From: Clostridiales bacterium
Lineage (GTDB): Bacteria > Bacillota > Clostridia > Oscillospirales > Oscillospiraceae
Length of the DNA: 43,663 bases
Assembly: GCA_021203325.1 (NCBI GenBank)
Contig: JAJQBL010000112.1
Span: forward strand, 1-43,663
Direction of reading: 5' to 3'
Part shown: positions 1 through 43,663 of the stretch, in pieces
How positions within the stretch are numbered: position 1 is the first letter of the stretch
Layout of the letters: each line of letters starts with the position of its first letter
Program-made: the position numbers and the translations under genes
Notes under the pieces: model-generated
The model's input: the letters and a program-made list of their open reading frames with translations, nothing else
Database searches by the model: none
Told to the model about the DNA's origin: nothing

Positions 1-1
1 T

Positions 2-622
2 GGCTCTGCGGACAGCATCAGGATGGTGCCCGTCCCGTCCCGGCGGCGGATGGCCACGCCGGGGACAAATTTACCCCCCATGCACCCCCATTGCCGCAGC
101 ACCACCATGTGCAACATGAGCCGGGCGCAGCTGAACCGGGTGAACCGGGCGGCGAGGGACCCAGTGACGGAAAAATCGGTGACCATTCCGGGGCATATGA
201 CCTATAAAGAGTGGTATGAGAAGTATGTGACGCAACCTGATAAGGATCAACAGGCAAAAGAGAAAGAGCTTGCAAGAACGAAAATCGAGGAATATAATAA
301 TCTCATACAAAACCTTGTTCCCATTGATGCAGCAGCGGCCACAGAAACAGCGAAGAACGGAGGCCGACACAAAGGCGTATACCGGGACGCTATGAAAAAG
401 CGGGAAAAATCCCTTGAAAAATCAATAGCTTCCCGTGCCAGTCAGGTACAGGAACATTCCCAGAAAATCCAACTACCGGAAAAATACGACACTGGATGGG
501 GAGACAAGGACGAACGGCAAAAAGAAGGGCTTCTCTCCAAGTGGAACAAAGACATGATGCGCAACGCAGAACAGGCAGAGATTGAAATAACAGTGTGGAA
601 GGAGCGCTTTGACAGTGATTAG
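2..622 (+). CDS. Phage minor capsid protein (SPP1 gp7 / minor-capsid-2 like), C-terminal part
   Basis: The reading frame is open at the left edge, so the N-terminus lies outside the window. Early residues read PPMHPHCRSTT, the His/Cys-rich signature near the end of the head-morphogenesis (gp7, Mu F) domain. Next comes ARDPVTEK followed by MTYKEWYEKYV, a segment commonly found just after that domain in Firmicute phage minor capsid proteins. The rest is a charged, helical C-terminal extension. In phages this protein sits in the portal/capsid region and helps head assembly. No terminase, major capsid or tail gene follows, so this is more likely a remnant than part of a working morphogenesis operon. 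Family-level call from motifs; whether the gene is intact upstream is unknown. Confidence 0.7.
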   Translation, partial: GSADSIRMVPVPSRRRMATPGTNLPPMHPHCRSTTMCNMSRAQLNRVNRAARDPVTEKSVTIPGHMTYKEWYEKYVTQPDKDQQAKEKELARTKIEEYNNLIQNLVPIDAAAATETAKNGGRHKGVYRDAMKKREKSLEKSIASRASQVQEHSQKIQLPEKYDTGWGDKDERQKEGLLSKWNKDMMRNAEQAEIEITVWKERFDSD

Positions 623-824
623 CAAAGAAACCATGAGCGATATTGTCTTTGAAATCAAAGAGCAGGCGGATGAGCTGTTAGCGAAAAATCAGCGAGACAG
701 CCAGGACTTTGGACAGCTTCTGGCCTTCGCTGAGACACTGTGCATTATACGGGACGCCTGTCCAGTCGAGGACAGGGCCGAAATTGGCCTTGATTTCGAT
801 ATAGATGCAAAATATCTGAGCTAA
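615..824 (+). CDS. Small phage-type hypothetical protein
   Basis: This acidic, probably helical protein of about 70 residues overlaps the end of the minor capsid gene by a few bases, so the two are probably co-transcribed. An AAGGAG site at 599-604 could serve TTG 609 (4-nt spacing) or GTG 615 (10-nt spacing); I take GTG. ATG 633 is the next alternative and lacks a good ribosome site. I do not recognise the family. Genes like this often follow minor capsid genes in clostridial prophages. An intrinsic terminator follows immediately, which supports a real operon end here. Confidence 0.5.
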   Translation: MISKETMSDIVFEIKEQADELLAKNQRDSQDFGQLLAFAETLCIIRDACPVEDRAEIGLDFDIDAKYLS

Positions 825-835
825 ACAGACCTGAG

Positions 836-861
836 AAGCACGACGTAAGCCGTGCTTTTCT
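836..861 (+). terminator. Intrinsic terminator after the phage-type genes
   Basis: The stem AAGCACG / CGTGCTT is followed by TTTCTT, shortly after the stop at 824. It closes the rightward phage remnant and faces the leftward brnTA operon. Confidence 0.6.
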
Positions 862-919
862 TATGCCCTGATTGTGGTATAAACAGCAAAAGGCGGAGCG
901 CACAGACGCCCCGCCCCGG

Positions 920-1129
920 TTATGCCCAGGTGATTTTCAGTTGCTTCTGGTTTGCCGCGCAGTCGGCAAGGTACAGATTGATCAGCGTTTGATAGGGGAT
1001 GCCGGAGCTGTCCGCCTGGGCCTTGAAGTAGGCGATGGTGTCGCTGTCGATATTGATGGTGATTTGCTGTTTCAGCTTTTTGGCGTAAGGGTTCTTCTGA
1101 CCGTTGGAAAAATCATATTCAGCCTTCAT
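920..1129 (-). CDS. brnA: BrnA-type antitoxin
   Basis: This 69-residue protein matches the BrnA family: a conserved start (MKAEYDFSNGQKNPYAKKL), then a ribbon-helix-helix segment (QQITINIDSDTIAYFKAQA) and the family-typical SGIPYQTLINLYLADC. In the family, BrnA binds and neutralises the BrnT ribonuclease, and the complex represses its own promoter. ATG 1129 is preferred because it overlaps the brnT stop as ATGA and has an AGGAAAGGTGG-like ribosome site upstream. GTG 1138 lies inside that site. The gene follows the toxin, the usual order for this system. Confidence 0.85.
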   Translation of the reverse strand: MKAEYDFSNGQKNPYAKKLKQQITINIDSDTIAYFKAQADSSGIPYQTLINLYLADCAANQKQLKITWA

Positions 1130-1422
1130 CCTGACCACCTTTCCTGATACTGTCTGGATTCTGTTTTTGTTGCCTTCCGTGCGGAAATGAGCCGTATCAC
1201 AGCTTCAGAAGCGCGATAGCAGTGACAGACCACAAGCAGATTGGCCTTTTTGCTCAGGCCCAAAATGATAAAGCGTTCCTCCTCCTGTGAATGCTCGGGG
1301 TCGTCAATCAGCAGCGCCTCTTCATCGTAAAACACGGTTTGCGCCTCTTCAAACGAAACGCTGTGCTTTCGTTTGTTGATGCGGTTTTTGTTTTCATCCC
1401 ATTCAAACGTCAACCTGTCCAT
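1126..1422 (-). CDS. brnT: BrnT-type toxin (ribonuclease)
   Basis: The 98-residue protein has the BrnT signature throughout: FEWDENKNRINKRKHSVSFEEA at the start, then DPEHSQEEERFIILG, and VIRLISARKATKTESRQY at the end. Known BrnT proteins are RelE-fold ribonucleases that stop translation under stress and are held by BrnA. The Lys/Arg/His residues of the NKRKH segment and the RLISAR strand are present, so the toxin looks intact. It is the first gene of a two-gene leftward operon. A consensus promoter sits so close that ATG 1422 would be at or next to the transcript start (see the promoter entry). Confidence 0.88.
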   Translation of the reverse strand: MDRLTFEWDENKNRINKRKHSVSFEEAQTVFYDEEALLIDDPEHSQEEERFIILGLSKKANLLVVCHCYRASEAVIRLISARKATKTESRQYQERWSG

Positions 1423-1457
1423 AATTATATTATAATTATTTTATAATGGTTTGTCAA
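1421..1457 (-). promoter_or_regulatory. brnTA promoter with overlapping operator
   Basis: Leftward TTGACA (1457-1452) and TATAAT (1434-1429) are separated by exactly 17 bp, a full sigma-A consensus. Two copies of the palindrome ATAATTAT (1421-1428 and 1432-1439) are centred 11 bp apart across the -10 box and start codon. This is where a self-repressing BrnA-BrnT complex would be expected to bind. The operator role is inferred. Confidence 0.75.
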
Positions 1458-1682
1458 CGACATTCCGAAAAAAATCAAATCCGTTGATTGAAGCACCGAC
1501 CGGTGCTTTTTTCATACCCAACCCACGACGCGTGGCGTCCAAAGCTACGCCTCCGTCTCCGGCGCCAACGAGAGCTGGATGGACAGCCTGGCGGACCGGG
1601 TGGCACAGCTCTGACACCGAAACTGAACTGCACTAGAAAATAAGAAAAACTACCCAAATTCCTGAGAATTTAGGTAGTTTCC
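1458..1682. other. Intergenic segment with terminators and a gene fragment
   Basis: AAGCACCG / CGGTGCTT followed by six T (1491-1512) is a rightward terminator with no intact gene before it. The next frame (about 1516-1614) is open without a start and ends VSGANESWMDSLADRVAQL, which looks like the true C-terminus of a lost protein. AAACTACC / GGTAGTTT (1647-1680) has its T tract on the minus strand and probably terminated the original tRNA-Pro transcript before the element inserted. Confidence 0.45.
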
Positions 1683-1729
1683 TGGTCCGAGTGTTGAGAT
1701 TCGAACTCAAGGCCTCTTGAACCCCATTC
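1683..1729. repeat. Left attachment site (47-bp copy of tRNA-Pro 3' end)
   Basis: Identical to 7881-7927; identity stops abruptly on both sides (T versus A after the last base, C versus T before the first). This copy has no tRNA 5' half beside it, so it is the displaced end created by integration. Confidence 0.9.
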
Positions 1730-1734
1730 TTTAC

Positions 1735-1816
1735 AAAACGCTGAGATTTCAGCGTTTTCTCAGGCTACTACCCCATTTTTACACCATCTTTTAAAATCGG
1801 GGGTGTAGTGGGGTAG
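1735..1816 (-). terminator. Integrase terminator and left arm-type repeats
   Basis: AAAACGCTGA / TCAGCGTTTT (1735-1758) is a strong hairpin downstream of the integrase on its strand. Between it and the integrase stop, CTACCCC and ACACC (from 1768) are mirrored by GGTGT and GGGGTAG (to 1816), making a larger inverted repeat. The left arm of that repeat recurs with 19 of 20 matches at 7725-7744 near the other end, in the same orientation. The site therefore may serve both termination and integrase binding. Confidence 0.55.
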
Positions 1817-1825
1817 GACAAAATG

Positions 1826-2929
1826 TCATTCTGCTTTGTTGAGTTTATCGGCTATGTCTGCCCTTCGGTTCTTGCGAATATGCGTGTAGGTATCCATAGT
1901 GACCTCGATTTTACTATGGCCCAAAAGCTGTTGTGCGTCCTTCGGTGCTATCCCGGCCTCATAGCACATGGTAGCAAAGGCGTGGCGGAGCTGATGCGGG
2001 GTGACAGACGGTTCCTTCACCAGCTTGGTGACGTTCTTCCGGCCCTCGGTGCGGGTGACTTCCTTCCACTCCCACAGGCCAGCGTCAAGACAGTAGGCCC
2101 TCCACTTCGAGCGGTACACCGACTGCGTCAAGGGCCGCTCCCCGCCGAAGATATAGGCGGCCCCCTTCTGCTGGAGGGGAAACAGCTTCGTTGCCAGCCT
2201 GTCCAGCAACACCACTTCCCTGTTCCCTGCCTCCGTCTTGGGGGATTTAATCACGGGCTGGTTGCCTGTCTCTGCGTAAGTGACGGACTTGGTGACGTGG
2301 ATAGTCTTGCCCTTAAAATCCACATCCCGCCACTGTAGGGCCAGCAGCTCCCCACGTCTCAGGCCGGTATATAGCAGCATATAGGCGAACAGGCCAAACT
2401 CATCGTCAACGTGCTGCCTGATGGCCTCCAACGCTTCATCCTCCGGGCATTCCCGTGTCCGGCTGCTCAGGCCTTTCGGGACTTTCAGCGTTGCCGCCGG
2501 GTTGTCCTGCCTGTCACCTTGTAGGACGGCATACTCAAAGATTTGATTCAGCACAGACAGGTAGATAGCTACGCTGTGGTGGGCGTACATCTGCGCCGCC
2601 ATGCGCTCCATGGACTTCTGCAAGTCGAGCGGGGTGATGTTCCTGATCGGATAGTCCCCGAACTCATCCAGCGCGCGGAGCAAGGCCGGGTTGTAGCTGA
2701 CCTGTGTGCCGGCTGCGATTTCGTTCCAGTGCTTTTCTTGCCATGCCGTTGCAACCGCTCGAAAAGGTTGACCGCTATCTTGTTTCACTTGCCATTCGAG
2801 CATTTTGCGTTTGGCTTCTTGCTGCGTCTTGCCATAGAACGATTTGCGAACTCTCTTGCCGTTCTCCACAACCGAAACCCGAATCTGAAAAAGCCCGTCT
2901 TTTCGCCTTTTTGTCTTTGCTATCGCCAT
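1826..2929 (-). CDS. int: Tyrosine recombinase (integrase)
   Basis: This 367-residue site-specific recombinase has the three-part integrase layout: a beta-rich N-terminal arm-binding domain (KDGLFQIRVSVVENGKRVRKSFYGKTQ), a SAM-like core-binding domain (about 60-150) and the catalytic domain. Counting from GTG 2938, the catalytic residues are R194 (YTGLRRGELLAL), probable K234, H315 and R318 (HQLRHAFAT), H341 (LLGHSKIEVT) and nucleophile Y351. All are present, so the enzyme should be active. ATG 2929 is chosen because AAGGAGGTG lies 7 nt upstream, whereas GTG 2938 is inside that site. It lies directly next to the left attachment site and is transcribed away from the excisionase-like gene, as in many tRNA-targeted elements. 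Confidence 0.93.
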   Translation of the reverse strand: MAIAKTKRRKDGLFQIRVSVVENGKRVRKSFYGKTQQEAKRKMLEWQVKQDSGQPFRAVATAWQEKHWNEIAAGTQVSYNPALLRALDEFGDYPIRNITPLDLQKSMERMAAQMYAHHSVAIYLSVLNQIFEYAVLQGDRQDNPAATLKVPKGLSSRTRECPEDEALEAIRQHVDDEFGLFAYMLLYTGLRRGELLALQWRDVDFKGKTIHVTKSVTYAETGNQPVIKSPKTEAGNREVVLLDRLATKLFPLQQKGAAYIFGGERPLTQSVYRSKWRAYCLDAGLWEWKEVTRTEGRKNVTKLVKEPSVTPHQLRHAFATMCYEAGIAPKDAQQLLGHSKIEVTMDTYTHIRKNRRADIADKLNKAE

Positions 2930-2938
2930 GTTCGCCAC

Positions 2939-3246
2939 CTCCTTGTGGACAGAGTACCACGGGGGGCGGCTTTTTGCAAGTTGTTTTTTTGTGCGTTTTG
3001 CGTTTGTGTGCTTCGGCGATTTTCACGAAATTGTTTTTCCCTTTTTCGATTATCTAGAAAAGTTTTGAGCTTTTAGTCAAAACTCTTTAACACAACCGCC
3101 GCTCGCCACGATAGCAAAAAAGAACAAATGTTCGTAAATTACCGTTGCAACGCTCAAAACGGGAAGTTGCAACGAAAAATTGTAAAAAATGACTAAACAA
3201 TTAGTTGACAACTACTTTCACGAACAAAAAATAAGGCTGAGGGGTA
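2939..3246. promoter_or_regulatory. AT-rich int/xis intergenic control region
   Basis: This divergent intergenic region of over 300 bp contains several dyads: GAAC-N4-GTTC (3122-3133), palindrome CGTTGCAACG (3143-3152), GTTGCAAC again (3166-3173) and TAGTT-N3-AACTA (3202-3214). It is much more AT-rich than the flanking chromosome. These are plausible operator or accessory-protein sites controlling int and xis. The only coding-like frames here read across the integrase strand and lack start signals. Confidence 0.45.
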
Positions 3247-3276
3247 TTGAAAATCCACATTGCTGTCGGCTATAAT
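3247..3276 (+). promoter_or_regulatory. Promoter of the rightward element genes
   Basis: TTGAAA (3247-3252) and TATAAT (3271-3276) are separated by 18 bp. The next start codon, at 3308, has GAAAGGAGGC upstream. This would drive the excisionase-like gene and probably the genes behind it. Confidence 0.6.
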
Positions 3277-3307
3277 TAAGACAACTTAGCGAAAGGAGGC
3301 CAAAGTT

Positions 3308-3508
3308 ATGGCCGATACCAACATGAACGCTCCCTTTCTGAGCATTTCAGACACCTGCAAGGTCACGGGCCTGTCGCAGTACGCAATTCGCAAGGGTTGC
3401 GTTGAGGGTACGATTCCCCACATCAAGAGCGGTCGGACGTATCTGATTGACGTTTCCGCCCTTTTGGAGCAGCTGCATGAGAAGGCAAGGAGCAATGCCG
3501 CTCGGTGA
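3308..3508 (+). CDS. xis: Excisionase-family DNA-binding protein
   Basis: This 66-residue protein is a winged-helix/MerR-type helix-turn-helix of the excisionase family: SISDTCKVTGLSQYAIRKGCVEG is the HTH, followed by the wing with the typical IPHIKSGRTYLIDVSALLEQL ending. Such proteins bend attachment-site DNA to favour excision, and some also regulate. It is the first gene after the control region, divergent from int, with a strong GAAAGGAGG ribosome site. The symbol is assigned by family and position; DNA binding at the ends is not shown by sequence alone. Confidence 0.8.
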   Translation: MADTNMNAPFLSISDTCKVTGLSQYAIRKGCVEGTIPHIKSGRTYLIDVSALLEQLHEKARSNAAR

Positions 3509-3517
3509 CAAAAAAAG

Positions 3518-3546
3518 AAGCCTCCCCGTTCGCCAACGGGGAGGCT
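3518..3546. terminator. GC-rich stem-loop after the excisionase-like gene
   Basis: AAGCCTCCCCGTT pairs with AACGGGGAGGCT around a CGCC loop. The T tract is on the minus strand only, so it is a good leftward terminator and, in the rightward transcript, more likely an attenuating or stabilising hairpin. The next ribosome site (AAAGGAGG) starts right after it. Confidence 0.55.
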
Positions 3547-3563
3547 CAAAGGAGGAAATGCAC

Positions 3564-3823
3564 ATGGTAGCAAAATCCTGTAGCACTGATATTGTAACAT
3601 TGTCAACAAAAAAAGTCAATGACGCCGTTGATGCTGCACGGGCCCACGCTGACAGCACCACCACGGGGGGGCGGCTACACTGAGGCCACCACAGAAGGCC
3701 ACAGCAGCGCAAACAGAGGCCAGCACGAGCGGCTGGATGATGACGATTCGCCCGAACGGAACGTTAGCCGGATTGCTCCACCCGGAAAGAGGCGGTTCCT
3801 TCATCCTGATAGGAGGGGTGTGA
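3564..3823 (+). pseudogene. Small element protein, frameshifted at a seven-G tract
   Basis: Starting at ATG 3564 (AAAGGAGG 8 nt upstream), the frame encodes MVAKSCSTDIVTLSTKKV and stops at 3683 after only 39 residues. If one base is added in the G run at 3665-3671, the frame continues ATLRPPQKATAAQTEA, then SGWMMTIRPNGTLAGLLHPE and RGGSFILIGGV, and ends at 3823, four bases before the next start. That composition is far more protein-like than the other frames, so the gene was probably about 86 residues long. The break could be mutation, slippage-based switching or a sequencing error. I do not recognise the function; position suggests a regulator or replication accessory. Confidence 0.55.
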
Positions 3824-3826
3824 ATC

Positions 3827-4504
3827 ATGGCTGAAAAGCGAATGTTTACAAAGGCTATTGTCAATTCCGCGCGATTCCTGCGAATGCCGCCTTCCTCCCG
3901 GCTGCTCTATTATGACCTCGGCATGGCTGCGGACGATGATGGATTCTGTGAAGCCTTTACTGTTATGCAGACAACCGGAGCAACGGAGGATGATCTAAAT
4001 CCGCTCGTAGACAGAAAGCTCGTCGTTATCCTAAACGATGACCTTGTCGTTTACATTGTGGACTGGAAGAGGAACAACTATATCCAGAAAGACCGGTACC
4101 ACGAAAGCATTTACCACAGCTGGCTTGAACAGCTGGAGGCTGCTTCGGTGCTGGATACAACTTGTATACAACCTGTATCCAAATTGGATACGCAGATTAG
4201 ATCAGAGAAGTCTAGTACAGGGTTAGTAAAGGGGAGAACAGTAACAGTGCAGGAAAGGGGTGCAGGGGGAAACCCACAAGCAGCTCCTTCATCCGCTGAA
4301 AGAGATGGAAAAACTGCACGTGGACAGTTTGAAAATGTTTGGCTCTCTTGGGGTGAATATGCCGCGCTCACTCTTTGCTACGATGGCGAGGAACAGGCGC
4401 AACGGGCTATTAAAGCACTATCAATCTACAAGCACGATACGGGCAAGGAGTACAGTTCGGACTATCAAGCACTGAAAGATATGGTTTCTGGGCAGCTGCC
4501 TTAG
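3827..4504 (+). CDS. Phage-type replisome organiser / replication initiator
   Basis: The first 95 residues match the N-terminal winged-helix domain of phage replisome organisers: MAEKRMFTKAIVNSARFLRM, then YYDLGMAADDDGF and DWKRNNYIQKDRYHES. After a variable linker (about 115-165), a short C-terminal helical domain (ENVWLSWGEYAALTLCYDGE) could be a DnaD-like or helicase-loader contact. Such proteins bind a replication origin and recruit host DnaB or its loader, so the element may replicate after excision. Ribosome site AGGAGGGG precedes the ATG. The long noncoding stretch with repeats downstream (5187-5598) is its likely target, by inference. The exact subfamily is unclear. Confidence 0.72.
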   Translation: MAEKRMFTKAIVNSARFLRMPPSSRLLYYDLGMAADDDGFCEAFTVMQTTGATEDDLNPLVDRKLVVILNDDLVVYIVDWKRNNYIQKDRYHESIYHSWLEQLEAASVLDTTCIQPVSKLDTQIRSEKSSTGLVKGRTVTVQERGAGGNPQAAPSSAERDGKTARGQFENVWLSWGEYAALTLCYDGEEQAQRAIKALSIYKHDTGKEYSSDYQALKDMVSGQLP

Positions 4505-4524
4505 AGGCTCCCAGAGCGGCTTTT

Positions 4525-4567
4525 CACGGCGAAGGCATAAAATTTCACACCTTCGCCGTGTTTCGCC
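4525..4567 (+). terminator. Stem-loop after the replisome organiser
   Basis: CACGGCGAAGG (4525-4535) pairs with CCTTCGCCGTG (4550-4560), followed by TTTCGCC. The T tract is short, so read-through into the next gene is likely. Confidence 0.45.
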
Positions 4568-4633
4568 GTTGTGAAGCGTTGCAACGGCCTCAGGGTGAAT
4601 GGTGTTTGCTTCTCAGTCTGTGGAGATGCTACA

Positions 4634-5050
4634 ATGGGCGGTGAGGTGGTGCGAATGATGATGAAGGAGCTGTCCAAATATCAGGACACCATGCGACAGG
4701 TCGAGCGGGACAGGGGGATTCTTGAAAACCTCAGGAGCAGAGCGTCCCCCGCCTCCCCGGCGTTGACCGGCATGCCTCACGGTAACGATGTAAGCGACAA
4801 AACCGCAGCCCTTGGCGTTGAGTGCGCCGCCATGGAGGAGAGGATTAAACAGCTTCGTGAACAGGCTGAGCAGGAGCACAAGGCGTTGGAGCAGTTCATA
4901 GCTACGATTTCAGACGAGCGGGTGGCGGTGGCGGTGTCGTTGAGGTTCGTCCATGGAATGAGCTGGAAAGAGGCGGGGGAGCTGTTGAATTTTTGGGATG
5001 CCTCCGGGTGTCGTAAGATGGTTAGTCGATATTTAGCACATGGTAACTAA
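4634..5050 (+). CDS. Sigma-70 region-4-like / ArpU-like phage regulator
   Basis: The protein is mostly coiled coil (KELSKYQDTMRQVERDRG to EERIKQLREQAEQEHKALEQF), then ends in a region-4-like helix-turn-helix: DERVAVAVSLRFVHGMSWKE followed by AGELLN. This arrangement is common in small phage proteins annotated as sigma-70 family or DUF1492, which control late gene transcription. ATG 4634 has GGAG 8 nt upstream; ATG 4655, preceded by GAGGTGG, is an equally good start. The gene ends at a very strong terminator. Here it probably acts as the element's own transcription regulator. Family-level call only. Confidence 0.65.
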   Translation: MGGEVVRMMMKELSKYQDTMRQVERDRGILENLRSRASPASPALTGMPHGNDVSDKTAALGVECAAMEERIKQLREQAEQEHKALEQFIATISDERVAVAVSLRFVHGMSWKEAGELLNFWDASGCRKMVSRYLAHGN

Positions 5051-5054
5051 CCGT

Positions 5055-5104
5055 AACTGTACTTGCGGTTTTGACCCGGGGAAATAGCAAGTACAGTTTT
5101 TTTC
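5055..5104 (+). terminator. Strong intrinsic terminator
   Basis: The perfect 12-bp stem AACTGTACTTGC / GCAAGTACAGTT has a 20-nt loop and seven or more T after it. It closes the rightward element operon. Confidence 0.85.
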
Positions 5105-5428
5105 ACAAAATAACTCGAAACAGTTCAAACCAAAAAAAACAGCTTTATTTTTCGTTGAGATATGAGGGGTTTTTCCTCCATCGAGCGGGTGCAGAAAATG
5201 ACCTCTTTGGAGGGTGCAGGATGGCGCATTTTTGACCCCTATATTGCACCCGGTTGCACCTTCGAGTGTGACGCCGTACACGGCCCTCAGAGCGGCTTTT
5301 ATGGTCGGCTGGTAGTTACACCTCCTGCGGCGTTTCTCCGCTCAGACGCAAGCAGGACGGGGCGTTCTGGACCTCAGAATCAAAAATAGGCGGTACCCCC
5401 TCCCCTCCCCTTCTCTGTTCACGGACAG
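5105..5428. other. Noncoding segment with GGTGCA repeats
   Basis: No convincing gene here. GGGTGCAG occurs at 5187-5194 and 5212-5219, and the inverted form TGCACC at 5245-5250 and 5255-5260, giving two direct and two opposed copies within 75 bp. Together with the array at 5500-5598, this is a candidate protein-binding or origin region for the element. Confidence 0.4.
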
Positions 5429-5472
5429 AAACGCCCCCACAGGCTCCAAAACGGGCTGAGGGGGCGTTTTAA
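5429..5472 (+). terminator. Intrinsic terminator-like hairpin
   Basis: AAACGCCCCC(A)CAG pairs with CTG(A)GGGGGCGTTT, followed by TAAT. No obvious gene ends just before it, so it may insulate the repeat array or end an unseen small RNA. Confidence 0.55.
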
Positions 5473-5499
5473 TGCGCTATGGGCCCTTGGTACCGTTTG

Positions 5500-5598
5500 C
5501 AAAACAAACGGCGTTTCGGGGTCGGCAAACGGCGGGGAGGGGGTCTGCAAACGGCAAAACGCTGTCGGCAAACGCTCACAGGGCTGTCGGAAAACGCC
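5500..5598 (+). repeat. Iteron-like array, about 21-22 bp period
   Basis: Four 13-bp copies with consensus GTCKGCAAACGSY start at 5521, 5543, 5564 and 5586, i.e. 22, 21 and 22 bp apart (two helical turns). A degenerate fifth copy ends CAAACGGC at 5512, exactly 21 bp before the first. The regular phasing on one DNA face is typical of replication-initiator iterons or of a repressor array. It lies in a 600-bp gene-free stretch of an element that encodes a replisome organiser. Confidence 0.6.
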
Positions 5599-5656
5599 TC
5601 AGGGGAAGGGGAGGCCAGGCAGGAAAAGGGGGCGGGTTTCCCCGTCCCCCTGTGGA

Positions 5657-5926
5657 TTAGGCTTTGCCGTTGATTTCCTCCATCATCTTCACCCCAAAGG
5701 AAATGCCGTTGCAGAAGGCTTCCTCACGGGCGGCTTCCAGCGCTGCGTCCAGCAAGTCAATAAGCTGGTCGGTAACGTCCTGCGATACGTCCAGCGATTC
5801 GATCAGGGTGGACACGTCCTCATAAGCACAGTGGGCCTTGTCGGTGCGCTTGTAAATCTTGGTGAGGGGGTCGGTCTGTACCGGGTCGAATACGGAATAG
5901 GCGATAGCTTCTAAAATCTTATTCAT
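5657..5926 (-). CDS. Hypothetical element protein, 89 aa
   Basis: This acidic, helical protein of unknown family begins MNKILEAIAYSVFDPVQTDP. The middle (EDVSTLIESLDVSQDVTDQL) and end (EAAREEAFCNGISFGVKMMEE) look like small phage early proteins. It is the last gene of a three-gene leftward cluster. AAGGAG 10 nt before ATG 5926 lies over the stop of the gene before it, indicating translational coupling. No catalytic motif is visible. Confidence 0.6.
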   Translation of the reverse strand: MNKILEAIAYSVFDPVQTDPLTKIYKRTDKAHCAYEDVSTLIESLDVSQDVTDQLIDLLDAALEAAREEAFCNGISFGVKMMEEINGKA

Positions 5927-5932
5927 GGTCTT

Positions 5933-6073
5933 TTACTCCTTTTCTGTCGTGGTGTTCTGCTGGGCCTCCATGGCCTGCACAAGTTCAAGGCAGCTTCTCA
6001 GCTGCTCAGGGTTGAAGCGGCGAAGCTGCTCCAAAATCTGCCGGTCGAGTTCATCGAGTTCAATCTTGCTCAT
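5933..6073 (-). CDS. Hypothetical small element protein, 46 aa
   Basis: This short acidic protein (MSKIELDELDRQILEQLRRF onwards) is predicted to form two helices. ATG 6073 has AGAAAGGA upstream at good spacing, and its stop overlaps the ribosome site of the next gene. Unknown family. It lies within the leftward small-gene cluster, which suggests an early regulatory or anti-host role without proving one. Confidence 0.5.
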   Translation of the reverse strand: MSKIELDELDRQILEQLRRFNPEQLRSCLELVQAMEAQQNTTTEKE

Positions 6074-6192
6074 GGTCAATTCCTTTCTTGACGGCGGGGC
6101 GGCTGCATGGTAGAATATTTGCAACCGCCCCCTGTGGGTGGTTCTACTCCCCCTTGCGTGTTTGGTTTCCGGCCTCACGTAAGGGGGCTTCT

Positions 6193-6471
6193 TTACGCCA
6201 TGTTCGCCACGACAAAGCGGCGAGAGATGGTGGTCTTGGTGAACTGCCGGGCCACGTCCGGCAACGCCTTCTTGATGGCTGCGGTGTCCAGTCTGGAGGT
6301 CTTGACCGGCTTCCATGTGATGCGGTACTCCCCAGCCTGTACGGCCTCGGTGCTGCCCATGTAAGCCTTGATTTCGTCCTTGAGGGCTTCGGCCTCAGCT
6401 TCGGCCTCCTCAATCAGGGCTTGGAGCTGTCTCAGCTCACGGGCTTTCTGTTCCAGTTCGTTGGTACTCAT
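6193..6471 (-). CDS. Conserved phage-type coiled-coil protein, 92 aa
   Basis: An N-terminal coiled coil (ELEQKARELRQLQALIEEAE, continuing to residue 38) is followed by a compact domain containing MGSTEAVQAGEYRITWKPVK, then TSRLDTAAIKKALPDVARQF and a basic end. From memory, proteins of this shape occur in phage early regions next to YqaJ/RecT-type recombination genes; no such partner is present here. It is first in the leftward cluster. The AGGTAAAACATG context gives a reasonable start. Function unknown. Confidence 0.6.
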   Translation of the reverse strand: MSTNELEQKARELRQLQALIEEAEAEAEALKDEIKAYMGSTEAVQAGEYRITWKPVKTSRLDTAAIKKALPDVARQFTKTTISRRFVVANMA

Positions 6472-6712
6472 GTTTTACCTTCCTTTCTGCGTTATGTTTT
6501 GGACTTCCCCATGATGTCCTTTCCTACCAGCGTCCCCGGTGCTTGGTGCTGCCGGGGCGAGACGCGGTGTGTGGTATCCAACCGGGCGGCGCTGGTGTGT
6601 AAGTCTCCACAGAAGCGATGCTTGGTGCTTGCCGGTTCCTGTCCCCGGTGTCTGGCATCCAACCGCTCCGTACTGTGGTTCTGGGCTTCCCCTCCTGACA
6701 ATGATAGTATAG
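6472..6712. repeat. Gene-free stretch with an imperfect ~57-bp direct repeat
   Basis: Two copies about 74 bp apart (from about 6539 and 6614) share the blocks GCTTGGTGCT-GCCGG and GGYATCCAACCG. Leftward frames across it are Arg/Pro/His-rich and lack a good start, so I do not call a gene. It may be a duplicated remnant or a binding region. Confidence 0.4.
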
Positions 6713-6811
6713 CATATCGTTAGCGATATGTCTATTGGCATTTCCTACAAAGATAACGATATATTTTTGTGTATTATGTCTATTGATAACGGTAGACTTC
6801 TGTGTTATACT
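6713..6811 (+). promoter_or_regulatory. Operator and promoter of the RHH-DUF4160-DUF2442 cassette
   Basis: TTGATA (6783-6788) and TATACT (6806-6811) are separated by 17 bp. Upstream lies the palindrome CATATCG-TTAG-CGATATG (6713-6730), and TGTCTATTG is repeated at 6729-6737 and 6777-6785, the second copy overlapping the -35 box. These are likely binding sites for the ribbon-helix-helix protein encoded first in the cassette. Confidence 0.65.
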
Positions 6812-6868
6812 GTAAGCATAATGGAAGAGGTGCCGGGATTTTTCCGGCCCCCTGTGGAGGTGAAAGCA

Positions 6869-7075
6869 ATGCCAGTATCGAAGGCACAGCAGAAAGCTGT
6901 GGCAAAATACGAAAGCAAGGTATACGACAAAACGCTGATACGGATGCCGAAGGGGACGCTTGCCAGAGTAAAGGCCCACGCAACCGAGCGGGGCGAAAGC
7001 GTCAACGCCTTTGTCAACCGGGCCATAGCGGAGGCTATGGAGCGGGACGGGGAAGGAGGCTCAGATCATGCCTGA
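6869..7075 (+). CDS. Ribbon-helix-helix (Arc/CopG-like) protein
   Basis: This 68-residue protein has the RHH fold pattern: strand DKTLIRMPKGTLARVKAH, then helices ERGESVNAFVNRAIAEAMERD. Such proteins are usually antitoxins or repressors that bind palindromes as dimers. ATG 6869 is chosen over the longer frame because GGAGGTG lies just upstream and the promoter at 6783-6811 excludes earlier starts. It overlaps the DUF4160 gene by 8 bp, so translation is coupled. By position it is the probable autoregulator/antitoxin of the cassette. Confidence 0.78.
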   Translation: MPVSKAQQKAVAKYESKVYDKTLIRMPKGTLARVKAHATERGESVNAFVNRAIAEAMERDGEGGSDHA

Positions 7076-7325
7076 AATATCTCTTTTTCACGGTATACGC
7101 ATAACCATGTACTACAACGACCACAACCCGCCGCATTTTCATGCAGAGTATGCAGGACACAAGGCGTTGGTGGACGTTCTGAGCGGCTGTGTGATACGGG
7201 GTTCCCTTCCCGCTCGACAGTTGAAACTTGTGCTTGCATGGAACGAACTGCACAGGGATGAACTTATGCAGAATTGGGAGCTTGCCAGAGATGAAAAGCC
7301 CCTGAATCCTGTTTCCCCGCTCTAG
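7068..7325 (+). CDS. DUF4160 protein
   Basis: The 85-residue protein is a full-length DUF4160 member: MPEISLFHGIRITMYYNDH, then NPPHFHAEYAGHKALVDV and LAWNELHRDELMQNWELA. The His-rich NDHNPPHFHAEY segment is the family hallmark and could be a metal or catalytic centre. DUF4160 genes are typically next to DUF2442 genes and have been proposed as a toxin-antitoxin-like pair; the biochemistry is unknown to me. GAAGGAGG lies 8 nt before the ATG. Confidence 0.85.
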   Translation: MPEISLFHGIRITMYYNDHNPPHFHAEYAGHKALVDVLSGCVIRGSLPARQLKLVLAWNELHRDELMQNWELARDEKPLNPVSPL

Positions 7326-7336
7326 GAGGTGCTATA

Positions 7337-7633
7337 GTGGATTCTTACTTTCCCGCTGTGGTGCAGGCCGTTCCCGGCGAAGGCCGGACGGTGTACGCCT
7401 ATTTCTCCGATGGCAGCATCCGGCGCTATGATATGCAGCCCCATATTGACCGGGGCGGCGTGTTTGCGCCGCTGGCAGACGAAGCGTTTTTTACCGAGCG
7501 GCTCACCGTCCTGAATGATACAATCGCGTGGGACGTGTCCGGCCACTTCGACCCTACCGCCTGCATTGATATTGACCCTTTCACCGTTTACCAGTCGGAG
7601 GCCGTTGCTGACCCGCTGGAGGCCGTGTCATGA
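7337..7633 (+). CDS. DUF2442 protein
   Basis: The 98-residue protein matches DUF2442: an N-terminal beta segment (VYAYFSDGSIRRYDM), then FAPLADEAFFTERLTVLNDT and the C-terminal signature DIDPFTVY. The GTG start has AGGAGG 7 nt upstream and lies 11 bp after the DUF4160 stop. DUF2442 proteins are usual partners of DUF4160. Together with the RHH gene this forms a three-gene cargo cassette with its own promoter and terminator. Confidence 0.82.
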   Translation: MDSYFPAVVQAVPGEGRTVYAYFSDGSIRRYDMQPHIDRGGVFAPLADEAFFTERLTVLNDTIAWDVSGHFDPTACIDIDPFTVYQSEAVADPLEAVS

Positions 7634-7664
7634 ATCCGGCGTATACAACCGCATAGCAGCAAAG

Positions 7665-7700
7665 AAGGGGGAGTGCAGACAAAGCACTCCCCCTTGTTTT
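7665..7700 (+). terminator. Terminator of the RHH-DUF4160-DUF2442 cassette
   Basis: AAGGGGGAGTGC pairs perfectly with GCACTCCCCCTT around a 7-nt loop, followed by GTTTT. Confidence 0.85.
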
Positions 7701-7724
7701 ATCCCTGTATACGCCTACACCCCT

Positions 7725-7786
7725 CTACCCCATTTTTACCCCATTTATCCTGCTATTCCTTGCTAGGTTATGCTAGGATTTGCTAG
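7725..7786 (+). repeat. Right-end recombinase-type repeats
   Basis: Positions 7725-7744 match 1768-1787 in 19 of 20 bases, same orientation. Then TGCTAK (TGCTAT, TGCTAG three times) starts at 7751, 7761, 7771 and 7781, exactly one helical turn apart. The layout fits arm-type integrase sites plus a phased array for an excisionase. Role inferred. Confidence 0.6.
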
Positions 7787-7841
7787 ATGGGCGGGTTTCG
7801 ATTCTTGAACGATTGACCGCCAAAAGTGGCATAAACAAAAG

Positions 7842-7880
7842 AAAAACACGCTGAAACTTTAAGTTTCAACGTGTTTTCTT
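7842..7880 (-). terminator. Element-supplied terminator for tRNA-Pro
   Basis: A long hairpin (AAAACACG.TGAAACTT / AAGTTTCA.CGTGTTTT) with T-rich sequence on the minus strand lies directly after the tRNA 3' end. The element replaces the original terminator, which is now at 1647-1680. Confidence 0.75.
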
Positions 7881-7957
7881 TGGTCCGAGTGTTGAGATTC
7901 GAACTCAAGGCCTCTTGAACCCCATTCAAGCGCGATACCAAACTTCGCCACACCCGG
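7881..7957 (-). tRNA. tRNA-Pro (anticodon GGG)
   Basis: The 77-nt cloverleaf is complete and includes an encoded CCA end. Acceptor CCGGGTG pairs with CACTCGG with one G-U; discriminator is A73 and the first pair is C1-G72, as usual for tRNA-Pro. The anticodon stem CTTGA/TCAAG encloses the loop ATGGGGT, giving anticodon GGG for codon CCC (and CCU). The T arm is TTGAG-TTCGAAT-CTCAA. Its 3' 47 nt are the right attachment site, so the element restores a functional gene. Confidence 0.95.
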
Positions 7958-8028
7958 ATGTGTCGTTCCCGACAGCCAAATTATAATAGCACACTCCGAC
8001 AGAAAATGCAAGCCCCAATTTTACATTT

Positions 8029-9153
8029 TCAGGAATTTTTTTCTGGGTGGGCAGGGGCGTCCTTTTTCCGGAGCCGTCCGTTGATGAACTTCGCCCCCAG
8101 GTTGTACAGCACGGCAAACACCGGCACCCCTAGAATCATGCCGGCAAACCCGAACAGATCCCCGCCGATGACGATGGCGAACAGCGTCCACATGGTGGAC
8201 AGCCCTACCGTGTTCCCCAAAATCTTGGGGCCGATGACATGGCCGTCCAGCTGCTGAATGATCAGCACCAGAATCGCGTACAGGGGAACGCTCCCCGGCG
8301 AGGCCAGCAGCAAAATCACCCCGCCGATGATGCCGCCGATGATGGGCCCCACCACCGGCACAATGTTGGTCACACCGATCAGCACGCTGATCAGCGGCGT
8401 GAAGGGGATGCGCAGCAGGCCCAGCACCACCGCGCTGAGCAGGCCGATCACCGTGCTGTCCAGAATTTTCCCCGCCAGGAAGCTGGTCAGCATCCGGTCA
8501 GACAGCACGTAAAGCCGCCGCAGCCAGCTCCTGGCCTCGTCCGGCAGCAGGGCGCGGCACACCTTTCGCAGCTGGCGCACCATCTGCTCCTTCTCCAGCA
8601 GGATGTAGATGGCCGCCACCACCGCCGTGATGATCGTCACCAGGCCGTTGCCGATGGCCATGCCATAGGCGAACAGGTTGCCGGAATAGTTTTCCAGCAG
8701 TGTGAGAATCTCATTCCAGACGGTCTCCCAGTCGGAGAACAGGGTGTCCACAATGGTTTCATCTATCGTGATTTCCACCGGCAGCTGCGCCAGCAGGCCC
8801 TCCAGATTGGCCAGGTAGGCAGGGACGTTTTCCAGAAAGCTCTCCGCGCTGAGCCTGAGCTGGGGCACCACCATGGAGATCAGCAGCCAGATCACCAGCA
8901 CCACCCCGACCAGCACCGCCGCCACCGACAGCCCCCGATTCTTCAGCCACCGCTCCTCCAGCACCCGGGTGGGGATGTCCAGCAGCCAGGCCAGGGCGAT
9001 GCCCACCAGGAAGGGAAACAGGACGTCCAGCACCGCCTTGCCCAGCCGGGCAACCCAGGACAAATGCTCCAGCACCTCGTAAAAGGTCACCCCAACGATG
9101 ACCACCAGCAGCCAGGGCGCCACCTGCTCCAGCAGCTTTTTCATCCGATTCAA
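8029..9153 (-). CDS. AI-2E family transporter (YtvI/PerM-like membrane protein)
   Basis: The 374-residue integral membrane protein has the family's eight-helix pattern: hydrophobic segments near 13-30 and 43-60, then 78-100, 160-185 and a cluster from 230 to 360. The conserved QQLDGHVIGPKILGNTVGLS segment sits near residues 300-320. Despite the name, members transport varied solutes (some are Na+/H+ antiporters), so the substrate cannot be assigned. The TTG start at 9153 is supported by GGAGG at 8-nt spacing; the internal ATG three codons later is the alternative. The gene stands alone next to tRNA-Pro. Confidence 0.88.
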   Translation of the reverse strand: MNRMKKLLEQVAPWLLVVIVGVTFYEVLEHLSWVARLGKAVLDVLFPFLVGIALAWLLDIPTRVLEERWLKNRGLSVAAVLVGVVLVIWLLISMVVPQLRLSAESFLENVPAYLANLEGLLAQLPVEITIDETIVDTLFSDWETVWNEILTLLENYSGNLFAYGMAIGNGLVTIITAVVAAIYILLEKEQMVRQLRKVCRALLPDEARSWLRRLYVLSDRMLTSFLAGKILDSTVIGLLSAVVLGLLRIPFTPLISVLIGVTNIVPVVGPIIGGIIGGVILLLASPGSVPLYAILVLIIQQLDGHVIGPKILGNTVGLSTMWTLFAIVIGGDLFGFAGMILGVPVFAVLYNLGAKFINGRLRKKDAPAHPEKNS

Positions 9154-9289
9154 GGAAATCGCCTCCCATTCGACAAATCAACTTCATTATAACACATATG
9201 GAAATAAAATGATGACCGAATTGTAAACCATTTCACCGGCTGTGTTACGGTTTCTTTGGAATTGTTTTTGAAAAAAAGGTGTTTCCCCA

Positions 9290-9318
9290 TTGCAAGGACG
9301 GCAAAAATCCGCTAAAAT
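9290..9318 (+). promoter_or_regulatory. argF promoter
   Basis: TTGCAA (9290-9295) and TAAAAT (9313-9318) are separated by 17 bp, 36 nt upstream of the start codon. No clear arginine-repressor box is visible. Confidence 0.55.
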
Positions 9319-9354
9319 AGAGGGGTATCTTTGATTATTCCAGGAGGAATCATG

Positions 9355-10338
9355 ATGAATGTGACAGGTAAGAGCTTCCTCAAGCTGCTGGATTTCACCC
9401 AGGAGGAGATTCAGGGCTTCCTGACCCTGGCCGCTGAGCTGAAGGCCCGGAAGAAGGCCGGCGTCCCCCACCGCATCCACGAGGGGAAGAATATCGCGCT
9501 GATTTTTGAAAAGACGTCCACCCGCACCCGCTGCGCCTTTGAGGTGGCCGCCCGGGACCTGGGGATGGGGGTCACCTATCTGGACCCCTCCGGCTCCCAG
9601 ATCGGAAAAAAGGAATCCATCGCTGACACCGCCCGGGTGCTGGGCCGGATGTTTGACGGCATCGAGTACCGGGGCTTTGGACAGGAAGTGGTGGAGGAGC
9701 TGGCCCGTTACGCAGGCGTCCCCGTCTGGAACGGCCTGACCAACGAGTTCCACCCCACCCAGATTCTGGCGGACTTCCTGACGATTCAGGAGCATTTCGG
9801 CCGCCTGAAGGGCATCCGCCTGGTCTATCTGGGGGACGCCCGGTACAATATGGGCAACTCCCTGATGGTGGGCTGCGCCAAGATGGGGATGCACTTCACC
9901 GCCTGCGCCCCGGAGGCGTACTTCCCCGACCCCGCCCTCATCGCCCAGTGCCAGGCCATCGCCGCTGAGACCGGGGCTACCTTGGACTTTTCCACCGACC
10001 CCATGGCCGCCACAAAGGGGGCGGATGTGCTGTACACCGACGTGTGGGTCTCCATGGGGGAGCCGGTGGAGGTGTGGGAGCAGCGCATTCACGACCTGGC
10101 CCCCTATCAGGTGAACCGGGCCATCATGGAGAACGCCGGGGCACAGGCCCGGTTCATGCACTGTCTCCCCGCCTTCCACGACCACAAGACCACCATCGGC
10201 AAAGAGATGGGCTTGCGCTTTGGGCGGGACGCCATGGAGGTCAGCGACGAGGTGTTTGAAGGCCCCCAGTCCATCGTCTTTGACGAGGCGGAGAACCGGA
10301 TGCACACCATCAAGGCGGTCATGGCGGCCACGCTGTAA
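9355..10338 (+). CDS. argF: Ornithine carbamoyltransferase
   Basis: The 327-residue protein transfers the carbamoyl group from carbamoyl phosphate to ornithine, giving citrulline, in arginine synthesis (or the reverse in catabolism). Signatures are the carbamoyl-phosphate loop [23 protein letters not shown], the ornithine-side [12 protein letters not shown] and the catalytic HCLPAFHD. The C-terminal segment [20 protein letters not shown] is typical. ATG 9355 gives 7-nt spacing from AGGAGG; ATG 9352 is possible. No other arg or arc gene is nearby, so biosynthetic and catabolic roles cannot be separated by context. Confidence 0.95.
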
Positions 10339-10348
10339 CGCCGCCCGA

Positions 10349-10403
10349 CAAAAAGACGCCTGCTTTCCACCACCATACCGGTTCGGGAAACAGACGTCTT
10401 TTC
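10349..10403. terminator. Bidirectional terminator between argF and trxA
   Basis: AAAAGACG.CTG.TTTCC pairs with GG.AAACAG.CGTCTTTT, with T runs usable on both strands between two convergent genes. Confidence 0.7.
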
Positions 10404-10409
10404 GCTTTG

Positions 10410-10733
10410 TTACGCCAGCGCCGCGTCGATCAGTTCGGTGAAGCTGTCCTTGGGGCGGACGCCCACCAGCTTGCCCACCTCTTCGCCGTTTTCAAACAGC
10501 ATGACGGTGGGGATGCTCATAATGCCGTAGCGGGTGGCGAGGCCCATCTCCTCATCGATGTCCACCTTGCCCACGGTGACCCTGCCGTCATAGTCCTCCG
10601 CCAGTTCCTCGATCACCGGGGCCAGCATCCGGCAGGGGCCGCACCAGGTGGCCCAGAAGTCCACCAGCACAAGGCCCTTTTGGGCCAGGGCCGCGTCAAA
10701 GGTTTCCTGGGTGAAGTGAATTAAATTTGCCAT
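10410..10733 (-). CDS. trxA: Thioredoxin
   Basis: The 107-residue protein is a canonical thioredoxin: VDFWATWCGPCRMLAPVIEE with redox cysteines C31 and C34, cis-Pro segment SIPTVMLFENG and full family length. It reduces protein disulfides in the cytoplasm. The gene begins 23 nt after the flavoprotein reductase gene, with AAGGTAGGAAACAG before the ATG, so the two form a reductase-thioredoxin operon. Confidence 0.95.
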   Translation of the reverse strand: MANLIHFTQETFDAALAQKGLVLVDFWATWCGPCRMLAPVIEELAEDYDGRVTVGKVDIDEEMGLATRYGIMSIPTVMLFENGEEVGKLVGVRPKDSFTELIDAALA

Positions 10734-10756
10734 TTCTGTTTCCTACCTTTCTGTAT

Positions 10757-11611
10757 TCAGAGGCTCCTTAACGCCTCCGCGTCCTCTGCGGCGGCCAGGG
10801 CGGCCACCTGCCCCTCTCCCACCGCCTTGGCGATCTGGAAGGGCCTGCCGGTGCAGTCCCCGGCGGCGTAGACCCGGGGCAGATTGGTGCGGCCGCTGCG
10901 GTCAACGGCGATATAGCCGTCCGTGAAGGCCAGCCCCGGCAGCAGGTCGCCGGGGGCCACGGCGCTGCGCAGCAGGAACACCCCTTCGCAGGGGAGCCGC
11001 GCGCCGTCCGCCAGCACCGCCTCCACTCGCTCTGTCCCTTCGATTTCCAGCCGCCCGGCCCGGACAAAGGGGATGTGCTCCGGCAGGCTCTCCGGCCGAC
11101 TGGCGGCCACATAGGTCACCTGGCAGCCAATGGAGGACAGCCAGGCCGCCTCCTGGGGGGCGTCCGGGCTTCTGCCGATGACCACCACGCTGCGCCGCCG
11201 GTACAGCATCCCGTCGCAGATGGCGCAGTAGCTGACGCCGCGGCCCAGCAGCCGCTCCTCGCCGGGGATGTGCTGCACCGGGGTGACGCCGGAGGTGACG
11301 ATCAGGGCCCGGCCCTCCACCACGTTCTGGCCCACGGTCAGGCACCAGCTTTTGCCCATATCCAGGGCGGACAGCACCTTACCGGTGAGAAACTCCGTCC
11401 CCATGGCCTCCGCGTGGTTTTGCAGCCTGTCCAGCAGCTCCGCCCCGGTGACGCCGGGGAGGCCGGGGTAATTGTCGATCCGCTCCGCCTTCGCCAGGGG
11501 GCTGGATGACGGCGGGTTGGACACCACCAGCACCCTCAGGTTCCGGGAGCAGCCCGCAATGGCGGCGGCCAGCCCCGCCGGGCCGCTACCGATGATGAGT
11601 AAATCGTACAG
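10757..11611 (-). CDS. Thioredoxin-reductase-like flavoprotein lacking NADPH motifs (FFTR-like)
   Basis: The 284-residue protein has the FAD-binding motif GSGPAG (8-13), redox-active CAIC (129-132) and the C-terminal FAD segment AAGDCTGRPFQIAKAVGEGQ. The NADPH domain is altered: the GGGxSA-type loop reads GRSPDA (146-151), and the HRRxxxR segment is missing (VAASRPESLP instead). This fits ferredoxin-dependent flavin thioredoxin reductases of clostridia, which lack NADPH motifs. The coding start is unusual: no ATG, GTG or TTG precedes the FAD motif in frame; CTG 11611 lies 6 nt after AGGAGGG, and ATT 11617 is the other option. A shorter GTG start at 11533 would remove the FAD motif. It pairs with trxA downstream. 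Confidence 0.8.
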   Translation of the reverse strand: MYDLLIIGSGPAGLAAAIAGCSRNLRVLVVSNPPSSSPLAKAERIDNYPGLPGVTGAELLDRLQNHAEAMGTEFLTGKVLSALDMGKSWCLTVGQNVVEGRALIVTSGVTPVQHIPGEERLLGRGVSYCAICDGMLYRRRSVVVIGRSPDAPQEAAWLSSIGCQVTYVAASRPESLPEHIPFVRAGRLEIEGTERVEAVLADGARLPCEGVFLLRSAVAPGDLLPGLAFTDGYIAVDRSGRTNLPRVYAAGDCTGRPFQIAKAVGEGQVAALAAAEDAEALRSL

Positions 11612-11644
11612 AGGAATCCCTCCTGTCTTTCTGTCTCTGGATAC

Positions 11645-11673
11645 ATTATAATACAGCGCGGGAAAAGCTGCAA
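11645..11673 (-). promoter_or_regulatory. Promoter of the reductase-trxA operon
   Basis: Leftward TTGCAG (11673-11668) and TATAAT (11650-11645) are spaced 17 bp apart, with AGGAGGG downstream. Confidence 0.7.
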
Positions 11674-11740
11674 GGGGTTTCTGTGACCGGGCGGGGAAAT
11701 CAGGCGTTCGGTCCCCGGCCTTTACGCGCTGGCCGTCCCA

Positions 11741-12160
11741 TCATCCTTCATACTCAAATCCTTCATCCCGGCACCACCGAATGGCGATTTGCCGATAGGC
11801 TTCATCCCGGTAATCGTACCACTGCTGTTCCATGCCATAGTGGGAAAGGATATTCCGGAACCTGCGGAACGCGCCCCTGCCGCGAATGGCGCTGGCCAGC
11901 TGATTCTGTAGTGCCCCCGCAGGCAGGTCGTCCACAAAGTCCCGCATGATGCCGTATTCGTGGATGTCAAATTTCGTCGGGAGGCGGTAGAAGCGGTTTC
12001 CCGATGAGTCGATCAGCGCCTCCAGCTCCTCATAGGATTCTCCGGTCATGAGAGGGTCTCCCACCCACACGGTTTCGCCGGTCAGGGTATCATAGAATCC
12101 TGTCCAGTCGTCATCTGCCTGTTCTATGGCGTCAATCACCTCTTGCAGTTTGATCTTCAT
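11741..12160 (-). CDS. UPF0158 family protein
   Basis: The 139-residue protein carries the UPF0158 core: LPTKFDIHEYGIMRDFVDDL, then SAIRGRGAFRRFRNILSHYG and QQWYDYRDEAYRQIAIRWC. The family has no established biochemical role that I can name. It overlaps the end of the Sel1 gene by 29 bp, with GGAGGAGG before its ATG, so it is co-translated as the second gene of the operon. Confidence 0.85.
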   Translation of the reverse strand: MKIKLQEVIDAIEQADDDWTGFYDTLTGETVWVGDPLMTGESYEELEALIDSSGNRFYRLPTKFDIHEYGIMRDFVDDLPAGALQNQLASAIRGRGAFRRFRNILSHYGMEQQWYDYRDEAYRQIAIRWCRDEGFEYEG

Positions 12161-12734
12161 GACTTGCCTCCTCCAAAATCGCCTGGGCCTTTTTCAGTAC
12201 GTTGGCGGAATAGTGGTCGCCGTCCTCGATTCTGGCCTGAATCGCGTCCACGCAGACCTGCGCCAGCAGCCGCCGCTCAATGCCCATTTTGTCAAGCTCC
12301 TCCGGGCAGTATTGCAGCATCCGGAGCGCCGCGTCCGGATAGGAATAGATGTCCTCCGAATCCAGGGCCAGGCGAAAGGCCCGCCGGTACAGTGCGTTGG
12401 ACTGCGCCAAATCCGGCTCCGACGCGTCGAACCGGTACAAATCCCCCAGCTTGTAGGTCGCCGCAATGTCCCCGCTCATGGCGGCCTGGGCCCAGCACTT
12501 TTTTGCCATCTCCCTGTCCACCGGGACGCTGCGCCCGTAGTAATAGCAGTAGCCCAGGTTGCTGAGGGCAATCACGCTGCCCAGCTCCGCCGCCTTCCAG
12601 TACAGGCGAACCGCCGTCTCGTAGTCGCCCTGCTGATAGGCGTCCGCCCCGGCGTCCAGATACGCCATGCCCTGTTCCTCCTGTCCGGCCTCCGGGTACG
12701 CCGGGTTTGGTTCCTTCTTCTCCGGGTTGTCCAT
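12132..12734 (-). CDS. Sel1/TPR-repeat protein
   Basis: This 200-residue soluble helical-repeat protein contains Sel1-like units such as AVRLYWKAAELGSVIALSNL, MAKKCWAQAAMSGDIAATYK and NALYRRAFRLALDSED. These repeats make scaffolds for protein-protein contacts. ATG 12734 follows AGGAGG at good spacing. The N-terminal 25 residues are a hydrophilic leader with no signal peptide, indicating a cytoplasmic location. It is first in an operon with the UPF0158 gene. Confidence 0.75.
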   Translation of the reverse strand: MDNPEKKEPNPAYPEAGQEEQGMAYLDAGADAYQQGDYETAVRLYWKAAELGSVIALSNLGYCYYYGRSVPVDREMAKKCWAQAAMSGDIAATYKLGDLYRFDASEPDLAQSNALYRRAFRLALDSEDIYSYPDAALRMLQYCPEELDKMGIERRLLAQVCVDAIQARIEDGDHYSANVLKKAQAILEEASHEDQTARGD

Positions 12735-12807
12735 ATGTTTTGCCTCCTGTAAGCGCTGTGCCGGGCCAAATGCCCCACTGTGGCCCGGACAGCCTTTTGT
12801 CTTTTTT

Positions 12808-12836
12808 ATCATACCCCATCGGGCGTCAGATTGCAA
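12808..12836 (-). promoter_or_regulatory. Promoter of the Sel1-UPF0158 operon
   Basis: Leftward TTGCAA (12836-12831) and TATGAT (12813-12808) are spaced 17 bp apart. Confidence 0.6.
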
Positions 12837-12876
12837 TGTTTTGTCAGTGCCAATTCGGAGCAGGGAAGCCCCTCCC

Positions 12877-12905
12877 TTGACAGAAACAGCCATATTTGTT
12901 AAAAT
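12877..12905 (+). promoter_or_regulatory. Promoter of the DnaA-like / phosphatase pair
   Basis: TTGACA (12877-12882) and TAAAAT (12900-12905) are spaced 17 bp apart. The ATG at 12904 overlaps the -10 box, which rules it out as the start and supports ATG 12940. Confidence 0.75.
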
Positions 12906-12939
12906 GAACGAACAAATAACGGGACAGGAGGGAATCCCC

Positions 12940-13374
12940 ATGCTTTTGAGCCTTTCTTATCTGTACAGCAGCAGCTACAGCCGCCTCTGCATCGTGCGCT
13001 TTGACCTGGAGCATACGAAAGCCCCGGAGACATCCACCGCGTTTCTGCTGGCGGAGGAGTACATCGACGGCCTGATGGATGCCATCCGTCAGGGCACCTT
13101 GCAGGACTTCCGCAGGGCGCTTCTGGAACCGGATATGCTGATGCTGGACGGTGTGGACGTGGCGCTGGAGGGGAAGGACGCCACACAGCAGGAGCTTTAC
13201 TACCTCCTGCGCAAGCGGCATGAATTGAAGCGCTACACCGTTTTGTTGGCCTGTGTCAGCCCCGACCGGCTGGCGCAGCGCGCTTTTCTCCCGCAGCTGG
13301 TGGCCCTCATCCGGGACAGCCAGGTGGAGTGTCTGGATGAGGCTGCGGACGGTGGGGCAGGGGATGCCCGGTGA
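12940..13374 (+). CDS. DnaA-like AAA+ fragment without Walker A
   Basis: The 144-residue protein aligns in order with the second half of the DnaA AAA+ domain. EEYIDGLMDAIRQGTLQDFR resembles the DnaA segment before Walker B. MLMLDGVD (66-73) is Walker-B-like, GKDATQQELYYLL (78-90) matches the conserved GKxxTQxEFF stretch, and TVLLACVSPDRL matches the sensor-1 segment. There is no P-loop GxxxxGKT, no oligomerisation arginine finger region and no domain IV for DnaA-box binding. It may bind or titrate DnaA rather than hydrolyse ATP. It starts 12 nt or less after GGAGGG and is followed 18 bp later by the phosphatase gene. Homology is from motif order only. Confidence 0.6.
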   Translation: MLLSLSYLYSSSYSRLCIVRFDLEHTKAPETSTAFLLAEEYIDGLMDAIRQGTLQDFRRALLEPDMLMLDGVDVALEGKDATQQELYYLLRKRHELKRYTVLLACVSPDRLAQRAFLPQLVALIRDSQVECLDEAADGGAGDAR

Positions 13375-13392
13375 AGGGAAGGGGGACGCTCT

Positions 13393-14088
13393 GTGTACTA
13401 TTGCTGCTCAGACCTCCACGGCTGTTATGACCGGTATCGGCAGCTGCTGGCAGAGATCGACCTGCGGGACGAGGACACCCTCTTTGTCCTGGGGGACGTG
13501 GTGGACCGGGGGCCGCAGACCATGGAGCTGCTCCTGGACATGATGGAGCGCTTCAATGTCATCCCCATCCTGGGCAATCACGAGTATATGGCGATTCAGG
13601 TGCTGGGGGGCCTCCTGAAAGAGGTGACGGAGGAGAACCTGCCGGGCTTTGGCGACACGGTAGAGCAGCTGTCCCACTGGGTCAACGACGGCGGCAGGGA
13701 GACCCTGACGGCCTTTCAGCGGCTGGACCGGGAGCAGCAGGACGCCGTGCTGGACTACCTGACGGAGTTCTCCCTCTACGAGGAGCTGGAGGTGGGCGGC
13801 AGGTCCTTCGTGCTGGTCCACGCCGGGCTGATGCATTTTTCCGAAGGGCGTCCTCTGGAGGATTACGCACCCCACGAGCTGATTTTTGAACAGGCCGACT
13901 ATGGCCGCCGGTACTTCTCCCGCCGGACGCTGGTGACCGGGCACACCCCCACCCGGCTGATCGGAGAAAACCCCCGGCCGGACCGCATCTATCGGAACCT
14001 GGGCCACATCGCGCTGGACTGCGGCCGTGTCTACGGCGGACTGCTGGGGGCGATCTGCCTGGACACGGGGGAGGAATTTTATGTGTGA
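13393..14088 (+). CDS. Metallophosphoesterase, PrpA/ApaH-like protein phosphatase
   Basis: The 231-residue calcineurin-like phosphoesterase has all metal-site motifs: SDLHG (D7, H9), GDVVDRG (D35, D38), GNHE (61-64), LVHAG and TGHTPT. This pattern is shared by bacterial PP1-like serine/threonine phosphatases and symmetrical Ap4A hydrolases, and I cannot decide between them. GTG 13393 has AAGGGAAGGGGG upstream. The gene is co-directional with, and close to, the DnaA-like gene, so both probably share the promoter at 12877-12905. Confidence 0.88.
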   Translation: MYYCCSDLHGCYDRYRQLLAEIDLRDEDTLFVLGDVVDRGPQTMELLLDMMERFNVIPILGNHEYMAIQVLGGLLKEVTEENLPGFGDTVEQLSHWVNDGGRETLTAFQRLDREQQDAVLDYLTEFSLYEELEVGGRSFVLVHAGLMHFSEGRPLEDYAPHELIFEQADYGRRYFSRRTLVTGHTPTRLIGENPRPDRIYRNLGHIALDCGRVYGGLLGAICLDTGEEFYV

Positions 14089-14497
14089 GGGTTGGGGCCG
14101 GTTTTTCGGATGAAAATGGAGTGACAAGGAAGAAGCCTTGACACCAATACAGCCTGACCGATGACAGAAAAAGGCGGCGGAGCGGGGCGAAGGCCCGGCC
14201 CTGCCGCCTTCCATTCTGCGGCCGGCACAGGGAAACTAAAATTCGTTTTCACATAAAAACCAAAATATTCCAATTACTGAAATAAATTGTGAGAACGCCA
14301 AACTGATAGCTATTATAAGCAGTTCTTACGCCGAAATACGCCGCCGTCCCCCTGCAACCGGGCGAAATTGTAAACGAAATGTAAAGCATTTGCGGGACGC
14401 CTTCCTTTTTCCGCTTCCGCGCTGTATAATGATTCCGGTTCCGGGGCTGCGCCCGCCGGACATGGCGCAGGCCGGAGCGGAAAGGGAAGGGTTCAAA
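14089..14497. other. Intergenic stretch with stem-loop
   Basis: A stem AAGGCGGC / GCCGCCTT (14171-14210) lies after the phosphatase stop; the T tract is poor. An AT-rich stretch of about 80 bp follows, and TATAAT (14425-14430) precedes the lipoprotein gene, with only a weak -35 (TTCCTT, 17 bp upstream). No gene seen. Confidence 0.45.
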
Positions 14498-15949
14498 ATG
14501 AAACGAAAAACCATTGCAGCATCCCTGCTGCTCCTCATGACGGCCTTCGCCCTGGGCCTGACCGGCTGCGCCTCCGACAGCCAGACGTCCGGGGAGACGG
14601 AACTCTACTTCAACGGCCGCCAGGTCACGCTGACGGAGGACGGGGCCATCGACCTCGACCTGCTGAGCGTGGAAAACGGCATTACCGTCACCGCCTCCAA
14701 AGGGGGGAGCGAGACCATCACCGTGAACGGCACCGAGCTGGAGGACTCCCTGTTCCTGGACATCACCGCCATCACCCGGGATGAGACCGTTGAAATTACC
14801 ATCACCGGCGGCGACAGCGCAGGCGCCTACACCGTCAACCTGATGCCCTCTGCCTTTGGGGACTACACCACAACGGGGGAGTCCCAGACCGCCGGCGACT
14901 TTTACCTCTCCACCTACGATGAAGATGTCAACTATATCTTCAAGCTGGACAACTCCGGCAACCTGATTTTTTACAAGGAGACCGGGGACAACGCCCTGGA
15001 TTTCCGCAAGGTGTATAACAGCGACGGAGAGGTGCGGTACACCTATCTCCAATATCTGGAAAACTCCTTCTGCGGCATCTCCGGCATCAATCCGGGCTGC
15101 GTGGTGGTGATGGATGAGGATTACAACGTCATTGACGAGCTGTATTATCAGACCTCCGACGGGGAGGAGCGCATGATCGACCCCCACGGCTTTATTTACC
15201 TTGACGACGGGCATTACATTCTGACCTCCTATGAGGATGTGGTGGTGGAGGACATCCCGGAGGATTTGATGGCGGACGGCGACAGCGCCTATCTGGCGGT
15301 GCTGTATGTCCAGGAGGTTCAGGACGGCGAGGTGCTGTGGGAGTTTTGCAGCCAGGACTATGAGGAATTTCTGTACGCCACGACAGAGGTGACCTGGTCG
15401 GAGTCCAACGAGGAGTGCTACGACTATATGCACTTCAACTCCATGTACATTGATAACGACGACAATCTGCTGATTTCCTGCCGGAACATCAACTCCATCC
15501 TCAAGGTGAGCCGGGAGACCGGGGAACTGCTCTGGATTCTCGGCGGGTCGGAGGACCAGTTCGGGCTGACGGAGGACCAGCTCTTCTCCAAGCAGCACTC
15601 CATCATTGTGACGGCGGACGGCAGCTATATGATCTTCAACAACGCGAATGACCAGGTGTCGGCCGGGTCTGCCGCGTCCTCCTCCATCGTCCGCTTCACC
15701 GTTGACGAGGACGCCATGGAGGTCACCTCCTATGAAAAATACGAAACGGGCTTTTACTCCAACTACATGGGGGCGATCCGGGAGCTGGACAGCGAAGCGG
15801 GCATCTACCTCTGGTCCGTGGGCGGAAGCTATACCGGGGCCATCCCGGACTACTCCATGGTGGAGTACAGCGAAACGGAGGGGATTCTGTTCACCTTCCG
15901 CTTCGATGAGGGCTATTGCAGGCTGTACTGCGCCAACAAATGTGAGTAA
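14498..15949 (+). CDS. Arylsulfotransferase-family (ASST-like) lipoprotein
   Basis: The 483-residue secreted lipoprotein has a signal peptide of 20-odd residues and lipobox LTGC (lipidated C24). Residues about 30-115 form a beta-sandwich, like the N-terminal domain of arylsulfate sulfotransferases. The remainder is a repetitive beta-propeller with family phrases: DPHGFIYLDDGHYILTS, DYMHFNSMYIDNDDNLLISC, SRETGELLWILGG and SKQHSIIVTADGSYMIFNN. ASST enzymes move sulfate between phenolic compounds without PAPS, using a histidine nucleophile; several His residues (HFN, KQH) are candidates. ATG 14498 follows GGGAAGGG. In a gut anaerobe the substrates could be host or dietary phenol sulfates, by inference. 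Terminator follows at 16010. Confidence 0.75.
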   Translation: MKRKTIAASLLLLMTAFALGLTGCASDSQTSGETELYFNGRQVTLTEDGAIDLDLLSVENGITVTASKGGSETITVNGTELEDSLFLDITAITRDETVEITITGGDSAGAYTVNLMPSAFGDYTTTGESQTAGDFYLSTYDEDVNYIFKLDNSGNLIFYKETGDNALDFRKVYNSDGEVRYTYLQYLENSFCGISGINPGCVVVMDEDYNVIDELYYQTSDGEERMIDPHGFIYLDDGHYILTSYEDVVVEDIPEDLMADGDSAYLAVLYVQEVQDGEVLWEFCSQDYEEFLYATTEVTWSESNEECYDYMHFNSMYIDNDDNLLISCRNINSILKVSRETGELLWILGGSEDQFGLTEDQLFSKQHSIIVTADGSYMIFNNANDQVSAGSAASSSIVRFTVDEDAMEVTSYEKYETGFYSNYMGAIRELDSEAGIYLWSVGGSYTGAIPDYSMVEYSETEGILFTFRFDEGYCRLYCANKCE

Positions 15950-16009
15950 CGGGCGGCGCGACCGTCCCCGCCCGGCAGGATAACGGGGCACAAAAAAACA
16001 ATGCAAGAA

Positions 16010-16049
16010 AAAAAGGCTCCTGACACATCCTTGTGCAGGGGCCTTTTTT
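16010..16049 (+). terminator. Terminator of the ASST-like gene
   Basis: AAAAAGGC.CCTG pairs with CAGG.GCCTTTTTT, followed by further T. Usable on both strands. Confidence 0.8.
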
Positions 16050-16192
16050 GACAGCCAAACCATATGGGAAGAAGGCCGCCAAATTTCATAAAAATTTAAT
16101 TGCCTTTTCCAGTTGTTTCCTGTAAACTAAAAGAGAAAGAACGGCGTTGCCGCCCCCGGCAGGGGGCAGCACCAAGGTCTATGGAGGTTCCT

Positions 16193-16354
16193 ATGAATAC
16201 CAATAAACTGAAACTGATCGGGAAAATCGTTGGCGTCAGCCTCGCCATTGCGGGCCTGCTGTGCTGCCTCCTCAAACTGTGCGGACGGTTCAATCACCTC
16301 TGCCTGGAGATTGTGGAGGATGAGGACAACGATTTGGGCTATTACACCATGTGA
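16193..16354 (+). CDS. Small single-pass membrane protein, 53 aa
   Basis: A short basic start is followed by one hydrophobic helix (IVGVSLAIAGLLCCLLKLC) and an acidic tail (EIVEDEDNDLGYY). ATG 16193 has GGAGG 5 nt upstream. Unknown family. It lies 12 bp before the next membrane-protein gene, so the two are probably co-expressed. Confidence 0.55.
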   Translation: MNTNKLKLIGKIVGVSLAIAGLLCCLLKLCGRFNHLCLEIVEDEDNDLGYYTM

Positions 16355-16366
16355 CGGGAACAGGGG

Positions 16367-16777
16367 GTGATTTCCTTGAAAAGCAGGAAGCTGCGGCTCG
16401 TCCTTTTGCCGGCTGCGGCGGTGTTGCTGGAGCTGCTGCCCTACGGCGCGGTGCTGAACTTCGGCGTCCAGGCTGAGGACGGCAGCATCGAAACGATTCA
16501 GAGAACCTACTCCTATTTCAGCCTGACCCCCTTTGGATACGCTTTGTTTGGCCCGCTGCTGACGGCCATACTCTCCTGCCTGCTGGTGGCGCTGGGCGTG
16601 TTGTATTTGTGGAGAGGGAAGGGGAAGGCGGCGCTCAAGGGGCTGTCCGTCATTGCCGTCCTGCTCTCCCTGTCCCCGCTTCTGTACGGGGTAACCTATT
16701 TCAGCGCCCTGGGGGCTGTCATTTCCGCCCTGCTGCTGGCAGAGGCGGTGCTGGCCTGCCTTCCAAAGCGGCCCTGA
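16367..16777 (+). CDS. Four-helix hypothetical membrane protein
   Basis: The 136-residue protein has about four hydrophobic segments (near 10-30, 55-80, 90-110, 112-132) and a short outside loop with VQAEDGSIETIQRTYSYF. GTG 16367 or TTG 16376 is the start; the latter has GGGGGTGA at good spacing. I do not recognise the family. It forms a pair with the small membrane protein before it and ends at a terminator shared with guaB. Confidence 0.6.
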   Translation: MISLKSRKLRLVLLPAAAVLLELLPYGAVLNFGVQAEDGSIETIQRTYSYFSLTPFGYALFGPLLTAILSCLLVALGVLYLWRGKGKAALKGLSVIAVLLSLSPLLYGVTYFSALGAVISALLLAEAVLACLPKRP

Positions 16778-16798
16778 ACCCGATTTGCGCAAAAAGAA

Positions 16799-16844
16799 AC
16801 AGCATCCGCGCCGGGATACCGGAGCGGATGCTGTGTTTTCTTTT
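16799..16844. terminator. Bidirectional terminator between membrane gene and guaB
   Basis: ACAGCATCCGC pairs with GCGGATGCTGT; GTTTTCTTTT follows on the plus strand and TTTCTTTTT on the minus strand. Confidence 0.85.
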
Positions 16845-16849
16845 GCCTT

Positions 16850-18343
<1,494 letters not shown>

Positions 18344-18399
18344 TTATCACAGAACGTATCGGTAAACGCCGGGGAACCGTCCCCAACCGGGGTCACAGG

Positions 18400-19005
18400 T
18401 TATCTGCCGCGAATCAGCAGGGTCTGCTTACAGCAGAGGTCGCTCAGGTCGTCCATGGTGGCGGCGGGCAGGTGGAGGGCGCTGCCGCAGCTGCCGCAAA
18501 CCACCTCGATGGCGGAGTAGTGGAGCTTCAGCTGCCAATCCCTGCTGCCGCAGGTGCAGGAGATGCCGCCCCGCTGGGCGATGTCCTTCAGCTCGTCCAG
18601 CATCTCCGTCATGACCACCTCGTTCAGGAAGGAGCCCTGGGCGTCTTTGGCCTCCTCCAGCTGGTCCGTGCGGGCCTCCAGCCGGGTCAGGGCCTGGTAG
18701 ACGACGCCCTCCTCCCCCACATAGCAGCAGTCCAGCCCCGTTTTTCTGCAGGAAAAGGCCATGCCCCGGCGGGTGCGGAGGTCCCTGGCGGAGCAGTAAA
18801 CCGTGTGGTTGCTGCCGCAGACCACACAGGGGGCGTTCAGCTTGAACTGGTCGCCGGTATACTCGATGATGAGCCGGGAGCCGCCGCAGGGACAGGGGAT
18901 CACCACGGGGGCGGAAGTCAGCGTAAACAGATCCTTGTCCACCACAACGCTGTTGTGGCACTTGGGGCAGATATAACCGATGGTGCGGCGTTCCTCCAAA
19001 TCCAT
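18400..19005 (-). CDS. Multi-zinc-ribbon hypothetical protein
   Basis: The 201-residue protein is unusually rich in paired cysteines: YICPKCHN, IPCPCGGSR, PCVVCGSNH, LDCCYVG, SCTCGSRD and VVCGSCGS. This suggests two or more zinc ribbons at the N-terminus and one at the C-terminus, with a helical middle (about 110-150) that is acidic. ATG 19005 lies 10 nt after GGAGG. I do not recognise a named family. Neighbours are guaB downstream and divergent spoVAD, which do not fix a role. Nucleic-acid binding or metal-dependent regulation is possible. Confidence 0.65.
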   Translation of the reverse strand: MDLEERRTIGYICPKCHNSVVVDKDLFTLTSAPVVIPCPCGGSRLIIEYTGDQFKLNAPCVVCGSNHTVYCSARDLRTRRGMAFSCRKTGLDCCYVGEEGVVYQALTRLEARTDQLEEAKDAQGSFLNEVVMTEMLDELKDIAQRGGISCTCGSRDWQLKLHYSAIEVVCGSCGSALHLPAATMDDLSDLCCKQTLLIRGR

Positions 19006-19169
19006 GACAGATGCGCCTCCTGGCGGGGAAGATATTTTACGTAGTATAGCAGATTGCGCCGGGAAAAACAAGAGCAGACGGCGACAAACAAAACCGGGGA
19101 TTTCTCCCCAACTTTGGCGTTTTTTGATAATGCACTTTGGGGCACTGAGGATTTTTCCGGCCCTCCGGC

Positions 19170-19198
19170 GGATAAATTTTCTGGCATTGCAAACACTA
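19170..19198 (+). promoter_or_regulatory. Candidate SigG/SigF promoter of spoVAD
   Basis: GGATA (19170-19174) and AACACTA (19192-19198) are separated by 17 bp, resembling GNATR-N16/18-CATNNTA. SpoVA genes are forespore-expressed in known species. The match is partial. Confidence 0.35.
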
Positions 19199-19230
19199 GG
19201 CGGGAAAGAACAGAAGGGTCGTGAGAACCG

Positions 19231-20250
19231 TTGGAAACCAAGAAGAAAGGAACCCAGACCTTTGCCCTGGCCAGTTCCCCCAGTCTGGCGGGCTTTGCCA
19301 GCGTGGCGGGGAAGAAGGAGGGGCAGGGGCCCCTGCGGGAGAGCTTTGACCTCATCGAGCAGGACACCACCTTCGGGGAATCCACCTGGGAGAAGGCGGA
19401 GAGCGCCATGCAGCAGCTGGCGCTGGAGAAGGCGCTGGAGAAGGCGAAGCAGCCCATGTCCGCCATGGACCTCCTCTTTGCGGGGGACCTGCTGAATCAG
19501 TGCATCGCCGCGGGCTACTCCGCCCGGAAGGCGGCGCGGCCCTTTTTCGGGCTGTACGGGGCCTGCTCCACCATGGGGGAGGCCCTGGCCCTGGCGGCCA
19601 TGGCGCTGGACGGCGGCTTTGGGGAGTGGGCGGCGGCGGTGGCGTCCTCCCACTTCTGCTCTGCCGAGCGGCAGTACCGCACCCCGCTGGAGTACGGCGG
19701 CCAGCGCACCCCCACCGCCCAGTGGACGGCCACCGCCGCCGGGGCGGCAGTGCTGGCCAGGGCAGGGGAGGGGCCCTATCTCACCCATGTGACGGTGGGG
19801 AAAATCAACGATATGGGGATCAAGGACGCCAACAACATGGGGGCGGCCATGGCCCCCGCCGCCTGCGACACCCTCCTGGCCCACTTTGCCGACACCGGCC
19901 GCGCCCCGGAGGATTACGACCTGATTTTGACCGGCGACCTGGGGATGCTGGGGCGGCAGCTCTGCAGGGAACTGCTAAGCCGGGAGGGCATCGACCTGGC
20001 CGACCGATACAACGACTGCGGCTGCCTCCTCTACGACGTGGAGGGGCAGGACGTCCACTGCGGGGCCTCCGGCTGCGGCTGCTCCGCCAGCGTCCTGTGT
20101 GGCTTTGTCTTAAACGGTATGCGGGCGGGGAAGTGGAACCGGGTGCTGTTCTGCCCCACCGGGGCGCTGCACTCCCCGGTGTCCCTGGCCCAGGGGGAGA
20201 GCATCCCCGGCATCTGCCACGCCATCGCCCTTTCCAACACCATCCAGTGA
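19231..20250 (+). CDS. spoVAD: Stage V sporulation protein AD
   Basis: The 339-residue thiolase-fold protein is a core part of the SpoVA channel that moves dipicolinic acid into the forespore and out at germination. Recognisable stretches are FDLIEQDTTFGESTWEKAES, LYGACSTMGEALALAAMAL, SSHFCSAERQYRTPLEYGGQ and INDMGIKDANNMGAAMAPAA. The start is TTG 19231 with a weak ribosome site (AGAAGGG). spoVAC, normally just before it, is absent; the upstream gene is divergent. spoVAE follows at once. Confidence 0.95.
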   Translation: METKKKGTQTFALASSPSLAGFASVAGKKEGQGPLRESFDLIEQDTTFGESTWEKAESAMQQLALEKALEKAKQPMSAMDLLFAGDLLNQCIAAGYSARKAARPFFGLYGACSTMGEALALAAMALDGGFGEWAAAVASSHFCSAERQYRTPLEYGGQRTPTAQWTATAAGAAVLARAGEGPYLTHVTVGKINDMGIKDANNMGAAMAPAACDTLLAHFADTGRAPEDYDLILTGDLGMLGRQLCRELLSREGIDLADRYNDCGCLLYDVEGQDVHCGASGCGCSASVLCGFVLNGMRAGKWNRVLFCPTGALHSPVSLAQGESIPGICHAIALSNTIQ

Positions 20251-20260
20251 GGTGAATCCT

Positions 20261-20629
20261 ATGGAACTTTTCCTGTCTTTTTTGAAAGCCTTCCTCTGCG
20301 GAGGTATCATCTGCCTGATCGGCCAGCTCCTCATCGACAAGACCAGCCTGACCCCGGCCAATATCCTGACCTGCTACGTGGTGGCCGGAGTGATTCTGGG
20401 GGCGCTGGGCCTCTATGAACCCCTGGTGAACTGGGCCGGGGCCGGGGCCACAGTGCCCCTCAGCGGCTTTGGCTACAACCTGGCGAAAGGGGTCAGGACG
20501 GCAGTGGAGCAGAAGGGCCTCCTGGGGGCCTTCACCGGCGGCGTCACCGCGGCGGCGGGGGGCATCTCGGCGGCGGTCTTTTTCGGCTGGCTGGCGGCGG
20601 TGATTTTCAAGCCGGGGGACAAGAGCTGA
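20261..20629 (+). CDS. spoVAE: Stage V sporulation protein AE
   Basis: This membrane protein of about 122 residues begins MELFLSFLKAFLCGGIICLI and continues IGQLLIDKTSLTPANILTCY, the SpoVAE signature. Three to four hydrophobic helices include the Gly/Ala-rich GGVTAAAGGISAAVFFGWLA. It is an inner forespore membrane part of the dipicolinate channel. ATG 20261 has GAGGTG upstream; GTG 20252 is a longer alternative. It lies ten bases after spoVAD. Confidence 0.93.
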   Translation: MELFLSFLKAFLCGGIICLIGQLLIDKTSLTPANILTCYVVAGVILGALGLYEPLVNWAGAGATVPLSGFGYNLAKGVRTAVEQKGLLGAFTGGVTAAAGGISAAVFFGWLAAVIFKPGDKS

Positions 20630-20643
20630 ACAAATCCACCCAT

Positions 20644-20672
20644 TTGACAACTGCGCCGGGAACCGTTATACT
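20644..20672 (+). promoter_or_regulatory. Promoter of the RluA-family gene
   Basis: TTGACA (20644-20649) and TATACT (20667-20672) are spaced 17 bp apart; the start codon is 25 nt downstream. Confidence 0.8.
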
Positions 20673-20696
20673 TTCCGTGAGAAGGGAAGTGAAGCT

Positions 20697-21599
20697 ATGC
20701 GCCGTCTGGACTATCAAATCCCACCCGACTACGGGGGAAAAGAGGTGGGGTGGATTCTGCGCCATGTCCTCCGCCTGTCCAAGACCAAGGTGAAACGGGC
20801 GAAGTTCACCCCCGGCGGTCTGCTGCTGGACGGGCAGGCCGTCCGCTCCAACCAGCCGGTCACGGCGGGGCAGCTGTTGCAGGTCGCCATTCCGGAGCAG
20901 GAGGACAGCGCCATCGTCCCCACCCCCGGCCCGGTGGACATCCGCTATGAGGACGACTGGCTGCTGGTGGCGGAGAAGCCCGCCGGGCTCAGCGTCCACC
21001 CCGGCCCGGGGCACTACACCGACACCCTGGGCAACTACCTGACCTGGCACTACCGGCAGCAGGGCCAGCCCTTTGTGCTGCGGCTGGTGAACCGGCTGGA
21101 CAAGGGCACCTCCGGCCTGTTGGTGGCGGCAAAGAGCGCGGCTGTCCAGGAGGCACTGATGCGCCAGCTCCACACGGAGGGGTTTCGCCGTCAGTACCTG
21201 GCCATCTGTCAGGGCCAGCCGCCGGAGGGGGAGGGCACCATCGACCTGCCCCTGGGGAAGCGCCACGGCGCGCTGAATGAGTACCAGGTGCGCCCGGACG
21301 GACTGGCGGCCAGGACGGACTACCGGGTGCTGGAGCGGCGGGGAGACCGGTGCCTGCTGTCCCTGACCCTCCACACAGGCCGCACCCACCAGATTCGCGT
21401 CCATCTGGCGGCCATGGGCTGCCCGCTGGCAGGGGATGCCCTCTATGGTGCGGGCGGGCCGCCGGGGCGTCCGGCCCTCCATTCATGTAAAGTGGAACTG
21501 CTTCACCCCGTAAACGGCAGGCTGATTTCCGTGGAAAGCCCCCTCCCAGAGGACTTGAGCAGGCTTTGGGCGGAATCGGCGGAAAAATGTTGCAAATAA
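20697..21599 (+). CDS. RluA-family pseudouridine synthase
   Basis: The 300-residue protein isomerises uridine to pseudouridine in RNA. It has an S4-like N-terminal RNA-binding part (about 15-65) and the catalytic domain with NRLDKGTSG, in which D135 is the nucleophile. TGRTHQIRVHLAAMGCPLAG, the conserved C-terminal motif, follows. The RluD/YlyB-type layout points to 23S rRNA or a similar target, but the modified position cannot be read from sequence. The gene has its own promoter and seems monocistronic. Confidence 0.92.
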   Translation: MRRLDYQIPPDYGGKEVGWILRHVLRLSKTKVKRAKFTPGGLLLDGQAVRSNQPVTAGQLLQVAIPEQEDSAIVPTPGPVDIRYEDDWLLVAEKPAGLSVHPGPGHYTDTLGNYLTWHYRQQGQPFVLRLVNRLDKGTSGLLVAAKSAAVQEALMRQLHTEGFRRQYLAICQGQPPEGEGTIDLPLGKRHGALNEYQVRPDGLAARTDYRVLERRGDRCLLSLTLHTGRTHQIRVHLAAMGCPLAGDALYGAGGPPGRPALHSCKVELLHPVNGRLISVESPLPEDLSRLWAESAEKCCK

Positions 21600-21675
21600 G
21601 AGTGCCGTCCCAGGGAAAAACAAACTTCCCTGAGAACAGCGCTCTTTACTTTTACTGCTGTAAAGATATTCTACA

Positions 21676-23358
21676 TTACACGAGCTCAAACCGGTTCACG
21701 TCCACCACGCCCAGGGTGGTCAGCTTCAACGCGGGAATCACCGGCAGGCTGGCGAAGGACAGCGTCATGAAGGGGTCAATGCCCCGGTTCACGCCGTTTG
21801 CCCAGGCGGTGTTGGAGATGTGATCCACCCGGTCTGCCGCCTCTCCGGCGGGGAGGCCGCTCATCAGTCCCGCCACCGGCAGGGGCAGCTCGTCCAGCAC
21901 CTCGCCCTGATTCACGATGCACATTCCGCCGTGGAGCTCCCGGACGCGGTTCACGGCGAAGGCGATCTCCTCATCGCTGGTGCCCACGGCAATGACGTTG
22001 TGGCTGTCGTGGGCCACGGTGATGGCGCAGGCTCCGGAACGGAGGCCGTAGCCCTTCAGCAGGCAGACGCCGATGTGCCCGGTGTTGTGGTGGCGCTCCA
22101 CCACGCAGAGCTTCAAAATGTCGTGCTCCAGGTCGTAGTCAGTTCCCTCCCCGCAGTCGTCGGTGATGAGGGAGCCGGGATTCAGCCCGATGATCTTCTC
22201 CGGGACCCGGCGGAGCCGGAAGTCCTCCGCCGTGACCGGGGGCAGATGCATAGTGTCCTTCAGTGCCCGGGGCACCGGGACGGCGGGCAGGGACAGCGTC
22301 TGTCCGGCGGTGTAGACCCGCTTGCCCTCCTTATAGACGGCGCAGATGTCCACCTGCATGGGGTCATTCAGCACCACCAGGTCGGCCAGGTAACCCGGGG
22401 CGATGGCCCCCCGATAGGAGAGGCCGTGGCACAGGGCGCCATTGAGGGAGGCCATGCGGTAGGCGTTGGCGGGGGGAGCACCCAGGGCGATGGCCTTGCG
22501 GATGATGTTGTCGATTTCCCCCACCCGCACCAGGTCGCCGGGATGCTCGTCATCGGTGCAGAGGGCGCAGCGATAGGCATAGGGGGCTTCAAACAGGGGG
22601 AGCAGGGCCTCCATATCCTTGGAGGCAGTGCCCTCCCGCACCAGGACCCACTGGCCCAGGCGGAGCTTCTCCAGCCCTTCCTCCAGGTGGTTGCACTCGT
22701 GGTCGTTGGAGACCCGGGCGGCGACATAGGCGTTCAGCGCCTTGCCGGTGAGGCCGGGGGCGTGGCCGTCCACAATGCCGCCCCGGTCCAGGGTGGTGTT
22801 CACCTTGGCGGCGATCTCCGGGTTGCCGCCCACCGTACCGGGGAAGTCCATCAGCTCCGCCAGCCCCAGCACCCGGGGCAGCTGCAGGGCGCTGGTCACG
22901 TCGTCGTGGTCAAAGACGCAGCCCGATTCGTCAAAGGGGCTGGCGGGAACGCAGGAGGGAACCATCAGAAAGACGTCCAGCGGAAGGCCCTTTGTGGCCT
23001 TCCAGATATAGTCAAACCCGGCCCGGCCGCAGACGTTGGTGATTTCATGGGGGTCGGTGATAATTGCTGTGGTGCCGTGGGGAATCGCCGCCTCCGCAAA
23101 GCGGGCGGGCATGACCATGGTGCTCTCCAGGTGCATATGGCTGTCGATGAAGCCGGGCACCACGGTTTTCCCGGTGCAGTCCACCTCCTGCACCCCCTGG
23201 TAGGAGCCGAACCCGATCACCACGCCGTCGGAAATGGCAATATCCCCCTCCAAAAACTCACCGGTGAAGACGTTCAGATAGGTGGCGTGTTTCAGCACCA
23301 GCTGGGCGGGCTGGTCGCCTCTGGCCATGGCCATCAGCTGCTCATTCAGATAAGACAT
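21676..23358 (-). CDS. ade: Adenine deaminase
   Basis: The 560-residue amidohydrolase converts adenine to hypoxanthine, feeding purine salvage. The metal site starts at FIDSHMHLEST (H74, H76), followed by TDPHEITNVCG, DGHAPGLTG and CTDDEHPGDL. The C-terminal domain typical of adenine deaminase contains AHDSHNVIAVGTSDEEI. Length matches the family. ATG 23358 is preceded by GGGGAAC. It is separated from rpoC by an intergenic stretch of about 170 bp that contains the rpoC terminator, so it is probably its own unit. Confidence 0.95.
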   Translation of the reverse strand: MSYLNEQLMAMARGDQPAQLVLKHATYLNVFTGEFLEGDIAISDGVVIGFGSYQGVQEVDCTGKTVVPGFIDSHMHLESTMVMPARFAEAAIPHGTTAIITDPHEITNVCGRAGFDYIWKATKGLPLDVFLMVPSCVPASPFDESGCVFDHDDVTSALQLPRVLGLAELMDFPGTVGGNPEIAAKVNTTLDRGGIVDGHAPGLTGKALNAYVAARVSNDHECNHLEEGLEKLRLGQWVLVREGTASKDMEALLPLFEAPYAYRCALCTDDEHPGDLVRVGEIDNIIRKAIALGAPPANAYRMASLNGALCHGLSYRGAIAPGYLADLVVLNDPMQVDICAVYKEGKRVYTAGQTLSLPAVPVPRALKDTMHLPPVTAEDFRLRRVPEKIIGLNPGSLITDDCGEGTDYDLEHDILKLCVVERHHNTGHIGVCLLKGYGLRSGACAITVAHDSHNVIAVGTSDEEIAFAVNRVRELHGGMCIVNQGEVLDELPLPVAGLMSGLPAGEAADRVDHISNTAWANGVNRGIDPFMTLSFASLPVIPALKLTTLGVVDVNRFELV

Positions 23359-23469
23359 AGGAAGTTCCCCTTTGCGTTTCAGTTTACATCGGATATTGTA
23401 CCCTATTTTTGCCGGAAAGTCACCGACAAATTTGCACCAGAACAGGACGTCTGTCCAAAATTGGGACAA

Positions 23470-23503
23470 AAAACCACCCCTGACCCGGTTGCGGGCCAGG
23501 GGC
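23470..23503 (-). terminator. rpoBC operon terminator
   Basis: CCCCTG.CCCG pairs with CGGG.CAGGGG (23477-23501); on the minus strand it is followed by TGGTTTTTTG. Confidence 0.75.
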
Positions 23504-23528
23504 GGCGGCGTATCACAGAGCGGAGGGA

Positions 23529-27530
<4,002 letters not shown>

Positions 27531-27553
27531 AATGCTTTTGACCTCCTCTATGA

Positions 27554-31258
<3,705 letters not shown>

Positions 31259-31535
31259 AGATGCTTCACACTCCGTTTTTCATTTCGCTTGTCACTTTTC
31301 TGGCAAAGGTGGCAAATGGACTTGGCAAAATTCACAAAATCGCACCTGCCGGGGGCGTTTGACACGCCCGGATGGGTGGAATGGAATTTTGCGTTTTCCG
31401 CAATCTCCTCTTGCGCTTTCGGGAAGAACGTGGTATCCTGATAACAGAAGGATTGAGGAACGCATGGCGGTACAATATTCATATTAACGATTTATTTTAC
31501 CGCAGTTTCCAATCCCTGTCAATAGTTTTTTCAGG
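31259..31535. other. Upstream/leader region of rpoB
   Basis: This stretch should hold the rpoB promoter on the minus strand and its leader; I see no clear consensus pair. On the plus strand TTGACA (31359-31364) exists with a poor -10. GGGGGCGT...ACGCCC (about 31351-31368) can pair around TTGAC. No ribosomal-protein gene is present. Confidence 0.35.
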
Positions 31536-31568
31536 AAGGCGCAGGATTTTTCTGCGCCTTTCTTTTTT
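31536..31568 (+). terminator. Rightward intrinsic terminator with no obvious gene upstream
   Basis: AAGGCGCAG pairs with CTGCGCCTT around a 7-nt T-rich loop, followed by TCTTTTTT. It would stop a rightward transcript starting in the rpoB upstream region, or protect the carboxypeptidase promoter. Confidence 0.75.
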
Positions 31569-31662
31569 GCAGGGGGAACCGCCGTGGATTCGCCCCGTTC
31601 CGGCGATGGGCGGCCCGGTGCTTTGGCGGCGGAGCCGGGCCGGGAGAGGGCTCATTTCGCAA

Positions 31663-31707
31663 TCTTAAGATTTTCTTAAAACGCTCTGACGAGGTTTGGT
31701 GTACAAT
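31663..31707 (+). promoter_or_regulatory. Promoter region of the VanY-type gene with OmpR-like repeats
   Basis: TCTTAA occurs at 31663-31668 and 31674-31679, 11 bp apart, with TACAAT (31702-31707) downstream and no good -35. Directly repeated sites one turn apart at the -35 position are typical for activation by an OmpR-family response regulator. Confidence 0.45.
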
Positions 31708-31738
31708 GATTGCATCAAAGAAGGGCGGTTTGGAAGAT

Positions 31739-32632
31739 ATGACAAAAAACCGAACGAAGGGCGGGAAGCGCTGGCGGAGGGCGGCGCTGCTCCTGCCGGT
31801 GGTGCTGGCGGTGCTGGCCGCGGCAATCCTGTATTGCAAACCCGGCTGGCGGTACCGCCTGCTTGCGGGGATTGCCGTTTACCTGGAGCCTGGTGCGGAG
31901 CTGACCGAAGCCGACGGGCCTGATTTGGAAGAATACACGTTGGAGGAACTGGAATCAGATGAGCGGGTCTGCTTTGACCAGTCCCTGCTGCTGATCAACA
32001 ACGAATATCAGATCACAGAGGACTTCGCCGCCGACATCGTCTGCTATGGGGACACCGATGTGGAAATGAACCGCTGCGTAACGGAGGCCTACCGCCTGCT
32101 GGCGGCGGAGGTGCTGGAGCGGTTCGACGAGCATCTCTATATCCGCTCCGCCTACCGCACCGCAGAAGAGCAGGCGGAGACCGTCGCGGAGGACGGCGAT
32201 GTGGCCGCGCCGCTGAACGCCAGCGAGCATCAGGCGGGGCTGGCGCTGGATGTATATGTGCCCTATTACGCCGGGATGGGCTTCCTGGACAGCGAGGCGG
32301 GGCAGTATGTAAACGCAAACTGCTGGCAGTTCGGCTTCATCATTCGCTACCCCTCCTACGGGGTGGAGGAGACGGGCATCAGCTACGAGCCGTGGCACCT
32401 GCGCTATGTGGGCTTATCCCATGCGGAGCTCATCACAAAGAATCACCTGACCCTGGAGGGGTATCTTGCCGCGCTGGAGCCGGGGGTCTACTATCAGTAT
32501 GACGGCTACCTGATCTCCCGGCAGGAGGGGGAGACGCTGCTGCTGCCGGAGGGGTTCTCCGCGGCGGTGATTTCAGAGGACAATATGGGCGGCTATGTCG
32601 TCACCGCGGAGCGGGCAGGCGGCGCGGCCTGA
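31739..32632 (+). CDS. VanY-type D-alanyl-D-alanine carboxypeptidase
   Basis: The 297-residue protein has an N-terminal membrane anchor (about 15-33) and an extracellular zinc peptidase domain that trims the terminal D-Ala of peptidoglycan stem peptides. Motifs are RSAYRT (136-141), SEHQAGLALD (162-171, zinc ligands H164 and D171) and EPWH (217-220, general base E217 and ligand H220). ATG 31706 overlaps the -10 box, so ATG 31739 is the start. It is a single gene with no van cluster, hence ordinary cell-wall trimming rather than resistance. A C-terminal tail of about 75 residues follows the peptidase domain. Confidence 0.88.
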   Translation: MTKNRTKGGKRWRRAALLLPVVLAVLAAAILYCKPGWRYRLLAGIAVYLEPGAELTEADGPDLEEYTLEELESDERVCFDQSLLLINNEYQITEDFAADIVCYGDTDVEMNRCVTEAYRLLAAEVLERFDEHLYIRSAYRTAEEQAETVAEDGDVAAPLNASEHQAGLALDVYVPYYAGMGFLDSEAGQYVNANCWQFGFIIRYPSYGVEETGISYEPWHLRYVGLSHAELITKNHLTLEGYLAALEPGVYYQYDGYLISRQEGETLLLPEGFSAAVISEDNMGGYVVTAERAGGAA

Positions 32633-32730
32633 GAGGGCCGTCCCGTTCCCTTTCGACGGAATTCCCGGCAGAATTTGAGGAAAACGCTAAAAATTGAGAA
32701 GGAACCGGCCCAAACTTTGCCGTTTCGCCG

Positions 32731-32759
32731 TTGACAGCGAAAATAAAACGGAATATAAT
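32731..32759 (+). promoter_or_regulatory. Consensus promoter of the DUF6465 gene
   Basis: TTGACA (32731-32736) and TATAAT (32754-32759) are spaced exactly 17 bp apart. The transcript would have a leader of about 185 nt containing a GC-rich hairpin (CTGCCGCG...CGCGGCGCAG, about 32879-32915) just before the ribosome site. Confidence 0.85.
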
Positions 32760-32953
32760 ACATTCATGTAAATACAGTGTGATTTACTGGAATGAGGGGA
32801 ACCTCGTTCTCCGCGGGCTGTCACGATGCGGCGCGCGGCTCACTTTAGAACACGAAAACTGTGTGAACCGATGCTCCGGCTGCCGCGATGCCAGGCCGGG
32901 GGCGCGGCGCAGTTGCAGGTACACATTGATTTAGGAAGGATTGTGTGAAAATC

Positions 32954-33337
32954 ATGGCGAACGTTACCAATGATGAGATTGTAGAGGCCGTTTCCGACGC
33001 CGTTGAGGCCGTCACGGAGGCTGTGGAGCCCGCCGTCAAGAAGGCCCGCAGAGCCGCCAAGAAGGGCATGGACGCTGTCGAGCCCACCGTCAAGAAGGCC
33101 CGCAAGGCTGCCGACAAGGCCGTGAAGAAGGCCTCCGCCCCCCTGAAGCCGGAAATCTATCTCCAGTATGATTTTAAGGAAGCCAATGTCAACGACCTGG
33201 TGGCTGCTGCCAAGGCTGCCTTCCATGCGGAGTATGGCCGCGTGGGCGTGAAGAGCTGCAAGATCTATCTCAAGCCCCAGGAGAACGCCGCTTACTATGT
33301 CATCAATGAGGACTGCGTAGGCAAGCTGGATCTGTAA
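32954..33337 (+). CDS. Lys/Ala-rich DUF6465-type protein
   Basis: The protein of about 127 residues has two parts. The N-terminal 65 residues are a helical Lys/Ala repeat: AVEPAVKKARRAAKKGMD is followed by AVEPTVKKARKAADKAVKKA, like histone-H1-type tails of bacterial nucleoid proteins. The C-terminal part (EIYLQYDFKEANVNDLVAAA, then the end SCKIYLKPQENAAYYVINED) matches my memory of DUF6465, a clostridial family of unknown role. The start may be ATG 32954 or GTG 32945 (AGGAAGGA lies closer to the GTG). The consensus promoter suggests high expression. Confidence 0.7.
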   Translation: MANVTNDEIVEAVSDAVEAVTEAVEPAVKKARRAAKKGMDAVEPTVKKARKAADKAVKKASAPLKPEIYLQYDFKEANVNDLVAAAKAAFHAEYGRVGVKSCKIYLKPQENAAYYVINEDCVGKLDL

Positions 33338-33380
33338 GCCAGACCTGTAAGGGAACTCCCTGTTTTATGTCACAACGATG

Positions 33381-33416
33381 AAACGTCCGGGCAGAATCTG
33401 TCTGGACGTTTTTTTA
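33381..33416 (+). terminator. Terminator of the DUF6465 gene
   Basis: AAACGTCC.GGCAG pairs with CTG.GGACGTTT, followed by seven T. Confidence 0.85.
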
Positions 33417-33490
33417 ACGAAATGCAGGGAGACGCCCTTTGTCGGTGGAAAACAAACTTGTGCGCCGGTGCGCGGGAGAGAGGGACGATT

Positions 33491-35221
33491 GTGAAACGGT
33501 TACTGGTCTATCTGAAGGATTATAAAAAGGAAAGTGTGCTGGCCCCGCTGTTCAAGCTGCTGGAGGCCTGCTTTGACCTGCTGGTGCCTCTGGTGATGAC
33601 GGCCATCATCGACGTGGGCATCGCTCAGTCGGACAGAGGCTATATCTACCGGATGTGCCTGGTGCTGGTGCTGCTGGCCCTGGTGGGCATGGTCAGCGCC
33701 GTCACCGCCCAGTATTTCGCGGCCAGGGCCGCCGTGGGCTTCGGCACCAAGGTGCGCCACGCCCTGTTCCACCACATTCAGCACCTGAGCTTTGGCGAGG
33801 TGGACCGCATCGGCACCAGCACCTTAATTACCCGGCTGACCAGCGACTGCAACACGGTGCAGAGCGGCGTCAACATGGCCCTGCGGCTGCTGCTCCGGTC
33901 CCCCATCGTGGTCTTTGGGGCGCTGATTATGGCCTTCACCATTGACTGGCAGTGCGCCCTCATCGTGGCGGCGGTGATTCCCCTGATTGCCGGGGCGGTC
34001 TTTGGCATCACCGGCTTCACCATCCCCGGCTACAAGCGGGTGCAGGGCAAGCTGGACCGGGTGCTGGGCATCACCCATGAGAACCTGACCGGCGTCCGGG
34101 TGCTGCGGGCCTTCCGCCGGGAGGACGCGGAGGTGGAGCGGTTCGACGCCGGCAACGAGGACCTGACCCGGGAGAACCTCCGGGTGGGCCGGGTGGCGGT
34201 GCTGCTGAACCCCCTGACCTATCTCATCATCAACCTGGGGGTACTGGTCATCATCTATGTGGGCGGCTTCCGGGTGGAGGCGGGCAGCCTGACCCAGGGG
34301 GAAGTCGTGGCCCTGGTGAACTACATGGGCCAAATCCTGGTGGAGCTGGTGAAGCTGGCCAACCTGATGAATCAGCTGTCCAAAACCCTGTCCTCCGCCG
34401 ACCGCATCGCCGCCATCCTGGCGGTGGAGCCGGGCATGGGCGCGCCGGAGACCCTCCCGGAGCCTCAGAGCGCCGCCCCCGCTGTCTCCTTCCAGCACGT
34501 CAGCCTGACCTATCAGGGGGCCGGGGCGGAGAGTCTCACCGACCTGACCTTTTCCGCCCTGCCGGGGGAGACCATCGGCATTGTGGGCGGCACCGGCAGC
34601 GGCAAGTCCAGTTTGGTGGAGCTGATTCCCCGGTTCTACGACGCCACCGTAGGTTCCGTCCAGGTGGACGGGGTGGACGTGAAGGAGTATCCTCTGCCGG
34701 AGCTGCGGAAGAAAATCGGCATCGTCCCCCAGAAGGCGGTGCTGTTCACCGGCACCATCCGCTCCAATCTGCGGTGGGGCAATGAGGATGCCACCGACGA
34801 GGAGCTGTGGGAGGCCCTGCGGCTGGCCCAGGCAGAGGACGTGGTGAAGGGCAAGGGCGGCCTGGACGCCGTGGTGGCCCAGAACGGCCGGAACTTCTCC
34901 GGCGGCCAGCGGCAGCGGCTGACCATCGCCCGGGCGCTGGTGGGCAGCCCGAAGATCCTGATTCTGGACGACAGCGCCTCCGCCCTGGACTATGCCACTG
35001 ACGCGGCGCTGCGGAAGGCGCTCCGTACCATCCGGGACACGACTGTATTTATCGTCTCCCAGCGGGCGTCCAGCCTGGCCCACGCCGACAAAATCATCGT
35101 CCTGGAGGACGGCAAGGCGGTGGGCATCGGCACCTCCCGGGAGCTGCTGGAGACCTGCCCGGTGTACCGGGAAATCTACTACACCCAATTCCAGAAACCG
35201 GCGGAAAAGGAGGCGCAGTAA
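33491..35221 (+). CDS. Heterodimeric ABC exporter, subunit A (degenerate ATP site)
   Basis: The 576-residue half-transporter has six membrane helices (1-300) and an ATPase domain with Walker A GGTGSGKSS (366-374) and a normal signature SGGQRQR. Walker B is LILDDSASALD, in which D494 replaces the catalytic glutamate. That is the hallmark of the non-hydrolysing half in heterodimers such as BmrCD or TM287/288. The GTG start has AGGGA upstream. Two bases separate it from subunit B, so the two are translated together. Substrate unknown; multidrug or lipid-like compounds are usual for the family. Confidence 0.9.
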   Translation: MKRLLVYLKDYKKESVLAPLFKLLEACFDLLVPLVMTAIIDVGIAQSDRGYIYRMCLVLVLLALVGMVSAVTAQYFAARAAVGFGTKVRHALFHHIQHLSFGEVDRIGTSTLITRLTSDCNTVQSGVNMALRLLLRSPIVVFGALIMAFTIDWQCALIVAAVIPLIAGAVFGITGFTIPGYKRVQGKLDRVLGITHENLTGVRVLRAFRREDAEVERFDAGNEDLTRENLRVGRVAVLLNPLTYLIINLGVLVIIYVGGFRVEAGSLTQGEVVALVNYMGQILVELVKLANLMNQLSKTLSSADRIAAILAVEPGMGAPETLPEPQSAAPAVSFQHVSLTYQGAGAESLTDLTFSALPGETIGIVGGTGSGKSSLVELIPRFYDATVGSVQVDGVDVKEYPLPELRKKIGIVPQKAVLFTGTIRSNLRWGNEDATDEELWEALRLAQAEDVVKGKGGLDAVVAQNGRNFSGGQRQRLTIARALVGSPKILILDDSASALDYATDAALRKALRTIRDTTVFIVSQRASSLAHADKIIVLEDGKAVGIGTSRELLETCPVYREIYYTQFQKPAEKEAQ

Positions 35222-35223
35222 CC

Positions 35224-36999
35224 ATGGCAGAGAAGCAAAAAAAGTCCGCCTCCCGGTATAACCAGCGGGCGGTGCTGAAACGGGTGCTGCGGGAGCTGAA
35301 GCCCCGTATGCCGCTGCTGGTGCTGTCCCTGGTGCTGGCGGTGCTGACGGTGGCCCTGACCCTGTACCTCCCCATCCTGACGGGGCAGGCGGTGGACCTG
35401 CTGGTGGGCCCCGGCGAGGTGGACTTTTCCGGTGTGCTGAAGCTGGTGCAGCGGGGGCTGGTGGTGGTGGCCGCCACCGGCGTGCTGCAATACCTGATGA
35501 ACCTGTGCAACAACCATCTGACCTACCGCATTGTCCAGAGCCTCCGGGCCCAGGCCATCCGCACCGTTGAGAAGCTGCCCCTGTCCTACCTGGACGGCCA
35601 CACCTCCGGTGAGCTGGTGAGCCGGGTCATCGCGGACGCCGACCAGTTTGCCGACGGCCTGCTGATGGGCTTCACCCAGCTGTTCAGCGGCGTTATCACC
35701 ATCATCGGCACACTGGGCTTCATGCTGTCCCAGAACGTGTGGATCACGCTGGTGGTGGTGTGCCTGACCCCCCTGTCCCTGGTGGTGGCGGGGTTCATCG
35801 CCAGCCGCACCTATTCCATGTTCCGGCTGCAAAGCCAGACCAGAGGGGAGCAGACCGCCCTCATTGACGAGATGATCGCCGGGCAGAAGGTGGTGCAGGC
35901 CTTCGGCTATGAGGACAGGGCGCTGGAGCAGTTTGATGAAATCAACGAGCGGCTGGAGAAGTACAGCCTCCGGGCCACCTTTTTCAGCTCTCTGACCAAC
36001 CCCAGCACCCGGTTCGTGAACAACCTGGTCTATGCCGGGGTGGAGGTGTTCGGGGCCCTGGCGGTGATCGGCGGCGGTGTGTCGGTGGGCACCCTCTCCG
36101 CCTTCCTGAGCTACGCCAACCAGTACACGAAGCCCTTTAACGAGATCTCCGGCGTCATCACCGAGCTGCAAAACGCCCTGGCCTGCGCCGGCCGGCTCTT
36201 TGAGCTGATCGAGGAGGAGCCGGAGACGCCGGACGCCCCCAACGCCGTGGAGATGGGCGCCGCCCAGGGGCAGGTGGACCTGGACCATGTGTTCTTCTCC
36301 TACACGCCGGAGAAAAAGCTCATCGAGGACTTCAACCTGGCCGTGAAGCCGGGGCAGCGGGTGGCCATCGTCGGCCCCACCGGCTGCGGCAAGACTACAG
36401 TCATCAACCTGCTGATGCGCTTCTACGATGTGAACAGCGGCGAGATTCGGGTGGACGGCGTCGGCATCCAGGGCATGACCCGGAACAGCCTCCGGAAGAA
36501 TTACGGCATGATTTTGCAGGACACCTGGCTCCGCAGCGGCACCATCCGGGAGAACATCGCCATGGCCCGGCCCGACGCCACCGACGAGGAAATCGTCCTG
36601 GCCGCCAAAACCGCCCACGCCGACAGCTTCATCCGCCGCCTGCCTCAGGGCTACGACACGGTGATTCCGGAGGACGGCGGCGGCCTGAGCCAGGGGCAGA
36701 AGCAGCTGCTGTGCATTACCCGGGTGATGCTGGCCATCCCGCCCATGCTGATTCTGGACGAGGCCACCTCCTCCATCGACACCCGCACCGAGCAGAAGAT
36801 TCAGGCGGCCTTTGCCCGGCTGATGGAGGGCCGCACCAGCTTCATCGTGGCCCACCGCCTGTCCACCATCCAGAACGCAGACGTGATTCTGGTGATGAAG
36901 GACGGCCACATCATTGAGCAGGGCAACCATGAGAGCCTGCTGCGGCAGAACGGCTTCTACGCCCAGCTCTACAACAGCCAGTTCGTCATGAATGAATAA
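35224..36999 (+). CDS. Heterodimeric ABC exporter, subunit B
   Basis: The 591-residue partner half has six membrane helices, Walker A GPTGCGKT and Walker B LILDEATSS with catalytic E513. The signature is LSQGQKQ rather than LSGGQ (488-494). This altered signature pairs with the degenerate Walker B of subunit A, giving one weak and one active ATP site, as known for asymmetric exporters. AAAGGAGG lies before the ATG across the end of subunit A. The vertex-protein-like gene follows. Confidence 0.92.
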   Translation: MAEKQKKSASRYNQRAVLKRVLRELKPRMPLLVLSLVLAVLTVALTLYLPILTGQAVDLLVGPGEVDFSGVLKLVQRGLVVVAATGVLQYLMNLCNNHLTYRIVQSLRAQAIRTVEKLPLSYLDGHTSGELVSRVIADADQFADGLLMGFTQLFSGVITIIGTLGFMLSQNVWITLVVVCLTPLSLVVAGFIASRTYSMFRLQSQTRGEQTALIDEMIAGQKVVQAFGYEDRALEQFDEINERLEKYSLRATFFSSLTNPSTRFVNNLVYAGVEVFGALAVIGGGVSVGTLSAFLSYANQYTKPFNEISGVITELQNALACAGRLFELIEEEPETPDAPNAVEMGAAQGQVDLDHVFFSYTPEKKLIEDFNLAVKPGQRVAIVGPTGCGKTTVINLLMRFYDVNSGEIRVDGVGIQGMTRNSLRKNYGMILQDTWLRSGTIRENIAMARPDATDEEIVLAAKTAHADSFIRRLPQGYDTVIPEDGGGLSQGQKQLLCITRVMLAIPPMLILDEATSSIDTRTEQKIQAAFARLMEGRTSFIVAHRLSTIQNADVILVMKDGHIIEQGNHESLLRQNGFYAQLYNSQFVMNE

Positions 37000-37063
37000 G
37001 GGCGGGAGATCGTGGCAAACTACCTCCGTGCAAGCGTGTAAGAGCGTGCAAGGAGGAATGACC

Positions 37064-37294
37064 GTGATACTCTCACAAGTGACCAGAGCGCTGCCCCTGG
37101 CCCGGAGCGTACCCCTGCCTGACGGGGCCGCCCTGCTGGCGGTGCATCACCCCCAGGGGGGCGAGCTGGTGGCGGCGGACACCCTGGGCTGCCGGCCGGG
37201 CGACCGGGTGGTGCTGGGAGAGCGGGCCGCTGCCACCGCCCTGTTCGGGACAAACTGCCCCTGGGACGCGGTGGTGGTGGCCGTGCTGGAATAG
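37064..37294 (+). CDS. EutN/CcmL-like microcompartment vertex protein (orphan)
   Basis: The 76-residue protein resembles pentameric vertex proteins of bacterial microcompartments. The start is ILSQVTRALPLARSVPLPDG. The middle LVAADTLGCRPGDRVVLGER corresponds to the family's VAVDxVGAGxGExVLV region, and the end CPWDAVVVAVLE matches PVDAAIVGIID. GTG 37064 has AAGGAGG 7 nt upstream; ATG 37058 is too close to it. No shell hexamer, aldehyde dehydrogenase or eut/pdu gene is present in the window. It follows the ABC exporter with its own ribosome site and ends at a terminator. The assignment rests on pattern only. Confidence 0.65.
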   Translation: MILSQVTRALPLARSVPLPDGAALLAVHHPQGGELVAADTLGCRPGDRVVLGERAAATALFGTNCPWDAVVVAVLE

Positions 37295-37318
37295 AGAACG
37301 ACGATAAGAGTTTATGGG

Positions 37319-37352
37319 CCCGCGTCCGGGAGACCGGACGCGGGTTCTTTTT
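37319..37352 (+). terminator. Terminator after the ABC exporter / vertex-protein genes
   Basis: A perfect 11-bp stem CCCGCGTCCGG / CCGGACGCGGG with GAGA loop, followed by TTCTTTTT. Confidence 0.92.
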
Positions 37353-37465
37353 GCGGGGAAGGGAAAGGACATATCGGAAAGATTGACTTTTATGTAAAGG
37401 GGTGGTAAGCTGTTAGTCATTTTATGGTTCAGTTGTGGCACCTTTGTTTATCTCAGCTGACTCCC

Positions 37466-37494
37466 TTGCCATCCCCCCGCATCTCTGCTATACT
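37466..37494 (+). promoter_or_regulatory. Promoter of the GNAT gene
   Basis: TTGCCA (37466-37471) and TATACT (37489-37494) are spaced 17 bp apart, about 68 nt before the start codon. Confidence 0.6.
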
Positions 37495-37561
37495 ACACCC
37501 GGGCAGGCGTGCCCCGTCCCCTGCCGGAAGCGCAACCATCATTTCTGAAGGAGACGTACTC

Positions 37562-37972
37562 ATGATTACCTACACAGAGCAGAAGAACTTCACAGCCGAG
37601 CAGGTGCAGGCCCTGTTTCTGTCCGTGGGCTGGGTGTCCGGCCAGTATCCCACAAGGCTGCACAAGGCGCTGATGCACTCCTCCACCGTCATCACCGCCT
37701 GGGACGGCGATACCCTGGTCGGTCTGGCGCGGGTGCTGGACGACAGCGAGTTGGTGGCCTATATGCACTATGTGCTGGTGCGTCCGGACTATCAGCATCA
37801 GGGGATTGCAAACCATATGGTTGAGCTGGTACGGGAAAAGTACAAGCACTACCTTTATCTTGAAATCATGCCGGAGGAAAGCAAAAACGCGACCTTCTAT
37901 CAGCGCTTCGGCTTTCAGGTGATGGAGGACGGCGTCGCCATGCAGATTTGCAATTTCGAGGACCGGAGATAA
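37562..37972 (+). CDS. GNAT-family N-acetyltransferase
   Basis: The 136-residue acetyltransferase has the acetyl-CoA-binding motif VLVRPDYQHQGIANHMV (the RxxGxA-like loop reads QHQGIA), preceded by the strand LVGLARVLDD and followed by YLEIMPEESKNATFYQRFGF. These small GNAT enzymes acetylate amines, peptides or toxins; substrate unknown. ATG 37562 follows AAGGAG. Single gene with its own promoter and a shared terminator. Confidence 0.88.
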   Translation: MITYTEQKNFTAEQVQALFLSVGWVSGQYPTRLHKALMHSSTVITAWDGDTLVGLARVLDDSELVAYMHYVLVRPDYQHQGIANHMVELVREKYKHYLYLEIMPEESKNATFYQRFGFQVMEDGVAMQICNFEDRR

Positions 37973-38062
37973 AAACCGGCGGCTGAATGAGAAGGACGCC
38001 GCCCAAAGCCGCCCGGAGAAGCGCGTTTTGCGCCGCTGCGGAGCGGGCGCGGCGTGTAAAGG

Positions 38063-38105
38063 AAAACCCCCGCAGGGCCCCAAATCGGAGCCCTGCGAGG
38101 GTTTT
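38063..38105. terminator. Bidirectional terminator between GNAT and ygbA
   Basis: AAAACCCCCGCAGGGC pairs with GCCCTGCG.GGGTTTT, between two convergent genes. Confidence 0.85.
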
Positions 38106-38151
38106 GTCGTCGTTTTACCGCGCCGCAGGCGTCGGCGGGACAGCGGTCAGG

Positions 38152-38514
38152 TCATTCCGCTTTCTGCTGCGGCTCGTTGCCGCTCAGTCTGTTTTGCTCC
38201 CTCTTTGTCTCGACCACATGGCGGATTGCGGCGGCGGGATGGTGAAACAGCATCCGCGGCCCGGAAAAGCGCATCACCTGCCGAATTTTCTCCCGCATTT
38301 CCGGCTTATAGCAATGGACCGTGCAGTTGGAGCAGAAGGTTTTCGTTTCCATAAAGGGGCACTTGTCGCTGCGCTGACGGGCGTACTCCGCCAGGGCCGC
38401 GCAGTCCGGGCAGAGGGCCCCCTTCGTGTGGTGGTTCTTTTTGCAGTAGAGGGCAATCATCTGGGAGACCATCTGCTTCTCCCGCTCCCGCTTGGTTTCC
38501 GTGCGGTTCTTCAT
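38152..38514 (-). CDS. ygbA: YgbA-type nitric-oxide-responsive protein
   Basis: The 120-residue protein matches the family called nitrous oxide-stimulated promoter (YgbA_NO): MIALYCKKNHHTKG, then LCPDCAALAEYARQRSDKCP, CSNCTVHCYKPEMREKIRQV and MRFSGPRMLFHHP. Cysteines 24, 35, 38, 52, 61, 64 and 68 suggest an iron-sulfur or metal site. In enteric bacteria YgbA is induced by nitric oxide and supports recovery from nitrosative stress. Its ATG shares one base with the stop of the CydC-like gene, so it is the third gene of that operon. An NO/iron role is inferred from family and context. Confidence 0.88.
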   Translation of the reverse strand: MKNRTETKREREKQMVSQMIALYCKKNHHTKGALCPDCAALAEYARQRSDKCPFMETKTFCSNCTVHCYKPEMREKIRQVMRFSGPRMLFHHPAAAIRHVVETKREQNRLSGNEPQQKAE

Positions 38515-40172
38515 CAGCTCATCCTCCCGTGCTCCACCGAGTAGACCGTGTCGGCGATCCGCATGGTGGATTTGCGGTGGGACACCAGCACCACCGTCTT
38601 GTCCGCCTGCTCCTCCCGGAGGGAGCGGAGAATCACCGCCTCATTCAGGCTGTCCAGATTGCTGGTGGGCTCGTCCAGCAGCACGAAGGGGGCATCGTGG
38701 AGGAAGGCCCGGGCCAGCCCCAGCCGCTGCCGTTCCCCGCCGGAGAGGGTGTCCCCCAGCTCACCCACCGGGGTGTCGTAGCCCTGGGGCAGGGTCATGA
38801 TGAAGTCGTGGACGGAGGCTTTCCTGCAGGCCGCCTCGATTTCTTCGTCCGTGGCGTCCAGCTTCGCAATGCGGAGGTTGCTCCGGATGCTGTCGTGGAA
38901 GAGGTGGGTTTCCTGGGTGACAAAGCTCTCCATATCCCGCAAGTTCGCCGTGTTGATGGCGTCTACTGCTGTGCCGGAGACGGAGATGGTTCCCCGGTCC
39001 ACGCTCCAGAACCGCATCAGCAGCTTCAGCAGGGTGGACTTTCCGCTGCCGCTGCGGCCCGTGATACCGATGATCTGACGCTCCGGGAACCGGGCGGAGA
39101 CGTTCTGCAAAATGACCTCCTGACCGTAGGAGAATGTCACATCCTCCGCCGCCGCGCCGTGGAAGGCCACCTCCGGCTGACCGGAGATCTCCTCCGTCAC
39201 CGGCGTTTCCTCCAGAATATCCAGCACCCGGTTGCCCGCCGCAAAGGTGTTTTGCAGGGTGCTGCCCAGCCCCGCCAGGGCCACCGCAGGGCCGAAGGAG
39301 GAGAACAGCGCGATAACGGGGATCACCACCCCGGCGAAGTCCACCTGCCCCTGCCGGTAAAGGGCGGCCGCCGCCAGCAGCATGGCCAGGTCGAAGAGGA
39401 GGATGACCGTGTTGGTCACGGCGCTGTTCAGCCCCGCGTTCTGCTTCATCTGCTCCTCGGTTTGGGAAAGGTCGTCGGTGCGGCGGTTCATCTCCGCCAG
39501 GCGGTTGGCCCCCTGGGCGTACTGGATGGTCTCGGACAGGCCCCGCATGCTGTCCAGCACGAAGCCGGACAGCTCCCCGGCGCCGGTACGGAAGCGCAGC
39601 CCCGCGTCTCCGCTGAGCCGGGAAACCGCCAGGGGCATGAGAACCCCCACCGTCAGATACGCCGCCAGGGCCAGCAGCCCCAGCGCCCAGTGGAAGGAGC
39701 CGATGAACAGGCAGAGGATGACGGTAAACAGCAGGGCAATGGCCGCCGGGGAAATGGTGTGGGCATAGAACACCTCCAGCAGCTCGATGTCCGAGGTGAT
39801 GACAGAGATCAAATCCCCCTTGTCCCGGCCCTCCAGCTTGGCGGGGCAGAGCTTCCGCAGGGCGCGGAATACCTGGTCCCGAATCAGGGCCAGCAGCTTG
39901 AAGGCGATGAAGTGGTTGCAGGCCTGCTCCCCATACCGCAGCACCGCCCGCAGGAGGGCAAAGAGCAGCACGCAGACAAAGATGCCCACGAGGGAAAAGG
40001 GGGTATCCAGCCCCAGCAGCTCCAGCACGGCATAGCCGCCGAGAACGGTGATGGAGGTGGCGCACAGGTGGCCCACCAGCCCCATGCAGATGGCCAGCAC
40101 CATAAAGCCCGTCAGAGGCTTCACCAGCCCCACCAGCCGCAGCATCACGGTGAATCCGCTTCTCTTTTTCAT
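38514..40172 (-). CDS. cydC: CydC-like ABC exporter subunit
   Basis: The 552-residue half-transporter has six membrane helices in the first 300 residues and an ATPase domain with GRSGSGKST, LSGGERQRLGLARAFL and FVLLDEPTSNLD. It fits the CydC side of CydDC, which in known bacteria exports thiols or handles heme so that cytochrome bd can assemble. There is no cydAB in the window, so the substrate is open. ATG 40172 overlaps the stop of the CydD-like gene as ATGA. The gene name is by similarity and by pairing. Confidence 0.8.
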   Translation of the reverse strand: MKKRSGFTVMLRLVGLVKPLTGFMVLAICMGLVGHLCATSITVLGGYAVLELLGLDTPFSLVGIFVCVLLFALLRAVLRYGEQACNHFIAFKLLALIRDQVFRALRKLCPAKLEGRDKGDLISVITSDIELLEVFYAHTISPAAIALLFTVILCLFIGSFHWALGLLALAAYLTVGVLMPLAVSRLSGDAGLRFRTGAGELSGFVLDSMRGLSETIQYAQGANRLAEMNRRTDDLSQTEEQMKQNAGLNSAVTNTVILLFDLAMLLAAAALYRQGQVDFAGVVIPVIALFSSFGPAVALAGLGSTLQNTFAAGNRVLDILEETPVTEEISGQPEVAFHGAAAEDVTFSYGQEVILQNVSARFPERQIIGITGRSGSGKSTLLKLLMRFWSVDRGTISVSGTAVDAINTANLRDMESFVTQETHLFHDSIRSNLRIAKLDATDEEIEAACRKASVHDFIMTLPQGYDTPVGELGDTLSGGERQRLGLARAFLHDAPFVLLDEPTSNLDSLNEAVILRSLREEQADKTVVLVSHRKSTMRIADTVYSVEHGRMS

Positions 40173-41902
40173 TGTGCCACACCGTCCTTTCCATAGTTTT
40201 CCAGGCGCTGCTGGGTCTGCCACAGGGCGGCGTACCGGCCCGCCTGCTGTAGCAGTTCCCCGTGGGTGCCCTGCTCCGCCACTGCGCCGCCCTCCATGAC
40301 ATAGATGCGGTCGGAGTCGGTCACGTTGGCCAGCCGGTGGGAGATCAGAATCACCGTCTTGTGTTTTGCCAGGGCGTGGATTTGGGCCATGATGTCGTTT
40401 TCGCTCTCCACGTCGATGTTGGAGGTGGCCTCGTCAAAGAGGTAAACCGGGCTGTCGTGGAGCAGCGCCCGGGCCAGGGCCAGCCGCTGACGCTGACCGC
40501 CGGACAGGTTGCCGCCCTGCTCCGTCAGGCGGGTGTCCAGGCCGTTTTCGCCCCGGAGGAACTCCGCCAGCTTCACCTGCTCCAGCACGGCCCAGAGGGC
40601 TTCGTCTGATGCGTCGGGGCGGCCCATCAGCAGATTTTCCCGGACGGTGCCCTTGAAGAGGTAGCTCTGATGGCTGATGTATGTGATATGCTCCATCAGG
40701 CCGGCCTCGCTGAGTTCCCGCAGCTCCACGCCGCCGACGGTGACGCTGCCCTGATACCCCCGGTTCCGGCCCATCAGGATGGAGGCCACGGTGGATTTGC
40801 CGCAGCCAGACTCCCCGATGATGGACAGGAACTGTCCCTGGGGGAACTCCAGGTCAATGCCGTGGAGGACCTCCCGCTCCGGCTCGTAGGAAAAGCGCAG
40901 CCCCCGGCAGACAATGGCCCCCTCCGCCGGGCAGGGGGTGGTTTTCCGCTCCTCCTCCGGCAGGTCCAGCAGGTGAAAAATCTTATCGCTGGCCGCCATG
41001 CCGTTCATGGCCACATGGAAGTAGGAGCCCAGCTGTCGCATGGGGAGGAAGAAGTCCGCCCCCAGCAGAATGATGAGCAGGCACCCGGACAGGCTGACAT
41101 GCCCCGCCCGGTACTGGGTGGCGGCCATAATGATGCCCAGGGCCGCCCCGCCGTAGGCGATAAAGTCCATGATGGTGATGGAGTTCAGCTGCATGGTCAG
41201 CACCTTCATGGTGATGCGGCGGAAGTTTTCCGCCTCCCGGTTCATCTCCTGCTGCTTGAAGTTGTCCGCCTGATAGATTTTCAGGGTGGTCAGGCCCTGC
41301 AAATTCTCCAGAAAGGTGTCCCCCAGGGCGGTGTACTGCCCCCAGTATTTACCCAGCAGCTTTTTGGCCCAGGTCTGCACCGCCGCGATGGCCACCGGAA
41401 TCAGGGGCACGCACACCAGCAGCACGATGGCGGACGGCACGTTTACAAAGCACAGGTACACGAACAGCGTCAGCGGGGCCAGCATGGCGTAGAAAAACTG
41501 GGGCAGATAAGCGCCGAAATAGGTCTCCAGCTGGTCCACGCCCTCCACGGCCACCTGAACCACCTCGGAGGTTTTGACCTGCTCATTGTAGGAGGCCCCC
41601 AGCCGCAGCAGCTTTTCATAGATTTGCTCCCGCAGGGTCCGCTTCACCGCTTTGGAGGAAAAGTAGCTCATCCGGGACGCGCCGAAGGTGCAGACGAACC
41701 GCACAAGAATTGCCGCCAGAACGACGGCGGCTGTGGCCGGTATGGTCGGCCCGTCCCCGTTGAACAGTCCTGCCAGAAACGCCGTGATGCCCGTCATCAT
41801 GACGATGTTGGCCACCAGGGCACACCATTGGAACAGTACGTTGCCAATGATGTACCGCATACTTTCGCTGACCGTACCGATCAGCCGTTTATCAATCATC
41901 AT
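40169..41902 (-). CDS. cydD: CydD-like ABC exporter subunit
   Basis: The 577-residue half-transporter has six helices, and an ATPase domain with GESGCGKST, LSGGQRQRLALARALL and VYLFDEATSNID. EVVQVAVEGVDQLETYFGAY and YLPQFFYAMLAPL are typical of CydD-type proteins. It is the first gene of an operon with the CydC-like gene and ygbA, joined by 4-bp and 1-bp overlaps. Its leader carries two TTAG-N6-CTAACC boxes and a hairpin, so expression is probably metal- or redox-controlled. Confidence 0.8.
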   Translation of the reverse strand: MMIDKRLIGTVSESMRYIIGNVLFQWCALVANIVMMTGITAFLAGLFNGDGPTIPATAAVVLAAILVRFVCTFGASRMSYFSSKAVKRTLREQIYEKLLRLGASYNEQVKTSEVVQVAVEGVDQLETYFGAYLPQFFYAMLAPLTLFVYLCFVNVPSAIVLLVCVPLIPVAIAAVQTWAKKLLGKYWGQYTALGDTFLENLQGLTTLKIYQADNFKQQEMNREAENFRRITMKVLTMQLNSITIMDFIAYGGAALGIIMAATQYRAGHVSLSGCLLIILLGADFFLPMRQLGSYFHVAMNGMAASDKIFHLLDLPEEERKTTPCPAEGAIVCRGLRFSYEPEREVLHGIDLEFPQGQFLSIIGESGCGKSTVASILMGRNRGYQGSVTVGGVELRELSEAGLMEHITYISHQSYLFKGTVRENLLMGRPDASDEALWAVLEQVKLAEFLRGENGLDTRLTEQGGNLSGGQRQRLALARALLHDSPVYLFDEATSNIDVESENDIMAQIHALAKHKTVILISHRLANVTDSDRIYVMEGGAVAEQGTHGELLQQAGRYAALWQTQQRLENYGKDGVAQ

Positions 41903-41969
41903 ATCGCTTGCTTCCTTTCCGTTTGCTCCACTCCTGAGGATGGCTGTTTCCGCCGCGCCGGCGTGAAGA

Positions 41970-42134
41970 TTAGCGCAATCTAACCAATACGCCGAGGGAA
42001 AAGCCGCCTGGGGTCAGGCGGCCTTTTCCGCTTTGCGCCGCCCGCAGGAGAGGGACAGGGCACATTCTGCTGCGCCGCGCCAGCGTATTAGCCAAAACTA
42101 ACCATAATATACCATGAAACCAACGGAAAAGCAA
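41970..42134 (-). promoter_or_regulatory. cydDC-ygbA promoter, paired boxes and leader hairpin
   Basis: Leftward TTGCTT (42134-42129) and TATATT (42111-42106) are spaced 17 bp apart; transcription would start near 42099. Two boxes read TTAG-N6-CTAACC on the plus strand: 42088-42103, over the start site, and 41970-41985, in the leader. This spacing and sequence resemble the half of the DtxR/IdeR iron box. Between them GGAAAAG.CCGCCTG / CAGGCGG.CTTTTCC (41997-42029) forms a hairpin followed on the transcript by a short T run, so attenuation is possible. Confidence 0.55.
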
Positions 42135-42300
42135 CTCCAAACTGCGCAGAATTTGCAGCGGCCCGCCGCTATGCTCCGTAAAAAATATAGCGCCGCCCCC
42201 TGTAACTACTGGATTTTTGCAAAGCCCTGTGCTAAAATGGACGGAAGAACAGGACGCGGCAGCGTTTGCGCGTCTGCCCACACGGAGGTATGTGTACATT

Positions 42301-43389
42301 ATGAATCCGATTGTATTTCCAGGTTTGGGGCTGACGTTCCAGATCGAGCGGGTGGCCTTCTCCGTCTTTGGGAAGGACATCTACTGGTACGGCATCATCA
42401 TCGCCTGCGGCTTTCTGTTGGGGGTGCTGTGCGCCTGCCACCTGACCAAAGAGTGGGGGCTGAAATCCGACACCGTGCTGGATATGCTGTTCTTCGCGGT
42501 GCCCATCGCCATTATCTGCGCCAGGGCCTATTATGTCATTTTCTACCAGAGCCTTTACTACAACGCGGACGGCACCTTTGACTGGGCGGAGGCCGTTGCC
42601 ATCTGGGACGGGGGCCTTGCCATCTACGGCGGCATCATCGGCGCGGCGGTCACCTGCTTTATCTTCTGCCTGGTGCGTCACCACAAATTCGGGGCGGTGG
42701 CGGACGTCTGCGCCTACGGCCTGCTGATCGGCCAGATGATCGGCCGGTGGGGCAACTTCGTCAACCAGGAGGCCTATGGCGACACCTGCACCGCCGTCTG
42801 GCGCATGGGCCTGACCCTGCAAAACGGCACATATATTGAGGTGCATCCCACCTTCCTGTATGAGTCGCTGTGGAATCTGCTGGGGTTCCTGCTGCTCTAT
42901 TTTATCGTCCGCAGGCATCGGAAGTATGACGGCCAGATCTTCCTCTGCTATCTGTTCTGGTACGGCCTGGGGCGGTTCTTCATTGAGGGGATTCGGACAG
43001 ACAGCCTGTACCTGTTTGACACCGGCATCCGGGTGTCCCAGCTGGTGGCGCTGGTGACGGTGCTCATTACGGTGCAGATTCTGGTGATTCAGCAGTTCCG
43101 GAAGCATCCCAGGGAAAAGCTGTTGGTGAACAGCCCCAAATCCGAGCTTCTGGAGGAGCAGGAAGCGGCGCCGGAGGAACTCAGGGAAGAAGCAGTTCCG
43201 CCCACCGACAACCCGCCGGAGGCGTCCGCCGACGCCGAAGAACCGGAAAAGGCCGGGGAGAAAGCGCAGTCTTCCGCCGCCGCAGCGGAGGAAACCGCTG
43301 ACGCCGGAGCACCGGACAAGACCGAAGGGGACTCCCCCGCAGCGGAGGAACCGCCCCGGGACAGCGGCGACACGCCTGCCGCAGAATAA
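42301..43389 (+). CDS. lgt: Prolipoprotein diacylglyceryl transferase with acidic tail
   Basis: The 362-residue membrane enzyme attaches diacylglycerol to the lipobox cysteine of prolipoproteins, such as the ASST-like protein in this window. It has about seven helices, YWYGIIIACGF near the N-terminus, signature GRWGNFVNQEAYG (148-160), FLYESLWNLLGF and EGIRTDSLYLF. From about residue 275 a tail of some 85 residues rich in Glu, Ala and Pro follows, which is absent from typical Lgt proteins of 260-290 residues. ATG 42301 is chosen; GTG 42292 lies nearer the GGAGG site. The gene is divergent from the cydDC operon. Confidence 0.95.
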   Translation: MNPIVFPGLGLTFQIERVAFSVFGKDIYWYGIIIACGFLLGVLCACHLTKEWGLKSDTVLDMLFFAVPIAIICARAYYVIFYQSLYYNADGTFDWAEAVAIWDGGLAIYGGIIGAAVTCFIFCLVRHHKFGAVADVCAYGLLIGQMIGRWGNFVNQEAYGDTCTAVWRMGLTLQNGTYIEVHPTFLYESLWNLLGFLLLYFIVRRHRKYDGQIFLCYLFWYGLGRFFIEGIRTDSLYLFDTGIRVSQLVALVTVLITVQILVIQQFRKHPREKLLVNSPKSELLEEQEAAPEELREEAVPPTDNPPEASADAEEPEKAGEKAQSSAAAAEETADAGAPDKTEGDSPAAEEPPRDSGDTPAAE

Positions 43390-43407
43390 AAAGGTCACAC
43401 ACACCGA

Positions 43408-43445
43408 AGAACGCCCTCAGGGTCACCCCTGAGGCGTTCTTTTTC
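43408..43445 (+). terminator. lgt terminator
   Basis: AGAACGCCCTCAGGG pairs with CCCTGAGGCGTTCT, followed by TTTTT. Confidence 0.92.
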
Positions 43446-43531
43446 TGTTCTATGCCTGTCCCGCCGGGCATAGAGTGGCAACAGGAAACAGGGACGCGCC
43501 TGGCCGCGCGCCCCGGAAAGCGGGGGATACC

Positions 43532-43663
43532 ATGAACGATACGGCGCTAGAACAGGCGGCGGCCTGCCTGCCCAGGGAGCTGCGGCTTGCGGCCCTGGCG
43601 AAAGGAGAACGGGGGCGCTATGAGGAGATTCGCCTGCGGGCGGGCCGGGGGATGTTCCTGACC
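43532..43663 (+). CDS. spoIIIAA: Stage III sporulation protein AA, N-terminal fragment
   Basis: Only 44 residues are in the window, cut by its right edge. CLPRELRLAALAKGERGRYE followed by EIRLRAGRGM is the typical start of SpoIIIAA, the AAA+-type ATPase that energises the SpoIIIA-SpoIIQ channel between mother cell and forespore. ATG 43532 is preceded by AAAGCGGGGG. The rest of the spoIIIA operon would be expected to the right. Confidence 0.72.
   Translation, partial: MNDTALEQAAACLPRELRLAALAKGERGRYEEIRLRAGRGMFLT

Follow-up and report, generated by a model that had tools for sequence, protein, structure and literature searches.

The described elements closest to the locus treated here are the phage-inducible chromosomal minimalist islands (PICMI) of the Vibrionaceae (PMC10803314) and the Gram-positive PICIs (PMC6092414). 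Within the account given in the latter source, the island EcCICFT073 lacks a small terminase subunit (TerS), and its cos sites are the same as those of its helper. A different relationship is exemplified by the Per (phage-encoded resistance) origin of phage Sfi21, shown on plasmids and prophages of Streptococcus thermophilus and described as noncoding, phage origin-like DNA that can draw on the replication proteins of an invading phage (PMC6356513). In the portion of the literature on phage satellites in Clostridia and Clostridium available to us, no described example was found for the bacterial family concerned here.

The locus lies in a 43,663-nucleotide stretch of DNA from a Clostridiales bacterium (hereafter, the window), in which an island of 6,198 bp (1683-7880) is inserted in the 3' end of a tRNA-Pro(GGG) gene. 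Our preferred reading, to which we assign a probability of roughly 55%, is that the island represents a minimal phage satellite which integrates in tRNA genes; if so, its 6.2 kb would place it near the known lower size limit. This reading builds on a discrete insertion bounded by perfect att repeats, a restored tRNA, the presence of integrase and replication genes, the absence of structural genes, and the occurrence of the same lineage at another tRNA gene in a sister species. The features of the island and its borders are:

1683-1729, minus: far-end att copy, a duplicate of the 3' part of tRNA-Pro (repeat comparison)
1769-1787, plus: candidate integrase arm site TACCCCATTTTTACACCAT, 18/19 identical to 7726-7744 (by eye)
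1826-2938, minus: tyrosine integrase (Phage_integrase 7.6e-21; phrog_1 3.7e-69)
3308-3508, plus: excisionase-like HTH protein (HTH_17 E 9.3e-6 and TIGR01764 E 3e-5, both just below curated cut-offs)
3827-4504, plus: DnaD-like helicase loader/replisome organiser (phrog_8489 6.1e-40; no Pfam match)
4151-4194, plus: four repeats of period exactly 11 nt within the replication gene, a candidate own origin
4571-5050 (alternative ATG start 4658), plus: ArpU/sigma-like phage regulator (phrog_36 9.8e-11; Pfam sigma matches below cut-off)
5275-5410, no strand: noncoding block 1, conserved at 93% identity in the tRNA-Ala relative despite diverged neighbouring genes
5410-5475, no strand: strong hairpin, probably a two-way terminator (z -4.2; 0/200 shuffles fold as well)
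5494-5596, minus: repeat array of four 11-mers like CGTTTGCCGAC, 21-22 nt apart, then CGTTTGTTTTGCAAACG
5657-5926, minus: DUF6809 protein (PF20648 6.1e-7)
5933-6073, minus: 46-aa ORF with no convincing family match
6193-6471, minus: Gp157-like coiled protein (phrog_434 3.3e-16; Pfam Gp157 E 0.0019, below cut-off)
6869-7075, plus: Arc/RHH-like DNA-binding protein (phrog_13890 4.9e-18; Pfam Arc E 5.7e-4, just below cut-off)
7068-7325, plus: DUF4160, DhiT-type toxin (PF13711 5.3e-25; NF048015 80.4 bits, cut-off 100)
7337-7633, plus: DUF2442, DhiA-type antitoxin (PF10387 2.3e-5)
7726-7744, plus: candidate integrase arm site TACCCCATTTTTACCCCAT (by eye)
7842-7878, minus: terminator-like hairpin, given to tRNA-Pro by the island
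7881-7957, minus: tRNA-Pro(GGG), with the second att copy formed by its 3' 47 nt (7881-7927) (ARAGORN, Rfam)

The two 47-nt flanking repeats are 100% identical at a spacing of 6198, and correspond to the 3' part of tRNA-Pro from the anticodon loop onward; the tRNA-Pro gene, the only tRNA that ARAGORN finds in the whole window, therefore stays whole despite the insertion. The candidate arm-site motif is also present in a right-end remnant at locus L057. The DNA to the left of the island is phage-derived, with a fragment of a phage head gene at 23-622, outside the att repeats; this flank is visible only to position 1, where the contig ends. An earlier, sequence-only reading of this DNA had mentioned neither this flank, nor the dhiTA-type pair, nor the noncoding stretch 5051-5656.

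Profile scans (Pfam, PHROG, NCBIfam) of the island ORFs gave no convincing score for structural, lysis, relaxase or secretion families. Further, no scanned ORF has a family match to a repressor, and neither a terminase small subunit nor a homolog of a primase was found in the island. The contrary matches are weak: a terminase-small-subunit profile on the excisionase-like protein (phrog_57, E 0.0032), a minor-tail profile (phrog_2325, E 0.0065) and a TraJ profile (TIGR03782, E 0.094) on the Gp157-like protein, and a tape-measure profile on the ArpU/sigma-like regulator (phrog_10574, E 0.087). The repeat and family scans hence confirm the earlier description of an element with 47-bp perfect repeats, int, xis-like, replication and sigma-like genes, and no structural or conjugation genes. 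The satellite interpretation which accompanied that description gains from an array common to the island and a resident prophage (see below), but the helper interference it ascribed to the leftward genes at 5657-6471 is not supported: these have no convincing match in PADLOC (2023 library), the Gp157-like gene is also found in elements with other replication systems, and it is the array, not those genes, that is linked to a phage. Defence genes in the island as a whole were likewise considered and rejected, as PADLOC returned only an HTH match (mad1, E 2.6e-4) and a coiled-coil match (E 0.0024), the PADLOC and NCBIfam scans having covered the ORFs apart from the in-frame RHH gene. The DUF6809 protein has no relatives in viral_contigs.

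A relative of the island occupies tRNA-Ala(GGC) in a sister species (genome G312), between perfect 48-bp repeats (6115-6162/12541-12588) with a spacing of 6426. The two share integrases (94.3-96.9% identity), DhiT (100%) and DhiA (97.9%), and to a lower degree the regulator (59.2%) and the excisionase-like protein (56.1%). Their replication genes give no BLASTP match to each other at 1e-3, and that of the relative has its own repeats just downstream. The tRNA-Ala(GGC) locus of the island's own genome is unoccupied, with flanks 94% and 93% identical to those of the relative. Conversely, none of the five sister tRNA-Pro(GGG) loci surveyed contains the island (further genus genomes also match the tRNA region), and one of the five retains 154 bp of its right end. 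Another sister species (G304, read to 1.6 kb beyond the tRNA at tRNA-Pro) has a rearranged remnant of the lineage. L104-L110 were compared with the window by BLAST and a tRNA scan. Judged from this distribution, the island is mobile. The earlier view of a discrete, compact mobile element is borne out by the relative and the remnant; relatives with and loci without it exist. Nor is the element, within this contig, the core of a longer prophage, as the repeat excludes the phage DNA on its left; the view to the left stops where the contig ends, at position 1. The "new family" proposed earlier holds as a small lineage only: integrases at least 94% identical were seen in three genus genomes (the window, G304 and G312), in searches that score few candidates per genome, so that some absences are soft.

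These comparisons bear on a further explanation, namely that a tRNA-Pro prophage lost its structural genes by deletion and that the island is its decaying early region. The order integrase, excisionase-like, replication and regulator genes is indeed phage-type, and no repressor is left. The island itself was not found in viral_contigs, where the best integrases are 60-62% identical; the temperate-phage IMG/VR contigs that encode them (L087 and L088, identical over 11,246 nt and counted as one phage) have the same 47-48-nt core, a partial TerL and a CI-like repressor. In G304 the lineage is represented by a rearranged remnant, and the integrase frame of G312 is broken. Nonetheless, islands of one compact plan, 6.2 and 6.4 kb long, are found in two species, each at a different tRNA gene, with perfect repeats at both and the replication gene swapped; the window's own island genes are open, and selection is indicated by the conservation of the noncoding blocks and the near identity of the toxin-antitoxin genes. 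Moreover, the only structural fragment, that of the head gene, lies outside the att repeats. On balance, a prophage remnant appears improbable.

The principal new finding beyond the sequence-only reading is the array at 5494-5596, in the noncoding stretch 5051-5656, which has conserved blocks and separates convergent genes. The array consists of four 11-mers and an inverted repeat, and recurs in the tRNA-Ala relative and in a resident prophage, C4. The island and C4 copies align with a local score of 56, as against 31 and 35 for the best of 2 x 2000 dinucleotide shuffles, and the island, C4 and the relative each contain four 11-mers chained at 20-23 nt, which 0/300 shuffles of each attain. The core pattern (<=3 mismatches) was built from the places already known, where zero mismatches arise by construction and only absence elsewhere is informative: it occurs in a single one of 400 sampled family genomes, i.e., the island's own, at both the island and C4. 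The sample of 400 included ten genomes of the genus but not G312, which a scan of the genus took in; there, 2/32 genomes have the pattern. An exact-pattern scan of viral_contigs gave no match to the array. As it sits between convergent gene ends (5050, 5657), the array probably does not serve either gene as an operator; and as the relative keeps it with a different replication gene, its reader may be some factor other than the initiator encoded by the island. An element in the same genome, C44, has an analogous but different array straight after its replication gene, which suggests a set of matched signals.

Within the genus, the neighbouring block 1 occurs in the island's own genome and G312 only, besides two short matches at E 0.02-0.04. 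Several candidate functions were rejected. Block 1 folds no better than shuffles (z 0.49 on the plus strand, 1.98 on the minus strand), and Rfam gives the tRNA and two matches below gathering scores, which speaks against a structured RNA. Protein coding in the noncoding stretch was dismissed as its frames are broken by single-base gaps relative to the tRNA-Ala island, and exact patterns for a cos site in block 1 gave no match in viral_contigs. A likeness of block 1 in phage L087 (a sigma-like C-terminal codon run with 4 mismatches in 22) falls within a gene and was set aside.

The presence of the array in both the island and a dormant prophage suggests that the island lives off that kind of virus. 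C4 encodes terminase, portal, head, connector, major tail, integrase and replication proteins, but is apparently incomplete on its contig, glycosyltransferase genes following the major tail protein, and is therefore maybe not a working helper. In G312, which contains the island's relative, no second copy of the array was found in the genome, i.e., no resident helper. Directly 3' of the helicase gene, C4 and three related phages carry repeats of another kind; this weakens the array as a phage origin, and it may not be the main one. The array could instead be a copy of a helper's packaging site, cos or pac, by which the helper's terminase would package the island, as in EcCICFT073 (PMC6092414). 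The island's want of a TerS fits such a role, and palindrome plus repeats would be cos-like in outline. The distance of about 4.3 kb between array and terS in C4, however, speaks against a usual pac site. The TerL relatives of C4 are headful phages. With the position of the C44 array directly after a replication gene and the lack of an array in the viral_contigs scan also counting against it, we regard a packaging site as rather unlikely.

The C44 arrangement, where the array stands as an origin would, also bears on the possibility that the island is a small integrative replicon of the genomic-island or integrative-plasmid type, which excises, replicates and moves without phage particles, by natural transformation or mobilisation in trans, the array then being a replication or partition site of the usual sort that came to be shared through recombination. 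The toxin-antitoxin pair and RHH protein are plasmid-like, the RHH/Gp157/dhiTA cassette also occurs near tRNA-Leu in an element whose initiator is of rolling-circle type, and the island has no packaging gene. Yet both the replication protein and the regulator have their matches among phage families, the array is linked to a prophage, and relaxase and secretion families gave no convincing score. Such a replicon is accordingly an unlikely alternative, if one to be kept in mind.

If the island is a minimal phage satellite, its integrase and excisionase-like protein would excise it as a circle, and replication could start from the 11-nt repeats inside the DnaD-like gene. A phage-supplied factor might read the array, for which we favor an origin-type site over a packaging site, with the consequence that a helper phage would amplify or package the island; as the island encodes no terminase, packaging would fall to the helper. 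The dhiTA-type pair could stabilise the island between phage visits. A more speculative extension, which we consider doubtful, is that the array is a decoy copy of the helper's origin-type site placed beside the island's own origin, such that the phage replication factor is drawn to it, amplifying the island and starving the phage, a Per-like interference by DNA rather than protein; the integrase lineage would move between tRNA-Pro and tRNA-Ala because they have the same anticodon stem (CTTGA/TCAAG) with different loops. An array common to the island and a resident prophage offers a testable handle on helper recognition by minimal islands.

With respect to known systems, the island appears close in design to PICMI and PICIs. 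As presented in PMC6092414, Gram-positive PICIs combine an integrase, an excisionase-like gene and a replication gene with repeats, and lack structural genes. The island likewise has an integrase with flanking att repeats and, weak contrary matches aside, no phage structural or lytic genes. It differs from that description in having no master repressor (rpr/stl) divergent from xis, in size (6,198 bp against about 15 kb), and in its att core, which is shared with L087/L088 while PICI att sites are never used by prophages; for these reasons we do not class it as a PICI. Set beside the PICI module of xis, pri/rep and a following origin, it shows the xis-like gene, a DnaD-like loader and no primase, with repeats in the gene and 1 kb downstream; as to an own terS or the helper's pac/cos (PMC6092414), it has no TerS, and the array in common with C4 is a candidate site. 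A sister species has a clearer PICI-like element with int, repressor, DnaD-like loader (42-43%), ArpU-like gene and TerS. Two PICI-like elements of the genus (G311:C67, i.e., L111, and G314:C58, i.e., L112) share with the island the DnaD-like loader (42%, BLASTP), the ArpU-like regulator (26%) and a Gp157-like protein, and L112 also an RHH gene; unlike the island they have another integrase, a repressor (a family match in L111), a size of ~8 kb and another site, and L111 has a TerS. As for conjugative or mobilizable elements, no scanned ORF has a convincing relaxase or transfer match.

The toxin gene followed by the antitoxin gene resembles dhiTA as outlined in PMC8198452, which was tested in Dickeya and E. 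coli, whereas the island's DhiT is below the NCBIfam equivalog cut-off. The array's likeness to the Per origin, as far as the latter is characterized in PMC6356513, is an architectural parallel only. The nearest counterpart in overall plan is the PICMI, which, in the description of PMC10803314, spans ~6.1 kb, has genes for excision and replication only, lacks capsid-remodelling and terminase genes, and is packaged by its helper. PICMI are located at the end of fis and serve a virulent Vibrio phage, with packaging shown (PMC10803314), whereas the present island, a putative satellite, lies at tRNA-Pro, with its relative at tRNA-Ala; its likeness to PICMI is one of overall plan.

To judge from its sequence, the 6,198-bp insert is a real, mobile and minimal integrative element, and it is most likely a phage satellite (with a probability of roughly 0.55). 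A new point is that the element and a prophage resident in the same genome (on contig C4) have a noncoding repeat array in common. The sequence-only reading had claimed identical att repeats at tRNA-Pro, together with integrase, excisionase-like, replication, sigma-like and small genes without structural or conjugation genes, and this is borne out: the 47-bp repeats are identical, the right copy forms the 3' part of tRNA-Pro(GGG) (7881-7957, minus strand), and structural, lysis, relaxase and secretion families gave no convincing score on the element, with some weak contrary matches. The element is laid out as follows:

1683-1729: left 47-bp repeat
First gene in from the left repeat, minus strand: integrase
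After the integrase, plus strand: excisionase-like gene
After the excisionase-like gene, plus strand: DnaD-like helicase loader
After the loader, plus strand: ArpU/sigma-like regulator
Between the regulator and the leftward genes: convergent noncoding stretch of ~600 nt
Minus strand: three small leftward genes (DUF6809, a 46-aa ORF and a Gp157-like protein)
Right part of the element, plus strand: RHH gene with a DUF4160/DUF2442 pair
7881-7927: right 47-bp repeat

Outside the element, the left flank (23-1422) holds a phage minor-head gene's end, in which 59 residues match the minor head protein of C4 at 91.5% identity and the C-terminal part is variable; a BrnT/BrnA pair follows. Similar repeat-flanked pieces are present in several genomes of the genus, and the arrangement resembles a polymorphic-toxin cassette of phage head proteins.

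Related genomes supply both loci without the element and a relative of it, the latter at tRNA-Ala and not at the tRNA-Pro site where the sequence-only reading had proposed to look for relatives. The relative, in genome G312, lies at tRNA-Ala(GGC) between identical 48-nt repeats (L058, 6115-6162 and 12541-12588). Its integrase, whose reading frame is broken, aligns in two pieces, one of 165 residues at 96.9% identity and one of 194 residues at 94.3%; identity is 100% for DhiT, 97.9% for DhiA, 59.2% for the regulator, 56.1% for the excisionase-like protein and 40.6% for the Gp157-like protein. The tRNA-Ala locus of the element's own genome is unoccupied, and its flanks match those of G312 at 94.4% over 1,029 nt and 93.1% over 2,631 nt; directly beside the insert the match is not base-exact, as ~150 nt on the G312 side and ~100 nt on that of the own genome differ. 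Additionally, ~48 nt adjoining the own tRNA-Ala resemble the right end of the element, which may be the trace of an older occupant, or such a locus may have given the element its terminator. At tRNA-Pro(GGG) the element is absent from all five sister loci (L057, L059-L062), and the G312 locus retains 154 nt of its right end. The window's left flank is not common to these five loci, so the empty tRNA-Pro site cannot be rebuilt base by base. Genome G304 has a 5'-truncated integrase (94-95%) within a rearranged tRNA-Ala region (L103, G304:C109, 190-5692); in this remnant the 48-nt core lies next to the truncated integrase, which is oriented opposite to the tRNA.

These comparisons indicate that one integrase lineage uses two tRNA genes, tRNA-Pro and tRNA-Ala. 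The anticodon stem is CTTGA/TCAAG in both, around differing loops, and this common stem is a plausible basis of the switch. The integrase is rare in the family, being found in 9 of 400 sampled genomes (E 1e-60), seven of them beyond the genus at 37-47% identity. A temperate-phage contig in IMG/VR (L087 and L088, identical over 11,246 nt) carries an integrase 60-62% identical and the same tRNA-Pro core at its end.

When the noncoding stretch is aligned with the relative, two parts are better conserved than their surroundings: 5275-5410, with 93% identity across its best 133 nt, and the array region. The array (5494-5596) repeats an 11-mer like CGTTTGCCGAC four times, at spacings of 22, 21 and 22 nt, and then has CGTTTGTTTTGCAAACG. 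Its first sign was a 40-nt, 85% BLAST match to C4, where an intergenic array of the same plan occupies 18577-18690 (spacings 21, 22, 21 and 21 nt). The local alignment score between the two is 56, the best of 2,000 shuffles of each partner being 31 and 35, and a chain of four units at 20-23 nt occurs in the element, C4 and the relative and in none of 300 shuffles of each. With up to 3 mismatches, the core pattern is confined to one of 400 family genomes, the own genome, at just the element and C4 sites; among 32 genus genomes it is present in 2, the second being G312, which has it once, in its element. An exact-pattern scan of viral_contigs found no array. The C4 prophage comprises:

12593-13867: TerL
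13864-14232: TerS
Portal, minor head, scaffold, major head, connectors and major tail protein
ArpU-like gene (phrog_36, 4.5e-25)
Sak4-like, primase and primase/helicase genes
VRR-NUC (Pfam, 8.1e-14)
Anti-repressor and repressor-type regulator
Integrase

Left of its major tail protein, the place of tape measure or lysis genes is taken by two glycosyltransferase genes, and on its contig the prophage therefore looks incomplete. Contig C39 of the same genome carries a second TerL.

In the element the array sits between two gene ends, which makes an operator role for either neighbour unlikely. BLASTP at 1e-3 does not match the relative's replication gene to that of the window. Directly after the relative's gene come long iteron-like arrays with 11-nt and 10-nt periods (L058, 8633-8874), including an 11-mer seven times at 11 nt, while in the window four repeats at 11 nt lie inside the replication gene. 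That the relative keeps the array despite a different replication gene with its own repeats suggests a reader other than the element's own initiator. An analogous array of another sequence (CGTGCAATCGGTGGACG type; three copies at 32 nt and a final inverted repeat) lies directly 3' of a replication gene (DUF6291 plus DnaB_2) in another element-like region of the same genome, on contig C44 (L066, 2733-3636), and by eye a CCCCCTCC stretch is common to it and the element's array. Two genes like those adjoining the C4 array follow the C44 array. PICIs have their origin just 3' of the initiator gene (PMC6092414); given the matching position on C44, such arrays look like origins, and the chances that the element's array is an origin-type site are about even. 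A simple origin reading is weakened by the different repeats that directly follow the helicase gene in C4 and three related phages. The main alternative, a packaging site, is considerably less probable, as the C4 array lies ~4.3 kb from terS and the C4 TerL is akin to phages that are presumably headful.

The sequence-only reading had further suggested helper interference by the leftward genes, which found no backing, as the Gp157-like gene with the RHH/dhiTA cassette also occurs in an element with a rolling-circle-type initiator (L120, 9671-17951, near tRNA-Leu; no end repeats found when sought). The cassette thus moves among elements that replicate in different ways, and for this reason we do not link it to helper interference. 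In L119 (4176-11395), also near tRNA-Leu, the two copies of a 24-nt direct repeat stand 7.2 kb from each other, and the Gp157-like and RHH genes are matched at the DNA level only. Two sister species have PICI-like elements. L111 (G311:C67, 4481-12555), the plainer case, packs a repressor, a DnaD-like loader, an ArpU-like gene and a TerS into ~8 kb, and its end repeats are imperfect (44 nt, 75%); L112 (G314:C58) is similar, with repressor, DnaD-like loader and ArpU-like gene.

As regards known systems, the portion of PMC13376191 available, on satellites of Streptococcus thermophilus, holds nothing decisive for the element. The DUF4160/DUF2442 pair is the same family pair as dhiTA, which experiments in Dickeya have established as a toxin-antitoxin system (PMC8198452). 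Excerpts of two further sources describe Per, a noncoding origin of phage Sfi21 that protects cells (PMC6356513), and PICMI, a 6.1-kb satellite without a terminase gene that is packaged as concatemers (PMC10803314).
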